NCBI GenBank assembly: GCA_009846685.1
Contig: VWVY01000003.1
Coordinates: 310,001-374,000, forward strand
Source: Rhizobiales bacterium SYSU XM002
GTDB lineage: Bacteria > Pseudomonadota > Alphaproteobacteria > Rhizobiales > Beijerinckiaceae
DNA: 64,000 nt
Reading direction: 5' to 3'
Below, piece after piece: positions 1-64,000 of the stretch (positions within the stretch are counted from its first letter, which is position 1; each line of letters starts with the position of its first letter). The notes beneath the pieces are model-generated. The model saw nothing but the letters and a program-made list of their open reading frames with translations, searched no databases and had not been told where the DNA came from. The position numbers and the translations under genes were made by a program.

Positions 1-413
1 TCGATCCGAAATTGCCGGGCTGGTTCTCGGCCGTCAGCATGGGTAATCCGCACGCGATCTTCTTCGTCGAAAACGCGATGGCGCATGATCTCGACGTTGT
101 CGGACCGCGCCTCGAGATGCACCCTATCTTTCCCGAGAAAGCCAATATCTCGCTTGCGCAGCAGCAGGGCCCGAACCACTTCCGCGTCCGCGTCTGGGAG
201 CGTGCCGCCGGAGCAACGCTCGCCTGCGGCACAGCCGCCTGCGCGGTCGCGGTGGCGGCGGCGCGGCTGGGAATCGCGGAAGGCGACATCCGGATATCGC
301 TGCCGGGCGGCGATCTGGTCATTTCCCGTACCCCGGAGGGCCGCGTCATCATGCGCGGGCCGTTCGCGACCAGTTTCTCCGGCGTGATCGATCCCTCGCT
401 GCTGGCTGCCTGA
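1..413 (+). CDS. dapF: Diaminopimelate epimerase, C-terminal part (5' truncated by window edge)
   Basis: This is the C-terminal part of diaminopimelate epimerase, which converts LL- to meso-diaminopimelate for lysine and peptidoglycan synthesis. The reading frame is already open at base 3, so the gene starts left of the window and about 136 codons are visible. GNPHAIFFV and the catalytic-cysteine motif LACGTAAC (the second active-site Cys of the family) are clear; the first catalytic Cys must lie in the missing half. The stop is two bases before the mtaB start, so the two are co-transcribed. The dapF-mtaB-ftsY order is common in Hyphomicrobiales. Confidence 0.95.
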   Translation, partial: DPKLPGWFSAVSMGNPHAIFFVENAMAHDLDVVGPRLEMHPIFPEKANISLAQQQGPNHFRVRVWERAAGATLACGTAACAVAVAAARLGIAEGDIRISLPGGDLVISRTPEGRVIMRGPFATSFSGVIDPSLLAA

Positions 414-415
414 CA

Positions 416-1684
416 ATGAGCGTCGAGGTCGTCACGCTCGGCTGCCGCCTCAACGCCTTCGAGAGCGAGGCGATGAAGCGCGAAGCGGAAGCCGCCGGGC
501 AGGACGACCTGATCATCGTCAATACCTGTGCCGTGACGGGCGAAGCCGTCGCGCAGGCACGGCAGACCATCCGCCGCCTCAAGCGAGCCAACACAAGCGC
601 CCGCGTCGTCGTCACCGGCTGCGCGGCACAGGTCGATCCGACTGCTTTCGCGGCCATGCCGGAGGTAACAGGTGTCATCGGCAACGATCTCAAGCTGAAG
701 TCGGAGACATGGCGGGCCCTACCCCTAGGTTTTGGCCTTGAAACCAGCGAACGCGTCCGCGTCAACGACATCATGAGCGTGCGCGAGACCGCAGGGCACC
801 TCGTCGAAGGCATGGAGGGGCGAACCCGCGCCTTCGTACAGGTGCAGAACGGCTGTGACCATCGCTGCACTTTCTGCATCATTCCGTTCGGGCGCGGCAA
901 TTCGCGCTCGGTGCCGATGGGCGAGGTGACGGCCCAGATTGCCCGGCTCGTTGAAGCGGGCAGCGCGGAAATCGTGCTGACCGGCGTCGATCTCACCTCA
1001 TACGGCGCGGATCTGCCCGGCGCGCCGCGCCTCGGTCAACTCGTCGAAGCCATCCTGAAGCACGCGCCCGCGCTCCGGCGCCTGCGCATCTCCTCAATCG
1101 ATTCCATCGAAGCCGATCCGTTACTCATCGACTTGCTGAAGGGTGAAACGCGGCTGATGCCGCACCTCCACCTCTCGCTCCAGCACGGCGATAACCTGAT
1201 CCTGAAGCGCATGAAACGTCGCCATGCGCGCGAGGACGCCATCCGCTTCTGCGCCGGTCTTCGCACCGCGCGCCCGGATTTCACGTTCGGCGCGGATTTC
1301 ATCGCCGGGTTCCCGACCGAGACCGAGGCCCAGTTCGGAAATACCCTGCGTCTCGTCGAGGAATGCGGCCTCGCCTTCCTGCATGTCTTCCCGTTTTCGC
1401 CACGGCCCGGCACGCCAGCGGCAAAGATGCCGCAACTGCCGCGCCCGCTCGTCAAGGAACGTGCGGCCCGCTTGCGCGAAGCCGGCGCGGCGGCGCTCGT
1501 CCGCCATCTTGCAGGCCATGTCGGCAAGGCGGCACGCGTTCTCGCCGAACGCGGTGGCCTCGCGCGGCTCGACGACTTCACGCCCGTGAGACTTGTCGCG
1601 CCACTGGAGGCCGGAACGCTTGCCAACGCGCGGATTACCGGGCACGACGGCGCTGTATTGCTGGGCGAAGTGACGGATCGGTAG
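416..1684 (+). CDS. mtaB: tRNA (t6A37) methylthiotransferase MtaB
   Basis: A radical-SAM methylthiotransferase that converts t6A37 to ms2t6A37 in tRNAs reading ANN codons. The 422-residue protein has the N-terminal UPF0004 domain with Cys10, Cys38 and Cys69 for the auxiliary Fe-S cluster. The radical-SAM triad CDHRCTFC supplies Cys147, Cys151 and Cys154, followed by IIPFGRG. The motifs fit MtaB better than MiaB or RimO (TLGCRLNAFE at the N-terminus), but the assignment within the family is by motif only. It lies between dapF (2-nt gap) and ftsY (4-nt gap), probably in one transcript. Confidence 0.93.
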   Translation: MSVEVVTLGCRLNAFESEAMKREAEAAGQDDLIIVNTCAVTGEAVAQARQTIRRLKRANTSARVVVTGCAAQVDPTAFAAMPEVTGVIGNDLKLKSETWRALPLGFGLETSERVRVNDIMSVRETAGHLVEGMEGRTRAFVQVQNGCDHRCTFCIIPFGRGNSRSVPMGEVTAQIARLVEAGSAEIVLTGVDLTSYGADLPGAPRLGQLVEAILKHAPALRRLRISSIDSIEADPLLIDLLKGETRLMPHLHLSLQHGDNLILKRMKRRHAREDAIRFCAGLRTARPDFTFGADFIAGFPTETEAQFGNTLRLVEECGLAFLHVFPFSPRPGTPAAKMPQLPRPLVKERAARLREAGAAALVRHLAGHVGKAARVLAERGGLARLDDFTPVRLVAPLEAGTLANARITGHDGAVLLGEVTDR

Positions 1685-1688
1685 CCAG

Positions 1689-2759
1689 ATGAGTTCGGAC
1701 AAAAAACAGGGCGGCTTCTTCGGGCGGCTGTTCGGCCGCGCCAAGGACGAAGTGCCGGCGGAGGCACCTGCCGTTCCCGCACCGGCCACCCCGGCGCAAG
1801 CGGAATCCGCTACGCCGGTTTCCGCTCCCGCCGCGCCGAAGCTGTCATGGTGGAAGCGGCTCTCTCAGGGGCTAGGCCGCACGGCGTCACAGATCGGCAC
1901 GGGCATTACCGCCATCTTCACGACCCGGAAGCTCGATGCCGACACGCTTCAGGACCTTGAGGACGTGCTGATTCAGGCCGATCTCGGCATCGAGGTTTCC
2001 GGTCGCATCGTCGAGGCGATCGGCAAGGGCCGTTTCGACAAGGAGGTTGCGCCGGAAGAGATCAAGGCTGCACTCGCCGGCGAGGTCGAGAAGGTGCTGA
2101 CGCCCGTCGCGCTCCCGCTGACGATCGACGCGGAGAAAAAACCCTTCGTGCTGTTGATGGTCGGCGTGAACGGTTCAGGCAAGACTACCACCATCGGCAA
2201 GCTCGCGGCGAAATTCCGTGCCGACGGCAAGTCGGTGACGCTGGCGGCGGGGGATACCTTCCGCGCGGCGGCGATCGAGCAGCTCAAGGTCTGGTCCGAG
2301 CGCACCGGGGCGGGTTTCGTCGCCCGCGCGCAGGGTGCGGATGCGGCCGGGCTCGCCTTCGATGCACTGACCGAGGCGCGCACCAACGGCACCGATGTGC
2401 TGCTTGTCGATACCGCAGGCCGGCTTCAGAACAAGCAGGGGCTGATGGACGAACTCGCCAAGATCGTGCGGGTGATGAAGAAGGTGGACGACAGCGCTCC
2501 GCACGCGGTGCTGCTCGTGCTCGACGCGACCGTCGGCCAGAACGCGATCAGCCAGGTCGAGGCCTTCCGGCAGATCGCCGGCGTGACCGGCCTTGTCATG
2601 ACCAAACTCGACGGCACCGCGCGCGGTGGTATTCTTGTCGCGCTCGCCGAGAAGTTTGGCCTGCCGGTGCATTTCATTGGCGTCGGCGAGGGGGTCGAGG
2701 ATCTCGAGCCCTTCGCCGCAGCCGATTTCGCCCGCGCCATCGCCGGGCTGGAGAAATAA
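1689..2759 (+). CDS. ftsY: Signal recognition particle receptor FtsY
   Basis: FtsY is the SRP receptor GTPase that docks ribosome-nascent-chain-SRP complexes at the inner membrane. The 356-residue protein starts with a basic, Gly/Phe-rich segment and an Ala/Pro-rich linker to about residue 50, then the NG domain. The P-loop GVNGSGKT is at 159-166, DTAGR at 241-245 and TKLD at 305-308, so all GTPase motifs are intact. The gene meets the next one tail to tail with no spacer: its stop codon ends at 2759 and the opposite stop begins at 2760. Confidence 0.97.
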   Translation: MSSDKKQGGFFGRLFGRAKDEVPAEAPAVPAPATPAQAESATPVSAPAAPKLSWWKRLSQGLGRTASQIGTGITAIFTTRKLDADTLQDLEDVLIQADLGIEVSGRIVEAIGKGRFDKEVAPEEIKAALAGEVEKVLTPVALPLTIDAEKKPFVLLMVGVNGSGKTTTIGKLAAKFRADGKSVTLAAGDTFRAAAIEQLKVWSERTGAGFVARAQGADAAGLAFDALTEARTNGTDVLLVDTAGRLQNKQGLMDELAKIVRVMKKVDDSAPHAVLLVLDATVGQNAISQVEAFRQIAGVTGLVMTKLDGTARGGILVALAEKFGLPVHFIGVGEGVEDLEPFAAADFARAIAGLEK

Positions 2760-3458
2760 TCAGACCACTTTCACCGAGATCGGCTCCGTGCCCTCAATCT
2801 CGACGCGCATGGTCTGGCCACGCTCGACGGCAGAAACGCCCTCCGGCGTGCCGGTGAAGATGAGATCGCCCGGTTTCAGTTCGAAATAGCGCGAGAGGAT
2901 GGCGATCTGCTCGGGAATCGACCAGATCATCGCCGCGAGCGTCGCCTGCTGGCGCACCGCGCCATCCACCGTCAGCCTGAGTTGGCCCTTGAGCGGAAAA
3001 TCCGCCCGATGCGGCGTGATCGGGCCGACAGGTCCGGAGGCATCGGAAGATTTGCCGACCTCCCACGGGCGGCCCATCTTCTTGGCTTCGCCCTGAAGGT
3101 CGCGCCGGGTCATGTCGAGGCCGGCGGCATAACCGAAGACATGGCCCATCGCCTCCGCTTCGGCGATATCGGTTCCGCCCTTGCCGATCGCGACCACCAG
3201 TTCGGCCTCGTGATGGTAGTCCTTTGTCATGGTCGGATAAGGCAGTTCGCGCGTGACACCCGCCTCGACCGGCTCGATCGCCTCAACCGTTTTCATGAAG
3301 AAGAACGGCGGCTCTCGATCCGGATCGAACCCCATCTCGCGGGCATGCGCAGCATAATTGCGACCAATGCAGAACGCACGGCGAACCGGAAAACGGTCCT
3401 TGCTGCCTAGAATCGCGAGGGTTTTCGGGGGTTCGAGCACGGGAATGGCGAGGGCCAT
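2760..3458 (-). CDS. Fumarylacetoacetate hydrolase family protein
   Basis: A 232-residue FAH-fold protein with the typical N-terminal CIGRNYAAHA segment, the metal-binding region HHEAELVVAIG, the GYAAGLDMT(R)RD segment and the C-terminal PGDLIFTGTPEGV motif. Members hydrolyse or decarboxylate 2-oxo or 1,3-dicarbonyl acids (acylpyruvases, oxaloacetate decarboxylases, aromatic meta-cleavage hydrolases). The size fits the FAHD1/acylpyruvase-like subgroup rather than full fumarylacetoacetase. The substrate cannot be told from sequence or context, because the neighbours are housekeeping genes on the other strand. Confidence 0.88.
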   Translation of the reverse strand: MALAIPVLEPPKTLAILGSKDRFPVRRAFCIGRNYAAHAREMGFDPDREPPFFFMKTVEAIEPVEAGVTRELPYPTMTKDYHHEAELVVAIGKGGTDIAEAEAMGHVFGYAAGLDMTRRDLQGEAKKMGRPWEVGKSSDASGPVGPITPHRADFPLKGQLRLTVDGAVRQQATLAAMIWSIPEQIAILSRYFELKPGDLIFTGTPEGVSAVERGQTMRVEIEGTEPISVKVV

Positions 3459-3582
3459 GAAAAACTCCGCTGTTGTGGAAGGCGCGCGAAAAGTCTATCC
3501 GCGCAAGGAATGAACTAAGTGATGGATTTTCGTAGCCGTTCCGCGCGCGGCGCGAAAGACGCGATGCAACACACGAGGCACC

Positions 3583-4239
3583 ATGACGGAAGAAACCGGC
3601 CGTCCCCGGCAGAATCCGATGCTCAAGCTGGCGCTGGAAATGGGGCCGCTGATCCTTTTCTTCGCGGCGAATTCGAAACCGGACTGGTTCCGTCCGCTGG
3701 TCGGCGCCGTGCTGGGGCAGGAACTAGTGACCTCCCCGAAGGCGCCGATCCTGATCGCAACAGCAGTCTTCATGGCGGCGATGGCGGTTTCGCTGGGCTT
3801 CGCCTGGTATCTTCATCGCAAGCTGCCGATCATGCCGTTGGTAACGGGCATTGTCGTGCTGGTTTTCGGCTCTTTGACGCTCATCCTTCAGGATGATCAG
3901 TTCATCAAGCTCAAACCGACCATCGTCAACTCGCTGTTCGGCGCGGTGCTGCTCGGCGGGCTCGCGCTCGGCAAGCCCTTGCTCCCCTATGTTCTCGAAG
4001 CCGTATTCCACCTCGATGACGAGGGCTGGCGCAAACTCACCTTCCGCTGGGGTGTGTTCTTTTTCGTTCTCGCCGCTCTCAACGAGGTCATCTGGCGCAC
4101 GCAGACGACCGATTTTTGGGTCGCATTCAAGGTCTGGGGCGTGATGCCGCTGACGATCCTGTTCACGCTTCTCCAGACCCCGATGATGCTCCGCCATGGC
4201 TTCCGGACGGAGGAAGACCCGGCCAACGGCTCTCAATAA
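3583..4239 (+). CDS. yciB: Inner membrane septation protein YciB/IspZ family
   Basis: A 218-residue polytopic membrane protein of the YciB (septation protein A) family, with the family signature LALEMGPLILFFAANSK near the N-terminus and five or six hydrophobic segments after it. The family is linked to cell envelope maintenance and division; its biochemical activity is not established. The ATG at 3583 follows a weak purine-rich stretch, and the position of the conserved motif supports it. Proximity to ftsY is a recurring alphaproteobacterial arrangement. The last 7 nt overlap the convergent next gene. Confidence 0.9.
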   Translation: MTEETGRPRQNPMLKLALEMGPLILFFAANSKPDWFRPLVGAVLGQELVTSPKAPILIATAVFMAAMAVSLGFAWYLHRKLPIMPLVTGIVVLVFGSLTLILQDDQFIKLKPTIVNSLFGAVLLGGLALGKPLLPYVLEAVFHLDDEGWRKLTFRWGVFFFVLAALNEVIWRTQTTDFWVAFKVWGVMPLTILFTLLQTPMMLRHGFRTEEDPANGSQ

Positions 4240-5339
4240 ACCGGCGCGGCCTTCAGAATCTGCCCCGAGGCATCGAATAGGACGACACGATAACCCGTCG
4301 TCGCACCATACATCGCCTTGCCGCCCGCAGCGGCATCGAAGCCCTTGAAATATTCGGGCCAGCCGGGAAGCTTGTCGATGCTCTTGACCGTCCCGGCAAG
4401 TTTGTCCGGCTCTCCGGCCTTGGCCGCGATGCTGGCGGTGTCGAGCACGACGAAATCGCGGAGCGAGCCCGCCATGATGTATTTCCCGTCATGCGAGACG
4501 CCGCTGCCATAAAGGAAGCTGCCGTCGAACTGGATCAGCCGACCCTCGCCGTTCTCGCCGAATTCAAGCCCGTAGTTGCTGTATTCGTTGAAAACAACGC
4601 CATCCTTGACGAAGGCAGCGATGGATTGGCTGTGGTTCATCGAAAAGAATGTCTTTTTCTCTGAAATCAACTTGCCGGTCTTGAGATCATAGAGCTGGGC
4701 GAGGCTTGTCTTGCCGTCGTTCTTCATCTCGAACAGCTTACGGGCGAGACCCTTCAGATCCTTCGGGATATCGGAATAATTGACTTTCGGTTCGTCCTTG
4801 TCGTCGTTCGCACCTAGAAGGACGGCAAGCCGGGCACCATCCGGGCTGATGCCCATCGCCGCGACCGGCATTTGTGCCGGCAATTTGGCCGAGAAGACAT
4901 CCTTGCCATCCGTAATGCCCGTGACGGAAATCGTGTTGGAGCGGTAATCCGTATCGGTGCTGGCGACCAGACCGTTCGCAGGCGAGAACACGGCGCGATG
5001 GCGGTTTTTCTGCTGCGCCTTGGTTGTCCAGCCAGACGTTTCGATGAGGTGCAGGGTGCCGTCATTGTCGCTGACGGCAAGCGTCCCGCCGCTCGCATCG
5101 AAACCCATGCGGATGATCGGCGCGGCAAACGGCACGCGCTTCTTTACCTCCAGCGTCTTGGCATCGAGCACATAGATCACCCGATTGTCGCCGCCCGCGA
5201 CAAGCTGGTCGCCTTTCGGGCTGACAGCAACCGTCAACCCGCCAAGCGGGACCGCGGCCGAAGCCGACGAGGCGCCCGCCAGCGCCAGACCTGCGGAGAG
5301 AACAACTCCGGCGGCAATGCCTCCCAAAAATCCCGACAT
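4233..5339 (-). CDS. Secreted beta-propeller (WD40/YVTN-like) protein of unknown function
   Basis: A 368-residue protein with a Sec signal peptide (hydrophobic core FLGGIAAGVVLSAGLALAG, cleavage probable after ASSASAA). The mature part carries propeller-like repeats such as GLTVAVSPKGDQLVAGGDNRVIYVLDAKTLEV and GGTLAVSDNDGTLHLIETSG. This indicates a periplasmic beta-propeller scaffold. No catalytic motif is seen and the ligand is unknown. It is the last minus-strand gene after ccmG, 113 nt away, so membership of the ccm transcript is possible but unproven. Its stop lies inside the end of yciB, giving a 7-nt convergent overlap. Confidence 0.7.
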   Translation of the reverse strand: MSGFLGGIAAGVVLSAGLALAGASSASAAVPLGGLTVAVSPKGDQLVAGGDNRVIYVLDAKTLEVKKRVPFAAPIIRMGFDASGGTLAVSDNDGTLHLIETSGWTTKAQQKNRHRAVFSPANGLVASTDTDYRSNTISVTGITDGKDVFSAKLPAQMPVAAMGISPDGARLAVLLGANDDKDEPKVNYSDIPKDLKGLARKLFEMKNDGKTSLAQLYDLKTGKLISEKKTFFSMNHSQSIAAFVKDGVVFNEYSNYGLEFGENGEGRLIQFDGSFLYGSGVSHDGKYIMAGSLRDFVVLDTASIAAKAGEPDKLAGTVKSIDKLPGWPEYFKGFDAAAGGKAMYGATTGYRVVLFDASGQILKAAPVY

Positions 5340-5452
5340 TCTGAAATTTCCTTCCTGTCATGAAAATGCACGACGGCGCGCAGCGCGCCGACGGGATCAG
5401 ACGATGGGATCAGGGTCAGGGTCAAGATGTGCGCCAACGCACATCCGCAGGC

Positions 5453-6022
5453 TCAGCGAGTCGCCAGCGCCTTCTCGATCTCGGGCAGGATTTTTTCCCT
5501 GAGGTTCGTCTCGTTGATCGGGCCGACGTGCTTGTAGAGGATGCGCCCGTCGCCCGAGACGATGAATGTTTCCGGCACACCGTAGACGCCCCATTCGATC
5601 GAGGCGCGGCCATCGATGTCGGCGCCGACCTTCGCGTACGGATTGCCGAGCTTCCCGAGGAAGCGGCGCGCATTCTCGGCCTTGTCCTTCTGGTTGATGC
5701 CGAGGATGTCGAAACGCTTGTCTTTGGCGAGATCCATCAGGAATGGGTGCTCCTGATGGCAGGGTGCGCACCAGGACGCGAAGACGTTGACGAGACTCAC
5801 GCGCCCCTTCTTCAGATCGTCCTGCGAGAAACCGGGCTGGTTGTGCCCTTCGACCGCCGGGAGGGAAAAGGCCGGCACGGGCTTTCCGAGCAGCGCCGAG
5901 GGCAGCCGGCTCGGATCGCCGGCGAACAGACGCACAAGGAAGATCGCCGTCAGCAGACCGAACAGGATCAGCGGAAGCAGTGCAACCAACGGAATGCGGC
6001 GGGTCGGCTTCGTTTCGCTCAT
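5453..6022 (-). CDS. ccmG: Thiol:disulfide interchange protein CcmG/DsbE
   Basis: A membrane-anchored periplasmic thioredoxin that reduces apocytochrome c (or the CcmH/heme-handling partner) before haem attachment. The 189-residue protein has one N-terminal membrane anchor (about residues 10-33) and a thioredoxin fold with the active site WCAPC at 84-88, followed by HPFL. It is the last recognisable gene of the ccmA-B-C-D-G order, starting 7 nt after the ccmD stop. The cis-Pro region GVPETFIV is also present. Confidence 0.95.
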   Translation of the reverse strand: MSETKPTRRIPLVALLPLILFGLLTAIFLVRLFAGDPSRLPSALLGKPVPAFSLPAVEGHNQPGFSQDDLKKGRVSLVNVFASWCAPCHQEHPFLMDLAKDKRFDILGINQKDKAENARRFLGKLGNPYAKVGADIDGRASIEWGVYGVPETFIVSGDGRILYKHVGPINETNLREKILPEIEKALATR

Positions 6023-6029
6023 GGGGCCA

Positions 6030-6185
6030 TCATTCCCGCCCCGCGCGGCGGGCTTCGAACTCGGCGAGCCGCTTGGCCGTGGCGCGGTTGGCGAGAAGAC
6101 TCGAAACCAGCATCCAGCCGAGGATCAGCGCCGTGACAGCGTAGGACGCAACGATATAGCCGCCATGCGGTCCGAAATCGATCAC
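6030..6185 (-). CDS. ccmD: Haem exporter protein CcmD (small, GTG start)
   Basis: A 51-residue single-pass membrane protein that binds CcmC and CcmE and helps release holo-CcmE during cytochrome c maturation. The translation begins VIDFGPHGGYIVASYAV (start codon GTG), and GPHGGYI before the helix is the CcmD signature. One hydrophobic helix (about residues 11-31) is followed by a basic tail. The GTG start overlaps the ccmC stop as GTGA, and a GGGAGGT ribosome site lies a few bases upstream, so translation is probably coupled. It is shorter than usual gene-calling cut-offs and easily missed. Confidence 0.9.
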   Translation of the reverse strand: MIDFGPHGGYIVASYAVTALILGWMLVSSLLANRATAKRLAEFEARRAGRE

Positions 6186-6952
6186 GCGCCACCTCCCGAG
6201 GACTGCCGGTCCGCCGCAAGAATCTGGAGCCGCTCGATCCGGCGCGCCATCAGCTCGGTCTTCATGCGCACGAGCAGGAGGGAAAGGTAGAGCAGGAGAT
6301 AGGCGACGCCCATCCAGAGGAGGGGTGTGAGCATCGACTTGTGGATCGTCGGCCCGCCCATGCGGAACACCGAGGCGGGTTGGTGGAGCGTATACCACCA
6401 ATCGACCGAGAATTTGATGATCGGCAGATTGACAGCGCCGACAAGCGTCATGATCGCGACCGCGCGCGCCGCACGCTGAGGCTCGTCGATCGCTCGCCAG
6501 AGCGCGATGATGCCGAGATAGATCAGGAAAAGGATCAGCACGGACGTGAGCCGGGCATCCCATTCCCACCAGGTGCCCCACATCGGCTTGCCCCAGAACG
6601 AGCCCGTGATGAGGCAGATGAGCGTGAACCCGGCGCCGAGCGGAGCGGCTGCCTTCTGCGCGACATCCGCGACGGGATGGCGGAACACCAGCGTGCCGAG
6701 CGCAGAAGCCGCCATGCCCGCATAGACAAACAGCGCGAGCCACGCCGAGGGCACATGGATATACATGATCCGGACCGTCTCGCCCTGCTGGTAATCGGCG
6801 GGGGAGGTCGCGAAAGCACCGTAGAGTCCATAGGCGAAGGCCACGAGCGTCAGGACGGCCAATGGGGCGAGGAGCCGGTTCGCCAGCACGTTGAACGTCG
6901 CCGGGTTGGCAAGGCGCATCCACAGCGCCGGTTTCTGGCTCGTCACGTCCAT
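6182..6952 (-). CDS. ccmC: Haem transporter permease CcmC
   Basis: CcmC presents haem to the chaperone CcmE at the periplasmic face of the inner membrane. The protein (256 aa from the ATG at 6952) has six hydrophobic segments and the haem-handling motif WGTWWEWDARLTS. Flanking periplasmic histidines lie in YIHVPSAW and in the later GGPTIH segment. A GTG at 6970 would add six residues (MKRDHA); the ATG is preferred because the conserved part begins just after it. It overlaps ccmD by 4 nt and is separated from ccmB by about 80 nt. Confidence 0.94.
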   Translation of the reverse strand: MDVTSQKPALWMRLANPATFNVLANRLLAPLAVLTLVAFAYGLYGAFATSPADYQQGETVRIMYIHVPSAWLALFVYAGMAASALGTLVFRHPVADVAQKAAAPLGAGFTLICLITGSFWGKPMWGTWWEWDARLTSVLILFLIYLGIIALWRAIDEPQRAARAVAIMTLVGAVNLPIIKFSVDWWYTLHQPASVFRMGGPTIHKSMLTPLLWMGVAYLLLYLSLLLVRMKTELMARRIERLQILAADRQSSGGGA

Positions 6953-7035
6953 CGCATGATCCCGTTTCACCGTTCACATAGGGGATCGTGAATGCGCGTG
7001 CAAATGCGGCGGATCAACTCCATGCAGAAAGGCGA

Positions 7036-7701
7036 TCAATTTCGCGCGAAACGCAGCGCGCCGGCTGCGGCGACGGGCGCGATAGCGAGCATCAACAGGC
7101 TGACGCCGGAGAGAAGCAGTAGCGGCGTCGAATAGGCGCGGCCCGCCGCAGCTTCCTTTACCACCGTCGCGCCGAAGATCAGCGTCGGAATCGCGAGCGG
7201 CAGCACGAGAATCGAGAGCAGTAACCCGCCGCGCTTGAGGCTGACGGTCAGCGCCGCACCGACGAGACCGATCAACGTCAACGCCGGTGTGCCGATCAAC
7301 AGCGAGGCGGCGAGCGGCATCATCGCCTGCGGCTCGATCGCCAGCATCAGGCCAAGGAGCGGCGCCGCGAGCGAGAGCGGCAGCCCCGTGACCGCCCAAT
7401 GCGCCAGCGCCTTTACCGCAAGCAGCAATGACAGCGGCGTTTCCGACATGAGGAGGTGATCGACGATCCCGTCCTCCTCGTCGGCTTGCAACAGGCGATC
7501 AAGCCCCAGAAGCGTCGCCAGCAGGGCCGCGAGCCAGAGAATCGCCGGCGCGATGCGGCTGATGAGCTTCTGATCGGCACCAACCGCGAAGGGCACCACC
7601 GAAATCAGGATCAGGAAGAAAACGATGCCAAGTTCCGCCCCGGCACCGATGCGGCGCGCAAGCAGCCATTCGCGTCGGAGGATGGCGAGGAGCGCATTCA
7701 T
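7036..7701 (-). CDS. ccmB: Haem exporter permease CcmB
   Basis: A membrane subunit of the CcmAB ABC complex, which uses ATP to release holo-CcmE from CcmCD. The 221-residue protein has six predicted hydrophobic helices. It opens with LLAILRREWLLARR and has the family segment FFLILISVVPFAVG and the DGIVDHLLMSETPL stretch (EEDGxxxxL, characteristic of CcmB). Its start overlaps the ccmA stop by 4 nt, so the two subunits are translationally coupled. Confidence 0.94.
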   Translation of the reverse strand: MNALLAILRREWLLARRIGAGAELGIVFFLILISVVPFAVGADQKLISRIAPAILWLAALLATLLGLDRLLQADEEDGIVDHLLMSETPLSLLLAVKALAHWAVTGLPLSLAAPLLGLMLAIEPQAMMPLAASLLIGTPALTLIGLVGAALTVSLKRGGLLLSILVLPLAIPTLIFGATVVKEAAAGRAYSTPLLLLSGVSLLMLAIAPVAAAGALRFARN

Positions 7702-8366
7702 GTGAAGGCTCCTGCCGAAGACATATCCGAAGCCTTGCCCGATGCCTTGCCTTTCCCGTCGAGCACCAGATGCCGCACCGGGAGGCCGAGCGGTTGATGC
7801 GTCGCGACAAGCGCCATCCCGCCCGCCGCCTGATGCTCGGCAAGCAATTGCCCGACCAGCCCCTGCCCCTCGATGTCGAGCGCTGCAAGCGGTTCATCAA
7901 GCAGCCAAACAGGGCGCGGCGCGACGAGAAGCCGGGTAAGCGCCACCCGCCGACGCTGGCCGGCAGACAGAACCTGCACCGGCAAATCGGCAAGTGCGCC
8001 AGCTCCAAGCTTTTCCAGCACCGGCAGGATCGCCTCTGCCCTGCCGCCGAGAAGCCCGACAGCGAAGGTCAGATTCTCACGTGGCGTCAGCGCCTCGCGC
8101 AGGGCCTCACGATGGCCGTGATAATGGAAAAGGCTCGCGATTTCGGTCTCTTCGGGCGCTCCGTTCCAATGGACCGTGCCTGCATCCGCTCGCGAAAACC
8201 CGGCAAGGATGCGCATCAGCGTCGATTTGCCGGCACCATTGGGCCCGGAAAGCTGCACGATCTCCCCGGCCGCAAGATCGAGATCCAGCCCCTCGAACAG
8301 GAGACGGAACCCGCGACGGATGGTCAGTCCGCGCGCTTCCAGTCTGAGATCGGGGCTGAAGGCCAT
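7698..8366 (-). CDS. ccmA: Haem ABC exporter ATP-binding protein CcmA
   Basis: The ATPase of the CcmAB complex. In its 222 residues, Walker A GPNGAGKS is at 41-48, the signature LSAGQ at 133-137 and Walker B LLDEP at 155-159, all intact. The signature LSAGQRRRVALTRL is the CcmA form of LSGGQ. It is the first gene of the minus-strand ccm operon. The 288-nt divergent region between it and acnA must hold both promoters; no clear operator was recognised there. The other cytochrome c genes (ccmE, ccmF, ccmH, ccmI) are not in this window. Confidence 0.95.
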   Translation of the reverse strand: MAFSPDLRLEARGLTIRRGFRLLFEGLDLDLAAGEIVQLSGPNGAGKSTLMRILAGFSRADAGTVHWNGAPEETEIASLFHYHGHREALREALTPRENLTFAVGLLGGRAEAILPVLEKLGAGALADLPVQVLSAGQRRRVALTRLLVAPRPVWLLDEPLAALDIEGQGLVGQLLAEHQAAGGMALVATHQPLGLPVRHLVLDGKGKASGKASDMSSAGAFT

Positions 8367-8654
8367 GCCATGTCCACGGTTTGCCGTCTTCGGCTGTGCA
8401 GAATTTTTCCGGCAAAAAACTTGCGCCGGAGAGCGGAGATCGTCCTTTCGGCGTGTAGCGCCATTTTTAGAAATGATCTATAGAGCCCTCGGCTGCGTCG
8501 CGCGCTCGGGTTGAAGCGCGGGGTCCGGGCACACCCGGGCGGCGCACGCGAGAGAATTCGCGCTCCGGTGGATGGTCCAACTCCATTCGCCTGAGGTTGC
8601 ATCGGCTACCCCGGCCACCCCGAACGTAACCCTATTCGCGAGGATTTGCATCCG

Positions 8655-11351
8655 ATGTCGCTCGACAGCTTCAAGTGCCGCAAGGAACTCAAGGTCGATG
8701 GCAAGACCTATACCTATTATTCGCTTCCCGAAGCCGAGAAGAACGGCCTCAAGGGCGTCTCGCAGCTCCCCTACTCGATGAAGGTACTGCTCGAGAACCT
8801 GCTGCGCAACGAGGATGGCCGCTCGGTCACCAAGGCCGACATCGAGAATTTCTCGGGCTGGCTCACCGACAAGGGCAAGGCCGGCAAGGAAATCGGCTTC
8901 CGCCCGGCGCGCGTGCTGATGCAGGACTTCACCGGCGTTCCGGCGGTGGTCGATCTCGCCGCGATGCGCGACGGCATGGAGACCCTTGGCGGCGATCCGA
9001 ACAAGATCAACCCGCTCGTTCCGGTCGATCTCGTCATCGACCACTCGGTCATCGTCGATGAATTCGGCACCCCCAAGGCCTTCGAGCGCAACGTCGAGCT
9101 TGAATACGAGCGCAACGAGGAGCGCTACAACTTCCTCAAGTGGGGTCAGGGCGCCTTCGCGAATTTCCGCGTCGTGCCGCCGGGCACCGGCATCTGCCAC
9201 CAGGTCAACACCGAATATCTTGCCCAGACCGTCTGGACCAAGCGCGATGCCGACGGCTCGACGCTCGCTTACCCGGACACGCTCGTCGGCACCGACAGCC
9301 ACACCACCATGGTCAACGGCCTTGCCGTTCTCGGCTGGGGCGTGGGTGGCATCGAGGCCGAGGCCGCGATGCTCGGCCAGCCGCAGTCGATGCTGCTGCC
9401 GGAAGTCATCGGCTTCGAGCTTTCGGGCAAGCTCAACGAGGGCGTCACCGCGACCGACCTCGTGCTCACCGTTACCCAGATGCTGCGCAAGAAGGGCGTC
9501 GTCGGCAAGTTCGTCGAGTTCTTCGGCCCCGGCCTCGACAACCTCTCGCTCTCCGACCGCGCGACCATCGCCAACATGGGGCCTGAATACGGCGCGACCT
9601 GTGGCTTCTTCCCCTGCGATGGCGAGACCGTGAAATACCTGCGCGAAACCGGCCGCGACGCCGACCGCGTGGCGCTCACCGACGCCTACTGCAAGGCGCA
9701 GGGTCTCTACCGCGAGAAGGGCGCGGCGAACCCGGTGTTCACCGATACGCTCTCCCTCGACCTGTCGACGGTTCTGCCGTCGATGGCCGGCCCGAAGCGC
9801 CCGGAAGGCCGCGTCGCGCTCACCGATATCGCCTCGACCTTCGCGACCGCGCTTGCCGGCGACTACAAGAAGGCCGGAGACGAGGCCCGCACCGCCAAGG
9901 TCGACGGCCGCGATTTCGAGCTGCGTCACGGTGATGTCGTGATCGCCGCGATCACCTCCTGCACCAACACCTCGAACCCGAGCGTTCTGATCGGCGCGGG
10001 CCTGCTCGCCCGTAATGCCGTGGCCAAGGGCCTGAAGCAGAAGCCCTGGGTGAAGACCTCCCTCGCACCTGGATCGCAGGTTGTGGCGGAATATCTCGCC
10101 AACGCCGGCCTGCAGAAGGATCTCGATGCGCTCGGGTTCAACCTTGTCGGCTTCGGCTGCACCACCTGCATCGGCAACTCGGGCCCGCTGCCGGCGGAAA
10201 TCTCGAAGTCGATCAACGAGAACGGCATCATCGCCGCCGCCGTGCTCTCGGGTAACCGCAACTTCGAAGGCCGCGTCTCGCCGGACGTTCAGGCGAACTA
10301 CCTCGCCTCGCCGATGCTCGTCGTCTCCTACGCGCTCGCCGGTTCCGTGACCCGCGATCTCACCAAGGAGCCGCTGGGTATGGGCTCGGACGGCCAGCCC
10401 GTCTACCTCAAGGACATCTGGCCGACGAGCCAGGAGATCCAGGACTACATCCGCAAGAACGTCACCCGCGAACTTTTCGCCTCGAAGTACGCCGATGTCT
10501 TCAAGGGCGACGTACACTGGCAGGGCGTAAAGTCCTCCACGGGCCTGACCTATTCGTGGAACTCGGGCTCGACCTACGTGCAGAACCCGCCCTATTTCCA
10601 GGGCATCTCCAAAACCCCGAAGCCGGTCGAGAACATCAAGAACGCGCGTATCCTCGCCCTCTTCGGCGACAAGATCACGACCGACCACATCTCGCCCGCA
10701 GGGTCGATCAAGGCGGCCTCGCCGGCTGGTGAATATCTGCTCGAGCGCCAGGTGCGCCCGGCGGACTTCAATCAGTACGGCACCCGCCGCGGCAACCACG
10801 AAGTCATGATGCGCGGTACCTTTGCCAACATCCGCATCAAGAATTTCGCGGTGAAGGATGCAGAGGGCAACACCCCGGAAGGCGGCTACGCCATCCACTA
10901 CCCCTCGGGCGACAAGATGTTCATCTACGACGCCGCCATGCGTTACGAAGCCGAAAAGGTGCCGCTGGTTGTCCTCGCCGGCGTCGAATACGGCAACGGC
11001 TCGTCGCGTGACTGGGCGGCGAAGGGCACCGCGCTCCTTGGCGTCAAGGCGGTGATCGCGCAGAGCTTCGAGCGCATCCACCGCTCGAACCTCGTCGGCA
11101 TGGGCATCGTCCCCTTCGTGTTCGAGGAAGGCACCTCGTGGCAGACCCTTGGCCTCAAGGGCGACGAGACCGTCTCGATCGATGGCCTGACTTCGGTGCA
11201 GCCGCGCCAGAAGATGAAGGCGACGATCACCCGCGCCGACGGCACTTCGTTCGAGGTCCCGATCCTGTGCCGCATCGATACGCTCGACGAGATCGAGTAT
11301 TTCAAGAACGGCGGCATCCTGCACTACGTGCTGCGCCAACTCGCGGCCTGA
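8655..11351 (+). CDS. acnA: Aconitate hydratase A (aconitase)
   Basis: Aconitase isomerises citrate to isocitrate in the TCA cycle with a [4Fe-4S] cluster. The 898-residue protein has the three cluster ligands Cys436 (TSCTNTSNP), Cys502 and Cys505 (GCTTCIGNSG), plus DSHTTMVNG and SSRDWAAKGT. The ATG at 8655 is preferred to an in-frame TTG at 8646 because MSLDSFKCRKEL matches the usual AcnA N-terminus and GAGGA lies 10 nt upstream. A hairpin terminator follows at 11376. Antisense frames over this gene are open but are only codon-bias shadows. Confidence 0.98.
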   Translation: MSLDSFKCRKELKVDGKTYTYYSLPEAEKNGLKGVSQLPYSMKVLLENLLRNEDGRSVTKADIENFSGWLTDKGKAGKEIGFRPARVLMQDFTGVPAVVDLAAMRDGMETLGGDPNKINPLVPVDLVIDHSVIVDEFGTPKAFERNVELEYERNEERYNFLKWGQGAFANFRVVPPGTGICHQVNTEYLAQTVWTKRDADGSTLAYPDTLVGTDSHTTMVNGLAVLGWGVGGIEAEAAMLGQPQSMLLPEVIGFELSGKLNEGVTATDLVLTVTQMLRKKGVVGKFVEFFGPGLDNLSLSDRATIANMGPEYGATCGFFPCDGETVKYLRETGRDADRVALTDAYCKAQGLYREKGAANPVFTDTLSLDLSTVLPSMAGPKRPEGRVALTDIASTFATALAGDYKKAGDEARTAKVDGRDFELRHGDVVIAAITSCTNTSNPSVLIGAGLLARNAVAKGLKQKPWVKTSLAPGSQVVAEYLANAGLQKDLDALGFNLVGFGCTTCIGNSGPLPAEISKSINENGIIAAAVLSGNRNFEGRVSPDVQANYLASPMLVVSYALAGSVTRDLTKEPLGMGSDGQPVYLKDIWPTSQEIQDYIRKNVTRELFASKYADVFKGDVHWQGVKSSTGLTYSWNSGSTYVQNPPYFQGISKTPKPVENIKNARILALFGDKITTDHISPAGSIKAASPAGEYLLERQVRPADFNQYGTRRGNHEVMMRGTFANIRIKNFAVKDAEGNTPEGGYAIHYPSGDKMFIYDAAMRYEAEKVPLVVLAGVEYGNGSSRDWAAKGTALLGVKAVIAQSFERIHRSNLVGMGIVPFVFEEGTSWQTLGLKGDETVSIDGLTSVQPRQKMKATITRADGTSFEVPILCRIDTLDEIEYFKNGGILHYVLRQLAA

Positions 11352-11375
11352 GCGGGCGAGACCCGTAAATCATCG

Positions 11376-11410
11376 AACGCCGCGGGGGCAACCTCGCGGC
11401 GTTTCCGTTT
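11376..11410 (+). terminator. Rho-independent terminator after acnA
   Basis: A 9-bp perfect stem (AACGCCGCG at 11376-11384 with CGCGGCGTT at 11395-11403) closes a 10-nt loop and runs into TTTCCGTTT. It begins 24 nt after the acnA stop and separates acnA from the DUF1223 gene. Confidence 0.8.
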
Positions 11411-11492
11411 CTACACTTGCTTGTGATTGGTCATTGATCTGGAAATGGCGTTTGGATCAAATTCGAAACGTTTTTCTCGTAATGTGAAGGCC

Positions 11493-12239
11493 ATGAACCT
11501 CGATCGCCGTCTCTTTTCCTGCCTTGCCGCCAGCGCGGTTTTCGCGCCGGGCCTTGCGCGCGCGCAGGCTGGTGGCGCCCCGACTGTCGTGGAACTGTTC
11601 ACCTCGCAAGGCTGTTCTTCCTGTCCGCCGGCCGATGCGCTGATGGTGGAACTGGCGAAGGAACAGGGGATGATTCCGCTGACCTTCCCAGTCACGATCT
11701 GGGATTATCTCGGTTGGCGCGACACGCTCGCGCAAGCCGAGTTCACCCGCCGCCAGAAGGCGTATGCATCGAGCGTCGCCGGCAAACGCGTCTATACGCC
11801 GCAGGCGATCGTCAATGGTGGCGCATCCTGCGTCGGCTCGGATTTCAGTGCGATCGTCAAGCTCAAGGGCACAACCCGCCCTGCCGGCGAAACGCGCGTC
11901 CGGATCGAGACCTCGAACGACGGCTGGCTTATATCAGCACAGATCGCCGTGAGTGCGGACAAGGCCCATTTGCTGATTCTCCCCCTTTCCTCGCGCGAGA
12001 CCGTGCCGATCGGCCGCGGCGAGAACTCCGGCCGTACCATCACCTACGCCAACGTCGTGCGGGCGATCCGCGACCTCGGCGAGGTGAGACCGGGTTACCG
12101 TCAGGTCCCGGTACGCCGGGCGGATATGGCCGAGGAGCAGGCCGATGGCTTTGCCGTGCTGATCCAGTCCGGCGGATCGGATGCGCCGGGTGCGATCCTC
12201 GCGGCGGCCATGGTCAGCCCGGATGGCGTCAAGGCCTGA
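11493..12239 (+). CDS. DUF1223 family thioredoxin-like secreted protein
   Basis: A 248-residue protein with a signal peptide (LDRRLFSCLAASAVFAPGLARAQA). The DUF1223 core VVELFTSQGCSSCPPAD carries a CxxC pair at Cys41/Cys44, and IWDYLGWRDTLA and VYTPQAIVNG follow as in the family. The CxxC and fold suggest a periplasmic thiol-redox role, but no function is established for the family. An in-frame upstream start at 11427 would spoil the signal peptide, so the ATG at 11493 after GTGAAGG was chosen. Confidence 0.85.
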   Translation: MNLDRRLFSCLAASAVFAPGLARAQAGGAPTVVELFTSQGCSSCPPADALMVELAKEQGMIPLTFPVTIWDYLGWRDTLAQAEFTRRQKAYASSVAGKRVYTPQAIVNGGASCVGSDFSAIVKLKGTTRPAGETRVRIETSNDGWLISAQIAVSADKAHLLILPLSSRETVPIGRGENSGRTITYANVVRAIRDLGEVRPGYRQVPVRRADMAEEQADGFAVLIQSGGSDAPGAILAAAMVSPDGVKA

Positions 12240-12270
12240 TCGCCTAACTTCCCGCCGTCCTTTCGCAAAA

Positions 12271-14010
12271 CTAGTATCCGACCGCCGCAGTGCCGCGCTG
12301 ACGCGGGTCTGACGCGCCCTCGAGCCCGTTTTTCGTCACCATGATCGAATTCGCCGAACCGCTCGTTCGTCCCGGCTGCACGCGGTGCCCTCTGTCGAGC
12401 AACAATTTGACCGTATCGGGCGACAGGCCCTGCTCGATCACGAGAGCATCCGGCAGCCATTGGTGATGAATCCGCGGTGCAGCGACCGCCTCGGCAATGT
12501 TCATGCCGAAATCCGTGACATTGACCACAACCTGCAACACGGTGGTGATGATGCGGCTGCCGCCGGGTGATCCGGTAACGAGAAACGGCTTGCCGTCCCT
12601 GAACAGGATTGTCGGCGTCATCGAGGAGAGCGGCCGTGCACCGGGATGCGCGGAATTGGCGTCGCCCCCGACGAGTCCGTAGGCGTTCTGCGCCCCAGCC
12701 TTGGCCGAGAAATCGTCCATCTCGTTGTTCATCAGCACGCCGGTGCCGGGCGCGACCATGCCCATGCCGTAGGAGAAGTTGAGCGTATAGGTGTTGGCGA
12801 CGGCGTTGCCCTCGGCATCAACGACCGAATAATGCGTCGTCTGGTCGCTTTCGTAAGGCAGCGGATTCCCCGCTTTGATCTCGTCCGCGCGCCGCGCGCG
12901 ATCAAGGGAAATCGCGAGGCGAAGGGTCTCGGCGTATTTCTTCGAAGTGAGCCCCTTCTCCGGCACCTTCACGCGATCGGGATCGCCAAGGAAGGTCGCC
13001 CGGTCGGCATAGGCCGGCTTCATCGCCTCTGCCATCAGGTGCAGGCTCGCAGCGCTGCCCGCACCGAGCTTGGTCAGGTCAAAGCCTTCCAGAATGTTGA
13101 GAATCTGTACGAGATGCACCCCGCCGGACGATGGCGGCGGCATCGAGGCGATGTCGTAACCGCGATAGCTGCCCTTCACCGGTGCGCGGATCACGGCGCG
13201 ATAGGCGGCAAGGTCCGCCTCGGTCATCACGCCGCCGACGGCACGCACAGAATCCGCGATCGCGGCGGCAATACGCCCGGTGTAGAACCGGTCCGGTCCA
13301 CCCTTGGCAATGTCCTCCAGCGTGCCGGCGAGATCGGCCTGCACCAACCGATCACCGACAGCGAGCGGCTTGCCACCCTTGAGAAAAATCGCTGCGCTTG
13401 CGGGATGGCGTGTGAACTTCACGACAGCACCCGGCAGCGAATCGGCAAGATCGTCCTCGACATCGAACCCCTCGCGCGCAAGGCGGATGGCCGGCTCGAT
13501 GAGTTGGGCAAGGGTCAGCTTGCCGGAACCGTATTTCTCATGCGCGAGCGCGAGCCCCCGCACCGTGCCCGGCACCCCGACCGACAGTCCAGAATCGCGC
13601 GATTTCGCCGGATCGGGCTTTCCGTCCGGCCCGAGGAACATGTCGCGGCTTGCGGCGGCCGGCGCAGTCTCGCGATAGTCGATGGCAATCGTCTCGCCCG
13701 TTTTCGCGAGATGGACGAGCATGAATCCACCGCCGCCGAGATTGCCGGCGCGCGGCAGCGTCACCGCGAGCGCGAAGCCGACCGCGACCGCCGCATCGAC
13801 GGCATTGCCGCCGCGCCGGAGGATGTCGACGCCAACGGCGCTTGCCCGCCGCTCCTGGCTCGACACCATGCCGTTTCGCGCGAGAACTGGCAGCAACCGT
13901 GCATCCGCCGAGAGGATCGGCGCCGGCGCGGCAGGTGCGACTGTCTGCGCCAGAGCGGGTGAGGCAGCCATCGCGGCAAGCGCAATGGCAGGCAGAAGCG
14001 GAAAGCGCAT
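12271..14010 (-). CDS. ggt: Gamma-glutamyltransferase (glutathione hydrolase)
   Basis: A periplasmic Ntn-hydrolase that cleaves the gamma-glutamyl bond of glutathione and related compounds. The 579-residue precursor has a signal peptide (LLPAIALAAMAASPALAQ) and matches GGT throughout: GGNAVDAAVAVGFAL, NLGGGGFMLVH, the self-cleavage/nucleophile Thr392 in QTTHYSVVD, and GSPGGSRII. Autocleavage before Thr392 would give large and small subunits. The ATG at 14010 follows CCGGAG; the frame extends further upstream but lacks a signal-like start. The divergent neighbour is a LysE-type exporter. Confidence 0.95.
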   Translation of the reverse strand: MRFPLLPAIALAAMAASPALAQTVAPAAPAPILSADARLLPVLARNGMVSSQERRASAVGVDILRRGGNAVDAAVAVGFALAVTLPRAGNLGGGGFMLVHLAKTGETIAIDYRETAPAAASRDMFLGPDGKPDPAKSRDSGLSVGVPGTVRGLALAHEKYGSGKLTLAQLIEPAIRLAREGFDVEDDLADSLPGAVVKFTRHPASAAIFLKGGKPLAVGDRLVQADLAGTLEDIAKGGPDRFYTGRIAAAIADSVRAVGGVMTEADLAAYRAVIRAPVKGSYRGYDIASMPPPSSGGVHLVQILNILEGFDLTKLGAGSAASLHLMAEAMKPAYADRATFLGDPDRVKVPEKGLTSKKYAETLRLAISLDRARRADEIKAGNPLPYESDQTTHYSVVDAEGNAVANTYTLNFSYGMGMVAPGTGVLMNNEMDDFSAKAGAQNAYGLVGGDANSAHPGARPLSSMTPTILFRDGKPFLVTGSPGGSRIITTVLQVVVNVTDFGMNIAEAVAAPRIHHQWLPDALVIEQGLSPDTVKLLLDRGHRVQPGRTSGSANSIMVTKNGLEGASDPRQRGTAAVGY

Positions 14011-14161
14011 CGAAATTCTCCGGAAAGACGAAGTTGGCCCGAGGCTAGCAGACCCGCAGCGCCTGTCGATGCCCCCGATGCTCCCGGTCCCGATCATCGC
14101 TTGATCGTGATCGCACGGCGCGTTAGCCATGAGACCCTCCCTCTCCACTGCCGGAGCCGCG

Positions 14162-14818
14162 ATGTCCTACCCAGCCCTCTCGTTTCTGCCCGATGGGCCG
14201 ACGATGATCGCCTATTCGATCGCCTGCACGATCCTGTTCATCACACCGGGGCCGGACATGAGTTTCTTCCTCGCGAAAACCGTTCAGGGCGGGCGCAAGG
14301 CAGGCATCGCGGCGATGAGCGGGGCCTGCGTCGGCAATGTCGTGCATTCGCTAGCCGCCGCCTTCGGCCTCTCGGCGCTGATAGCAGCCTCCGCCACGGC
14401 CTTCTCGGCGGTGAAGATCGTCGGTGCGCTCTACCTCCTGTGGATGGCCTACGATGCCATCCGCCACGGCTCTGCGCTCAACCTCGCGAGCGCGGAAGCG
14501 AAACCGCCGTCGCTGTCGCGAACGTTCATGCAGGGTATTGCGGTCAACCTGACAAACCCGAAGATCATCCTGTTCTTCCTGACCTTCCTGCCGCAATTCA
14601 TCACGGCTGGCGACCCGAACGCGCAAGGCAAGCTGTTCTTTCTTGGCGTTTATTTCGTCGTGTTCGCCTTCCCGATGGCGATCGGCCTTATCCTCGTTGC
14701 CGAACGCTTCATCGGCGCGTTGAAGCGCAATCCCGGCATGATGCGGGTCATGGATTATACTTTCGCGGGCGTATTCGGCTTCTTCGCCGTGCAGGTGCTC
14801 AGGACGCAGAGCCGGTAA
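14162..14818 (+). CDS. LysE/RhtB family amino-acid exporter
   Basis: A 218-residue, six-helix membrane exporter of the LysE/RhtB superfamily. The signature FITPGPDMSFFLAKTVQGGRKAGIAAMSG is in the first third and LTNPKIILFFLTFLPQF in the middle. Family members export lysine, arginine, homoserine, threonine or related metabolites; the substrate cannot be assigned. The ATG at 14162 is preferred over 14129 because CCGGAG lies 5 nt upstream. The stop abuts the opposite gene's stop without a spacer. Confidence 0.88.
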   Translation: MSYPALSFLPDGPTMIAYSIACTILFITPGPDMSFFLAKTVQGGRKAGIAAMSGACVGNVVHSLAAAFGLSALIAASATAFSAVKIVGALYLLWMAYDAIRHGSALNLASAEAKPPSLSRTFMQGIAVNLTNPKIILFFLTFLPQFITAGDPNAQGKLFFLGVYFVVFAFPMAIGLILVAERFIGALKRNPGMMRVMDYTFAGVFGFFAVQVLRTQSR

Positions 14819-15667
14819 TCAGTCCGTCGAGCGCATCGCGGTCGCGAATTCCGGCAGGTGCGGCGAGGACCAGCCCTCAACCTCCCGTGCAGGCTTGGCC
14901 TTGACCGGTGAGACGGCGAAATTGCCGGTCCATTTCAGCGCCTTGTAATCGAAACCAGCCTCGATCGTCGGCTTCACGACAGAGAAATAGGGCGAAATAT
15001 CGAAATCGCGTGGTGCATAGAGCGAATGATGGCGGATGTGCAGGATCTCGCGCCGGGCGTAGCGGGAGCGGATCTTCTTGCGCTCCGAGACATTCTCGAC
15101 GCGTGGCAGGATCGGGTAGCGCACGGAGGCAAACGCTTCCGCAATCAAGGTCGAGCAGATCGCGCGGCTCGGATCGCCCGAGCCGAGCGCCAGCATGCGG
15201 CGGCGATACCGCGCGGGAATCGGCACGGGAACGAGGAAGCGAGCGAGGTCGAGCACGTTCTTGATATCGTATTCGAGGCCGATACGCTGCTTGAGAAAGC
15301 CGATCACACGAGCCTGATCCTCAGGCTTCAAGGCGGTCGGCCGGCAGATGCGCACATGGCAATCGCGATACTTCGAGAGCGGGGAGGTAACCACACCCTC
15401 GGTCATTTCCGCTTCGATCAACACATGCGGCTCGCCATCAGGCTCGCGCTTGCCAAGACAATCGCCGACATAGATCGCCGAATGCGACCAGGTAGACTGG
15501 GTGAGATACTTGATGACGGAAGAGACCCGGTTGTTGCCCTCGACGAGGATGACATCCGCCGGCTTCAGCACCGCGCGCAGAATGTCGAAATCCGGCGTCG
15601 TGGCCGGCGAATAGCCCTTGAGGGGCTTTTCAAGAAACTGGGCGATAAAGCGACCGACAAGGTTCAT
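14819..15667 (-). CDS. YiiX/YebB-like permuted papain-fold (C92) protein
   Basis: A 282-residue protein resembling the permuted NlpC/P60-like papain fold of YaeF/YiiX. It has an N-terminal PADVILVEG strand, the histidine motif TWSHSAIYVG (His62), an acidic LIEAEM segment and the cysteine motif ICSTLIAEAF (Cys171) on the C-terminal side, the reverse of the classical papain order. These make a plausible Cys-His-Glu site for an amidase or thioesterase acting on lipids or peptides. No secretion signal is evident. Substrate unknown; the assignment is by motif order and inference. Confidence 0.7.
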   Translation of the reverse strand: MNLVGRFIAQFLEKPLKGYSPATTPDFDILRAVLKPADVILVEGNNRVSSVIKYLTQSTWSHSAIYVGDCLGKREPDGEPHVLIEAEMTEGVVTSPLSKYRDCHVRICRPTALKPEDQARVIGFLKQRIGLEYDIKNVLDLARFLVPVPIPARYRRRMLALGSGDPSRAICSTLIAEAFASVRYPILPRVENVSERKKIRSRYARREILHIRHHSLYAPRDFDISPYFSVVKPTIEAGFDYKALKWTGNFAVSPVKAKPAREVEGWSSPHLPEFATAMRSTD

Positions 15668-15803
15668 GTTCCGCGCTCCCCTTCCTCCTTTGATGGAAGC
15701 CTAGCGAGGGGAACGTTACGAAATCGGGCGCAATAGCGCGGTGCGCCGGCGCGCACCATGCCGAATTGATTTTAACTTTACGGAATTCTGAATCCGCGCG
15801 GGC

Positions 15804-17021
15804 TCAGTCGGCGCCGAGCGCGAGCTGTTCCTCCAGCATCAGCCGGGCGCGAGCGCGCATCTTCTCGGTATCGCTCTTGAGCTGACCGCAGGCGGCGAGA
15901 ATGTCGCGCCCGCGCGGCGTGCGGATCGGCGAGGCGTAGCCCGCATCGAAGATCACTTCCGAGAACTGCTCGATCTGCGCCCAGTCCGAGCATTCGTAAA
16001 TGGTGCCCGGCCAAGGATTGAACGGGATGAGGTTGATCTTCGCATGCACGCCGCGCAGCAGCTTCACCAGCGCGCGCGCCTCGGCGAGGCTGTCGTTGAC
16101 GCCCTTGAGCATGACGTACTCGAAGGTGATGCGCCGTGCGTTGGAGGCACCGGGATAATCCCTGCAGGCCTTCAGCAATTCGGCGATCGGGTACTTCTTG
16201 TTGATCGGCACCAAAACGTCGCGCAGCGGATCGTTGGTCGCGTGCAGCGAGATCGCGAGTGCCGCGCCGGTCTCCTCACCGAGGCGATGGATTTCCGGCA
16301 CAACGCCGGAGGTCGAGACTGTCACGCGGCGCTTGGAGAGTTGCAGCCCTTCCGGATCGGTCAGCACACCGATGGCGTCGCGGACATTCTCGTAGTTGTA
16401 GAGCGGCTCGCCCATGCCCATGAAGACGATGTTCGACACGAACCGCCCGCCATCATCCGGCACGAACGCGCCTTCCGGCGGCGTGCGACCGGGATAATCG
16501 CCGAGCCGATCGCGCGCGACAACGACCTGTGCCACGATTTCCCAAGCCTCGAGATTGCGCACGAGCTTCTGCGTCCCGGTGTGGCAGAACGAGCAATTAA
16601 GCGTGCAACCGACCTGAGAGGAAACGCAGAGTGTGCCGCGGTCCCGCTCAGGGATATAGACGCATTCGACCTCGGCGCCCCGGTCGTGCGGGCCCTTCGA
16701 GGGCATCCGCAGCACCCATTTGCGCGTGCCGTCGTTCGAGACCTGCTCGCGGACGATTTCCGGCCGCGCGAGCGTCGCGACGGCATCGAGCCTGGCGTGA
16801 AGCGCGCGGGCGACATTGGTCATTTCGGCAAATTCACGGGCCCCGCGCACGTAGATCCAGTGCCAGAGTTGCGCGACACGCATCCGGATCTCCTTGTCCG
16901 GTACGCCGATGCCGCGCAGGAAATCGGCCAGCGCTGCGCGCGGCATCCCGACGAGGCTCGGCCTGGCTATCGCCAGCCCCTCGATCGGAGATGAGGCGGA
17001 AAGGGGTGCGATCTCGTTCAA
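15804..17021 (-). CDS. rlmN: Dual-specificity 23S rRNA/tRNA adenine-C2 methyltransferase RlmN
   Basis: A radical-SAM enzyme that methylates C2 of A2503 in 23S rRNA and A37 in some tRNAs. The 405-residue protein has the cluster triad Cys139-X3-Cys143-X2-Cys146 in [13 protein letters not shown]. The two mechanistic cysteines correspond to Cys132 (LCVSSQ) and Cys378 (AACGQL). An HTH-like N-terminal domain ([24 protein letters not shown]) is also typical. It starts 10 nt after the IalB-like gene, so the two may share a transcript. Confidence 0.97.
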
Positions 17022-17031
17022 ATGCCAGGCC

Positions 17032-17628
17032 TCACGGGCATTCCTTGGCGACAGCTTCGAGTGCCTTGGTCAACCCGTTCATCGAGTAGCGGTCAGAGGT
17101 CTCGTTGCCGCGTGCCGAGGTTACCTTCACCGTGATCGTCGAGGCCTTTTTCATGGCGTCGAGCACCTGCGCTTCCTGGGCCGGGTTCTTGAGGAAGGCG
17201 CTTTCTCCCGCACCGACGATCACGAAGGTCGTCGAGCCGATGATGAGCTGGTCTTCCTGTCCGGCCTTGGGAGAAAAGCCCATCTTGAATGCAATCTCGT
17301 TGCGGGCGCCGTCCGCCATGCGGCTCGAGATAAAGAGATAGCCGGGATCGCGCTTGAGCTTCGCCGGCAGCCGTTGATTGGGTTGCGCCAAGGCATAACA
17401 GACCTTGGCCTTGTCCTTGCCCGTTGTCAGCGCTTTCCAGTCGCCGAAGGTGCCGATCAGGAAGGTCTGCGCACCGCCGGCGGCCTTCGCTTCGGCCTTG
17501 GCCGGCTCCTTCTTGGCGGCAGCCTGCTTCTTTTTCGCCTGCTGCGCCTCCGCCGGTAATGCTCCGAGTGCGGTCACCCCGATGAGGGCGGAAAGAAGAG
17601 CCGGAACAAGTTTCCGGTGCGAGGGCAT
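17032..17628 (-). CDS. Invasion-associated locus B (IalB)-like periplasmic protein
   Basis: A 198-residue secreted protein of the IalB family (named after Bartonella) with signal peptide [24 protein letters not shown] Lys/Ala-rich linker ([21 protein letters not shown]) leads to a compact domain ([33 protein letters not shown]). In free-living Hyphomicrobiales such proteins are common and not evidence of invasion; the molecular role is unknown. The ATG at 17628 is preferred because the 50 residues encoded upstream lack any signal-like character. Gene order places it before rlmN. Confidence 0.82.
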
Positions 17629-17889
17629 GACAAACCGGTTCAACGCGAAGCATCCCTTGTTGTGTTTTTCGGCGGCGGCCGCCGGATCGATGCCAAACCT
17701 CGTGGTCTCTCGCCCGAAGCGAACACGAAATCCCGGAAGCATCAAGGAAATCCGAGCCGCATCAAGGCAATTTTCCATCGCATTGCAAGGCTGTTATGGC
17801 CTCAATGAGGCAATTTCACCCCGCGCGCTTCTCTTTGCCACCAGAACATAAGCCTGATCAAGCACCTTGGATCAAATCGCCGGCCCGTC

Positions 17890-18573
17890 GTGCCAGACAC
17901 CGAGGCTCGCACCGGACGACGATCCCGGCTAGCATGGAAGCGTCCCTGCTTCGCGCCCGCCGCGACAGAGGCAAGAGAAAATGCCGCGAGAGGAAAGCTC
18001 GACTTGCCGCCTGCCGACCACTGGGCCAGCCTGATGCGTGCCGTCGCCGAAAACCAGGATCGGACGGCGTTCACGGCAATTTTCGACCATTTCACGCCAA
18101 GGCTCGAGACCTTCCTCCGTCGCATGGGCCTTGATGCTGACGCGGCCGAGGAAGTGGCGCAGGATGTCATGGTGACGCTCTGGCGCAAGGCAATCCTGTT
18201 CGACCCCGCGAAATCGACGCTCTCGACCTGGCTTTACCGCATCGCGCGCAACCGGCGGATTGATTTCATGCGGCGGAACCGCACCGTTTCGGTCGATCCA
18301 CATTCGAAAATCTTCGCAGCGGGTATCGACGAGGCCGGATCCGATCTGATCCTCGAGGAAGCCCAACGCGACGACATCGTCCGGGCGCTGATTGCGACCC
18401 TGCCGGAGGAGCAGCGCGGCCTTCTGGTGCTCGCCTTCTATTCCGGCCTCAGCCACAGCGACATCGCCGCACGCGAGAACTTGCCGCTCGGCACGGTGAA
18501 GTCACGCCTGCGGCTTGCCTTCCAGCGCCTGAAACGCGGCCTGGAAGCGAGCGGCGTTGATTCGGTTCGGTAA
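17890..18573 (+). CDS. ECF-type RNA polymerase sigma factor
   Basis: A sigma-70 family factor with only regions 2 and 4. Region 2 runs from FTAIFDHFTPRLETFLRR to YRIARNRRIDFMRR (with AAEEVAQDVMVTLWRK), and region 4 contains ALIATLPEEQRGLLVLAFYSGLSHSDIAARENLPLGTVKSRLRLAFQRL. The frame opens with GTG at 17890; ATG at 18032 (MRAVAENQD) would give a tighter protein and is a realistic alternative. No anti-sigma gene (ChrR, NepR or FecR type) follows: the next gene is on the opposite strand. The region 2 pattern resembles the RpoE/ECF11 type, but the group assignment is uncertain. Confidence 0.85.
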   Translation: MPDTEARTGRRSRLAWKRPCFAPAATEARENAARGKLDLPPADHWASLMRAVAENQDRTAFTAIFDHFTPRLETFLRRMGLDADAAEEVAQDVMVTLWRKAILFDPAKSTLSTWLYRIARNRRIDFMRRNRTVSVDPHSKIFAAGIDEAGSDLILEEAQRDDIVRALIATLPEEQRGLLVLAFYSGLSHSDIAARENLPLGTVKSRLRLAFQRLKRGLEASGVDSVR

Positions 18574-18576
18574 GGC

Positions 18577-18969
18577 CTAGTTTGTCTCGTCGAGGCTGCG
18601 GCGGGCCTTTTCGCGATGTTCCGGCAGGATCGCCCCGCGCACCGCTGCGATCGCCGCGGCCATGACGGCCGCATCGTCGGTGAACCCGAGGATCGGCACG
18701 AAATCCGGCACGGCATCCACCGGCATCACGAAATAGGCAAGCGCCGCGAGAAGCGTCAGCCGGACGCGCAGGCTCGTCGAGGGGTCGCGAACGCAGTGGT
18801 AGGCGGCGAGCACATCCTCGGCGAACGGCAGTTGCCGGGCAAGTTTACGTACCAGCGCCAGCACCTCTGCGAGTAGCCCCTCCTCGTCGCGCAGGGCGCG
18901 CCGCGCCGCCTCCATCTCGGACTTGGAGAACGGCTTGCGCCAGTCTTCAGTTCCAGAGTGTGTCGCCAT
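18577..18969 (-). CDS. DUF1232 (YkvA-like) membrane-associated protein
   Basis: A 130-residue protein whose central segment LTLLAALAYFVMPVDAVPDFVPILGFTDDAAVM is the DUF1232/YkvA signature (one hydrophobic helix followed by PxDxxPDxxP). Function unknown. It ends 3 nt from the convergent sigma-factor gene and probably has its own promoter in the 123-nt gap shared with the SDR gene. In YkvA-like proteins the conserved PVDxxPDF segment lies at a membrane re-entry; this is family knowledge, not visible function. Confidence 0.82.
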   Translation of the reverse strand: MATHSGTEDWRKPFSKSEMEAARRALRDEEGLLAEVLALVRKLARQLPFAEDVLAAYHCVRDPSTSLRVRLTLLAALAYFVMPVDAVPDFVPILGFTDDAAVMAAAIAAVRGAILPEHREKARRSLDETN

Positions 18970-19092
18970 TCGACCAATTCCCTCCTGCGGGTGAGTGTCG
19001 TTATTCTGACAGTGATTATGGCGGCTTCGTGAAAGATAGCCAGCCGAGACAGGTTAGCCGCCGGCAAGGCGGGAGGACGAAAGGAAAAAGCC

Positions 19093-19878
19093 ATGAAACT
19101 TGACGCAAGCATCGCCGCGATCGTGACCGGTGGCGCCTCTGGCCTCGGCGAAGCGACCGCGCGCCATCTCGCCAGCTTCGGCGTCAAGGTCGGTATCTGC
19201 GATCTCAATGGCGAACGGGGCGAGAAGGTCGCGGCCGAGATCGGCGGCGCCTATGCTCAATGCGACGTGACCAGCGACGACTCGGTCGCCGCTGCGCTGG
19301 CCAAGCTGCGCGCGAAGCACGGTGTCGAGCGCATCCTCGTCAACTGCGCCGGGATCGTCTCGGGCAAGCGCACCGTGACCAAGAACCGCGACACCGGCGA
19401 ACTGATGGCGCACGACATGGGTTCCTTCACCAAGACGATCGCCATTAACCTGATTGGCTCCTACCGGATGATCGCGCAATGCTCGGTCGCGATGGCCGGG
19501 CTCGAACCGCTCGACGCGGATGGCGCGCGCGGCGTCATCGTCAACACCTCCTCCGTCGCAGGCGAGGACGGGCAAATGGGTCAGGCGGCCTACGCAGCCT
19601 CGAAGGGCGGCATTCTCGGCCTGACCCTACCGGTCGCGCGCGATCTCACCGGGTTCGGCATCCGCTGCTGCTCGATCCAACCTGGCATCTTCCACACACC
19701 GATGTTCGACCAGATCGACGAGAAGTTCCGCATCTCGCTCGCCGCGCAGGTGCCTTTCCCCTCGCGTCTCGGCAATCCCAGGGAATACGCGGCGCTGGTC
19801 GAGAGCATCTGCCGCAACGATTACCTCAATGGCGCGGCGATCCGGCTCGACGGCGCGATCCGCCTCCAGCCGAAGTAA
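19093..19878 (+). CDS. SDR family dehydrogenase, 3-hydroxyacyl-CoA dehydrogenase type 2-like
   Basis: A 261-residue short-chain dehydrogenase with nucleotide motif TGGASGLG near the N-terminus, D-V after strand 4 (CDVTSDD), an NCAGI-type motif (LVNCAGIV) and active site Tyr167-X3-Lys171 (AAYAASKGG). Features such as SSVAGEDGQMGQAAYAASKGG and SIQPGIFHTPMF closely resemble 17beta-HSD10/HADH2-type 3-hydroxyacyl-CoA dehydrogenases of fatty-acid or branched-chain degradation. Context gives no further substrate hint. A purine-rich AAGGAAAAAG sits just before the ATG. Confidence 0.87.
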   Translation: MKLDASIAAIVTGGASGLGEATARHLASFGVKVGICDLNGERGEKVAAEIGGAYAQCDVTSDDSVAAALAKLRAKHGVERILVNCAGIVSGKRTVTKNRDTGELMAHDMGSFTKTIAINLIGSYRMIAQCSVAMAGLEPLDADGARGVIVNTSSVAGEDGQMGQAAYAASKGGILGLTLPVARDLTGFGIRCCSIQPGIFHTPMFDQIDEKFRISLAAQVPFPSRLGNPREYAALVESICRNDYLNGAAIRLDGAIRLQPK

Positions 19879-19979
19879 CCGGACGAGATAAGGCGGGTTA
19901 ATCTCTCCTGCTCCGACGGCTTCGTTCTGCCCTTGCGGTTCGCGAGGGCTGGGCCCTGCGAAGTCTCGGGCGGGCGATC

Positions 19980-20513
19980 TTATTGAAGGCTATACGCCGC
20001 CTCGACGATATAGGGTCCACCGCCGAACAGTTCCCGCGCCGAAAACAGAGCGAAGGAATCGGCCATGAACCGGCAATTGGGGAACGGCGCGTTCGTCGAG
20101 AGATAATCGGCGACATCGAGCACGGAAGCGGAACGCATCCGCGCCAGCGTGACATGCGGCATGAACTTGCGCGGCTCGGGCTTCAGCCCCAGCCGCCGCA
20201 GCCGCCGCTCACTTTCGGCCTGCAGTTCGATCAGGGCGCGATTGGGCTCGATGCTGGCGTAGACGGTGTGTGGCTTGTCACCCCCGAAAACACCAAGCCC
20301 CACCACCGAGATCGGGATGGGGCCATGATCGATATCCGCGAGTTCTTCTTCCACTTCGCGAGCCATTCGCCGGTCGATATCGCCGATGAACCGCAGCGTC
20401 AGGTGGTAATCGGAAGGGTCCACCCACCGCGCGCCGGGCAAACCCCATCGGAGGGCCGAGAGTGTCGATGCCACTTTTTCCGGCAGTTCGAGACCGACGA
20501 AGAGACGCGGCAT
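19980..20513 (-). CDS. thpR: RNA 2',3'-cyclic phosphodiesterase ThpR
   Basis: A 2H-phosphoesterase that opens 2',3'-cyclic phosphates to 2'-phosphomonoesters and can ligate tRNA half-molecules in vitro. The 177-residue protein has both H-x-T-L motifs, His37 (YHLTLRFIGD) and His120 (HVTLARM), at the spacing expected for the family. The start MPRLFVGLELP at 20513 is the usual ThpR N-terminus; the frame opens seven codons earlier. No operon partner is evident. Confidence 0.92.
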   Translation of the reverse strand: MPRLFVGLELPEKVASTLSALRWGLPGARWVDPSDYHLTLRFIGDIDRRMAREVEEELADIDHGPIPISVVGLGVFGGDKPHTVYASIEPNRALIELQAESERRLRRLGLKPEPRKFMPHVTLARMRSASVLDVADYLSTNAPFPNCRFMADSFALFSARELFGGGPYIVEAAYSLQ

Positions 20514-20620
20514 GACCAACCCCTTGCGAATCACCCCACGAATTCAGGTTACCATCGTTTCTCAAAAGTCGATGACGCTTCCCGATCAAAAAATGCGGGA
20601 GGTCCGAACGCCCTGGCGGA

Positions 20621-21283
20621 TCAGTTCGCGGCCCTTTCGTGCACCAGCTTCTCGACCGTGGGCAGGATGCCGGCGACGATCGCGCGAACGCCTTTCGGGT
20701 TGGGATGCATGCCATCATTGAGGTTGAGTTCCGCCTTGCCCTGCACACCTTCGAGGAAGAACGGATAGAGCGGCACGCCATGTTTCTCGGCAAGGCGCGG
20801 ATAGATCGCATCGAAGGCCGCAACGAACTCCGGCCCGTTGTTGCGCGGCGCGAGCATCCCGGCAAGCAGAACGCCGATCTTTCGTTCCTTCAGATGCACG
20901 ATGATATCGTCGAGCGCCTGCTCGGTGATCGCCGGATCGATGCCGCGCAGGGCGTCGTTCGCGCCGAGTTCGACAATGACGAGGTCTGCGTCCTCCGGCA
21001 CGCTCCAGTCGAGCCGTTCGCGTCCGCCGCTGGCGGTATCGCCGGAGACGCCGGCGTTCTCGACAACGACATCGAGGCCCTTCGCCTTCAGGGCCGCTTC
21101 GAGCACAACCGGAAAGGCATCGTTCGCGCCGAGCTGGTAGCCCGCGCTCAGGCTGTCGCCGAGAGCGACGACCTTCACCTGCCGCGCCTCCGACGCGAGA
21201 ACGCCGAGGCTGAAAAACGCGGCTACAAGGCCGAGATGACGGCCATGTAATACCTTCGCAAGAAACCGGAAGGCCATGCTCAT
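20621..21283 (-). CDS. tesA: GDSL-type arylesterase/acyl-CoA thioesterase I (TesA-like)
   Basis: A periplasmic SGNH hydrolase with thioesterase/arylesterase/lysophospholipase activity in the TesA family. The 220-residue protein has a signal sequence, block I GDSLSAGYQ (Ser44), block III GANDALRG, and block V D190-G-M-H193. All catalytic residues are present. It is divergent from an ABC ATPase/FtsX-like permease pair, the same arrangement as tesA-ybbA-ybbP in enterobacteria. That supports the family call and suggests a shared envelope-lipid role. Confidence 0.93.
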   Translation of the reverse strand: MSMAFRFLAKVLHGRHLGLVAAFFSLGVLASEARQVKVVALGDSLSAGYQLGANDAFPVVLEAALKAKGLDVVVENAGVSGDTASGGRERLDWSVPEDADLVIVELGANDALRGIDPAITEQALDDIIVHLKERKIGVLLAGMLAPRNNGPEFVAAFDAIYPRLAEKHGVPLYPFFLEGVQGKAELNLNDGMHPNPKGVRAIVAGILPTVEKLVHERAAN

Positions 21284-21355
21284 GCCAAATCCATCCTGAC
21301 AAATTCGAAGGACTGCCCCATTTAGGGAGGCAGCAATACCGGTTGAAAGACAAAG

Positions 21356-22093
21356 ATGTTGATTTCAAGTCCGCAGGACAAGGCCACCGAATCCTCTTCC
21401 GCGATCCCGGCCATCGAAATGGTCGATGTCGAGCTTTCCCTCGGCGAGGGTGCCTCGCGCGTCCACATCCTGCGCGGCGTCTCGCTAAAGGTGGGCCGGG
21501 GCGAGGCGATCGGTCTCGTCGGCCCATCCGGCTCCGGCAAATCGACCCTGCTGATGACCGCCGCCGGACTCGAACGGCCGGATTCGGGTGTCGTCCGGAT
21601 CGCGGGAGAGGATATCACACGCCTTTCCGAGGACCGTCTGGCCGAGTTTCGCGGCCGCAAGATCGGCATCGTCTTCCAGGCCTTCCACCTTATTCCGACC
21701 ATGACCGCGCTCGAAAACGTCGCTGTGCCGCTTGAACTCGCCGGCGAAGCCGATGCCTTCGTGCGGGCCGCAGCCGAACTCAAGGCCGTCGGTCTCGGCG
21801 AACGCCTCGACCATTACCCCGGCCAGCTCTCCGGCGGGGAGCAGCAACGCGTCGCCATCGCCCGCGCTCTCGCGCCGCACCCGGCGATCCTCGTGGCGGA
21901 CGAACCGACCGGCAACCTCGACGAGGAAACCGGCGAGGAAATCATCCGCCTGCTCTTCTCGCTCAAACGCGATCGCGGCACGACCCTGCTGCTTGTAACC
22001 CACGATCTCGATCTCGCCGAACGCTGCGATCACATCGTCCGGCTGAAGAACGGCCATATCGTCGAGGAGCGCGCGGCCCGCGCGGTGGCCTGA
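21356..22093 (+). CDS. ABC transporter ATP-binding protein (YbbA/LolD-like)
   Basis: A 245-residue ATPase of the MacB/LolD type. It has Walker [11 protein letters not shown]-loop [17 protein letters not shown], signature [15 protein letters not shown] and Walker [17 protein letters not shown] with the typical D-loop. It partners the FtsX-type permease that starts one base after its stop. Such mechanotransmission ABC systems act on envelope substrates rather than moving solutes across the inner membrane. The substrate of the YbbA/YbbP type is not firmly known. Confidence 0.9.
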
Positions 22094-22094
22094 C

Positions 22095-24698
22095 ATGGAT
22101 TCCAGCACGGGTTCCGCCCGCCTCTTCAGCCAGTTGCGACTTATCCTGCGTCTCGTCGCACGGGAAATTCCCCACTCCATCGGCCAGTTCGCGATTCTGA
22201 TCGCCTGCATCGCCATCGGCGTCGGCTCGATCGTCGCGGTGATTTCGCTCTCTCGGGCGCTCAACGAGGGGCTCGGGCGGGAAGGGCGCGTCATTCTCGG
22301 CGCAGATATCGCCTATACGCTTGTCCAGCGCGAGGCGAGCGCGTCCGAACTCGATATTCTCCGCCGCGAGGGGCGTGTATCGCAGCTTGCGCGCTCGCGC
22401 GGCATGGCGCGAGCGGAAAATCCGGATGGAACCCTGCGGGACAGCGCCCTCGTCGAGATCAAGGCTGTCGATGAGGCTTATCCGCTGGCCGGCACCCTCA
22501 CGCTCGCCGGAGCGGCTGGCCCGGAAGCACGACCGATCGCGGCTCTGCTTGCCGACGGGCCGGAGGGTCTGCCCGGCCTCCTCGCCGATCCCGTTCTCGC
22601 CGGACGGCTCGGACTGAATGTCGGCGACAGGCTCAAGATCGGCGATCAGGCTTTCCGCATCGCCGCGCTGATCGAGAACGAGCCAGACAAGCTCTCGGGT
22701 GGATTGGGGTTCGGCCCACGCGTGACCATGTCGCGCGCCGCGCTGGAACGGACGGGGCTCGTCCAGCCAGGGTCGCTGACGCGCTTCGTCTACCGGCTCG
22801 ATCTCGGCGCAAACGCTGACGATACGGCGATCCGTGCGAGCATGGCCGCTATCGCCAAAGCTGCGCCGGATGCGGGATGGCAGAGCGCCTCGCGCCTACG
22901 CGCCTCGCCGCAACTGACGCGGCAGGTCGATCGCTTCACCCAGTTCCTGACGCTCGTCGGCCTCACGGCCCTGCTGATCGGGGGTGTCGGCGTCGCCAAC
23001 GCCGCGCGAGCCTTCGCCGACAAGCAGATCATGCGCATCGCGACGCTGAAGAGCCTGGGCGCGACCCGGAATTTCGTCTTCTGGTCAGCGCTGGCGCAGG
23101 TGATGGCCTTCGCGCTGATCGGCACGCTTATTGGCCTCGTCATCGGCACGGCGCTGCCCTACGCGGCAATCCTCGCCTTCGGCCATCTTCTCCCCTATCC
23201 GCTTGTACCTGGCGTGCATCTTCGCGAGCTTGCGCTCGGCCTCGCCTACGGGCTGGTCGCGGCCCTGACTTTCTCGATCCTGCCGCTTGCGCGCGGCAAG
23301 GCTGTCGCCGCCTCGGCCCTGTTTCGTGATGCCTTCGGCGGCGAGACGTTCCGGCCCGGCCTTGCCGATATCCTGCTCCTCGCGCTTTCGCTCGCGGCCT
23401 TTGCGGTCCTCGCGGTCGTTTTCGCCTCGGACCGCTGGATCGCGACGCTCTACCTGGGCGCAGCCGTGGTTGTCATCATTGCGCTGCGCCTCGTCGCCCT
23501 GGGCGTGATGGCGCTGGCGCGGGTTTTGCCGCGCTTTTCCTCGCCCATCCTGCGTCTTGCCGTCGCCAACCTGCACCGGCGCGGCAGCCTGACCCCCTCG
23601 GTCATGCTCTCCCTCGGTCTCGGGCTGACCCTGCTCGTCACGCTGACGCTGATCGACATCAACCTCGGGCGGCAGTTCCGTTCGGCGCTGCCAGGCGTCG
23701 CGCCGACCTTCTTCTTCGTCGATATCCCCTCGCGGGAGATCGGCCGCTTCGAAGCTTTCCTCAAGGAGGCCGCGCCCGGCGCCAAGGTCGAGGACGTTCC
23801 GCAACTCCGTGGACGGATTGTTGAAGTGAACGGCGTCTCAGCCGCGAAGGTTTCCGCAAGCGAGCGCGTGGCCTGGGCGCTGGAGGGCGATCGCGGCATC
23901 ACCTATTCCGCGCGCCTGCCAGAAGGTTCCGCCATCGCGCAAGGCGAATGGTGGCCGGAGAACTATCGCGGTACGCCGCTCGTCTCCTTCGCGCGCGACA
24001 TCGCCGACGGCATCGGCCTCAAGGTCGGCGACAAGATCGTCGTGAACGTCCTCGGCCGCCGCATCACCGCGACCGTCGCCAACCTGCGCGAGGTCCGCTG
24101 GCAACGGCTCGGCATCAATTTCGTCATGGTGTTCTCGCCCAACACCTTCGCCGGCGCGCCGCATACCTTCCTCGCAACGCTCGCCCTGCCGCAGGGCATG
24201 GCGCGCGAGAACGAGATCGCGCTCGCCCGCAAGGTGGCGGTGGCTTTTCCCGCGATCTCTTCGGTCCGGGTCCGCGATGCACTCGATGCGGTGGAGGGGA
24301 TCGTCTCCCAGCTCGCGCTGGCGATTCGCGCATCGAGCGCCATCGCCCTCGTTTCGAGCATTCTGGTGCTCGCCGGTGCCCTCGCCGCCACCGCGCGGAC
24401 GCGCCAGCACGAGAGCGTGATCCTCAAGACGCTGGGCGCGACGCGCCGGACGCTTCTCAAGGCGCTGGTGCTCGAATACGCAGCCCTCGGGGGCATCGCC
24501 GTGGTCTTCGGACTGATCTGCGGAGCAATCGGCGCCCGATTCGTGGTCGGTCAGATCATGAATCTGGATTTCGTGGTGCCTTGGCCTACAGTTGTCTCGA
24601 TAGCCTTTTCTGCGTTCGTTACCACGATTATTTTGGGAATGGCAGGAACATGGCATCTTCTTGGGCAAAAACCTGCTCCTTACTTGCGCCATGCCTGA
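22095..24698 (+). CDS. FtsX-like ABC transporter permease (YbbP-like, 867 aa)
   Basis: A large permease with a first membrane helix at about residues 25-50 and a long periplasmic domain to about residue 280. Three helices follow (LIGGVGVANAARAFA to FSILPLARGKA), then a second FtsX unit in the C-terminal half (VMLSLGLGLTLLVTLTLIDINLG ... ILVLAGALAATARTRQHESVILKTLGATR). The coupling-helix signature LKSLGATR/LKTLGATR occurs twice, once per half. The 867-residue length and two-unit layout match YbbP rather than LolC/E. It is translationally adjacent to the ATPase and divergent from the TesA-like gene. Confidence 0.9.
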   Translation: MDSSTGSARLFSQLRLILRLVAREIPHSIGQFAILIACIAIGVGSIVAVISLSRALNEGLGREGRVILGADIAYTLVQREASASELDILRREGRVSQLARSRGMARAENPDGTLRDSALVEIKAVDEAYPLAGTLTLAGAAGPEARPIAALLADGPEGLPGLLADPVLAGRLGLNVGDRLKIGDQAFRIAALIENEPDKLSGGLGFGPRVTMSRAALERTGLVQPGSLTRFVYRLDLGANADDTAIRASMAAIAKAAPDAGWQSASRLRASPQLTRQVDRFTQFLTLVGLTALLIGGVGVANAARAFADKQIMRIATLKSLGATRNFVFWSALAQVMAFALIGTLIGLVIGTALPYAAILAFGHLLPYPLVPGVHLRELALGLAYGLVAALTFSILPLARGKAVAASALFRDAFGGETFRPGLADILLLALSLAAFAVLAVVFASDRWIATLYLGAAVVVIIALRLVALGVMALARVLPRFSSPILRLAVANLHRRGSLTPSVMLSLGLGLTLLVTLTLIDINLGRQFRSALPGVAPTFFFVDIPSREIGRFEAFLKEAAPGAKVEDVPQLRGRIVEVNGVSAAKVSASERVAWALEGDRGITYSARLPEGSAIAQGEWWPENYRGTPLVSFARDIADGIGLKVGDKIVVNVLGRRITATVANLREVRWQRLGINFVMVFSPNTFAGAPHTFLATLALPQGMARENEIALARKVAVAFPAISSVRVRDALDAVEGIVSQLALAIRASSAIALVSSILVLAGALAATARTRQHESVILKTLGATRRTLLKALVLEYAALGGIAVVFGLICGAIGARFVVGQIMNLDFVVPWPTVVSIAFSAFVTTIILGMAGTWHLLGQKPAPYLRHA

Positions 24699-24802
24699 AT
24701 GGAGACCGCCATTAATCAAGTCTCTTTTCTGACAAACTTCTTGGAAGAAGACTGCCGAGACCACCACAAAACATGGGACAAGGGCGATTTAGACTTGCCC
24801 CT

Positions 24803-24832
24803 CTTGAGAATTTCGTGAAGTCGCGCCATATT
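24803..24832 (+). promoter_or_regulatory. Possible promoter for the Bax-inhibitor-1 gene
   Basis: CTTGAG (24803-24808) and CATATT (24827-24832) are separated by 18 nt and lie about 80 nt before the start at 24911. The CTTGA-type -35 resembles alphaproteobacterial RpoD or RpoH elements. This is a visual match only. Confidence 0.25.
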
Positions 24833-24910
24833 GTCGCATGCGCCGCGTTCCGTGGCGCGGGTGTTTCCCGGCTGGCGGATGTCCCCGCAGCCATTTTTGA
24901 AGAGGGTTCA

Positions 24911-25702
24911 ATGGCCGAATACGATCGCAACGCTTATGCCCCATATGCCACGGGCATGGGTCGTACGATGAGCGCTGCCCAGTATGATCAGGGCCTGCGC
25001 TCTTATATGCTTGGCATCTACAACCACATGACCATCGCGCTCGCCGTTTCCGGCCTTGTCGCGATCGGCATGTTCATGCTCGGCACCACGACCAATCCGG
25101 CGGAAGCCGTTGGCCGTGTCGCCGGCCAGCTGATCACGCCTTTCGGGCGCACGATCTGGTTCTCGCCGCTCAAGTGGCTGTTTGTTCTCGCACCGCTCGC
25201 CTTCACGCTCGTCCTCTCCTTCCGCTGGGAAAAGATGAGCATGGGCGCGCTGCTCGGCACCTTCTACGCCTTCGCGGCGGCGATGGGTGTTTCACTCTCG
25301 ACGATCTTCGTCGTCTACAAGCTGGGTTCGATCGCGCAGGTGTTCTTCATCACCGCCGCCTCGTTCGGTGCGCTCTCACTCTTCGGCTACACGACGAAGA
25401 AGGATCTCTCGGCGATGGGCAAGTTCATGATGATGGGTCTGTTCGGCCTGATCATCGCGAGCATCGTCAACATCTTCCTCAAGGCGCCGATGCTCCAGTT
25501 CGCCATCAACCTGATCGGCGTGCTGGTGTTCGCGGGCCTCACCGCCTGGGATACCCAGCGTCTGAAGGAAGAGTATGACGTCGTCGCCGGCGACGAGACG
25601 CTTCAGGCCAAATGGTCGCTGATGGGCGCGCTGACGCTGTATCTGAACTTCATCAACATGTTCCAGATGCTGCTGAGCCTGATGGGCAGCCGCAACGAAT
25701 AA
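24911..25702 (+). CDS. Bax inhibitor-1/YccA family membrane protein
   Basis: A 263-residue membrane protein with about seven hydrophobic helices and BI-1 family motifs: YMLGIYNHMTIALAVSGLVA at the first helix, a central SLSTIFVVYKLGSIAQVFFITAASF, and LTAWDTQRLKEEY near the C-terminus (the aspartate region of the proposed calcium/proton site). The family is linked to ion leak and membrane quality control through FtsH in bacteria. MAEYDRNAYAPYA at 24911 is the usual alphaproteobacterial start; the 46 codons upstream are not. A strong terminator follows. Confidence 0.9.
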   Translation: MAEYDRNAYAPYATGMGRTMSAAQYDQGLRSYMLGIYNHMTIALAVSGLVAIGMFMLGTTTNPAEAVGRVAGQLITPFGRTIWFSPLKWLFVLAPLAFTLVLSFRWEKMSMGALLGTFYAFAAAMGVSLSTIFVVYKLGSIAQVFFITAASFGALSLFGYTTKKDLSAMGKFMMMGLFGLIIASIVNIFLKAPMLQFAINLIGVLVFAGLTAWDTQRLKEEYDVVAGDETLQAKWSLMGALTLYLNFINMFQMLLSLMGSRNE

Positions 25703-25724
25703 GTGCGCAACCCGCACAACCAAG

Positions 25725-25751
25725 AAAGCCCCGGGAAACCGGGGCTTTTTT
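25725..25751 (+). terminator. Rho-independent terminator after the BI-1 gene
   Basis: AAAGCCCCGG (25725-25734), loop GAAA, CCGGGGCTTT (25739-25748) and a T-run to 25751 form a 10-bp perfect hairpin with a stable tetraloop, 22 nt after the stop. Because the stem ends in AAA/TTT it may also stop the convergent DUF2794 transcript. Confidence 0.9.
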
Positions 25752-25773
25752 GTTGTCCGGCGAATACAGGCAT

Positions 25774-26142
25774 TTAGTCGGCGACGGTCCGGACCGGCTT
25801 TTCCAGCACGGAGAGGACCCGCTCAAGCTCGTGTCCGCGCTTGAGGACGCGGCCATCCTGCCCGGTTACGGCGTAAGCACCCTGCTTGCCGGCCCGTTTC
25901 GGATCTTTCTCGACCCGGTAGAGCGGTGCTTCGCCCGTCCGGCGGAGAATGGCGAAAACCGCCTTCTCGCGCGTGAAGAGGATCGCATAGTCGCGCCACT
26001 CCCCCGTTGCGACCTGCCGGCCGTAGACGCGCAGGATCGCCGACAGCTCCCGCCGATCGAACCGAATGGTTTCGGGAATGCGGGCCGGGGCAAACGGCAG
26101 GACCTTGGCCGATAGTGTCGCATCAGGCTCGGATATGCTCAT
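25774..26142 (-). CDS. DUF2794 domain-containing protein
   Basis: A 122-residue protein of the alphaproteobacteria-restricted DUF2794 family, recognised by IRFDRRELSAILRVYGRQVATGEWRDYAILFTREKAVFAI followed by PLYRVEKDPK. Function unknown. The ATG at 26142 is chosen because GGGGAGGT lies 4-5 nt upstream, and the 37 codons further upstream lack family character. It faces the BI-1 terminator tail to tail. Confidence 0.85.
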   Translation of the reverse strand: MSISEPDATLSAKVLPFAPARIPETIRFDRRELSAILRVYGRQVATGEWRDYAILFTREKAVFAILRRTGEAPLYRVEKDPKRAGKQGAYAVTGQDGRVLKRGHELERVLSVLEKPVRTVAD

Positions 26143-26402
26143 GCAACCTCCCCGTCCAATCTCGGGGAAAGGCTCGTCGCTGGCAAGGGCCAGGCGCCGG
26201 CTATTCACCCCGTCCGTACCCGAGGATCGCGCCGGAATGGTTAGCGATTTCACAATTCCGCCGGATTTCGACCATTCTGACGCCTGATCGCATCGTCAAT
26301 CTGCAACCAATGCCAAGGTGAAAGCCTTGGAGCGGGATCATTTGCCCCCCAGCCCCTCCCGCTCCTGGGCCGCGGTCTTCAACGACCCGCCGGTATCGGC
26401 AT

Positions 26403-26440
26403 GGCGGCTCGGTGCCCCCGCACGAGCCGCCTTTCTTTTG
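26403..26440 (+). terminator. Hairpin with T-rich tail in intergenic region (terminator or end of a small RNA)
   Basis: GGCGGCTC (26403-26410) pairs with GAGCCGCC (26424-26431); inside, GTGC/GCAC extends the stem around a CCCC loop. TTTCTTTT follows on the plus strand. No plus-strand gene ends nearby. Upstream lie a small CCAAGG/CCTTGG hairpin (about 26313-26330) and a C-rich stretch (about 26345-26365), so an unannotated plus-strand transcript ending here is possible. Confidence 0.4.
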
Positions 26441-26461
26441 TGCCGATAGCCCTTTCAATCC

Positions 26462-27070
26462 TTATCGCGATTGCGCGTGATACTGAGGATTGGGCTTCAT
26501 GCCGGTCGCCGACGCCATCCGGTTCGACATCGCATAGAATGAAGCGCTCGCGGCGATATCCCAGATGTCGGCATCGCTGAATCCGGCTTGGCGCAGGGCA
26601 TCCCGGTCCGCATCGCCGATTTCGGCCGAAGCACGGCACATCTTCAGCGCGAAATCGAGCATGACTCGCTGTTTCGCGGTGATCTCCGCCACACGATAGT
26701 TGAACGCCAGCGCCTCGCCGAGTTCCGGCTTGCCGGAAAGCGCGCGCACCGCCGCGCCATGCGCGACGAGACAATACCAGCAGCGATTCTCAGCCGAGAC
26801 AACAACCGCGATCATCTCGCGTTCGAGCTTGCTCAATCCCGAGGGTGCCAGCATCAGTTCGTTGTAAAACCCGGCGAAGGTTTCGAGCTTCGCCATCGAG
26901 TGGGAATAGGCCAGCAACACGTTCGGCACGAAACCCAGCTTTTCGTCGCACTTATCGAAATAAGCGGCCATTTCCGGCGAAAGCGGTGCCGAATTCAGCG
27001 AAAGTCGGGTCACTTCGGACGGATTCGCACGTTTTTTTGTTCCAGATTCGTGTTTTTCTTTCTCAACCAT
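26462..27070 (-). CDS. AhpD-like peroxidase-related protein (carboxymuconolactone decarboxylase fold)
   Basis: A 202-residue AhpD-superfamily protein. The redox motif is E-x-x-x-CWYC-x3-H (ENRCWYCLVAHGAA), with the proton-relay residues expected for alkylhydroperoxidase-type activity. The N-terminal FDKCDEKLGFVPNVLLAYSHS is typical of the peroxidase-related subfamily. The start MVEKEK at 27070 follows GGAGGCAAGC. No AhpC gene is adjacent, so the physiological partner is unknown. Confidence 0.85.
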   Translation of the reverse strand: MVEKEKHESGTKKRANPSEVTRLSLNSAPLSPEMAAYFDKCDEKLGFVPNVLLAYSHSMAKLETFAGFYNELMLAPSGLSKLEREMIAVVVSAENRCWYCLVAHGAAVRALSGKPELGEALAFNYRVAEITAKQRVMLDFALKMCRASAEIGDADRDALRQAGFSDADIWDIAASASFYAMSNRMASATGMKPNPQYHAQSR

Positions 27071-27215
27071 GCTTGCCTCCGAATTGAGCAAGGCGCATTA
27101 GACTAAGGGCGTAAGCCGCGTTTCGCGCCCGCGATGAGCGAAGAATGGCCGCCCCGAGGGAGGGCGGCAAGCCAAAACCGGGCCTCTGCGCGCAATAATA
27201 AGGTGGAGCCAACCC

Positions 27216-30200
27216 ATGTCGAAAACGAAAAGCCCGTCCTCCTCCAAACAGGCTGGAACAGCACCGCACGCCGCAACCGTGGCGTCGATCCTGTTCAGCC
27301 GTGTCGCGGCGGAAGATCTGGCGGGTGTCAGCGAGGCCACACGCCTGAAGCTGGCGGAGGAAAGTGCAGCTCATATCGCCCACCGCAAACCGGGCAAGGC
27401 GCATATCCGCATCGCGCGCTTCGAGAGTGGAACGCTGGTCGAAGTCCTCAATGACGACATGCCGTTCCTTCTTGATTCAACCCTCGCCGAGCTTGGCGAA
27501 CGCGGATACCCCATCACCCTTGTCGCCCACCCCATCCTCGCCGTCGAACGCGATGGCAAGGGCGGCCTTACCCGACTGATCGGCGTTTCGGCGGGCCGTG
27601 AACTCGCTCCCGTCCAGCGTGAAAGCCTGCTTCACCTCCACATTGGCCGTCATCTCGGCGCCGAGGATCGCGCCGCCTTGCACAAGGATCTTGAGGCGAT
27701 CTACGCCGACATCCGCGCCGCCGTGACGGACTGGCTGCCGATGCGCACGCGCCTCGCCGAGATCGCCACCCGCTATCGCGCCGCACCGCCCCTTCTGCCG
27801 GCCGACGAGATCGCCGAAGCGGTGCAATTCCTCGATTGGCTCCTCGCCGACAATTTCACCTTCCTCGGCATGCGCGAGTATCGCTTCGCCGATGCCGAAA
27901 TGAAAATGGATCCCACGCCCTCCGAGGGGCTCGGCATTCTGCGTGATCCCGAGGTCAAGGTCCTGCGCCGTGGCCGCGAACTCGTGGTGATGACACCGGA
28001 GATCCGCGCCTTCCTCAAGGAGCCGACCCCGCTGTTCGTGGCGAAGGCGAATGTCAAATCGCGGATTCACCGCCGCGTCTACCTCGATTACGTCGGCGTG
28101 AAGCTGCTTGATGCGCGCGGCGAACTCGAAGGCGAATTGCGCGTCGTCGGCCTTTTCACCTCGACCGCCTACACCGGCTCGACCCGTGCCGTTCCCTACC
28201 TGCGACACAAGGTTGCCCGCGTGTTCGAGCGTGCCGGCTTCGATCCAGCCAGCCATTCCGGCAAGGCGTTGATGAACGTGCTCGAGAACTATCCGCGCGA
28301 CGAGCTGTTCCAGGTCGATCTCGACAGCCTGTTCCGCTTTTCGATGGATGTGCTCGCGCTCTCCGAACGCCCGCGGCTCCGTGCACTCGCCCGCACGGAC
28401 CGTTTCGACCGTTTCGTCTCCGTTCTCGTCTACGTGCCGAAAGACCGCTACGATACGAGCGTCCGCCTCCGGATCGGTGAATATCTCGCCCGGATCTACG
28501 AGGGGCGGATCTCCGCCGCCTACCCGGCCTATCCGGAAGGCCCTCTCTCGCGCACGCATTACATCATCGGCCGGTTCGAGGGTAAGACGCCGGAGATCGA
28601 CCGCAAGACGCTTGAAGCCGGCATCGCCGCCATCGTCCGCACCTGGGCGGACGATTTCGTCGAGGCGATAGAAACCGAGACGCCGGCGGAAAAAGCCGGG
28701 GAATGGAGCCGCGTCTGGTCCGGCGCGTTCTCGGCAGCCTATCGCGAGGCTTTCTCCGCCCGCGAGGCGATGGGCGACATCTTGCTTCTCGAACGCCTCG
28801 GCCCGGAGGCGCCCTATGCCTTCAATTTCTACCGCAAACCGGGGGACGATGCGAACCGCGTGAGCCTCAAGGTCTTTGCGCACGGCGCCGCGATTCCGCT
28901 TTCCCGCCGCGTGCCGGTGCTCGAAAACCTGGCCTTCACCGTCATCAACGAGCGGACTTACCGCATCCAGCCGGAAAGCGGCGCGGAGCCCTCCTGGCTG
29001 CACGATATGACGCTCGAACGCGCAAAGGGCGGTGCGATCGATATCGAGGCCCTCGAAAAGGCGCTCGAAGCGACGCTCGACGGCGTGTTCTCCGGCCGGC
29101 TCGAATCGGACCGTTTCAACATCCTTGTCACCGAGAGCGGCCTTGCCCCGCGCGAAGCCGATATCCTGCGCTCCTACGCGCGTTATCTGCGGCAGATCGG
29201 CGTCCCCTTCGCACAGATCTACATCGCCGATGCACTCGCCCGCTATCCCGCTGCGACACGCAAGCTCGTCACGCTGTTTTCAACGCGCTTCGACCCCGAC
29301 CTCAAGGGCGGTATGGCAGAGCGCGGCAAGAAGGCGCAGGAGATCGAGGCGGGCCTGCTCGCCGAGATCGACAAGATCACCAGCCTCGACGACGACCGCA
29401 TCTTTCGGCGGATGCTCAATCTCGTGCTCGCGACCCTGCGCACGAATGCCTACCAGCCGGGACGGCCGACAATCGCGGTCAAGTTCGCTTGCCACAACAT
29501 CGAGAACTTGCCGCTGCCGAAGCCGCTGTTCGAGATTTTCGTCGCTTCGCCGCAGGTCGAGGGTCTGCATCTGCGGTTCGGCAAGGTCGCACGTGGCGGT
29601 CTCCGCTGGTCCGACCGGCCGATGGATTTCCGCACCGAGATCCTCGGGCTGGTCAAAGCCCAGCAGGTGAAGAACGCCGTGATCGTCCCCGTGGGCGCGA
29701 AAGGTGGCTTCGTGCCCAAGAACCTGCCACCTGCCTCGGATCGCGATGCCTGGTTTGCCGAGGGCACCAGCGCCTACAAGACTTTCGTTTCGGCGCTGCT
29801 CGACGTGACCGACACGATCAAGGGCGATAAGATCGTCCCGCCCGCCCGCACCATCCGCTACGACGAGGATGACCCCTATCTCGTCGTCGCCGCAGACAAG
29901 GGCACCGCCACCTTCTCGGACACCGCGAACGGCATTTCCGAAGCACGCGGCCATTGGCTGGGCGATGCCTTCGCCTCCGGCGGCTCGGCCGGCTACGACC
30001 ACAAGAAGATGGGCATCACCGCCCGTGGCGCCTGGGAGGCCGTGAAGCGGCACTTCCGCGAGATGGACATCGATATCCAGACGATGCCGTTCTCGGTCGT
30101 CGGCGTCGGCGACATGTCCGGCGACGTGTTCGGCAACGGCATGCTGCTCTCGAAGGCGATCAAGCTCGTCGCGGCCTTCGACCATCGCGACATCTTCATC

Positions 30201-31976
30201 GACCCCGATCCCGACACCGCGAAGAGCTTCGCCGAGCGCCAGCGCCTGTTCGAGAAGCCGCGGTCGAGCTGGCAGGACTACGATACCAAGCTCATCTCCA
30301 AGGGCGGCGGTGTCTTCTCCCGCTCGCTGAAGAAAATTCCGCTCTCGCCGCAGATGAAGGCGCTTCTCGACCTCGACGGCGCGGACGCCACGCCGCAGCA
30401 GGTGATGACCGCAATCCTGAAATCACGCGCCGACCTCCTCTGGTTCGGCGGCATCGGCACCTATGTCCGCGCCTCCGCCGAGACCGATGCCGAAGCGGGC
30501 GACCGTGCCAACGACGCGATCCGCATCACCGGCGGCGATCTCCGGGTCAAGGTTGTCGGCGAGGGTGCCAACCTCGGCATGACGCAATCGGCGCGTATTG
30601 AAGCCGGAAAGCACGGCGTTCGCCTCAACACCGATGCGATCGACAACTCCGCCGGCGTCAACTCGTCCGACGTCGAGGTTAACCTCAAGATTGCGCTCGC
30701 CATTCCCGAAACAGACGGTCGCCTGACACGCGACAAGCGCAACACGCTGCTCGCCTCCATGACCGATGAGGTCGCGGATCTCGTCCTGCGCAACAACTAT
30801 CTCCAGTCGCTCGCGCTCTCGCTCTCCGAGCGCGAAGGTTCCGGCGCCAACCCGGAGATGATGGAGCTGATGGCGTCTCTCGAAGCCGAGGGCCGACTCG
30901 ACCGCAAGGTTGAAGTCCTGCCGCCGGATGCGGATATTGTCGAGCGGGGTGCGCGCAACGCCGGTCTCACCCGGCCGGAACTCGCCGTGCTGCTCGCCTA
31001 TGCCAAGCTCTCGCTCTACGACCATCTTCTGGCATCTGACGTGCCTGATGATGCCTATCTCGTCGAGGAGCTACGTCGCTATTTCCCGGTTGCGGTGCAA
31101 AAGACTTACCCGGACGCGATCGAGCATCATCGCCTCCGGCGCGAGATCGTGGCGACACAGCTCTCGAACGCCGTGATCAATCGCGGCGGCCCTGGCATTG
31201 CGGTGCGGCTCGCCGCGCGCACCGGCCGCTCCATCCCGGATGTCGCCCGCGCCTATGCGCTCGCGCGCGACGTGTTTGGCATCCTCGATATCAACCGCGC
31301 CATCGACGCACTCGATGCGAAGATCGGCGGCCAGACCCAGCTTTCGCTCTACGAGGCCGCAAAATCCCACGCCGACGAGCGGATGCTCTGGTTCCTCCGC
31401 AACATCGACTTCGCACCGGGGCTGGCCGCGCTCGTCAAGCGTTTCCGGGATGGCGTCGGAGCGCTTGAGGCCGCGCACGGCACGCTGCTCTCGGCGGAGG
31501 CAAAGAGCCAGCGCAACAACGCGCTCGCCCATCTGGAGAAAGAAAAGGTACCGGCCGAGCTTGCGGCGCGCGTCGTCGATATTCCGGTTGTCGCCAGCGC
31601 GCTCGATGCGACGCTGATCGCCGAACGCACCGGAGTCAACGTCGTTGCGGCAGCGCAGACGATCTTCGCCCTCAATGATCAGTTCGATCTCGGCGATATC
31701 CGCGCGGCGGGCGCCTCGATCCAGGTTGCCGATCCTTACGAGCGTCTCGCGCTCGATCGCGCCTTCGCGGCAGCCGATGAAGCCGTCCGCAAGATCGCGG
31801 CGGATGTGATCACCCGCCACGGCACCGGAGCGGACGGCGTCGCGCGCTGGGTGAAGGCGAAGGGCGAGGCGCTGGCGCGGACCCGGGCGGCGATCGCCTC
31901 GCTCGCGGCAGGTCAGCTCAATCAAGCCAAGTTGACCGTGCTCGGCGGCCTTCTCGGCGATCTCGCGCGGGATTGA
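27216..31976 (+). CDS. gdhZ: NAD-specific glutamate dehydrogenase, large (about 180 kDa) type
   Basis: A 1586-residue catabolic NAD-dependent glutamate dehydrogenase that converts glutamate to 2-oxoglutarate and ammonium. Long N-terminal ACT-like regulatory domains (about residues 1-600) precede the catalytic core. The core contains KVARGGLRWSDRPMDFRTEILGLVKAQQVKNAVIVPVGAKGGFV, the dinucleotide-binding VGVGDMSGDVFGNGMLLS, and VKVVGEGANLGMTQ. A long helical C-terminal domain follows. Length and motif order match the large Hyphomicrobiales enzymes. Symbols in use vary (gdhZ, gdh2). It stands alone, separated from convergent purH by 48 nt. Confidence 0.97.
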   Translation: MSKTKSPSSSKQAGTAPHAATVASILFSRVAAEDLAGVSEATRLKLAEESAAHIAHRKPGKAHIRIARFESGTLVEVLNDDMPFLLDSTLAELGERGYPITLVAHPILAVERDGKGGLTRLIGVSAGRELAPVQRESLLHLHIGRHLGAEDRAALHKDLEAIYADIRAAVTDWLPMRTRLAEIATRYRAAPPLLPADEIAEAVQFLDWLLADNFTFLGMREYRFADAEMKMDPTPSEGLGILRDPEVKVLRRGRELVVMTPEIRAFLKEPTPLFVAKANVKSRIHRRVYLDYVGVKLLDARGELEGELRVVGLFTSTAYTGSTRAVPYLRHKVARVFERAGFDPASHSGKALMNVLENYPRDELFQVDLDSLFRFSMDVLALSERPRLRALARTDRFDRFVSVLVYVPKDRYDTSVRLRIGEYLARIYEGRISAAYPAYPEGPLSRTHYIIGRFEGKTPEIDRKTLEAGIAAIVRTWADDFVEAIETETPAEKAGEWSRVWSGAFSAAYREAFSAREAMGDILLLERLGPEAPYAFNFYRKPGDDANRVSLKVFAHGAAIPLSRRVPVLENLAFTVINERTYRIQPESGAEPSWLHDMTLERAKGGAIDIEALEKALEATLDGVFSGRLESDRFNILVTESGLAPREADILRSYARYLRQIGVPFAQIYIADALARYPAATRKLVTLFSTRFDPDLKGGMAERGKKAQEIEAGLLAEIDKITSLDDDRIFRRMLNLVLATLRTNAYQPGRPTIAVKFACHNIENLPLPKPLFEIFVASPQVEGLHLRFGKVARGGLRWSDRPMDFRTEILGLVKAQQVKNAVIVPVGAKGGFVPKNLPPASDRDAWFAEGTSAYKTFVSALLDVTDTIKGDKIVPPARTIRYDEDDPYLVVAADKGTATFSDTANGISEARGHWLGDAFASGGSAGYDHKKMGITARGAWEAVKRHFREMDIDIQTMPFSVVGVGDMSGDVFGNGMLLSKAIKLVAAFDHRDIFIDPDPDTAKSFAERQRLFEKPRSSWQDYDTKLISKGGGVFSRSLKKIPLSPQMKALLDLDGADATPQQVMTAILKSRADLLWFGGIGTYVRASAETDAEAGDRANDAIRITGGDLRVKVVGEGANLGMTQSARIEAGKHGVRLNTDAIDNSAGVNSSDVEVNLKIALAIPETDGRLTRDKRNTLLASMTDEVADLVLRNNYLQSLALSLSEREGSGANPEMMELMASLEAEGRLDRKVEVLPPDADIVERGARNAGLTRPELAVLLAYAKLSLYDHLLASDVPDDAYLVEELRRYFPVAVQKTYPDAIEHHRLRREIVATQLSNAVINRGGPGIAVRLAARTGRSIPDVARAYALARDVFGILDINRAIDALDAKIGGQTQLSLYEAAKSHADERMLWFLRNIDFAPGLAALVKRFRDGVGALEAAHGTLLSAEAKSQRNNALAHLEKEKVPAELAARVVDIPVVASALDATLIAERTGVNVVAAAQTIFALNDQFDLGDIRAAGASIQVADPYERLALDRAFAAADEAVRKIAADVITRHGTGADGVARWVKAKGEALARTRAAIASLAAGQLNQAKLTVLGGLLGDLARD

Positions 31977-32024
31977 TGCCGATGTCCTGTCCGGCTGCCG
32001 TCACCCGGCGGCCGGAAACGGCCG

Positions 32025-33617
32025 TCAATGCCGGAAGTGACGGAATCCGGTGAAGACCATCGCGATTCCGGCCGCGTTCGCCGCGTCGATCACTTCCTGA
32101 TCGCGCATCGAGCCGCCCGGCTGGATGACCGCGGTCGCGCCCGCGGCAACCAGCGCCTCAAGCCCGTCGGCAAAGGGGAAGAACGCGTCCGAAGCTGCCA
32201 CGGAGCCGAAGGTCAACGGCTTTTCCGCGCCCGCCGTCTTGGCGGCTTCGCCCGCCTTCCACGCGGCGATACGCGCGGAATCGACGCGGCTCATCTGGCC
32301 CGCGCCGATGCCCACCGTCGCGCCGGCCTTCACATAGACGATGGCGTTCGACTTCACGTGCTTCACCACGCGATAGGCGAAGCGCATATCCGCAAGCTCG
32401 GCTGCGCTCGGCGCGCGCTTCGTAACGACCTTGAGTTCCATGTCGTCAACGACGGCGTTGTCGCGCGTCTGGACGAGGCGGCCCCCGGCGATGGAGCGCA
32501 GCACCATATCCTTCGCGCGCGGATCGGGCAGGGCGCCGGTAAGCAGCAGGCGCAGGTTCTTCTTGGCCTTGACGATGGCGATAGCCTCGTCCGTCGCCTC
32601 CGGCGCGATAATCACCTCGGTGAAGATCTCGGTGATCGCCCTGGCGGCATCCGCATCGAGCGTCACGTTGGCGGCGACGATCCCGCCGAAGGCCGAAACG
32701 GGATCACAGGCGAGCGCACGGCGATAGGCTTCGACGAGGTTCGCCCCCTCGGCGACGCCGCAAGGGTTGGCGTGCTTGATGATCGCGATTGCGTTGGTGC
32801 GCTTCGGATCGAACTCGGCGACACATTCGAAGGCGGCATCGGCATCGTTGAGGTTGTTGTAGGAGAGGGCCTTGCCCTGCACCTGTCGGGCCGTGGCAAC
32901 CCCCGGTCGCGCCTGCTGCGGCTTCAGAACCAGCCAGGCCTGCTGATGCGGGTTCTCGCCATAGCGAAGTTCGGTTTTCGCGCCCTCCGCCTCGCGCGCG
33001 AGTTGTGGGCCGTCCTTCGTGACGCCCGCGAACCATTCCGAGATCGCACGGTCATAGGCGGCGGTGTGGCCAAACGCCTTGGCCGCCAGCGCCCGGCGGA
33101 AGGCGCCGGTCGTCTCGCCGTTGTTAGCGTCGAGTTCGGCGAGCAGCGCCGCATAGTCGCGCGGATCGACGACAACACAGACGCCGTCATGATTCTTGGC
33201 GGAGGAGCGCAGCATCGCCGGCCCGCCGATATCGATGTTCTCGATGATCTCGTCAAAACCGGCGCCGCGCGCCAGCGTCTCACGGAACGGGTAGAGATTG
33301 CCGACGAGCAGATCGATCGGCGCGATATCGTGGGCGAGGAGGGCCGCCTCGTGCTCGGGGTTGCCGCGCATCGCGAGAAGTCCGCCGTGCACCTTCGGGT
33401 GCAGGGTCTTCACGCGCCCGTCCATCATCTCCGGAAAGCCAGTGACCTCGGAAATGTCCTTGACCGGCACGCCCGCCTTTTCGAGCGCGGCGCGGGAGCC
33501 GCCGGTAGAAATCAGCTCCACACCGCGCGCATGCAGGGCCTGCGCCAGCTCGATCAACCCGCTCTTGTCGAAAACAGACAGCAGCGCACGTTGGATGGGG
33601 CGGGTCTTCGCGGGCAT
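32025..33617 (-). CDS. purH: Bifunctional AICAR transformylase/IMP cyclohydrolase PurH
   Basis: The last two steps of IMP synthesis. The 530-residue protein has an N-terminal MGS-like cyclohydrolase domain ([44 protein letters not shown]). The C-terminal transformylase domain contains [11 protein letters not shown] and the terminal [32 protein letters not shown]. All conserved blocks are present. It is the downstream-most gene of a minus-strand series headed by rsmB and a heparinase-like gene, an order seen in many Hyphomicrobiales. Confidence 0.98.
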
Positions 33618-33728
33618 GAAAGCACTCCGGACGAGGTTCAGATTTTCGCTGCGCCGATACCACAGCGGCTCCGGTCACACCATGCCGCAATGCAACAAAA
33701 TCGTGACACCCGCACAGTTTTCCGCCGT

Positions 33729-35441
33729 TTAACCACGATACGGCACCAGCCGCCAGGCAACCTCGGCGGTCCCGGCGACCACCACCTCGACGACGATCAC
33801 CTCGGTGTCGGGCGAGGTGAAATCCTGCTCGTAGCAGCGGCTCGCCTCGATCTGCAGCGGCACGCCCGGCGCTTCGAAGAGCCACATATCCCGGCCGGGC
33901 GCCTGATGTTGAAGGCGCAGCACGACCGCATCGCGACGCGAAAGCGGCACAGGCAAGACACGCGGGTGAAGATGGAACGCAAGCGTCACGCGACGACTCG
34001 ACCCGTCTTCCGTCAAATCTTCGAAGCGGTCGAGTCCGGCAAGCCCACCGCCATTTGCAAGAAGGGTCAGCTCCCGTTCGACGCGGATACCCTTCGACGC
34101 AAGAAGGCCCTCGTGCCCAAGAACGAGCGTCGTGCCGCCAGATCCGGATTCGAGATGCGGCTCGGTTGGCGCCCCGTTCGAGACAGGTTCCCTGACTTCA
34201 CCGAACAGGGCGTTGTGCGTCCTTGCCAGATGCACCAGCGGTTCGTCGTCGACGAGCATCGTCGAATGCGCGACGGCCTGACGAAAGCTGACCGCCTGCT
34301 CGCCTTCCATCGCGTGCGGGATCCCGCAGTTGACGATCAGTCGATCGGATTTGGTTGAAAACTCGAACGCCAGCGCACCCGCCCCTGCTTCCGTCCCGAA
34401 GCCCGGCATCGGCAGTTTGCCCGCATCGGCAATCACGATGCCGTATTCGTCCTCAATCCGCTCGAAGCCGGCATCCGGTGCGCGTTCGATCCGCATGCTC
34501 TGTCCCATGCCGAACTGCAGGATCTGCGCGACGAGATCGCGCGTCACGAATCCGGCACCGTTGAACAGCGCGAGCCCGCCATCGGGGTGCTGCATCATCC
34601 GGATGAACGAGATCAGCCGGAGGAGCGCAGGGGAAAGAAGATCCGGCACGGGACGCTGACGGGCCCGATAGAGCGCCATCACGGGAATGAGTACTGCCGC
34701 CAGCTCGACCGCACTGCCGGCGCTGCGATCCCGCGGGGTCCCGTCAGCCGCGATGCACTCGCCGAGCGCCACTAGGAGGAGATCTTCCGCTTCTGCCAGA
34801 ACACCCCGGCGATGATCCAGCGCCAGCGCCTGCATCAGGTAGGCAATCGCGGCTTCGAGGCGGATCATGCCGATACCCGCTTGCCGGGCCAGCGCACGCA
34901 TCATCGCCGCGTCCCGCCCCAGATGCGCAAGGAGGCGCTGGTAGGTGGCGAGATCGGCGTTTTCTGTCAGCAACGCGGAATGCGTGACCCAGTTGACGAT
35001 GCGGCGGATGATCGCTTCGGGCCGCTCGGCTTCGGGCAGCTGACGAGCCTCGCGTTGCGCCATCCACCGGACGACGAGATCGCGCGCTCCCGCTCGGACT
35101 TGCGTCGCGCCGTTCGCTTCGAAATGGCGGAGCCATTCGAAACCATGAAACGCGAGACTGAAGGCCTTGCCTGGCAGGGGGAGGTCGAGCGGCGAACGAC
35201 CTGCCGTGAGCAGGCTGCGGCCGCCAAGCACGATCTGTCCAGCCAGAAAGTCGCCCGCGATCGAAGGATCGGCGAGATGGAGATGCGGCGGCACGTAAAG
35301 GAAGCGCGCCGCGATTTGCCGGAACCGGCCCAGCCGGCTCCGCGCCCGCCGCAATCGGCGCGCCAGCAGCGCGGCGGTGAGACGCGCGAACAGGCCGGAT
35401 GTATTGCCGGGTTGATCGGGATCAGGCAAAGGCAGGCTCAC
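33729..35441 (-). CDS. Heparinase II/III family protein
   Basis: A 570-residue protein of the heparinase II/III-like family: an N-terminal helical (alpha/alpha toroid-like) half (KAFSLAFHGFEWLRHFEANGATQ, RRIVNWVTHSALLTENAD) and a beta-rich C-terminal half (FVTRDLVAQILQFG, NCGIPHAMEGEQAVSFRQAVAHSTMLVDDE). No signal peptide is obvious, so a cytoplasmic or atypical location is likely. True substrates are unknown; the conserved position between rsmB and purH suggests a core function unrelated to heparin. The start codon is GTG at 35441. Confidence 0.85.
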   Translation of the reverse strand: MSLPLPDPDQPGNTSGLFARLTAALLARRLRRARSRLGRFRQIAARFLYVPPHLHLADPSIAGDFLAGQIVLGGRSLLTAGRSPLDLPLPGKAFSLAFHGFEWLRHFEANGATQVRAGARDLVVRWMAQREARQLPEAERPEAIIRRIVNWVTHSALLTENADLATYQRLLAHLGRDAAMMRALARQAGIGMIRLEAAIAYLMQALALDHRRGVLAEAEDLLLVALGECIAADGTPRDRSAGSAVELAAVLIPVMALYRARQRPVPDLLSPALLRLISFIRMMQHPDGGLALFNGAGFVTRDLVAQILQFGMGQSMRIERAPDAGFERIEDEYGIVIADAGKLPMPGFGTEAGAGALAFEFSTKSDRLIVNCGIPHAMEGEQAVSFRQAVAHSTMLVDDEPLVHLARTHNALFGEVREPVSNGAPTEPHLESGSGGTTLVLGHEGLLASKGIRVERELTLLANGGGLAGLDRFEDLTEDGSSRRVTLAFHLHPRVLPVPLSRRDAVVLRLQHQAPGRDMWLFEAPGVPLQIEASRCYEQDFTSPDTEVIVVEVVVAGTAEVAWRLVPYRG

Positions 35442-35471
35442 AGTAGCGGGCGTCCATCCGGCACTATTGGG

Positions 35472-36806
35472 CTATCCCGCGATCCGTTTCAACCGCGCGG
35501 CGAAAAAGCCATCAACACCGCCCCAGGCCTTGAGATGGGAGGGCAACACGCGCAGGAATCCCTCCGGGGTGACTGCTTCCATATCGATGCCAAGTTCGCC
35601 CGCTGAAACCGGCTCTAAAACGAAGCCCGGCTGCATGGCGAGCCAGCCAAGGATCTGTTCCTCGCCTTCCTCGGGCTCGAGTGAGCAGGTCGCATAGACA
35701 AGCCGTCCGCCGGGCCGGACGAGGGTCGCGGCATGATCGAGGAGACGTCGCTGCGACCGCGCGAGGCCAAGAATATCCTCCAAGGTCTTCGTCCAGACAA
35801 TCTCCGGGTGACGGCGGATCGTGCCGGTTGCAGAACAGGGGGCGTCGAGCAGCACGCCGTCGAAGGGTGGGGCTTCGTAGGTCGCGCCGTCGGCGATGAC
35901 GAGATCGGTCGAAAGGCCGAGCCGGGCAAGGTTTGCTTGCAGCCGTTCGGTGCGCTGCGCACTGCGCTCGACGGATGTTACCGTCGCGCCCGTCGCCGCG
36001 AGCTGAGCCGTCTTGCCGCCCGGCGCGGCACAGAGATCGAGGATGCGCTCGCCGGTCCTTGCGCCGAGCAGCCGGGCCGGCAGGGCGCTCGCGGCATCCT
36101 GCACCTGAAATGCGCCTTCCGCATAGCCAGGAAGCGATGGGATCGCCATCTGGTCCGCAAGGCGGATCGAACCGGTCGGCAGCAGCGTTCCGCCGGTGGA
36201 GGCCGCAAGCGCGGACGCATCGCGGAACGGTGTCAGGTCAACATGCGGCGGCCGGATGAACATCGCCGCGATCTCGCGCACGGCCACCTCGCCATAGGCC
36301 GCGGTCCACCGCTCGCGTAACCAGGCCGGAAGGTCGTACGCGAAGGGATCGGCAGCAGCGAGAACAGTGTCTCGGTCACGGGCAATGCCTCGCAGAAGGG
36401 CATTCGCGAGGCGCGCGTAATGCAGCGCGAGGCGGTCGGATTTCACAAGCTCCACCGCGAGATCAACGGCGGCATGGTCAGGGACTTCCATGAAGAGGAT
36501 CTGCGCGGCTCCGCTCCAGATCGCTTCGCGGAGGATGCCAGCATCCGGCAATCCTTCCTCCGAGAGGCGAGCGGCCAGCGCGTGCCGGATCGTTCCCATG
36601 CGCCGGAAGGTGACCACCGCAATCGCACGGGCAAGCGCGAAATCCGCCGGATCGAGCGCGGTATTCCGATCCTGCGCGAGGTGCAGCGCCTCGTCGAGCG
36701 AACGGCGTTCCCCCAGCGCGCGGCGGATAGCGCGCGCCGCCAGCGCCCGGGCGGCGAGGCCCGGAACGGCAGCGGTGCGGCGATGTCCGGCGGATTTCGG
36801 CGGCAA
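35472..36806 (-). CDS. rsmB: 16S rRNA (cytosine-C5) methyltransferase RsmB-like
   Basis: A 444-residue RNA m5C methyltransferase with an N-terminal NusB-like domain (ALAARAIRRALGERRSLDEAL... to about residue 145). The SAM-binding LDLCAAPGGKTAQLA is followed by the two catalytic cysteines, in LLDAPCSATG (TC-type motif IV) and YATCSLEPEEGE (motif VI). The NusB fusion is diagnostic for RsmB (C967). The gene begins 16 nt after the RluA-family gene upstream. Confidence 0.93.
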   Translation of the reverse strand: MPPKSAGHRRTAAVPGLAARALAARAIRRALGERRSLDEALHLAQDRNTALDPADFALARAIAVVTFRRMGTIRHALAARLSEEGLPDAGILREAIWSGAAQILFMEVPDHAAVDLAVELVKSDRLALHYARLANALLRGIARDRDTVLAAADPFAYDLPAWLRERWTAAYGEVAVREIAAMFIRPPHVDLTPFRDASALAASTGGTLLPTGSIRLADQMAIPSLPGYAEGAFQVQDAASALPARLLGARTGERILDLCAAPGGKTAQLAATGATVTSVERSAQRTERLQANLARLGLSTDLVIADGATYEAPPFDGVLLDAPCSATGTIRRHPEIVWTKTLEDILGLARSQRRLLDHAATLVRPGGRLVYATCSLEPEEGEEQILGWLAMQPGFVLEPVSAGELGIDMEAVTPEGFLRVLPSHLKAWGGVDGFFAARLKRIAG

Positions 36807-36822
36807 GAACGTTCCTCGAAAG

Positions 36823-37548
36823 TCAGGGGGCGAGATCGGCCGGAAGCTGCTCAGGCCTGAAGTCCTCCAGCCCGAGATGGCCGAGGAAGTCGCTCATAGC
36901 CGAAGGAAGCGGCGCCGTCACCTCCACCGCGCTCCCGCCTTTCCCGGGAATGCGGATGCGCGCGGCGTGAAGCTGAAGCTGCCGGCTCGCAGCCATCGCC
37001 CGGTCGCCGCCGTAAATCCTGTCGCCGGCGATCGGCCAACCCATCGCCGCGCAATGAACGCGAAGCTGGTGCGTGCGCCCCGTCTCCGGCTGGAGCGCGA
37101 GAAAGGACAGCCCGCCACGTGAGGCGAGAACACGATAGCGCGTGAAGGAGGGATCGCCGGCAGGATCGACCTTCATCCACCACGAGCGCTTGTCGTGACT
37201 GCGTCGGGCTAGCGGCAACTCGATACGCCCGTTCACCTCGGCCGGCACGCCGCAACAGAGCGCGACATAGATCTTGCGGATGCGCCCGTCCGCGAACATC
37301 GCCCCGAGGCGCTTCAGTGCGGGCCGGTTGCGCCCCAGCACGAGACAACCGCTCGTCTCGCGATCGAGCCGGTGCGCGAGTTCCGGCGGCTCGGAAGCCT
37401 CGAATTGCAATACCGGGAAAAAGGCGTCGAGTGTTTCGCCGCCTTTCGGGCCCTTGTGAACCGCGATGCCCGCCGGCTTGTCGAGCACGAGCATGTCGGC
37501 GTCACGATGGAGAATACGGGCGCGGATGTCGTCAGGCGAAATGCGCAT
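36823..37548 (-). CDS. RluA family pseudouridine synthase (no S4 domain)
   Basis: A 241-residue pseudouridine synthase whose catalytic motif HRLDRETSGCLV (Asp62) is intact. LALQPETGRTHQLRVHCAAMGWPIAGDRIYGG completes the RluA signature. There is no N-terminal S4 domain, so it resembles RluA/TruC or the short alphaproteobacterial paralogues rather than RluC/RluD. The RNA target cannot be predicted. It probably heads the transcript with rsmB. Confidence 0.92.
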   Translation of the reverse strand: MRISPDDIRARILHRDADMLVLDKPAGIAVHKGPKGGETLDAFFPVLQFEASEPPELAHRLDRETSGCLVLGRNRPALKRLGAMFADGRIRKIYVALCCGVPAEVNGRIELPLARRSHDKRSWWMKVDPAGDPSFTRYRVLASRGGLSFLALQPETGRTHQLRVHCAAMGWPIAGDRIYGGDRAMAASRQLQLHAARIRIPGKGGSAVEVTAPLPSAMSDFLGHLGLEDFRPEQLPADLAP

Positions 37549-37624
37549 TGTCGTCCCTCTGGCCCGGCAGTTCCGCCCGCGCTAAAAACGCGATATCGGG
37601 GAAGCGGGAAGGCGCTGTTACACC

Positions 37625-37858
37625 ATGAACGGGAATTCTGGGAGCGGAGATTCGGAAACGCCGCACGAGGTGGCCAAGCCCGCCAAGTCATTGACCGATG
37701 CCGCCCGTCGTGCGCTCGCCGAAGCGGCCGAGCGTCGTGCCACGCAGGAAGCCCGAGAAGCCGAGCTTGCCCGTGTCCGTGAGATCAAGGGGCGCGGCGG
37801 CAAGGACCCGGTCCGCTACGAGGACTGGGAAGTCAAAGGCATCGCGACGGATTTCTAG
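37625..37858 (+). CDS. DUF1674 / succinate dehydrogenase assembly factor 4 (SDHAF4/Sdh8) homologue
   Basis: A 77-residue protein whose C-terminal signature GGKDPVRYEDWEVKGIATDF is that of DUF1674/SDHAF4, the chaperone that protects flavinylated SdhA before complex II assembly. The N-terminal half is a basic/Ala-rich helix (DAARRALAEAAERRATQEAREAELARVREIK). It is divergent from the RluA-family gene by 76 nt. Homologues sit in the same place in many alphaproteobacteria. Confidence 0.88.
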   Translation: MNGNSGSGDSETPHEVAKPAKSLTDAARRALAEAAERRATQEAREAELARVREIKGRGGKDPVRYEDWEVKGIATDF

Positions 37859-37909
37859 CCGTCCAGGCCCAAAAAGGACCGGCTTTCGGCGCGGGGTACA
37901 AAAAATAGC

Positions 37910-38389
37910 ATGGTCTATATCCGCAGAACACCGGGCACGAAGCAGGATCAGGTTGCGCGATGGCATCTGCCTGACCGGGTCTTTTTTGCCGCTGGAGCCT
38001 GCCACATCCTTGCCTATGCCTTTCTGGATCGATTCCCGGAGGCCGGCGGCAAAGCGTTCTGGATCAAGCCTCTCGACGGCTCGCCGACCAACCACATCAT
38101 CGTCGGTCTCGGCGATTGCGCCTTCGACTATCACGGCTACACAAAGAAACAGGTCTTGCTCGACCACTTCGCGAGGCGCGCGCGTCTTTTCTCACCGACC
38201 TGGGAAGGCGCATTGATCGACATTCCGAAAGACGTCCTGGTTTCGACAGCGAAGTCCCGAACCTATCCCGGACTATGGCTGCGGGAGCCAGAACAATTCC
38301 TGCATGACGCCTTACCGCGTGCTCGCACCTATCTCGACCGCTTCCGACATCTACAACAGGAAGCAGGCAGGCATCACCGCACCACGTGA
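37910..38389 (+). CDS. Hypothetical protein with conserved-looking Cys/His pattern
   Basis: A 159-residue soluble protein that I do not recognise. It has no signal peptide or membrane segment. A segment with GACHILAYAFL precedes NHIIVGLGDCAFDYHGY, a Cys then His/Asp-containing strand arrangement reminiscent of papain-like or transglutaminase-like folds; this is speculation. It starts 51 nt after the SDHAF4 gene on the same strand and may share its transcript. Its last 16 nt overlap the convergent L,D-transpeptidase gene. Normal base composition argues against recent transfer. Confidence 0.6.
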   Translation: MVYIRRTPGTKQDQVARWHLPDRVFFAAGACHILAYAFLDRFPEAGGKAFWIKPLDGSPTNHIIVGLGDCAFDYHGYTKKQVLLDHFARRARLFSPTWEGALIDIPKDVLVSTAKSRTYPGLWLREPEQFLHDALPRARTYLDRFRHLQQEAGRHHRTT

Positions 38390-38892
38390 ACCCGAGCGCC
38401 GACGCGCACGCGCGGGTAGAGATCGAGGATGTCCTCGTCGAGCATGCGGATGCAGCCGAACGAGGCATAGCGACCGATCGAGGATCGCATCGAGGGCGCG
38501 GTGCCGTGGATCGCGTATTCGCCGGGCGAGATGGTCAGCGCGGCGGCCCCCATCGGATTGGCGGGCGACCCGCCGGGAATGTAATCCGGGATCGACGGCT
38601 TGGCACGCTTGACCTCGGCGGGTGGCGCCCAGGCGGGCTGCATGTGCTTGCCGTCGATCAGACGCGTGCCGAACCACTGCCGGCCCGGCATGCCGACCGC
38701 GACGCGGTAGCGGACCGCGGTGCCATCGCCTTGCACGAAATAGAGCATGCGCTGGCTGGTCGAGACCACGACATCCCCCGGCGGATAGCCTTGCGGGAGC
38801 GCGACCATCTCGCGGGCTGCGCCTTCCTGCACCGCGCCGAGCGGCAGCCCAAAGGCCGCGATCGATAGAAAACCCCGTCTTGAAATCGTCAT
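38374..38892 (-). CDS. L,D-transpeptidase (YkuD domain)
   Basis: A 172-residue periplasmic L,D-transpeptidase, forming 3-3 crosslinks or anchoring proteins to peptidoglycan. A twin-arginine-like signal (SRRGFLSIAAFGLPLG) opens the protein, and the YkuD active site is His129 (YAIHGTA) and Cys147 (SFGCIRM). Residues 38-65 form the first YkuD strands (DVVVSTSQRMLYFVQGDG). It is single-domain, without LysM or peptidoglycan-binding modules. It overlaps the preceding plus-strand gene by 16 nt tail to tail. Confidence 0.92.
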   Translation of the reverse strand: MTISRRGFLSIAAFGLPLGAVQEGAAREMVALPQGYPPGDVVVSTSQRMLYFVQGDGTAVRYRVAVGMPGRQWFGTRLIDGKHMQPAWAPPAEVKRAKPSIPDYIPGGSPANPMGAAALTISPGEYAIHGTAPSMRSSIGRYASFGCIRMLDEDILDLYPRVRVGARVHVVR

Positions 38893-39078
38893 GTCGCACC
38901 CTCGCCGAACCTCACCGGTCTCGACTACGCGCGCGAAAGATTTCCCGCTTCTTTCCGGCCTGTGTCTTTTTGGCAGTAGCGTTAAGCGGTAGTTAAACCC
39001 CTGTTTTTGCGGGATTATGTCATCTTGGCAGAATTTATGTGTCGATGGCGCAACACCCCATTTTCCCTGCCGTTTTGC

Positions 39079-39092
39079 TTGATCTAGGTCAA
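39079..39092 (+). promoter_or_regulatory. FNR/FixK-type box upstream of ompW
   Basis: TTGATCTAGGTCAA matches the FNR/FixK consensus TTGAT-N4-ATCAA in nine of ten specified bases. Its centre is about 89 nt before the ompW start at 39175, a position compatible with activation if transcription starts some 40 nt downstream. OmpW genes are known FNR-regulated genes in enterobacteria. Confidence 0.55.
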
Positions 39093-39174
39093 ATCACGCC
39101 CCCGGTCGGCGGCGCAGGGTCCGGCTGCGCGCTGGCCCCGACGGGGTCGCCGCTCCACTCACTGGGGGCATAAG

Positions 39175-39882
39175 ATGACCAAGCATTTCTTCCGTAATCT
39201 CGCCATTGCAGGGCTCATGGCCGGCGTTAGCGCCGCGGCGATGACCAATGGCGCGGCAGCCGCCGATCTTGGCGAAAAGGTCGTCAAGCCCAGCCTCCCC
39301 GTCATGACCGCATTCAACCCGTGGATGATCCGCGTTCGCGGCATCGGCGTCATTCCCGGCGGTTCGAACCGCGTGCTGCTCGGCGGCGCCGGCGTCGCGG
39401 GCGCGAAGGTTGACGTGACCGATTCGATCGTTCCCGAGCTCGACATCACCTATTTCTTCACGCCGAACATCGCGGCCGAACTCATCCTCGGCACGACGCC
39501 GCATACGGCGAAGGGCAAGGGCGCGATCGCCGGTCTCGGCACGCTCGGCAAGGCTTGGCTGCTGCCGCCGACCCTGACCCTGCAATATCACTTCACCAAT
39601 TTCGGCGCCTTCAAACCCTACATCGGTGCCGGCGTGAACTACACGCTGTTCTACGGCGAGGAACACGGCACGTTGAACCAGTTCAAGATCAACCATGCCG
39701 CCGGCCTCGCGCTGCAAGTCGGTTTTGACTACATGCTCAACAAGAACTGGGGCATCAACTTCGACGTGAAGAAGCTCTATCTCCGCACCAACGCGAACGG
39801 CGTTCTCGCCGGCACCGCCGTCAAGGCCAAGATGCATCTCGATCCGTGGATCATTGGCGCGGGCGTCACCTACAAGTTCTGA
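39175..39882 (+). CDS. ompW: OmpW family outer membrane protein
   Basis: A 235-residue eight-stranded outer membrane barrel of the OmpW family. It has a signal peptide (LAIAGLMAGVSAAAMTNGAAA), then DPWMIRVRGIGV-like opening strands (FNPWMIRVRGIGVIP) and later LPPTLTLQYHFT and FKPYIGAGVNYTLFY, which are hallmark OmpW segments. It ends in ...GVTYKF with the C-terminal Phe used for BAM recognition. OmpW-type barrels pass small hydrophobic molecules. A GGGGG ribosome site precedes the ATG, an FNR/FixK-like box lies upstream and a terminator follows. Confidence 0.93.
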   Translation: MTKHFFRNLAIAGLMAGVSAAAMTNGAAAADLGEKVVKPSLPVMTAFNPWMIRVRGIGVIPGGSNRVLLGGAGVAGAKVDVTDSIVPELDITYFFTPNIAAELILGTTPHTAKGKGAIAGLGTLGKAWLLPPTLTLQYHFTNFGAFKPYIGAGVNYTLFYGEEHGTLNQFKINHAAGLALQVGFDYMLNKNWGINFDVKKLYLRTNANGVLAGTAVKAKMHLDPWIIGAGVTYKF

Positions 39883-39913
39883 CCAGCCTCATTCCACTGG
39901 TCAGTTGACTGAT

Positions 39914-39938
39914 GCCGCCGGGCAACCGGCGGCTTTTT
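39914..39938 (+). terminator. Rho-independent terminator after ompW
   Basis: GCCGCCGG (39914-39921), loop GCAA, CCGGCGGC (39926-39933) and TTTTT form an 8-bp GC-only hairpin 31 nt after the ompW stop. Confidence 0.9.
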
Positions 39939-40046
39939 CTTTGCGCGGGACCGAAGTCGTGGTCAACCTAGGCGCGGCCCGGCGTCTCGCGCGAAGATCG
40001 CGTGCCTCCAGTGCCCTATTCTCGACAAGCCGGAGAGAGCGGGAAG

Positions 40047-41357
40047 ATGACCGACAAGACACTGCGCGCCAGCCGGGAGCTGATCCGCCTCATCGGCGAA
40101 GCGTTTCCACTCGGCATCCCGGTCGAATTCTGGGACGGCAGCACGAGCTTGCTCGGCGCCGCGCCGCGCCACCCGACCCTCCGGCTCCACCTGAGGGACG
40201 CGGGCTTTCTACCGCGCCTGATCCGCCGGCCACGACTCGATACCCTGCTGAAGGGCTATGCCAGCGGCGCGGTCGATCTCTCCGGCGGCACCTTCATCGA
40301 TCTTGCCGCGCTTCGGCCATCGGAAAAGCCCAAGGCAGTCCTGAAGCGGGTGGGGATGGTGCGACTTCTCAAGGCGGCACTGCCCGTGGCGCTCGGCAAG
40401 GGCATGGAAACCGGCACCGGCTTCGATGGACAGGGGCGACCACTCGCCCGGACGACAGCGAAAGAAAACGCTGCCGACATTCCATTCCACTACGATCTCT
40501 CGAACGAATTCTACCAACTCTTCCTCGATGTGCGGATGGTCTACACCTGCGCCTATTTCGCCGAATGGCATGAGGATATCGACCGGGCACAAGCCGACAA
40601 GATCGAGATGATCTGCCGCAAGCTGCGGCTCGAGCCGGGCGAGACCCTGCTCGATATCGGCTGCGGCTGGGGCGCGCTGCTGATTCACGCCGCCAAGCAC
40701 TACGGCGTGAGGGGTCACGGCGTCACGCTCTCGCCGGCGCAGATCGAGGAAGGCCGCCGGCGAGTGGAAGAGGCCGGTGTTGGCGATCTCGTCACGCTCG
40801 AACTCAAGCCTTACGAGGCGATGGAGGGCCAGTTCGACAAGATCGCCTCGATCGGCATGTACGAGCACGTCGGCTTCAAGGCGCACGAGACCTATTTCTC
40901 GGCCGTCAATCGCCTGTTGAAGCCCGGCGGGCTCTACCTGCACCATGCGATCACCCGGCGCGGTCGTCGCAGCGAACGAGCGTTTCACCGCATGCGCCCC
41001 GAATACAAGGCGATGACCTCCTATATCTTTCCCGGCGGCGAGGTCGATCACATCGGCCATTCCACGACGATGCTGGAGGCGCATGGCTTCGAGGTGCACG
41101 ATATCGAAGGCTGGCGCGAACATTATTCCCGCACCTGTCGGCTCTGGTGCGAACGCCTTCACGCGCGACGCGCCGAGGCCGAGGCGATGATCGGGCCGGG
41201 ACGCACCCGCATCTGGCTCGCCTATCTCGCCGGCGTTTCGCTCGCCTTCGGGCGCGGCTCGCTCAGCCTGTTCCAGACGCTCGCCTCAAAGAAAAAGCGC
41301 GAGGGGGATCGCCTCGCGCTCAATGTGCCGCCCAGCCGGGCGGATCTCTATCGCTGA
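40047..41357 (+). CDS. Cyclopropane-fatty-acid-phospholipid synthase family methyltransferase
   Basis: A 436-residue SAM-dependent methyltransferase of the CFA synthase family. The N-terminal lipid-binding domain (about 1-120, FWDGSTSLLGAAPRHPTLRLHL) is followed by the NEFYQLFLD motif, the SAM site LLDIGCGWGALLIHAA and IASIGMYEHVG. These enzymes add a methylene or methyl group to unsaturated acyl chains of phospholipids. The ATG at 40047 gives the usual N-terminus. Whether it forms cyclopropane rings or methylated chains cannot be told. It faces acsA with 19 nt between stops. Confidence 0.88.
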   Translation: MTDKTLRASRELIRLIGEAFPLGIPVEFWDGSTSLLGAAPRHPTLRLHLRDAGFLPRLIRRPRLDTLLKGYASGAVDLSGGTFIDLAALRPSEKPKAVLKRVGMVRLLKAALPVALGKGMETGTGFDGQGRPLARTTAKENAADIPFHYDLSNEFYQLFLDVRMVYTCAYFAEWHEDIDRAQADKIEMICRKLRLEPGETLLDIGCGWGALLIHAAKHYGVRGHGVTLSPAQIEEGRRRVEEAGVGDLVTLELKPYEAMEGQFDKIASIGMYEHVGFKAHETYFSAVNRLLKPGGLYLHHAITRRGRRSERAFHRMRPEYKAMTSYIFPGGEVDHIGHSTTMLEAHGFEVHDIEGWREHYSRTCRLWCERLHARRAEAEAMIGPGRTRIWLAYLAGVSLAFGRGSLSLFQTLASKKKREGDRLALNVPPSRADLYR

Positions 41358-41376
41358 TCCGCCGAGGGGCCGCTAA

Positions 41377-43323
41377 TCAGGCCCGCTTGTTCTGACGGTT
41401 GGCGATCAGATCGTCGACGACCGAGGGATCGGCCAGCGTCGAGGTATCGCCGAGCGCACCGAAATCGTCCTCGGCGATCTTGCGCAGGATGCGGCGCATG
41501 ATCTTGCCCGAACGGGTCTTCGGCAGCCCTGGTGCGAACTGGATCTTGTCCGGCGTCGCGATCGGCCCGATCTCGTTACGGACGGTGGTGACGAGCGCCT
41601 TGCGCAAGTCCTCCGAGGGCTGCATGCCATTCATTAAGGTGACATAGGCATAGATGCCCTGCCCCTTGATGTCGTGTGGATAACCGACGACCGCGGCTTC
41701 CGACACCGCCTCGTGCGCGACAAGCGCCGACTCGACTTCCGCCGTGCCCATGCGGTGGCCCGAGACGTTGATGACGTCATCGACGCGCCCGGTAATCCAG
41801 TAGTAGCCGTCGGCATCGCGGCGGCAGCCGTCACCGGTGAAATACTTGTTCGGATAGGTGGAGAAATAGGTCTCCATGAAGCGCTTGTGATCGCCATAGA
41901 CCGTGCGCATCTGGCCCGGCCAAGAATCGGCGATGCAGAGGTTACCCTCGGTCGCGCCTTCAAGGACCTTGCCCTCGGCATCGACGATCTCCGGGCGAAC
42001 ACCGAAGAACGGCCGCGTTGCCGAACCCGGTTTCAGTTTGGTCGCGCCCGGCAGCGGCGTGATGAGGATGCCGCCGGTCTCCGTCTGCCACCAGGTATCG
42101 ACGATCGGGCAGCGGTTGTCGCCGACGACGCGGTAATACCATTCCCAGGCTTCCGGGTTGATCGGTTCGCCAACCGACCCGAGCAGGCGGAGCGAGGCGC
42201 GCGAGGTCTTCTTCACCATTTCCTCGCCCGCGCCCATCAGCGAGCGGATCGCGGTGGGGGCAGTGTAGAAGGTGTTGACCTTATGCTTGTCGATAACTTC
42301 CCAGAAACGGCCCATCGTCGGGTAGTTCGGCACGCCCTCGAACATCAGCGTTGTCGCGCCGTTGGCGAGCGGACCGTAGACGATATAGCTGTGGCCAGTG
42401 ACCCAGCCGACGTCAGCCGTGCACCAGTAAATATCGCCGTCATGATAGTCGAAGACGTATTGATGCGTCATCGAGGCATAGACGAGATAGCCGCCGGTGG
42501 TGTGCAGCACGCCCTTCGGCTTGCCGGTCGAACCCGAGGTATAGAGCAGGAACAGCGGATCTTCCGCGTTCATTTCCTCGCAAGGGCAATGATCGGAAAC
42601 TTTGGCCGCTTCTTCGTGATACCAGACATCGCGGCCCGGCTGCATCGTGACATGCCCGCCGGTGTGCTTGACGACGATCACCTTCTCGAGCGCCGGATGC
42701 ACCTTGTTGGCGGCGACATCGACGTTCTTCTTCAGGTGAACAGCCTTGCCACCGCGCAGACCCTCGTCCGCCGTGATGACGATCTTCGAATCACAATCCT
42801 CGATACGGCCCGAGATCGCATCCGGCGAGAAACCACCGAAGACGATCGAGTGCACTGCGCCGATGCGGGTGCAGGCGAGCATCGCGTAGGCCGCTTCGAG
42901 AATCATCGGCAGGTAGATGGTGACGCGGTCGCCCTTCTTGACGCCATGCGCCTTGAAGACGTTCGCCATACGGCAAACCTCGCGATGAAGCTCCGCGTAA
43001 GTCACCGACTTCGAATTCTTCGGATCATCACCTTCCCAGATGATCGCGACCTGATTGCCACGCTTGGCGAGATGGCGGTCAATGCAGTTGTAAGAGACGT
43101 TGGTTGTGCCGTCCTCAAACCACTTGATCGAGACATTGCCCGGAGCATAGGAGACGTTCTTGACCTTGGTGTAGGGCTTGAACCAGTCGATCCGCTTGCC
43201 TTCCTCGCGCCAGAAGCCGTCGGGGTCCTTCACCGAGGCTTCGTACTTGGCAAGATAAGCCGCGTTGTCGACATGTGCACGCTTCTGCCATTCGGCACTG
43301 ACGTCATAAACCGTCTCGGACAT
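41377..43323 (-). CDS. acsA: Acetyl-CoA synthetase
   Basis: An AMP-forming acetate:CoA ligase that feeds acetate into acetyl-CoA. The 648-residue protein has the adenylate motifs [20 protein letters not shown] and [16 protein letters not shown], the acetate-pocket WWQTETGG region, the core [29 protein letters not shown], and the acetylatable lysine in [10 protein letters not shown]. The ATG at 43323 after GGGAGAGTGAA gives the canonical start [12 protein letters not shown]; the frame runs on upstream but without family similarity. Confidence 0.97.
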
Positions 43324-43461
43324 TTCACTCTCCCAAACGCCGTCACCGCTCCCGGCGGCGACCACCCAAAATTTGTTCTTGCAGCAGGTTTTAACCCAAA
43401 GGGGTCCGACACGAAAGATTGTCACGCCTTGGCAATTGGGAGAAGGGTCTTTCCCGTCCGC

Positions 43462-43492
43462 AATAAAAAACGCGCGGCCAGGACCGCGCGTT
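43462..43492 (-). terminator. Rho-independent terminator after the porin gene (minus strand)
   Basis: On the minus strand AACGCGCGG pairs with CCGCGCGTT around a TCCTGG loop, followed by TTTTATT (plus-strand positions 43484-43492, 43469-43477 and 43462-43470). It lies about 50 nt beyond the stop of the outer-membrane gene at 43542 and upstream of acsA. Confidence 0.85.
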
Positions 43493-43541
43493 GTGCTTGT
43501 ACTCGAATGCCTGGAGGGCCTCTCCCCTCCGGTGCCCGAAC

Positions 43542-44249
43542 TCAGAATTTCCAGCTCAGACCCGCACGAACCGCGTGGGTTTCGAGCTTCGCGCGGGTAA
43601 CGCCGCCGACGAGCGCTGTCGTCGTATAGTTCTTGGCACCGAAATTGGAATAGGCATAGTCGACACGGGCGATCAGGTTGTTGGTCACAGCGTAGGCCAG
43701 ACCCGCACCGATCGTCCAGCCGACGCGCGTGTCGGAATAGTTCGTGTTGGCTACGCAAGGGCCGCCAAGCGCAGCAGACGTGCAGCCTTTCACATCGGCG
43801 AAGGCGAGACCGCCTGCGATATAGGGCAGCAGGCGACCCATCGCATAGCCCAAGGTCAGGCGGGCGTCACCGCCCCACTTGTTTTCCACGATAGCATCGT
43901 TCCCGAAGATACCGATCCGCTTGCGGCTGCCGGTGTCGAAATTCGCAAACGCGCGGGCTTCAGCGCCGAGAACGATGTTGTTCGCCATCTGGTAGCGATA
44001 ACCGGCATGGCCGCCGAGCGAGAAACCCGAAGGCTCTGCGGTCGTGCTGGCACCCGCAGCGCCGGTTACATTGTGGTTGGCGCGGCCGATGCTGTAGCCA
44101 GCATCGAGACCGAGGTAAAAACCGGTCCAGGAGTAGGTCATTACCGGGAGGGCGGGAGACGGCTTCTTGTAGCCGAGGTCAGCAGCTTGAGCGGTGAAAG
44201 TCGCGGCAGCAAGGACAACGCCAGCAAGAACAGAATGGGAAATTTTCAT
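43542..44249 (-). CDS. Outer membrane beta-barrel protein (Omp25/Omp31-like)
   Basis: A 235-residue porin-family outer membrane protein. It has a signal peptide ([17 protein letters not shown]), then [17 protein letters not shown], the start of the Omp25/31 barrel in Hyphomicrobiales. Glycine-rich strands follow ([79 protein letters not shown]), and the chain ends in LSWKF with terminal Phe. It has its own terminator. Expression is probably strong given the clean promoter-only gap and GAGGAACC ribosome site. Confidence 0.9.
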
Positions 44250-44351
44250 GATGGTTCCTCAGATTGCCCAAATCCCAAGATACCCGCCTATCATACACGC
44301 TCATGAAGTAAATATGCGAAGCTAATTCTCTATCGTTCGGGCTCGTTTTGT

Positions 44352-44768
44352 CTATTTTTCCGACATTTTTACAACGATTTCCCATTCCTGGTCCGTCACC
44401 GGCTGCACCGAAAGCCGCATGCAGGTGACGAGGCTCATCTTGGCGAGTTCCGGCGTTGCCTTGATCTCCTTGAGTGAGATTGGGCGCGGCAACGGCTTCA
44501 CCGCCGCGAAATCGACGACGACCCAAGGCTCGCCGATTTCGGCGGTCGGATCGGGATAGGCCTCGCGGATAACCTCGACGATACCGACGATCTCCAGCCC
44601 CTCGTTAGAATGGTAGAAGAAGGCCTGATCGCCCTTCTTCATCGTCATCAGGTGTTTCTTGGCGAGGTGATTACGCACCCCGTCCCAATGGGTTCCCTTC
44701 GTGCCGGCGGAGATCTGTTGGTCCCACGACCATTTGAACGGTTCGGATTTTACCAGCCAATGCGCCAT
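44352..44768 (-). CDS. EVE domain-containing protein
   Basis: A single-domain EVE (PUA-like) protein of 138 residues opening with MAHWLVKSEPFKWSWDQQ and including WDGVRNHLAKKHLMTMKKGDQAFFYHSN and GIVEVIREAYPD. EVE domains bind modified bases in DNA or RNA; the ligand here is unknown. The ATG at 44768 fits the family N-terminus and has GGGAG about 9-10 nt upstream. An ATG at 44777 overlapping the gpsA stop (ATGA) is the alternative. It is co-directional with gpsA and tsaD, a frequent alphaproteobacterial string. The YciI-like gene often found between gpsA and EVE is absent here. Confidence 0.9.
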   Translation of the reverse strand: MAHWLVKSEPFKWSWDQQISAGTKGTHWDGVRNHLAKKHLMTMKKGDQAFFYHSNEGLEIVGIVEVIREAYPDPTAEIGEPWVVVDFAAVKPLPRPISLKEIKATPELAKMSLVTCMRLSVQPVTDQEWEIVVKMSEK

Positions 44769-44773
44769 TCCCG

Positions 44774-45763
44774 TCATTCTCCCTTCAGAGGCCGCGTCAT
44801 GAGTTCGCGCACCGCGTCCCTGACATTGAGCCGCCCGTCGAGGATGGCGGCCACCGCTGCGACGATCGGCATCTCGACCTGCTTTTGCAGCGCCATCTCC
44901 GCAAGAATGGAGGCGGTGAACGCCCCTTCCGCCAGCTTGCCGCCGGGGTTAGCCGCAGCAGGCGCAAGTCCCTGTCCGAGGGCAATGCCCAGAGAATAAT
45001 TACGCGATTGGGTGGAACTCGCGGTCAGCACGAGATCTCCGAGGCCGGAGAGGCCCATCAGCGTTTCGCCGCGCGCGCCAGCCGCATCGGCAAAACGTCG
45101 CAATTCGGCAAAGCCGCGTGCAATCATCGCTGCGCGGGCACTTTCGCCAAGGCCCATGCCGGTAACGATTCCAGCGGCGATGGCCAGCACGTTCTTTGCC
45201 GCACCGCCGATCTCGACCCCGCGGATGTCGGTCGTGTGATAGAGCCGCAGGCTCGGCGACGAGAGCCGCTGCGCGAATTGTTCGGCGAGCTCCGCGTCAG
45301 CCATCGCAAGGCTGATGGCGGTCGGCAGGCCACGCGCGACATCGTTGGCGAAGGAGGGACCGGACAGAACACCCAGCGACCGGTTGCCGAGCGAGTCGCG
45401 CAGAATCTCCGTAACGAAGTAACCTGTTTTTCGCTCGATGCCTTTCGCTGCGGAGAGGACAGCCGCCTGTGCCGGAAGGTGGTTCGACGCCTGACCCGCG
45501 ACATCCCAAAGCTGCTGGGTCGGTATCGCCATGATGACGATTTCTGCCCGGCAGGCACGCGCAAGGTCGAAAGTCGGCGTCACGCGATCGTCAAGTTCGA
45601 TGCCCGGCAGCACATCACCGCAGCGGCCGCTTGATTCCATCGCGACCATCTTCTGCTTGTCGCGCCCCCAGAGCGTGACATCACTGCTCGCGCGGGCGAA
45701 GGCCAGCGCCAGCGCTGTCCCCCAGGCGCCGGCCCCGAGCACGGAAACGCCGCTGGCTCCCAT
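44774..45763 (-). CDS. gpsA: Glycerol-3-phosphate dehydrogenase (NAD(P)+)
   Basis: Reduces dihydroxyacetone phosphate to sn-glycerol-3-phosphate for phospholipid synthesis. The 329-residue protein starts VSVLGAGAWGTALALAFA (GxGxxG at the N-terminus), with VLSAAKGIERKTG, LSGPSFANDVARGLPTAISLA and VEIGGAAKNVLAIAAGI carrying the catalytic lysine. The ATG at 45763 after GGAGGGATA is chosen over an in-frame extension to 45862. It is 22 nt from the tsaD stop and probably co-transcribed. Confidence 0.96.
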   Translation of the reverse strand: MGASGVSVLGAGAWGTALALAFARASSDVTLWGRDKQKMVAMESSGRCGDVLPGIELDDRVTPTFDLARACRAEIVIMAIPTQQLWDVAGQASNHLPAQAAVLSAAKGIERKTGYFVTEILRDSLGNRSLGVLSGPSFANDVARGLPTAISLAMADAELAEQFAQRLSSPSLRLYHTTDIRGVEIGGAAKNVLAIAAGIVTGMGLGESARAAMIARGFAELRRFADAAGARGETLMGLSGLGDLVLTASSTQSRNYSLGIALGQGLAPAAANPGGKLAEGAFTASILAEMALQKQVEMPIVAAVAAILDGRLNVRDAVRELMTRPLKGE

Positions 45764-45785
45764 TATCCCTCCGACCGTCCAGTTT

Positions 45786-46844
45786 TCATGCCCGCGCTCC
45801 CGGTTTGGCGCGGGTTTCGTCCAACGGCCAGCGCGGCCGCGCGGCGGCATCGAGCGCATCACTGAACCCGCGCCGCAGCCGCTCGATGCCGGCCCAGGCG
45901 ATCATCGCCCCGTTGTCGGTGCAGAGCTTCGGCGGTGGCACCACAAGCCGCAGCCCCGCCTCAGTCGCCGACCGCTGGAGCGCATGCCGGATCGCGCGAT
46001 TGGCGCCGACGCCCCCGGCGACGACAAGCGCGGAAGGCTGGCCGATCTCTCGGCGAAAGGCGCGGATCGCCACCCGCGTCCGATCGATGACACAATCGAC
46101 AACGGCGGCCTGAAACGAGGCACAGAGATCCGCCACATCCTGTTCCGTCAGCGGCTGGATTGCCTCCGCCGCGAGCCGCACCGCCGTCTTCAACCCCGAC
46201 AGCGAGAAATCCGGCTCCGGCTTGCCGAACAGCGGGCGCGGCAAGGCGAAGCGCTCGGGATCGCCATCGCGGGCCGCAACCTCCACTGCCGGCCCGCCGG
46301 GGAAGCCGAGGCTGAGCATCTTCGCGACCTTGTCGAAGGCCTCGCCGATCGCGTCGTCGATCGTGGTGCCAAGCCGGTGGTAATCGCCGACATCGCGCAC
46401 CGCGACGAGCTGGCTGTGCCCGCCGGAAACGAGCAGCAGCAGATAGGGAAACTGGACGTCGTCTGTCAGACGCGGCGTCAGCGCATGGGCTTCGAGATGA
46501 TTAATGGCAAGAAGCGGCTTGCCGATACCGAGCGCGATCGCCTTGGCCGTCGTCAGGCCCACCAGCACGCCGCCGATCAGGCCTGGTCCGGCGGCAGCGG
46601 CGACGCCGTCGAGCGCGTCGAATCCGAGGCCGGCTTCCGCCATCGCGTCGCGAACCATGCGATCGAGGATCTCGACATGGGCGCGCGCCGCGATCTCCGG
46701 CACGACGCCGCCGTAAGGCCGATGTTCCTCGATCTGGGAACGAATGCGATTCGAAAGAATCGCCCGTGTACCATCCGGCTCCAGCCGGACGACTGCCGCC
46801 GAGGTTTCGTCGCAGGTCGTTTCAATGCCGAGAACATGCATCAT
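45786..46844 (-). CDS. tsaD: tRNA N6-adenosine threonylcarbamoyltransferase TsaD
   Basis: The catalytic subunit of t6A37 synthesis, transferring threonylcarbamoyl to ANN-decoding tRNAs. The protein (352 aa; MMHVLG start at 46844, or one codon later) has the ASKHA phosphate loop [15 protein letters not shown], the metal-binding histidines [19 protein letters not shown] and [13 protein letters not shown]. It sits divergent to hemC across 154 nt. It makes the t6A base that MtaB elsewhere in this window modifies further. Confidence 0.96.
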
Positions 46845-46998
46845 GGCGCGTGCCGAATACCTCTCGCGAGCCTGCCCGACTTGATTCCGGACAACGATCC
46901 CGCCTTGTTGAACATGCCATAGCGCGATAGACGCTTTTGCGAAATGGGGCCTGGTCGGTAATTCCGACCCGTCCCCAAGCGGGAATTCGAGGCAAACT

Positions 46999-47940
46999 AT
47001 GGCAAATGAGCGACCTTCGCTGACGATCGGCACGCGCGGGAGCCCGCTCGCCCTCGCCCAGGCGCGGATGACGGCCGTCGCCCTTGCGGAGGTGTCCGGC
47101 CTTGCGGTTGACGATATCGCCATCGAGGTGATCTCGACGACCGGCGATCGCACGCAGGACCGGCCGCTTTCCGAGATTGGCGGCAAGGGCCTTTTCACCA
47201 AGGAGATCGACAATGCCCAGCTCGAAGGGCAGGTTGATGTCGCGGTGCATTCCTCGAAGGACCTGCCGACCGTCTTGCCGGATGGCCTCGTCATCGCCGG
47301 CTTCCTGCCGCGTGAGGACGTGCGCGATGCCTTGATCGCGCCGCGCCACAAGACGCTCGACAGTCTTCCCGCCGGTGGTCGCGTCGGCACGGTTTCGCTG
47401 CGCCGGCAGGCGCTGGTGCGGCAATTGCGGCCCGACCTTCATGTCGAAGCCCTGCGCGGCAATGTCGAAACGCGCCTCAACCGCGCCCGGATCGGCGATT
47501 TCGACGCGGTGATCTTGGCGATGGCCGGCCTCAAGCGCCTCGGCCTCGACGGTGAAGTAACCGAAGCGCTCGACGAAACGCGCTTTATCCCCGCCGTGGG
47601 ACAGGGCGCCATCGCGCTGGTGACGCGGGAGAACGACATACGAACCCGCGATATCATCGCCCGCTTCGCGCATCACGCGACGGCGGTGGAGCTTGCAGCG
47701 GAACGTGCTTTCCTTGCCGTGCTCGACGGCTCCTGCCGCACGCCAATTGGGGGAAACGCCCGCTATTCGACAGGCAAGATCGCGTTCCGCGGCATCGTCC
47801 TCAAGCCGGACGGCAGCGCCGCCCATGCGGTCGAGGCCGAGGCGCCGGAAGAAGAAGCAGCGGCGCTTGGCGCCGCGCTCGGTCATCAACTGCGTGAGCG
47901 GATGGGGGCGGGATTTCTCGATCTCATCCCCCGGGGCTGA
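46999..47940 (+). CDS. hemC: Porphobilinogen deaminase (hydroxymethylbilane synthase)
   Basis: Polymerises four porphobilinogens to hydroxymethylbilane. The 313-residue protein has [33 protein letters not shown] with the catalytic Asp, [18 protein letters not shown], and the dipyrromethane-carrying Cys246 ([11 protein letters not shown]). First gene of hemC-hemD-mic60-hemY, an order conserved in alphaproteobacteria. hemD starts one base after its stop. Confidence 0.97.
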
Positions 47941-47941
47941 C

Positions 47942-48664
47942 ATGGCCCGCGTCCTCGTCACCCGCCATCAGCCGGAAGCCGAGGAAACCGCATCCATGCT
48001 TCGGCAGATGGGCTTCGAGCCCGTTGTCTCGCCCGTGCGCCGGCGCTTGCCCCTTGATCCGGGACCCGCTCATGGCCCATTCGAGGGCCTGATCCTAACC
48101 AGCCGGAACGCGCTGCATGAAAGGCTCGCGCTGCCGGAGGAGATGGCCGGGCTGCCCGTTTTCTGCGTCGGCGAACGCACCGCGGAGGCAGCGCGGAGGG
48201 CCGGCTTCCGGACGATCGTGGCCGGAAACGGCGATGCAACCGCGCTGATCGATTTGATCCGGCGGGAAGCACCGGCGGGCGCCCGCCTTCTCTACCTCGC
48301 GGGGGAGCCGCGCCGGGATGCGGTCGAGGTGGAACTCGCGGGGCTCGATTTTCGCCTTGTAGTCCGCGTCACCTACCGCATGGAACGCGCGGAACACCTG
48401 ACCGACGATGCCCTCTCCGGCATAGGGAACGGCGAGATCGGCGCGGTGCTGCATTTTTCCGCCGATTCGGCGCGGGACTTCATCGCTCTCGCTGCCATGG
48501 GAGGCGTTTTCGAAGAAGCGATGCGTCTCAGCCACCTCTGCCTTTCGGAAACCGTTGCCGACGTCCTGCACCGGACTGGCATCGCGCAGGAGAGGCTGAC
48601 AATCGCGACTCGTCCCGATCAGGAGAGCCTCCTTGCCTTGCTTCGCACGCAATTGACGACCTAA
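47942..48664 (+). CDS. hemD: Uroporphyrinogen-III synthase
   Basis: Cyclises hydroxymethylbilane with inversion of ring D. HemD is weakly conserved. Here the 240-residue protein shows VLVTRHQPEAEETASMLRQMGFEPVVSPV (typical HemD opening VTRP...A..L...G), LTSRNALH, VFCVGERTAEAARRAGF and VLHFSADSARDF, and its place directly after hemC settles the call. The ATG at 47942 is one base past the hemC stop. Confidence 0.92.
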   Translation: MARVLVTRHQPEAEETASMLRQMGFEPVVSPVRRRLPLDPGPAHGPFEGLILTSRNALHERLALPEEMAGLPVFCVGERTAEAARRAGFRTIVAGNGDATALIDLIRREAPAGARLLYLAGEPRRDAVEVELAGLDFRLVVRVTYRMERAEHLTDDALSGIGNGEIGAVLHFSADSARDFIALAAMGGVFEEAMRLSHLCLSETVADVLHRTGIAQERLTIATRPDQESLLALLRTQLTT

Positions 48665-48766
48665 GTCAACGCGCCCCGATTTGCTTTCGGGATAACGACA
48701 ATGGCATAGTCGCACTGGTCCTCGGAGGGCCGCGCGAGTGCAGCGCCGACGATTGGGAAATGCAGG

Positions 48767-50074
48767 ATGTCTGAGAAATCGGAAGCCGAAACGACGAAGC
48801 CCGCGCGCGGGAAAGACAAGAAAACGGCCCCGGCCATCGATCTCGCCCCCGGCGATGTAAAGGAAATCGCCGAGGAAAAACAAGGTGAGCCGGCGCATCA
48901 GCCCGAAGCTGTGCCTGAAGTCATGCCTGAAGCCGTGGCGGCAGCGGATCAGGAGGTTGCTTCAGAACCCTCGCCCGTTTCTCCGCCCCCTCCACCTTCG
49001 CCCTCGAAGCTCGTTCCAGGGCTGATCGGGCTGGTCGCCGGTATCATCGGCGGCTTCGGCGCTTACCAGTTCGGCGACACTGTTCTGCCACGCAAGGCGC
49101 CATCAACCGATTCTGGCTTATCGACCCGGCTGGGCGCACTGGAACAGCGCCTGACCTCGACCGCCGGAAACCCTCCGGCGGCGCTGATCACACGGCTTGA
49201 GAAGGCCGAATCACTCCTGTCCGAAGCCGGCAAGCGCGAGGAGATGCTGCGCGGTGAAATCGGCAAGCTCGGCCAGTCCCTGGCTGCCGAGGTAGCGGAG
49301 CGCAAGAAGGTCATCGAGGCCGCCACCGCGCGAGCCGGGCAGGCACTCGGTCTCGCCAGCACGCAGCCTGCGCCCTCTGCGGAAATCGAGGGACTGAAAT
49401 CGCGCCTCGGTTCGGTTGAGGATGCGGCCAAAGCCTTGCCGGAGGCCGTCACCTCGCTCGGAAAAGAGATCAAGGCGGTTGCGCCCCGCGTCGAGACCGT
49501 TTCGAAAGAGGTCGCGACGCTCTCCGGCCGGATGGCCCAGCTCGCCGCCCAAGAAAAACTCGGCGCCGCGCAAGCCCGCCTCGCTGCGGCGACACTGCTT
49601 GAGGAAGCGTTCGGCGCCAATCGCCCGGTCGGTGAGCCGGTCCGTCTATTGAGAAACCTCGGCGTTGCGGAAACGGAACTCGCCTCTTTCACGCCCTATC
49701 TCGAAACGCCAGCGCCGGACGCAGCGCGCCTGCTGGCCGATCTTCGCGCAATCAAGCCAAAGGCGGAGCCTGTGGAGGGTAGCCCGAGCTTCTTTGATCG
49801 GTTGAAGGCCGGCGCGACCTCGCTCGTTGAGATCCGCAAGACCGGGACGGTTACCGGAACGGACGATGCCTCGCATATCCAGCGCGCCGAACTCGCGCTC
49901 CAGCGCGGCGATGTCGGCACGGCGGCGGCCCTGATCGTGCGCCTCTCACCGGCGAATGCACCCGCCTACGCCGATTGGCGCGCCCGTGCCGAGCAACGGG
50001 CGAAGGCGGCCGAGGCCATCCTCGGCCAGAAGAAAACTGCGCTTGCCGGCCTTGCCGCCGCAGCGGCGAAGTGA
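48767..50074 (+). CDS. Alphaproteobacterial mitofilin/Mic60 homologue
   Basis: A 435-residue inner-membrane protein with a charged, Glu/Pro-rich cytoplasmic N-terminus. One transmembrane helix follows at about residues 81-103 (KLVPGLIGLVAGIIGGFGAY), then a periplasmic coiled-coil stretch (about 120-290: LGALEQRLTS, RLEKAESLLSEAGKREEMLRGEIGKLGQSL). A C-terminal mitofilin-type helical domain ends the chain (AELALQRGDVGTAAALIVRLSPANAPAYADWRARAEQRAKAAEAI). Position between hemD and hemY is the known location of bacterial Mic60, which shapes intracytoplasmic membranes and contacts the outer membrane. No recognised symbol is applied here. Confidence 0.88.
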   Translation: MSEKSEAETTKPARGKDKKTAPAIDLAPGDVKEIAEEKQGEPAHQPEAVPEVMPEAVAAADQEVASEPSPVSPPPPPSPSKLVPGLIGLVAGIIGGFGAYQFGDTVLPRKAPSTDSGLSTRLGALEQRLTSTAGNPPAALITRLEKAESLLSEAGKREEMLRGEIGKLGQSLAAEVAERKKVIEAATARAGQALGLASTQPAPSAEIEGLKSRLGSVEDAAKALPEAVTSLGKEIKAVAPRVETVSKEVATLSGRMAQLAAQEKLGAAQARLAAATLLEEAFGANRPVGEPVRLLRNLGVAETELASFTPYLETPAPDAARLLADLRAIKPKAEPVEGSPSFFDRLKAGATSLVEIRKTGTVTGTDDASHIQRAELALQRGDVGTAAALIVRLSPANAPAYADWRARAEQRAKAAEAILGQKKTALAGLAAAAAK

Positions 50075-50093
50075 CGCGGAACCGGGGCAAACA

Positions 50094-51653
50094 ATGATAA
50101 AACTGGTCGCGTTCTTCCTCATTCTCCTTGCGCTGGCATTCGGCTTCTCGACCCTTGCCGACACGCCCGGCCATTTCCTGCTGCAATGGGGCGAGACCGA
50201 ATATCGCGTCTCGCTGATCACGGGCGTGGTCGCACTCGCCGCGTTCGCGCTCGGCTTCATGATCCTGTGGTCGCTGTTCCGGCTGATTTTCCGGCTGCCC
50301 GGCATTCTCGGTTTCGCGAGCCGGATGCGCCGCCAGGCGCGCGGGCAGCAGGCGGTTTCGCGCGGGCTGGTGGCGATCGGCACGGGCGATAGCCGCCTCG
50401 CACAGCGCTACGCGCAGGAATCGATGCGCCTTCTCGGCAAGGAGCCGCTTCCGCTGCTGCTCAAGGCGCAAGCGGCCCAACTCGCGGGGGACGCCAAGGG
50501 CGCGGAGGACGCCTTCCGTACGATGCTCGACGAACCGGAGACACGCTCGCTCGGCCTGCGCGGTCTCTATGTCGAGGCGGAACGCCGCAACGATGGCGCC
50601 GCCGCCCGCCTTCTCGCCGAAGAAGCCCTGAACCGGACGCCCGACGCCGTCTGGGCTAGCGAAGCCATGCTCGGCTTCAAGGCGGCGGAGCAAGATTGGC
50701 GCGGCGCGATCGCGCTTATCGACCAGAACATCTCACGGCGTCTCATCGGCAAGAGCGAAGGCCGCGCCCAGCGCGCGGTTCTGCTCGCGGCTGCGGCGCA
50801 GGAGGTTTTCGAGACATCGCCCGACGAAGCCCTGTCCCTCGCGCAGGAGGCTTTGCGCATCGCGCCCGGCCTTGTGCCTGCGGCGGCCATCGCCGCGCGC
50901 CGCCTCTCGGCGAAAGGTGATTTCTCTCGCGCCTCGAAAATCGTCGAAGCTGCGTGGAAGGAGCATCCGCACCCCGATCTTGCCGATGCCTACCTCAACG
51001 TCCGCCACGGTGATTCGGCACTGGATCGGCTCAAACGCGCCCGCTACCTCCTTCGCTTGACCCCGGCTGCGCGCGAGGCCCGCTTCGCAATCGCCCGGGC
51101 AGCGCTCGACGCACGTGAGTTCGGCGCCGCGCGCGAGGCACTCGAGGCGCTCGTGCTCGAAAAACCCACTGTCCGCGCCTGCCTGCTGATGGCGGAGCTG
51201 GAGGAAACGGAATCCGGCAATGAAGGCCTCGTGCGCGCCTGGCTCGCCCGCGCTTCCCGCGCCCCGCGCGAGCCGGAATGGGTAGCCGATGGCGTCGTGT
51301 CCGCGGATTGGAGCCCTGTCTCACCCGTAACCGGCAAGATCGGTGCCTTCGAATGGCGCGACCCGCCGCAGGCGAACGAGGATCATCTCCGGGCCAGGAT
51401 CGACGCCGACCGTTTCGAGACCATGCCGCAGATCGCGCCCGAAATTGCGCCTCCTGCCGAGCCGGAGGCCGCTCCGGCGCCGGAAGCGACGCCAGCTCCG
51501 ATGGATCCTGTCCCGACCGGACCGTCAAAAACCGATGAAGTGGCGGCTTCTCCCGGCAAACCCGACGAGCCGTTCCGTCCGATCATTCCGGACGATCCCG
51601 GTCCGCCTGCCGAACCAGCGCCCGAGAAGCGCGGGTTCCGGCTCTTCAGTTGA
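50094..51653 (+). CDS. hemY: HemY-type membrane TPR protein
   Basis: A 519-residue protein with two N-terminal membrane helices (KLVAFFLILLALAFGFSTLAD and SLITGVVALAAFALGFMILWSLF). TPR-like helical repeats follow (RLAQRYAQESMRLLGKEPLPLLLKAQAAQLAGDAKGAEDAFRTML and further), ending in an acidic Pro-rich tail. This is the proteobacterial HemY N-terminal family, not protoporphyrinogen oxidase. Its role in haem metabolism is inferred from genetic linkage. The ATG at 50094 gives the membrane-helix start. Its stop is 90 nt before tRNA-Thr. Confidence 0.88.
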   Translation: MIKLVAFFLILLALAFGFSTLADTPGHFLLQWGETEYRVSLITGVVALAAFALGFMILWSLFRLIFRLPGILGFASRMRRQARGQQAVSRGLVAIGTGDSRLAQRYAQESMRLLGKEPLPLLLKAQAAQLAGDAKGAEDAFRTMLDEPETRSLGLRGLYVEAERRNDGAAARLLAEEALNRTPDAVWASEAMLGFKAAEQDWRGAIALIDQNISRRLIGKSEGRAQRAVLLAAAAQEVFETSPDEALSLAQEALRIAPGLVPAAAIAARRLSAKGDFSRASKIVEAAWKEHPHPDLADAYLNVRHGDSALDRLKRARYLLRLTPAAREARFAIARAALDAREFGAAREALEALVLEKPTVRACLLMAELEETESGNEGLVRAWLARASRAPREPEWVADGVVSADWSPVSPVTGKIGAFEWRDPPQANEDHLRARIDADRFETMPQIAPEIAPPAEPEAAPAPEATPAPMDPVPTGPSKTDEVAASPGKPDEPFRPIIPDDPGPPAEPAPEKRGFRLFS

Positions 51654-51743
51654 CCGGTTTGCCGCGCGTGGGGCGGTGCCGCCAGAAATTTGGCCTTGCC
51701 GCTTGCACGAGGCGGCAAGACCCGTTATTTGCGGGCTTCCCAT

Positions 51744-51819
51744 GCCGCAATAGCTCAGCTGGTAGAGCACGTCATTCGTAATGATGGGGTCGGGGGTTCG
51801 ATTCCCTCTTGCGGCACCA
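51744..51819 (+). tRNA. tRNA-Thr (anticodon CGT)
   Basis: A complete 76-nt cloverleaf with encoded CCA. The acceptor GCCGCAA pairs with TTGCGGC, the D arm is GCTC/GAGC, and the anticodon stem CGTCA/TGATG encloses loop TTCGTAA with CGT at 51777-51779 (reads ACG, Thr). The T arm is GGGGG-TTCGATT-CCCTC, then discriminator A and CCA at 51817-51819. Its 3' end from 51797 is repeated at 59098, showing that it is the integration target of the neighbouring element. A terminator follows. Confidence 0.97.
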
Positions 51820-51820
51820 C
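51797..51820 (+). repeat. attL: 3' end of tRNA-Thr
   Basis: TTCGATTCCCTCTTGCG (51797-51813), one G (51814), then CACCAC (51815-51820). The T loop to the CCA end of the intact tRNA forms the left attachment core. The same 17-mer and CACCAC recur at 59098. Confidence 0.88.
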
Positions 51821-51852
51821 CACCCCCTTCGCAAACAGCCATAGACGACCGC

Positions 51853-51878
51853 AAACCGGCCAAAAATGCCGGTTTTTT
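51853..51878 (+). terminator. Rho-independent terminator after tRNA-Thr
   Basis: AAACCGGC (51853-51860), loop CAAAAAT, GCCGGTTT (51868-51875) and TTT to 51878. It begins 33 nt after the tRNA CCA, inside the element's left end, so transcription of the tRNA is insulated from int. Confidence 0.85.
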
Positions 51879-51930
51879 GCTGTTTAGCGGCCATTTGTGA
51901 CCGCGAGCCTCCGTTGACAGCCGCGTGATT

Positions 51931-51952
51931 TGTGGGCCTTCTTGTGGGCCTT
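51931..51952 (+). repeat. Left tandem arm-type sites TGTGGGCCTT x2
   Basis: Two identical 10-mers TGTGGGCCTT (51931-51940 and 51943-51952) with a 2-nt spacer, about 110 nt inside attL. The same doublet occurs at the right end (59024-59045), also with a 2-nt spacer. The 12-bp period and terminal location fit integrase arm-type binding sites. An inverted TGTGGGCCT copy (51974-51982) abuts the int start codon. Confidence 0.7.
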
Positions 51953-51982
51953 GGCGCGGTGCCAGCGAACACGAGGCCCACA

Positions 51983-53200
51983 ATGCCGCTAACTGATGTT
52001 GCGATTCGGGCTTTCAAACCCGGTCCAAAGGTTGTGAAAAAGTCTGATGGCGGCGGATTGCAGCTATGGGTGATGCCTTCCGGCTCAAAACTTTGGTGCC
52101 TTGCCTATCGGAACAGCCAAGGAAAATTCAAAAAGCTGTCCATTGGCGCTTATCCTGAAGTTACCTTGGTGAAGGCACGTGCGGAACGAGATGCAGCCAA
52201 GGCGCTCTTGGCGTCTGGCCTTGATCCGGGCCAGCACAAGAAGACAGAAAAGGCCCACAAGGCGATTGCCGAGGCCCACACCTTCGCGCTCATAGCCGCC
52301 GAATTGATCGACAAGAAGCGGCGCGACGGGCGTGCGACGGCAACCCTCGAAAAGACCGAATGGATGCTGGATTTCGCGTTGCCCGTTATTGGCTCACGAC
52401 CGATCAAGGAAATCACCGCGCCGGAAATCTTGGGCGTGTTGCGTTCGGTTGAGGTGCGCGGACGTTATGAAACCGCCAAGCGCCTTCGCGCCGTCATCGG
52501 TGAAGTCTTTCGCTACGCGATTTCGACAACGCGAGCCGATGCCGATCCAACCTTTCACCTTCGGGGTGCGCTGACATCGCCAAAGGTCACGCATCGTGCG
52601 GCGATTACCGAGGCGAAGGCGCTTGGCGGGCTGATGCGCGCCATCGACGCCTTTCAAGGGCAGCCGACAACCATCGCCGCTTTGAAGCTGATGGCGCTTC
52701 TTTTTCCACGTCCGGGTGAATTGCGCCTTGCCGAATGGAAAGAGTTTGACGTTGAAAACGCGGTCTGGATCATCCCGGCGGCACGCATGAAGATGCGGCG
52801 CGAGCATCGGGTTCCCCTGCCGCCGCAAGCCTTGGCCGTGCTGGAAAGCCTTCGCCCGATAACCGGGCATGGCGATCTCGTGTTTCCCGGCATTGTCTCG
52901 GTAAAAAAGCCTATCTCCGAAAACACGATGAACGTCGCGTTGCGGCGCATGGGCTATGGACAGGATGAAATGACTGCGCACGGCTTTCGCGCTGCCGCGT
53001 CAACGCTGCTGAACGAATCGGGCAAGTTTTCTGCCGATGCCATCGAACGCGCGCTTGCCCATCAGGACAAGGACGCCATCCGCCGCACCTATGCGCGCGG
53101 GGAATATTGGCCGGAACGGGTGAAAATGGCGGTCTGGTGGGCTGACTACCTCGACGCCTTACGCGACGGCGCGAAGGTTGTTCCGTTCAAGAGGGCGTGA
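51983..53200 (+). CDS. int: P4-type tyrosine integrase of the element
   Basis: A 405-residue site-specific recombinase. The N-terminal DUF4102/arm-binding domain (LTDVAIRAFKPGPKVVKKSDGGGLQLWV) and a SAM-like core-binding domain precede the catalytic domain. That domain has Arg243 in FPRPGELRLAEW, His333-x-x-Arg336 (HGFRAAASTLLNE), then the LAHQDKDAIRRTYAR segment with H-x9-Tyr. The tail EYWPERVKMAVWWADYLD is typical of P4 integrases. All catalytic residues are intact. The ATG at 51983 gives the usual N-terminus (MPLTDVAIRA). It sits next to tRNA-Thr as expected for this family. Confidence 0.95.
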   Translation: MPLTDVAIRAFKPGPKVVKKSDGGGLQLWVMPSGSKLWCLAYRNSQGKFKKLSIGAYPEVTLVKARAERDAAKALLASGLDPGQHKKTEKAHKAIAEAHTFALIAAELIDKKRRDGRATATLEKTEWMLDFALPVIGSRPIKEITAPEILGVLRSVEVRGRYETAKRLRAVIGEVFRYAISTTRADADPTFHLRGALTSPKVTHRAAITEAKALGGLMRAIDAFQGQPTTIAALKLMALLFPRPGELRLAEWKEFDVENAVWIIPAARMKMRREHRVPLPPQALAVLESLRPITGHGDLVFPGIVSVKKPISENTMNVALRRMGYGQDEMTAHGFRAAASTLLNESGKFSADAIERALAHQDKDAIRRTYARGEYWPERVKMAVWWADYLDALRDGAKVVPFKRA

Positions 53201-53202
53201 CG

Positions 53203-54063
53203 ATGAATAATTCAAAAACGAACCGCTGGACAATCTCGGTTGAGCAGAATTTGCTAGCGACCAAAGAGACATGGGTTGGTCTTGTAGAAGAATTGCCGGA
53301 TTTTCGAGCGGAATGTGGCACACGTGATGACGCATTTTCTGCAATAGCCGATCATTTCAAAAATCTTATAAAAATTGGAGATGAAACAGATCCGATTATG
53401 ATCCAGTATATTTTAAATCCAACGCTTGAATTATATTTAGAATGCAGAAAAAATGGGCTTTATCCAGACTATCCGCATTTTGGTGGAAACGATTCTGTCG
53501 GAAATGTAGAGAATTATCTTTCAGAATATGGCATCGATCAATCTGTATTTTTGGGAGTGCTTGATGCTGATGAGGATATTATACAGAATTTATCTCTTAA
53601 ATTGATCGAAAACATATGCAAATCGAAGACTTTAAAGAAGTCTGGCGAAACTCACGTTATTGGTCGCGGACTTGTGTTGCCTGATGAACTGATGGACTGG
53701 CTGATCTGTTGCATGCTCGATGGGCTTCGATGGAATCGAATAGAGGAAATCCCGGTCGATCTAGTAGTCCTAATTCGAGCACGGCTTGTTCCCGGAGACT
53801 CGAAAATTGAGACCAAAATTCATGCCAAACGTATGAGGCAGCAAGCAGTTTGGATAGCTGCAAGCGCGATAGCCGCTGGGAATAACCCATCTTTTCGTTT
53901 CGTGGCCAAACACTTGAAGGTTGAGCCGAGCACCGTAAAGCGTTGGTTTTCTTCCGAAGACGAATTCAAACAGGAAGCCAAGCGCAGGTCCGCTGCATTT
54001 GATAAAACTGGCCTGCTAAAACCATTGTTCCCGAATGGGCGTCCAGTGTTGCATCCTAAATAG
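53203..54063 (+). CDS. Element-borne protein of unknown function (possible HicB-like N-terminus, HTH-like C-terminus)
   Basis: A 286-residue protein that I do not recognise as a known family. Residues about 10-50 (TWVGLVEELPDFRAECGTRDDAFSAIADHFKNLI) recall the HicB antitoxin fold, which has a W-x-A-x-(x)P-x-x-P-G-x type strand and helix. Near the C-terminus FRFVAKHLKVEPSTVKRWF reads as a helix-turn-helix. No signal or membrane segment. Its first half is clearly AT-richer than the neighbours (runs such as ATTTTAAAT), a sign of different origin. It follows int by 2 nt (ATG at 53203 after GAGGG), so probably co-transcribed. Functional suggestions are inference. Confidence 0.65.
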   Translation: MNNSKTNRWTISVEQNLLATKETWVGLVEELPDFRAECGTRDDAFSAIADHFKNLIKIGDETDPIMIQYILNPTLELYLECRKNGLYPDYPHFGGNDSVGNVENYLSEYGIDQSVFLGVLDADEDIIQNLSLKLIENICKSKTLKKSGETHVIGRGLVLPDELMDWLICCMLDGLRWNRIEEIPVDLVVLIRARLVPGDSKIETKIHAKRMRQQAVWIAASAIAAGNNPSFRFVAKHLKVEPSTVKRWFSSEDEFKQEAKRRSAAFDKTGLLKPLFPNGRPVLHPK

Positions 54064-54152
54064 CGTGCGCAACACATTCTGACTACGGCACCGTCCGCTC
54101 CAAGCCGCATGCGCTCTCACGAGTCCGCACGGCCTCATTGGAGCTGAACCAC

Positions 54153-54356
54153 ATGCACGCAATCGACCGCCTTATTCCCTTTGCAGAGGCCAGGAGCATG
54201 GCCGGGATGCGATCCACCAAAGCCTATCAAGAAGTCGCCGCTGGACGGCTTGCCGTTGTTCGCAACGGGCGGCGCACCTTCGTCCGGGCAAGCGAGTTGC
54301 AGCGCTACATCGACAGCCTGACTGAAACCAGCGCCAAGACATCCCGCAATGCCTAA
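54153..54356 (+). CDS. Small helix-turn-helix protein (excisionase/AlpA-like)
   Basis: A 67-residue protein with the winged-helix arrangement of excisionase-type DNA-binding proteins. IPFAEARSMAGMRSTKAYQEVAAGRLAVVRNGRRTFVRASELQRYIDSL is the MerR-like helix-turn-helix plus wing seen in AlpA and Xis. The ATG at 54153 lies about 9 nt after GGAGC. Its end overlaps the next gene by 8 nt. It probably acts as recombination directionality factor or regulator for one of the element's two recombinases; which one cannot be told. Confidence 0.75.
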   Translation: MHAIDRLIPFAEARSMAGMRSTKAYQEVAAGRLAVVRNGRRTFVRASELQRYIDSLTETSAKTSRNA

Positions 54357-54810
54357 GCGCCCGCATCGGCGCATGGTCAAGACGCATCGAAGTTACACGG
54401 TGGACGAGGCCGCGCGAGCGCTTGGCGTTGCCAAGGGCACGATCCGGCGATGGCTCAAGAGCGGCAAGCTTTCTGCTATCGAGGGGCTTCGTCCTGCCCT
54501 TATCCTTGGTCGCGAGCTTGCGGGCTTTCTCGACAAACGCCGGAAGCCCAAACAATCGTGCGCCCTTCAGGAGTGCTATTGCCTGACGTGCAGGGCACCG
54601 CGCGAAACGGCGGGCGGCATGGCCGATATCACCCTGCATGCCAACGGCGGCGGCAACCTTCGGGCGTTGTGCGCCGTCTGTAGCGGCATCATGCACAAGC
54701 GGGTTTCCAGCGCCACGATTCCGGCCCTTCAGACGATTCTAGACGTTGCAATCCAGCAGGCTTCCTCACGCATAGGGAAGCGGGCCTTCCCCTGTCCAAA
54801 TGATCACTAG
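54349..54810 (+). CDS. Helix-turn-helix plus zinc-ribbon DNA-binding protein
   Basis: A 153-residue protein combining an N-terminal excisionase-like HTH (SYTVDEAARALGVAKGTIRRWLKSGKL, residues 15-41) with a Cys-rich module. Cys71, Cys76 and Cys78-x2-Cys81 are followed after 26 residues by Cys108-x2-Cys111, the spacing of a zinc ribbon. The combination suggests sequence-specific DNA binding with a zinc-stabilised second domain. Overlap with the preceding gene (8 nt) and a 19-nt gap to the recombinase make a three-gene cassette. Alternative start ATG at 54373. Function is inferred. Confidence 0.7.
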   Translation: MPKRPHRRMVKTHRSYTVDEAARALGVAKGTIRRWLKSGKLSAIEGLRPALILGRELAGFLDKRRKPKQSCALQECYCLTCRAPRETAGGMADITLHANGGGNLRALCAVCSGIMHKRVSSATIPALQTILDVAIQQASSRIGKRAFPCPNDH

Positions 54811-54829
54811 AAGAAGGAGGGGCTACCCC

Positions 54830-55942
54830 ATGCGAAAGCACCATCCCGCGAATGAGCGGATAAAACACAAATACCTGGGCTATCTCGCCAATGCCCGACA
54901 GCTTTCCGAAGCCTCGATTGATCAGGCGACGGCAGCCATTGCGGCTTTTGAAGCTTCGACTGGATACCGTGATTTCAAGCTGTTCCGCATCGAGCAAGCG
55001 CATCAGTTCAAGCGGAAACTTGCCGCACAGGTCAACGTGGAAACTGGCAAGCCGCTCGCCAAGGCGACGATCCATTCCCGCCTGATGGCGTTGAAAGCTT
55101 TTGTGCAATGGCTCTCGCGCGAGCCGGGATATCGCAAGATCAACCACAACGATGCCGAGCATTTCAACCCGTCCGCCAATGATGGACGCATCGCGGCGGC
55201 AACGCGTGAGAAGCCCGCGCCAAGCATCGAGCAAATCCGGCATGTGTTGGCTTCGATGCCCGGTGACACCGATATTGAGAAGCGCAACCGTGCCTTGATC
55301 GCCTTCGCGCTTCTAAGTGGCGCGCGGGACAATGCCATCGCCTCGCTTTCCGTCCGGCATATCGACCTTGCCGCCCGAACCGTGTTTCAGGATGCACGCG
55401 ATGTGCGAACCAAGCGGCGGAAAACCTTCACCTCCTGCTTTTTCCCGGTAGGCGACGACATTGAAGCCATCGTTGCCGAATGGCTCGCGCATCTGGCAAC
55501 GGTGCTCCTGTTTGGGCCGGATGATCCGTTGTTTCCCAAAACGCGCATTGCCGTTGGTGACAGCGGCGGGTTTGAAGCGACAGGCCTTGAACGCCAGCAC
55601 TGGACGAATGCGCAGGCGATCCGGACCATCTTCCGCGATGCCTTTACAGCGGCGGGCTTGCCGTATTTCAACCCGCATTCGTTCCGGACAACACTTGTCC
55701 GGCTTGGGCAGAAGGTTTGCAATGGTCCGGAAGCCTTCAAGGCGTGGAGCCAGAACCTTGGCCACGAGAAGGTGGATACGACGTTCACCAGCTACGGCAA
55801 TGTGATCCACGACAGGCAGGCGGAAATCTTCGCACGATTGCGGGAGAGGGCTGGAACGCCGGAAGCGGAAGGCTTGCCGGATGCTGAAGCCGTGCGCAAC
55901 GCGTTTGCTGTGCTCCAGAAAGCCATGCCGGGCGTGCGCTAG
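54830..55942 (+). CDS. Second tyrosine recombinase of the element
   Basis: A 370-residue tyrosine recombinase, distinct from the P4-type integrase. A core-binding domain (YLGYLANARQLSEASIDQATAAIAAFEASTG, to about residue 115) precedes the catalytic domain. That domain has Arg166 (LLSGARDNAIASL), a Lys in the RTKRRKTFT hairpin, His283-x-x-Arg286 (NPHSFRTTLV), His312 and Tyr322 (LGHEKVDTTFTSYG). It appears complete. The ATG at 54830 follows AGGAGG. Its stop shares the palindrome CTAG (55939-55942) with the convergent restriction-modification gene. Target sites unknown. Confidence 0.88.
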   Translation: MRKHHPANERIKHKYLGYLANARQLSEASIDQATAAIAAFEASTGYRDFKLFRIEQAHQFKRKLAAQVNVETGKPLAKATIHSRLMALKAFVQWLSREPGYRKINHNDAEHFNPSANDGRIAAATREKPAPSIEQIRHVLASMPGDTDIEKRNRALIAFALLSGARDNAIASLSVRHIDLAARTVFQDARDVRTKRRKTFTSCFFPVGDDIEAIVAEWLAHLATVLLFGPDDPLFPKTRIAVGDSGGFEATGLERQHWTNAQAIRTIFRDAFTAAGLPYFNPHSFRTTLVRLGQKVCNGPEAFKAWSQNLGHEKVDTTFTSYGNVIHDRQAEIFARLRERAGTPEAEGLPDAEAVRNAFAVLQKAMPGVR

Positions 55943-58818
55943 GCAGGCGTGCCCTTGCGGCCTCGCTTACCTTTGGGGGCAGCAGCGGCGAGCACGGGCG
56001 CGGAAAGCTTCTCATAGAGGCCGAACAGGTGTTCAACGCGTTCGCGGTCCGATGTGAAGGGCGCGGTACGGTAAAGCCGGTCCACGGCGGCATCGAGCGC
56101 CTTGTGCGCCTTCCTGAGATCGGGCGGCATCACGTCGGGGTCATAGAGATCGGCAAGGGTGGAACCGGGATGCGCCAATCGCGCATCGAGCACGGCTTGT
56201 GCGAGAGCACGGATTTTTGCCTTGGCCTTTTCATCGGCCTCTGGCCACGGAAAGGTGTTGTAGACGATGCCGATGGAATATTGGTAGCGGCTTTCCAGCC
56301 GCCCTGTGACGGCACGCATCCAATCCATGTGCATCTTGGATGTTAGGACGCCGAATTCCCAAGTCGTTGCGTTGGGCATGATGCGCAGCTTGTTTGATGG
56401 AATAATCGGCGGTTCCAGCCAGCCAATCGGCACATACTCCCGGCGCTCTGAACTGACTTCCGGCACGCAAAGGAAGGGCGTTTCAGGGATTACCGTGACG
56501 TGAAACTGAGAGGGGGTTTCGGCTAAGGCACGCGAAGATATGCCCGGCGCTACCGGCGCGTGCCCTTCCTTGCGTTTGGCAGGGATTTTGCCGAGCCGGA
56601 ACTCTTTCACCTTTCGCAACGCCTCAACGGCGGCAGGAATCGCGCGGGCTTCTTCGGGCTTTGCATTCTGCAAGGTCAAAATCCATCGCATCCCGCCCTG
56701 AAGGTATTCCACGGCACCGATGAAAGGGCGTAAGAAGCCCTCTATCCTTGGATCAGCAGCAACCATTGCTGCACGCTCTTCATCCGAAAAAATCAGATAG
56801 CCGCCATCTATCGGCTTTGAACCGATTATGAGTTTGGGCGCTTCGTTGATGGCACGCGAGGTTTCCTCCACCACACAATGCCGATTCCCGAGCTTAGAGG
56901 CATCGAACAGATACGGTGATAGCGCCGCGTGCTGGCTTTCGACGGCTTCGCCATTCACATTGTCATAGCTGAAGAGGCGCTTGATTGCCGGTTCATCGGC
57001 GCGCTTAGCGAAGCCGATAATCACCACATGGACATGCGCCATGCCCCGTGCATCCGATCCCCATGCGAAGGTGCGATGGGCAAAGGCGATTTCCAGCCCA
57101 TACCGATCAAACAGCAAAGGCCAGAGTTGCGCGACCTGTTCGCCTTGCGTGATCGAATTGGTGGAAACGAAGCCGATGCGCGCATCCCCACCCCGCACAT
57201 AAGCCCCTGCCTTCAGGAACCAAGCGCACACATAATCGAGCGTGCCACCGGAGCCGCCAAGCCGGGCAATCTCCCGCACTTGCTGGCGCTGCTTTTCATC
57301 CTGAAACTTCGCCCCGATGAACGGCGGATTGCCGAGCACATAGGAGCACTTCTCCGGCGCGAGCACGCCAGCCCAATCAGCTTCCAAAGCATCGTCAAAG
57401 TGAATATGCGGAGAAGCCTTGATCGGGATGCGCGCATAGGCCTCGCCAAATTCAAGGCTGAGCCGGTTGTTCATGATGTGATCCATCATCCACAACGCAA
57501 CCTCCGCAATGCGTGCGGGAAATTCGCCGATCTCGATGCCGTAGAACTGGCTGACATCGATTTTCGAGAGCGAGCCAACATTGAAACGGTATTCTCCGGG
57601 CGTATTTGTGAAACCCGGACGGGCAAAACCTGCTCCGTGAATTTCCTTCAGCACCTCAATTTCCAGCGAGCGCAATTCCCGATAGGCAATAATCAGGAAG
57701 TTGCCGCACCCGCATGCCGGATCGAAAAACGTCAACCCGGCGAGCTTGGCCTGAAATGCCTGAAGTGCCTGCACCCGTCCGGCACCACGCCGCGCTTTGG
57801 CCTTCTCCAGTTCGGCTTTTAGATCATCGAGGAACAATGGCCCGATGACCTTCAGGATATTCTTTTCCGTGGTGTAATGCGCGCCCGATGCGCGGCGTTC
57901 CTTCGCGTTCATGACGGATTGAAACAGCGAACCGAAAATCGCGGGCGAAATCGCATCCCAATTGAATTCGCAGGCTTCTATGAGAAGCGACCGCATCGCC
58001 TTGTCAAAGGATGGCGTCGGCAGGCGTTCGCGGAAGAGATCGCCGTTGACATAGGGGAAGGCGGCAAGGTCTTCGTCCAGTGCCTTCTGGCGCTTGTTCA
58101 CAGGCTTGTCCGGCGTGTTGAGCACGTCGAACAGATTGTGCAGCCATTGCCCGGTGTCGCTGCCATCCTCGCTTGTGCGGGAGGTGATCAGGTCCAGAAA
58201 CATGCCGCGTTGATCAAAGATGCCGGTATCATCCGCGAACAGGCAGAAGACCAAGCGCACAAGGAAGCGCTCCAGATCGTGCCCGTCATAGCCTGAAGCC
58301 TTGAGCGCATCGTGCAGCTTGCCCATGAGGGCGGCAGCTTCCACGTTGACCGGGTCTTGGTCCTTGAATTCCCGCTTCTGCACGCCAAGAATGAACGTGA
58401 ACCGCTCGATGTGCTTGTGCAGATCGGGAAGAGCAAAGGTGACAGGCTCCCCGCCTTCCTCCAGATCGTGCAGTTCAAACGTCTGGAAATCGGAGAGAAG
58501 GATATAGCGCGGTAATTCCGCATCCTTCAGGCCGGGGAAATAATCGAGCGCTTGCGTCTTGGCTTTCTTCAGATCACGCCCGGCGCTCTTCTGCTCGACA
58601 AGCAGGACGCCTTTCCAGAACAGATCAATGAAACCGCGCTTCTCGCCTAACAGCCTGACCGGCGCTTCAAAGCTCGCAACTTTCCGGCGCTGCACGCCGA
58701 ACACTTCGAAAAACGCGTTGTAGAAGCTTTGGGTTTCGCCGCGCTCATAGACGGCTTCATTCCAGTCATCCGAAAACTTGGCCGCACGCGCCCGAATTTC
58801 GTTCCAGCTTAACCGCAT
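55939..58818 (-). CDS. MmeI-like (type IIL) single-chain restriction-modification enzyme
   Basis: A 959-residue fused nuclease-methyltransferase-specificity protein. N-terminal nuclease: Asp65-X9-Glu75-X-Lys77 (RGFIDLFWKGVLLVEQKSAG), the same D-X9-E-X-K pattern as in MmeI. A helical connector contains GAHYT (311-316). Gamma-class N6-adenine methylase motifs follow: I FDPACGCGNFL (366-375) and IV GNPPF (496-500). A long target-recognition region runs from about 600 to 860, including LESRYQYSIGIVYNTFPWPE, conserved in the family. Such enzymes methylate one strand of an asymmetric site and cut about 20 nt away. The ATG at 58818 (MRLSWNEIRARAAKFSDDW) is favoured over an upstream TTG. The recognition sequence cannot be predicted by eye. 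Confidence 0.9.
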   Translation of the reverse strand: MRLSWNEIRARAAKFSDDWNEAVYERGETQSFYNAFFEVFGVQRRKVASFEAPVRLLGEKRGFIDLFWKGVLLVEQKSAGRDLKKAKTQALDYFPGLKDAELPRYILLSDFQTFELHDLEEGGEPVTFALPDLHKHIERFTFILGVQKREFKDQDPVNVEAAALMGKLHDALKASGYDGHDLERFLVRLVFCLFADDTGIFDQRGMFLDLITSRTSEDGSDTGQWLHNLFDVLNTPDKPVNKRQKALDEDLAAFPYVNGDLFRERLPTPSFDKAMRSLLIEACEFNWDAISPAIFGSLFQSVMNAKERRASGAHYTTEKNILKVIGPLFLDDLKAELEKAKARRGAGRVQALQAFQAKLAGLTFFDPACGCGNFLIIAYRELRSLEIEVLKEIHGAGFARPGFTNTPGEYRFNVGSLSKIDVSQFYGIEIGEFPARIAEVALWMMDHIMNNRLSLEFGEAYARIPIKASPHIHFDDALEADWAGVLAPEKCSYVLGNPPFIGAKFQDEKQRQQVREIARLGGSGGTLDYVCAWFLKAGAYVRGGDARIGFVSTNSITQGEQVAQLWPLLFDRYGLEIAFAHRTFAWGSDARGMAHVHVVIIGFAKRADEPAIKRLFSYDNVNGEAVESQHAALSPYLFDASKLGNRHCVVEETSRAINEAPKLIIGSKPIDGGYLIFSDEERAAMVAADPRIEGFLRPFIGAVEYLQGGMRWILTLQNAKPEEARAIPAAVEALRKVKEFRLGKIPAKRKEGHAPVAPGISSRALAETPSQFHVTVIPETPFLCVPEVSSERREYVPIGWLEPPIIPSNKLRIMPNATTWEFGVLTSKMHMDWMRAVTGRLESRYQYSIGIVYNTFPWPEADEKAKAKIRALAQAVLDARLAHPGSTLADLYDPDVMPPDLRKAHKALDAAVDRLYRTAPFTSDRERVEHLFGLYEKLSAPVLAAAAPKGKRGRKGTPA

Positions 58819-58974
58819 GAATGCCCCGCCCGGATCGCCGCACTTGCTCGATGGCAATATGCTCGCAACGCCATGGTTACGGGCAGGGATGATTCACGGC
58901 AAGCGTGAGGTTTTGGCGATGGCTAGCGAAACTGTTTCGTTGGCGGGCCGTAGCATCGGGAATATCTGACATTG

Positions 58975-59060
58975 CCAAAAATATTTCTGATGACCGCCGA
59001 AATCCGCCCATAGCCGCGAAATATGTGGGCCTTACTGTGGGCCTTTTTCAGAAATATTGG
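58975..59060. repeat. Inverted repeat flanking the right arm-type sites
   Basis: CCAAAAATATTTCTGA (58975-58990) and TCAGAAATATTGG (59048-59060) are inverted copies differing by three extra A residues in the left arm, separated by 57 nt that include both TGTGGGCCTT motifs. It may bind excisionase or IHF-like proteins; role inferred. Confidence 0.55.
59024..59045 (+). repeat. Right tandem arm-type sites TGTGGGCCTT x2
   Basis: TGTGGGCCTT at 59024-59033 and 59036-59045 with a 2-nt spacer, an exact copy of the left-end arrangement in the same orientation, 52 nt from attR. Confidence 0.7.
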
Positions 59061-59097
59061 AATTAATTCATTGTATTACAGATAGATAACTCGAATC

Positions 59098-59120
59098 TTC
59101 GATTCCCTCTTGCGCACCAC
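59098..59120 (+). repeat. attR: repeat of the tRNA-Thr 3' end with a one-base deletion
   Basis: TTCGATTCCCTCTTGCG (59098-59114) directly followed by CACCAC (59115-59120). It equals the tRNA 3' end except that one G of the acceptor-stem GCGGC is missing. No other tRNA part lies upstream, so it is a remnant, not a gene. Confidence 0.85.
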
Positions 59121-59152
59121 TTTCCCCTTAGCAGATATTCTCGACAGCCAAG

Positions 59153-59599
59153 TCAACATGGCGGGGCATCGTTGTCGCTCTCGGCGTTTGCAAGGAACGT
59201 CGCCCCCAGCGGCGCGGCACCAAGGCGGATGAGGCGCGAATCGATGACCCCTGCCTGCCGGTGCGCCATCGCGGCACGATAATCCGGGTGGCGCATCAGA
59301 TTCACGAAAGCATCGACGCCCGGATATTCAGCGACGAAGCAGATATCCCAGCGTTCGGCCTCGGGACCGACCATCATCATCTCGAAACGCCCGCGCCAGA
59401 CGATCCGCATGCCATTGGCCTGCGCCGGCGCCGCGCTGATGCGGCTGTATTCGGCGTAGGCCTCCAACCCGGTCGCAGCGCGCCCGTCGGGATATTCCGC
59501 CCGGTCGCGCAGACGGATCAGGTTGAGCATATGGATCGGACCCAGTCGGTCGTCGGACCGGAATGCGCGCCATGTCGCTTCGGAAAAGCTCGTGTACAT
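59153..59599 (-). CDS. DUF1330 domain-containing protein
   Basis: A 148-residue dimeric alpha/beta-barrel-type protein of DUF1330, recognised by LGPIHMLNLIRLRDRAEYPDGR, GLEAYAEYSR and the later CFVAEYPGVDAFVNLMRHPDYRAAMAHRQAGVIDSRLI. Function unknown for the family. The ATG at 59599 lies in the AGGAGATCAAG context and the gene follows the enoyl-CoA hydratase by 10 nt. It is the first chromosomal gene beyond the element's right end. Confidence 0.85.
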   Translation of the reverse strand: MYTSFSEATWRAFRSDDRLGPIHMLNLIRLRDRAEYPDGRAATGLEAYAEYSRISAAPAQANGMRIVWRGRFEMMMVGPEAERWDICFVAEYPGVDAFVNLMRHPDYRAAMAHRQAGVIDSRLIRLGAAPLGATFLANAESDNDAPPC

Positions 59600-59609
59600 C
59601 TTGATCTCC

Positions 59610-60404
59610 TCAGGTGCCGGTGTAGACGGGGGTGCGGCGCGCGATCCAGGCATCGAGCGCCTCGTGTACGTCGTTGGTGGCGCACATGCGCGCGAACTGC
59701 TCGCGTTCGATCTCGAGCCCCTCGGTGATGCTGGCGTTGAGCCCGCGCGTGACGGAGGTGATGATCCGCGCTGCCGCCAACGAGGAATGGCGCAGGATCC
59801 GGTCCGCCATCGCGAAGGCGCTCGGGAGGAGATCCTCGTGGCGCACGACCTTGTTGACAAGGCCGAGTTCAAGCGCACGGGCGGGCGAGAAGGTGTCGCC
59901 CGTGAGGAGCAGCTCGAGCGCCCGCTTGCGCCCGGCAAGGCGCGAGAGGCGCTGCGTGCCGCCGAAAGTCGGCGGAATGCCGATATTGATCTCAGGCTTC
60001 GCGAAGATCGCCCGTTCGGAAGCAACCGCGAGATGGACAGCCTCGGTGATCTCGCAGCCGCCACCGAAGGCGATGCCGTTGACGGCGGCGATGACGGGCT
60101 TGGGAAAGGATTCGAACCGCGCGGTCATCGCCTGCCCGCGCCGGCAGAACTCGCGCACAGCCTCCTCCGTGCCGCGGCGGATGCTGCCGGCGAATTCATG
60201 GATATCGCCGCCGGCCGAAAATGCGCGGTCGCCTGCGCCCGTGATCACGACAGCGCGGATCGCGGCTTCCGCCTCGATCTCGTCGAGAAGCGCGAGCAGG
60301 CGATCGTTGGTGGCGTAATCGAGCGCATTGAGCTTCTCGGGTCGATTGAGGATCAAAAGCGCGATTTCGCCGCGCCTTTCGATCAGAACATTGTCGTTCA
60401 TCAA
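59610..60404 (-). CDS. Enoyl-CoA hydratase/isomerase family protein
   Basis: A 264-residue crotonase-fold protein. Oxyanion-hole segments are FSAGGDIHEFAG and NGIAFGGGCEITEAVHLAVAS, with the catalytic-region AKPEINIGIPPTFGGTQRLSRLAG. The Glu of PEINIG and its partner acidic residue are in place for hydratase activity, but isomerases and other crotonases share the pattern. With the DUF1330 gene it forms a short operon, divergent from a TetR regulator that probably controls it. Possible acyl-CoA or aromatic-acid degradation; substrate unknown. Confidence 0.85.
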   Translation of the reverse strand: MMNDNVLIERRGEIALLILNRPEKLNALDYATNDRLLALLDEIEAEAAIRAVVITGAGDRAFSAGGDIHEFAGSIRRGTEEAVREFCRRGQAMTARFESFPKPVIAAVNGIAFGGGCEITEAVHLAVASERAIFAKPEINIGIPPTFGGTQRLSRLAGRKRALELLLTGDTFSPARALELGLVNKVVRHEDLLPSAFAMADRILRHSSLAAARIITSVTRGLNASITEGLEIEREQFARMCATNDVHEALDAWIARRTPVYTGT

Positions 60405-60462
60405 GCTGTGCTCCTGCCCTTGTCAGAGGAGGAGAACGGTAGCATCCTGCATCGGTTATGAA

Positions 60463-60476
60463 ACTCACTAGTCGGT
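60463..60476. promoter_or_regulatory. Candidate TetR operator in the enoyl-CoA hydratase/tetR divergent region
   Basis: ACTCACTAGTCGGT is an imperfect palindrome centred on ACTAGT (half-sites ACTC/CGGT outside), 7 nt before the regulator start. Divergent TetR genes commonly bind such sites. Visual match only. Confidence 0.4.
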
Positions 60477-60483
60477 ATACATC

Positions 60484-61062
60484 ATGGCATCAGGAAAGAA
60501 CCCGGCCCGCGAGCGTGTGATCAAGGCCGCGTCGCATCTCTTCTACATGGAGGGGATCCGCTCGGTGAGCATGGACGCCATCGCCGAGCGGGCCGGCGTG
60601 ACGAAGAAGACGCTCTACTACCATTTCACCAGCAAGGACGAGCTGATCGCCGCGCACCTCGCGCAGCGCGACCAGCCGAACCTCGCGGCTTTTTCGATGT
60701 GGCTGGCCGAAGCGGAAGGACTTCTGCCGGAGCGGATCGAGCACTTTTTCGAGCGGATGGCCTCGGCGGCCAGTCATCCCAAATGGAAGGGTTGCGGGTT
60801 TCAGCGCACGACGGCCGAACTCGCGAACGCACCGGGCCACCCGGCACGCCGCATCGGAGCCGCGCACAAGAAGAAGGTCGAGCAGTGGCTGGAGGATGAG
60901 CTTCGCGGGGCCGGCATCGCGGAAGCGGCACCCCTCGCGCGGCAAATCTCGGTCCTGATCGACGGTGCCTTCGCCTCGATGCTGGTGCATCGCGATCCGG
61001 GATATGCCCGAACGGCCGGAATGGCCGCCCGGACACTGGTTGAAACGGCCCTGCGGGCGTGA
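60484..61062 (+). CDS. TetR/AcrR family transcriptional regulator
   Basis: A 192-residue TetR-type repressor. The N-terminal HTH is RVIKAASHLFYMEGIRSVSMDAIAERAGVTKKTLYYHFTSKDELIAAHL (about residues 9-58), with the TLYYHF recognition-helix signature. The C-terminal ligand-binding domain carries a hydrophobic AFASMLVHRD-type segment. It is divergent from the enoyl-CoA hydratase operon with 79 nt between starts, a classic repressor-target layout. Confidence 0.92.
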   Translation: MASGKNPARERVIKAASHLFYMEGIRSVSMDAIAERAGVTKKTLYYHFTSKDELIAAHLAQRDQPNLAAFSMWLAEAEGLLPERIEHFFERMASAASHPKWKGCGFQRTTAELANAPGHPARRIGAAHKKKVEQWLEDELRGAGIAEAAPLARQISVLIDGAFASMLVHRDPGYARTAGMAARTLVETALRA

Positions 61063-61072
61063 GATCAGGCGT

Positions 61073-61579
61073 TCACGGCGTGCGCTGCGGCAGCACCCAG
61101 TTAGGGCGCGGGAAATGGCAGGTATAGCCACCGGGAAAGCGCTCGAGATAATCCTGATGCTCCGGTTCGGCTTCCCAGAAATCGCCTGCCGGCTCCACCT
61201 CCGTAACGACGCGGCCCGGCCAGATCCCGGATGCCTCGACATCGGCGATGGTCTCACGCGCAAGACGCGCCTGCTCGTCGGACGTGAAATAGATCGCCGA
61301 GCGGTAGGACATGCCGATATCGTTGCCTTGCCGGTTGCGCGTCGTCGGATCGTGGATCTGGAAGAAGAACTCCAGAAGCTTGCGATAGCTGATTTTCGCG
61401 GGGTCGAATTCGATCTCGATCCCCTCGGCATGGGTGCCGTGGTTGCGATAGGTCGCGTTCTTCACATCACCCCCGGTATAGCCGACGCGCGTCCTGAGAA
61501 TCCCCGGCATCTTGCGGATGAGATCCTGCATGCCCCAGAAACATCCGCCGGCAAGCACTGCCCGTTCGGTCATCGTCAA
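61073..61579 (-). CDS. msrA: Peptide methionine-S-sulfoxide reductase MsrA
   Basis: Repairs methionine-S-sulfoxide. The 168-residue protein has the active-site [10 protein letters not shown] with nucleophilic Cys13, and [30 protein letters not shown], the standard MsrA signature. There is no extended C-terminal resolving-Cys tail; the recycling route is unclear. Its start overlaps the msrB stop by 4 nt (ATGA), so both are co-translated. Confidence 0.95.
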
Positions 61580-62022
61580 ACCTCCCCAACCTGATCAAGA
61601 TAAGCACCGTAGCCTTCTTCGGCCATCTTCTCCTTCGGAATGAACCGGAGCGACGCCGAGTTGATGCAATAGCGCAACCCGCCGAGATGGCGCGGTCCGT
61701 CCTCGAACACATGCCCGAGATGACTGTCGCCATGCTTTGAGCGCACCTCGGTGCGGATCATCCCATGCGTGGTGTCGCGATGTTCGGTCACATGGATCGA
61801 GACCAGAGGCTTGGCGAAGCTCGGCCAGCCACAGCCGGAGTCGAACTTGTCGGTCGAGGCGAACAGCGGCTCGCCCGAGACGATATCGACATAGATCCCG
61901 ATCTTCTTGTTGTCGGTATACTCGCCTGTGAACGGCCGTTCGGTGCCGTTCTGCTGCGTCACCCGGAACTGCTCGGGCGTGAGGCTGGCGATGGCTTCGG
62001 CGGTCTTGGCGTATTTCGTCAT
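61576..62022 (-). CDS. msrB: Peptide methionine-R-sulfoxide reductase MsrB
   Basis: Repairs methionine-R-sulfoxide. The 148-residue protein has [20 protein letters not shown] and [27 protein letters not shown] with the catalytic Cys in RYCINS. The usual zinc-binding CxxC pairs of many MsrB proteins are replaced ([13 protein letters not shown] and [14 protein letters not shown]), so this is the zinc-free type. First gene of msrB-msrA. Confidence 0.95.
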
Positions 62023-62293
62023 GGGATCGGTGCCCTTCTTGCTGTGGAACCTTCTGGCTGATTGCTGGCCCTAGATGGGAGTCGGACGCCGGATTTGCCA
62101 TTTCGTGCCGATAAACTTCGCGTGAGCAAGCGTTTAGCAGGAGGATTGACGAACAAGGGCGGTCCAGCCTATCCATTCCCCCAAGGGGCGGATCGCGAAG
62201 GCCCCGTGAGGCGTCAGCCCAACATTCGCGTCCTGTTTGTCTGCCCGCGCGGATTTCTCCCTCGGGCAAGGACGCCATGAAGGGAGGGGTGCC

Positions 62294-63133
62294 ATGTCAT
62301 CGCCCACCGAAATCACGCCCGCGCAGCTTGCCCGCCTTGTCGGCACGCCCGAAGCGCCGCTTGTCATCGATGTCCGGATCGACGAGGACCACGCCCTCGA
62401 CCCCCGGATGATTCCCGCCTCGCAACGGCAATCGCACAGGGATGTCGCCCTTTGGGGTGAAACCCTTGCCGGCCGCGCCGTCGTCGTCTCCTGCCAGAAG
62501 GGGCTGAAGCTCTCGCAGGGCGTTGCCGCCTGGCTGCGTCACCTCGGCGCGGAGGCCTCTTCTCTCGAGGGCGGTTTCGTGGCCTGGCAGGAACAGGGTT
62601 TGCCACTCGCGAATCTCTCCACCCTTCCGCCGCGCGATACACAAGGGCGTACGCTCTGGGTGACCCGTGCCCGGCCGAAGATCGACCGCATCGCCTGCCC
62701 CTGGCTGATCCGACGCTTCATCGATCCAGCGGCCGTGTTCCTCTTTGTCGCACCATCCGAGGTCGAGGCCGTGGCGGATCGCTTCGGCGCCACCCCGTTC
62801 GACGTCGAGAACGTGTTCTTCTCCCATCGCGGCGATCCGACCGGCCCCGATCACACCTGCACTTTCGATACGATGGTCAGCGAATTCGGCCTCGCGACGC
62901 CGGCCCTGTCGCGGCTCGCCACGATTGTCCGCGCCGCCGATATCGCGCGACCCGAACTCGCGCCGCAAGCGGAGGGGCTGCTGGCCGCTTCGCTCGGGCT
63001 CTCGCGCATGTTCCGGGATGATCTCGCCCAGCTTGACGCGGGCATGTTGCTCTACGATGCCTTCTACCGCTGGTGTCGCGATGCGGTGAGCGAGACGCAC
63101 AACTGGCCGAACCCCGGTGTGAGGGCATCATGA
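62294..63133 (+). CDS. Rhodanese-ChrB fusion protein (chromate resistance-associated)
   Basis: A 279-residue two-domain protein. Residues 1-115 look like a rhodanese fold (LVIDVRIDEDHALDPRMIPAS and VVSCQKGLKLSQGVAAWLRHLGA, with the Cys at the rhodanese active-site position). Residues 125-270 are the ChrB C-terminal domain (TRARPKIDRIACPWLIRRFIDPAAVFLFV, DVENVFFSHRGD). ChrB-type proteins regulate or assist ChrA transporters; the fusion partner's role is unknown. The ATG at 62294 follows GGGAGGGG. It is translationally coupled (ATGA) to chrA. Confidence 0.88.
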   Translation: MSSPTEITPAQLARLVGTPEAPLVIDVRIDEDHALDPRMIPASQRQSHRDVALWGETLAGRAVVVSCQKGLKLSQGVAAWLRHLGAEASSLEGGFVAWQEQGLPLANLSTLPPRDTQGRTLWVTRARPKIDRIACPWLIRRFIDPAAVFLFVAPSEVEAVADRFGATPFDVENVFFSHRGDPTGPDHTCTFDTMVSEFGLATPALSRLATIVRAADIARPELAPQAEGLLAASLGLSRMFRDDLAQLDAGMLLYDAFYRWCRDAVSETHNWPNPGVRAS

Positions 63134-64000
63134 GAGAGGCCGCGATCAATCGAGCCGGCGAGGGGTCGCCGGCTCACCCCACGTTCGGCGAGGCCTTCGC
63201 GGTCTGGCTCAAGATCGGCCTCACCAGCTTCGGCGGACCGGCAGGGCAGATCGCGCTGATGCACCGCATCCTGGTCGAGGAAAAACGTTGGATCGACGAG
63301 CCGCATTTCCTGCACGCGCTCAACTATTGCATGCTGCTGCCCGGCCCTGAGGCCCAGCAGCTCGCGACCTACATCGGCTGGCGGCTGCACGGATATCGCG
63401 GCGGGCTTGTCGCCGGCATCCTGTTCGTGCTGCCCGGCTTCTTCGTCATCCTCGGCCTTTCGATCCTTTACGCGCTCTATCGCAACACGGGCTGGCTCGG
63501 CGCATTGTTCTTCGGCCTGAAGGCCGCCGTTCTGGCGGTGGTGATCGAGGCCCTGCTCCGCGTCGCCCGCCGGGCGCTGAAGACCCGAGCCCATCTCGCC
63601 GTCGCCGGCGCGGCCTTTCTGGCCCTTTTCGCCTTCGCGCTGCCGTTTCCGCTGGTGATCGCGGCGGCGGCACTGATCGGCTGGCTGGCGCCGAATTTCC
63701 GCCCCCCGGCTGCTGGCGGGAAAACAGACGAGGCAACGCCGATCCAGGGCGGCGGTTGGCTCGGTTCACTGGCGACCCTCGTAACCGGGTTGGCGCTGTG
63801 GATGCTGCCGCTTGTCCTGCTAGTCGCCATTTTCGGCATGCAGAGCGTCTTCGTGCCCATCGCCGCCTTTTTCTCGAAGATGGCGGTGGTTACCTTCGGC
63901 GGCGCCTACGCCGTTCTCTCCTATGTGGCGCAGGAGGCAGTCGAGACCTTCCGCTGGCTTCGACCTGGCGAGATGCTGGACGGGCTTGCCCTTGCGGAAA
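63130..64000 (+). CDS. chrA: Chromate transporter ChrA, 5' part (3' truncated by window edge)
   Basis: The frame is open from the ATG at 63130 to the end of the window, about 290 codons. It contains FGEAFAVWLKIGLTSFGGPAGQIALMH and YCMLLPGPEAQQLATYIGWRLHG of the first CHR domain. The second-domain start KMAVVTFGGAYAVLSYVAQEAVE lies near residues 240-260, so it is a two-domain (long-chain) ChrA. Several membrane helices are evident. It overlaps the rhodanese-ChrB stop by 4 nt. Chromate efflux is inferred from the family; sulfate-like anion transport is possible. Confidence 0.9.
   Translation, partial: MREAAINRAGEGSPAHPTFGEAFAVWLKIGLTSFGGPAGQIALMHRILVEEKRWIDEPHFLHALNYCMLLPGPEAQQLATYIGWRLHGYRGGLVAGILFVLPGFFVILGLSILYALYRNTGWLGALFFGLKAAVLAVVIEALLRVARRALKTRAHLAVAGAAFLALFAFALPFPLVIAAAALIGWLAPNFRPPAAGGKTDEATPIQGGGWLGSLATLVTGLALWMLPLVLLVAIFGMQSVFVPIAAFFSKMAVVTFGGAYAVLSYVAQEAVETFRWLRPGEMLDGLALAE

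Follow-up and report, generated by a model that had tools for sequence, protein, structure and literature searches.

The analysed window, a stretch of 64,000 nucleotides, contains a single tRNA gene according to ARAGORN, tRNA-Thr(CGT), and an island of approximately 7.3 kb is seated in the 3' end of this gene. The island comprises six ORFs, namely int1, orf286, two genes for HTH proteins (hth72 and hth153), TR2, and a gene for an MmeI-type enzyme. The features are located as follows:

51744..51819, + strand: tRNA-Thr(CGT), the integration target, with the attL core (51797-51819) at its 3' end (ARAGORN; exact 17-nt repeat; hemY-tRNA-Thr in 14 same-genus loci)
51931..51952, + strand: left copy of the twin arm-type repeat, TGTGGGCCTTnnTGTGGGCCTT (role as arm site inferred)
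51975..51982, - strand: inverted TGTGGGCC half-site directly before the int1 start
51983..53200, + strand: int1, arm-binding tyrosine integrase, 405 aa (Pfam Arm-DNA-bind_3 3.5e-24, Phage_int_M 1.1e-27, Phage_integrase 2.7e-17)
52252 and 52273, - strand: further copies of the TGTGGGCC half-site
53203..54063, + strand: orf286, slot-1 cargo without assigned function (45-48% GC; sub-threshold HTH only)
54138..54356, + strand: hth72, excisionase-type HTH protein of small size (PHROG excisionase 3.8e-4; Pfam HTH_17 1.4e-4, which misses the curated cut-off)
54349..54810, + strand: hth153, Xis/MerR-type winged HTH with a four-cysteine zinc-ribbon-like domain (zinc inferred), 153 aa
54830..55942, + strand: TR2, core-only tyrosine recombinase, the second of the element, 370 aa
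55939..58818, - strand: MmeI-type IIG restriction enzyme-methyltransferase, 959 aa (Pfam: all five domains of MmeI)
59024..59045, + strand: right copy of the twin arm-type repeat, TGTGGGCCTTnnTGTGGGCCTT (role as arm site inferred)
59098..59119, + strand: attR core TTCGATTCCCTCTTGCG-CACCA, lacking one G of the tRNA sequence

The end of the tRNA recurs at the far end of the island as an exact direct repeat of 17 nucleotides (51797-51813 and 59098-59114). With up to three mismatches allowed, these two sites were the only matches in the window (chance mean 0.33), and two matches were reached in 5 of 100 shuffled controls. The first-pass annotation had proposed direct repeats at 51797-51820 and 59098-59120. 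The repeat is real over the 17-mer, but the copies are not continuous to 51820 and 59120, as attR reads TTGCG-CACCAC compared to TTGCGGCACCAC in the tRNA and thus lacks one G. The same G is missing in four other elements of the genus, and these five attRs together suggest that strand exchange probably occurs at the CACCA terminus, as far as sequence comparison can tell. They also argue against our first reading of the exact 17-mer as the conservative attB/attP core. A single ancestral integration with later exchange of content is not excluded.

A stronger signature of the ends than the 17-mer, absent from the first-pass annotation, is the twin repeat TGTGGGCCTTnnTGTGGGCCTT, which is identical inside both ends and has no other match in the window at up to three mismatches (chance mean 0.00). 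Genome-wide, at up to two mismatches, one extra match was found, located at another island on contig C13. The letters of the twin repeat are the same in the elements of the related genomes G005 and G008 and different in other elements.

The two recombinases are not equivalent: int1 is of the arm-binding type and adjoins the tRNA, whereas TR2 is core-only and belongs to a separate recurrent pair with hth153. In TR2, residues R166, K195, H283, R286, H312, and Y322, which presumably fill the catalytic roles of this enzyme class, are invariant in all 9 aligned sequences, down to 39% identity. The predicted model of TR2 (pLDDT 77.5, with poor C-terminal stretches) matched Cre, XerA, and Brujita Int in Foldseek (E 2e-7 to 9e-7, TM-scores 0.3-0.6), and no PDB sequence match was obtained at E 0.001. 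Among the cysteines of hth153, C78, C108, and C111 are invariant in 40 alignment rows and C81 is conserved in at least 90%. The HTH part of the hth153 model (pLDDT 85.9) resembled BldC and Pukovnik Xis in Foldseek at probabilities of 0.93-0.99 but E-values of only 0.1-0.3, and no PDB fold was matched over the whole chain at E 0.001. The best PDB sequence match of this HTH was RppC (E 1.4e-4 over 30 residues), which we take to be a phage-satellite protein. The small protein hth72 is probably the directionality factor for int1, a role that is inferred. A 73-aa AlpA-like ORF occupies its position in 55 of 89 TR2 loci; the HMM of this cluster does not match hth72, and membership was rejected. Likewise, orf286 could not be placed in the common slot-1 family, the HMM of which it does not match; at its position, G005 holds an unrelated ORF (homology gap).

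The MmeI-type enzyme is a single chain of nuclease, methylase, spacer, target-recognition (TRD), and C-terminal domains whose motifs are intact (D65-x9-E-x-K, DPACGCG at 366, NPPF at 497) and thus meets the definition of an MmeI-type IIG enzyme (PADLOC IIG 1153.8 bits). It is homologous to MmeI (PDB 5HR4, E 7e-271) over the full length, sharing all domains, the D-x9-ExK nuclease motif, and the N6-methylase motifs. The enzyme therefore appears to be intact, judged from its sequence only, while cleavage and methylation activity are inferred. The gene inventory of the first-pass annotation (two tyrosine recombinases, DNA-binding proteins, and an MmeI-like enzyme, without conjugation or capsid genes) was confirmed, with two HTH proteins and five MmeI domains now assigned: searches with Pfam, NCBIfam, PADLOC, and PHROGs identified none of the six ORFs as a capsid, relaxase, or conjugation gene, orf286 remaining without a family. 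Accordingly, the six ORFs satisfy neither the definition of an ICE or IME (relaxase or type IV secretion genes) nor that of a prophage or classical PICI (capsid, packaging, and replication genes). Named PHROGs matches were restricted to integrase, excisionase, regulators/DNA-binding proteins, and methyltransferase, apart from an HTH that weakly matched a terminase small subunit (0.0071).

In 14 of 14 same-genus loci, including that of the window, hemY precedes the tRNA, and in 8 of them int1-like DNA follows it; the hemY/tRNA-Thr site is an integration hotspot. Five genomes (G002, G007, G009, G011, and G014) have hemY and the tRNA with no int1 within approximately 1.5 kb and qualify as unoccupied; in G007 and G009 only this distance is covered, and the G001 locus is cut by a contig end. 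The tail 3' of the tRNA in G002 and G014 matches the tail of attR in the window. In G011, arm-like repeats remain after the tRNA, and this site may be a remnant of an element. The gene order had been expected to resume on both sides, with an empty site reading hemY, tRNA-Thr, and DUF1330/enoyl-CoA hydratase genes. This holds for hemY and the tRNA on the left, but conservation on the right is limited to a short tail (in G002, 91% over 42 nt, of which about 15 nt are the att core itself), and the DUF1330/hydratase genes were not found in the three int1-free downstream regions inspected (G002, G011, G014). The close relative G005 carries the same element in the same tRNA (int1 96%, MmeI 81-82% identical) with a second left end after its attR, indicating that islands accrete at this site. 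A related island of the window's own genome (L072) has int1 and hth72 without TR2; thus, TR2 is not needed for tRNA targeting.

With an integrase adjoining the 3' end of a tRNA and a direct repeat at the far end, the island fulfils the definition of a tRNA-targeted element. Since int1-like DNA occurs at the site in some relatives only and G005 has the same element, the proposed compact mobile defence element, as opposed to a prophage or ICE, is supported by gene content and variable occupancy, its mobility being inferred. We conclude, with a probability of roughly 0.8 for this explanation as a whole, that the island is a non-conjugative integrative element, excision and the circular form being unmeasured. 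According to the proposed mechanism, int1 would insert the element into the 3' end of tRNA-Thr(CGT), connecting the core sites with the twin arm repeats of the left and right ends, with hth72 as probable directionality factor. Exchange at the CACCA terminus would leave the host tRNA whole. The predicted empty site reads ...TTGCGGCACCA-CTTTCCCC, the predicted attP ...TTCCCTCTTGCGCACCA-CCACCCCC, and the predicted attB intact GGCACCA-CTTTCCCC. The MmeI enzyme would protect host and element against foreign DNA, and hth153-TR2 may constitute a further recombination module that is linked to the restriction-modification cargo through exchange, control, or retention.

Defence genes ride on islands. 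The pair formed by TR2 and hth153 recurs across Proteobacteria, Acidobacteria, and Nitrospirota; an integrase is usually close by, and a tRNA often adjoins. Among 89 TR2 loci, hth153 is present in 76, directly upstream of TR2 in most, and the int1 family in 65; a tRNA lies less than 500 bp before int1 in 33 of 87 loci. The commonest layout is tRNA, int1, an exchangeable slot, a small AlpA/Xis-like HTH gene, hth153, TR2, and restriction-modification cargo. No earlier description of this family was found in the literature searched. An ORF with a methyltransferase motif occurs within 9 kb after int1 in 27 of 32 TR2 islands (set 1) and in 7 of 9 of an even draw, compared to 3 of 19 int1-family tRNA islands without TR2 (Fisher, 2.9e-6 and 2.8e-3, respectively; genome relatedness is ignored). 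Restriction-modification leads the PADLOC matches behind TR2. In the control islands, some of which carry other defences, each of the 25 families listed was matched by at most 2 of 89 ORFs; in absolute terms these islands are not poor in restriction-modification matches (167 PADLOC families, 89 ORFs). No methyltransferase motif was found within 8 kb on either side in 41 of 87 TR2 loci, where some contigs end early and others hold other or unknown genes. What is directly observed is the anatomy of the element, the fact that hth153-TR2 recurs, and, relative to the control, the association of this pair with restriction-modification; the pair usually marks islands bearing restriction enzymes. It separates these from related islands that share the integrase but carry other cargo, and provides a simple marker for such islands and a testable handle on what causes an island to carry restriction-modification rather than other cargo.

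Several known systems share part of this anatomy; the sources were available in part only, and the comparisons are limited accordingly. The I23/I44/I55 islands of Pseudomonas likewise have a tyrosine integrase beside an RNA gene, AlpA, no transfer genes, a 14-bp direct repeat, and defence cargo including type II restriction-modification; they differ in targeting a tmRNA, in sharing an 18-kb region that encodes YqaJ and Gp2-like proteins, and in having alpA at the far end, and no second recombinase pair is described in the available part (PMC12595487). Strand-biased circularizing integrative elements also encode two catalytic tyrosine recombinases, but have an intA-tfp-intB-srap core and no empty site and belong to Gammaproteobacteria, with tfp/srap not found in Alphaproteobacteria (PMC10214605); the window element instead has an arm-binding integrase at a tRNA and an HTH/zinc-ribbon-like protein, and its gene content does not meet that core (tfp/srap sequences uncompared). 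GInt (PMC5385486), RIT, and BIM (PMC3414803) are tyrosine recombinase gene sets with a conserved partner. However, GInt has four genes, RIT requires three tandem recombinases where the element has two separated by three ORFs, and the criteria of BIM, which consists of one recombinase and a protein of unknown function (SMC domain tabulated) in beta-proteobacteria, are not met. Like TR2, simple tyrosine recombinases have core-binding and catalytic domains without an arm-binding domain, and some reside on mobile elements (PMC8138268). Integrase islands targeting dusA sometimes carry type I restriction-modification, but insert within the dusA gene, use one integrase family, and are prophages in about half of the cases (PMC4482086).

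Transduction by a jumbo phage of comparable elements with integrase, alpA, and defence genes but no transfer genes (PMC12595487, in the accessible part) raises the unlikely, though not negligible, option that the element is a phage-inducible satellite packaged by a helper phage. The RppC match of hth153 and TR2 relatives on eight IMG/VR viral contigs agree with this. However, none of the six ORFs was recognisable as a gene for packaging, capsid remodelling, or replication, no phage record matches TR2, and resemblance to RppC and terminase small subunits is common among MerR-type HTHs. Compact integrase-bearing islands are also often mobilised by conjugation in trans, as far as the available text of PMC5704250 goes; for an IME of this kind no relaxase was recognised among the six ORFs (oriT was outside the search), and we regard it as very doubtful.

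With regard to hth153-TR2, one possible reading, though less likely than not, is a dedicated restriction-modification module: its Xis-like zinc-ribbon protein and its core-only recombinase would act on the restriction-modification genes behind them or control how these become established. It is decidedly unlikely that the pair is instead a functionless second integrase, decayed or a passenger from a nested or accreted element, with the restriction-modification association inherited from one ancestral island. Accretion at tRNA-Thr as in G005, the TR2-free island in the same genome, and an internal stop codon in 4 of the 25 TR2 places of the class draw would fit a passenger, but the invariant catalytic positions and the conserved placement of hth153 do not. 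Moreover, 14 of 17 locus pairs with TR2 at least 78% identical share no right-hand ORF, and types I, IIG, III, and ISP are all represented in the cargo, so that one frozen ancestral cargo is not explanatory; flanks were short in some pairs, and the window-L073 pair was scored as having no cargo in common only because the window ORFs were left out, MmeI actually being shared by both. Homology between related islands breaks near the 3' end of TR2, and cargo lies directly behind TR2 in most tRNA-adjacent islands, as expected from an integron-like or shufflon-like loader that inserts or exchanges restriction-modification genes or TRDs beside itself. Such a loader is nevertheless unlikely: shared 9-mers within 250 bp after TR2 revealed no conserved attachment-like motif in 89 loci (the commonest occur in 4-6 loci, whereas one shuffled set reached 4, and those at the top apparently fall within methyltransferase coding sequence), and the methyltransferase precedes TR2 in 2 of the 27 positive set-1 islands (L096, L131). 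A shufflon-type switch was rejected, as no long inverted repeat was found in the element, only imperfect ones of 17 and 13 nt in slot 1. The MmeI TRD of the window is 40% identical to that of G005, compared to 84-97% elsewhere in the enzyme, which would suit a loader; ordinary recombination also yields such swaps, and the window holds one MmeI gene, with no silent TRD copy seen. If the dedicated module is correct, one integrative chassis in several phyla would be able to keep replacing its restriction system and specificity, yet would almost never be without one. The MmeI pair, with its body kept and its recognition domain not, points to a change of specificity on a mobile chassis.

The tRNA gene is listed first, followed by the genes of the element bounded by the two copies of its 3' end.

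tRNA-Thr(CGT), 51744–51819: the sole tRNA gene of the window (ARAGORN)
int1: tyrosine integrase of 405 aa with an N-terminal Arm-DNA-bind_3 domain
orf286: function unknown; 45–48% GC, compared to mostly 55–62% in the element and 67–70% in the left flank
hth72: HTH_17/excisionase-like, under the Pfam cut-off
hth153: Xis/BldC-like winged HTH plus a four-cysteine domain
TR2: core-only tyrosine recombinase; nine sequences agree at all six positions presumed catalytic
MmeI-type enzyme, opposite strand: 959 aa with all five MmeI Pfam domains

The first-pass annotation had listed two recombinases, DNA-binding proteins and an MmeI-like enzyme, an inventory borne out by int1 and TR2, hth72 and hth153, and the five-domain MmeI-type protein. 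The latter aligned over nearly its full length with MmeI of PDB 5HR4 (E 7e-271) and displays the motifs D65-x9-E-x-K, DPACGCG at 366 and NPPF at 497. Judging from homology and motifs, it would act as a single-chain enzyme for both restriction and methylation. No relaxase, capsid or replication genes were recognised in the element. The anatomy strongly implies that int1 would drive integration by bridging arm sites, and its family suggests hth72 as a putative directionality factor.

The 17-nt sequence TTCGATTCCCTCTTGCG is exactly repeated at the ends of the element, starting at 51797 and 59098. With up to three mismatches allowed, only two places were found (chance mean 0.33); two were also reached in 5 of 100 shuffles, and the repeat by itself is thus modest evidence. 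Far stronger end evidence is a second exact pair, TGTGGGCCTTnnTGTGGGCCTT, located just within both ends at 51931 and 59024 (chance mean 0.00). These inner repeats look like arm-type sites for int1, the N-terminus of which is Arm-DNA-bind_3. Genome-wide, TGTGGGCCTTnnTGTGGGCCTT recurs just once more at up to two mismatches, at a sister island located on contig C13, and islands of relatives retain the twin arrangement with different sequence letters. The attR of the window lacks one G of the tRNA 3' end (TTGCG-CACCA). The sequence TCCCTCTTGCGCACCA was found in 5 of 17 genomes (G000, which is the window's own, G001, G012, G013 and G015), in each case preceded by twin arm-like repeats. Beyond CACCA, a host tail of the TTTCCCC type follows in G000, G001 and G015, and a different sequence in G012 and G013. 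Most simply, the core of the element itself would lack one base and exchange would occur at CACCA, keeping the tRNA whole. In G004 and G005 the break falls after TTGC instead, which is unexplained.

A full-length match to tRNA-Thr(CGT) with at least 96% identity was obtained in 14 of 17 same-genus genomes. An int1-like sequence directly follows the tRNA in eight of the 14 loci (own included), near full length in six, and none occurs within about 1.5 kb after it in the remaining six. Among the latter, G001 ends early at a contig end yet has an attR elsewhere, and G011 retains arm-like repeats. Chromosomal gene order had been claimed to resume on both sides of the element. This holds on the left, where hemY precedes the tRNA in 14/14 loci. 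On the right, the sequence after attR matches the post-tRNA sequence of G002 by 91% over only 42 nt, about 15 nt of which are att core, and farther right gene order is not conserved among the genomes inspected. In G014, genes matching approximately 0.4–16 kb of the window follow tRNA-Thr, a chromosomal rearrangement at the site. The same element occupies the same tRNA in G005 (int1 96%, TR2 85%, MmeI 81% identical), and a second left end starts after its attR, indicating that islands accrete at the tRNA-Thr site. G008 possibly harbours a deleted island at this tRNA; its int1 is 95% identical, the match ends at residue 281, and an hth72 homologue lies about 270 bp further, near the contig end.

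Searching GTDB genomes with a TR2 profile, via two peptide patterns, yielded 382 related loci, the best 80 of which were retained. Relatives also occur in eight contigs classed as viral in IMG/VR (up to 91 kb) and four plasmids; none was found in phage records. Titles of TR2-bearing records name Alpha- and Gammaproteobacteria, Desulfobulbaceae/Desulfuromonas, Acidobacteria and Nitrospirota, many being metagenome bins. Clustering of 89 loci (80 genomic, seven viral, the window and an island on contig C2 of its genome) grouped the hth153 of 76 loci, the int1 of 65 and the 73-aa ORF that 55 loci have at about −710 into one cluster each. One member of the 73-aa cluster matches Pfam Phage_AlpA; an HMM of this cluster did not match the hth72 of the window, though hth72 occupies that place. 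By tblastn on 87 loci, int1 was located upstream in 40, and 14 have it downstream in converging orientation. In 13 of the remaining 33, a profile search added int1-like ORFs, of which some are short or weak. A tRNA lies less than 500 bp before int1 in 33 of the 87 loci; Thr, Leu and Phe are among the adjoining tRNAs. The window's class was also sampled by an even draw of 385 genomes, and TR2 was detected at E 1e-30 in 22 (own included); tRNAs adjoining int1 here included those for Glu, Ser, Asn, Gly, Gln and selenocysteine, the last in L202 and L203. Among the 20 loci of this draw (L200 and L079 denote one and the same locus), 17 contain hth153, 16 have an int1-profile ORF, and in 15 an ORF with a methyltransferase motif follows TR2 within 8 kb. 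TR2 has an internal stop codon at four of 25 class-draw places (one each in L208, L212, L214 and L216), indicating that some islands have lost TR2 or read through its stop.

With the motif [NDS]PP[YFW] as a proxy, methyltransferase ORFs (at least 200 aa, within 5.5 kb after TR2) were observed in 24 of the 31 tRNA-adjacent islands that have ORFs of this size and position, compared to 1 of 32 loci for upstream chromosomal ORFs; per ORF, the counts were 24/84 and 1/139. The first right-hand ORF of at least 200 aa is oriented as TR2 in 23 of 31 islands. Within 8 kb on either side, with flanks of any length, 46 of 87 loci have an ORF with the methyltransferase motif and 41 do not. PADLOC at 1e-15 matched 253 families with 82 right-hand ORFs, most often type III methyltransferase (13 ORFs), followed by type III endonuclease (7) and IIG (6), and three families with 82 upstream ORFs. 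Pfam returned ResIII (13), N6_N4_Mtase (12) and MmeI_Mtase (6). Individual cargoes comprise a type ISP enzyme (L084), a type I endonuclease with specificity proteins (L074), and the candidate defence genes PDC-M65 and HEC-05 (L080, L131). With PADLOC at 1e-8, L116 gave only TPR-type and oxidoreductase matches, and the proteins tried from L076, L095 and L120 gave none.

To determine whether tRNA islands with an int1-type integrase are rich in restriction-modification regardless of TR2, we used as controls 20 places of the int1 family within the class, none with TR2 and each with a tRNA at most 600 bp away; 19 of these places were eligible. Within 9 kb after int1, an ORF with a methyltransferase motif occurred in 3/19 controls, compared to 27/32 islands of set 1 (Fisher 2.9e-6) and 7/9 of the even draw (2.8e-3). 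Set 1, picked by similarity to window-like TR2s, is biased for that reason; no such bias affects the even draw, but it is small. In two of the 27 positive islands (L096, L131) the methyltransferase is ahead of TR2. The PADLOC comparison agrees in direction: 53 even-draw ORFs within 4.5 kb after TR2 matched 211 families, with type III leading (6 ORFs) and type I in three, and in the controls 89 ORFs located up to 9 kb after int1 matched 167, with at most two ORFs per restriction-modification family among the matches listed. HamB, ZorD, Dsr2 and others were matched by single control ORFs. Taken together, sister islands hold varied defence and hth153-TR2 islands mostly restriction-modification, although species relatedness was not corrected for.

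The cargo itself turns over. In 14 of 17 pairs with TR2 at least 78% identical, the window pair excluded and some flanks being short, the two members have no right-hand ORF in common; in one of the other three, the only common ORF is integrase-sized, at the position of a converging int1. In those pairs with unlike cargo that were compared at the DNA level, homology ends near the TR2 end. Relative to the window, G005 has a replaced slot behind int1, and the target-recognition domains of the two MmeI enzymes (residues 641–830; 56334–56902 in the window) are 40% identical compared to 97%, 84% and 91.5% in the other parts. Since restriction-modification persists while the cargo turns over, the data suggest that hth153-TR2 is functionally coupled to it, its role itself being unknown. 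No site for TR2 action was found in the sequence after TR2. It is known that restriction-modification systems travel on mobile elements and that type IIC is over-represented there (PMC4176335). A literature search, with subscription journals mostly outside its scope, found neither an hth153-TR2 pair nor a family of tRNA islands specific for restriction-modification described in the accessible portions of the papers compared (PMC3414803, PMC12595487, PMC4176335, PMC10214605, PMC4482086, PMC8138268); on the same partial basis, I55-type islands (PMC12595487) are the functionally closest known system.

The window's genome contains further islands. The island on contig C13 (L072, L220), at tRNA-Leu(CAG), has int1 (64%) and hth72 (75%); hth153 and TR2 were not found in it. 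Contig C2 has another island of the window element's family (L058), at tRNA-Leu(CAA), which carries int1, a slot-1 family member, an AlpA-like ORF, hth153 and TR2. Its first two right-hand ORFs belong to two of the commonest cargo clusters, as assigned by clustering only and without individual scans.
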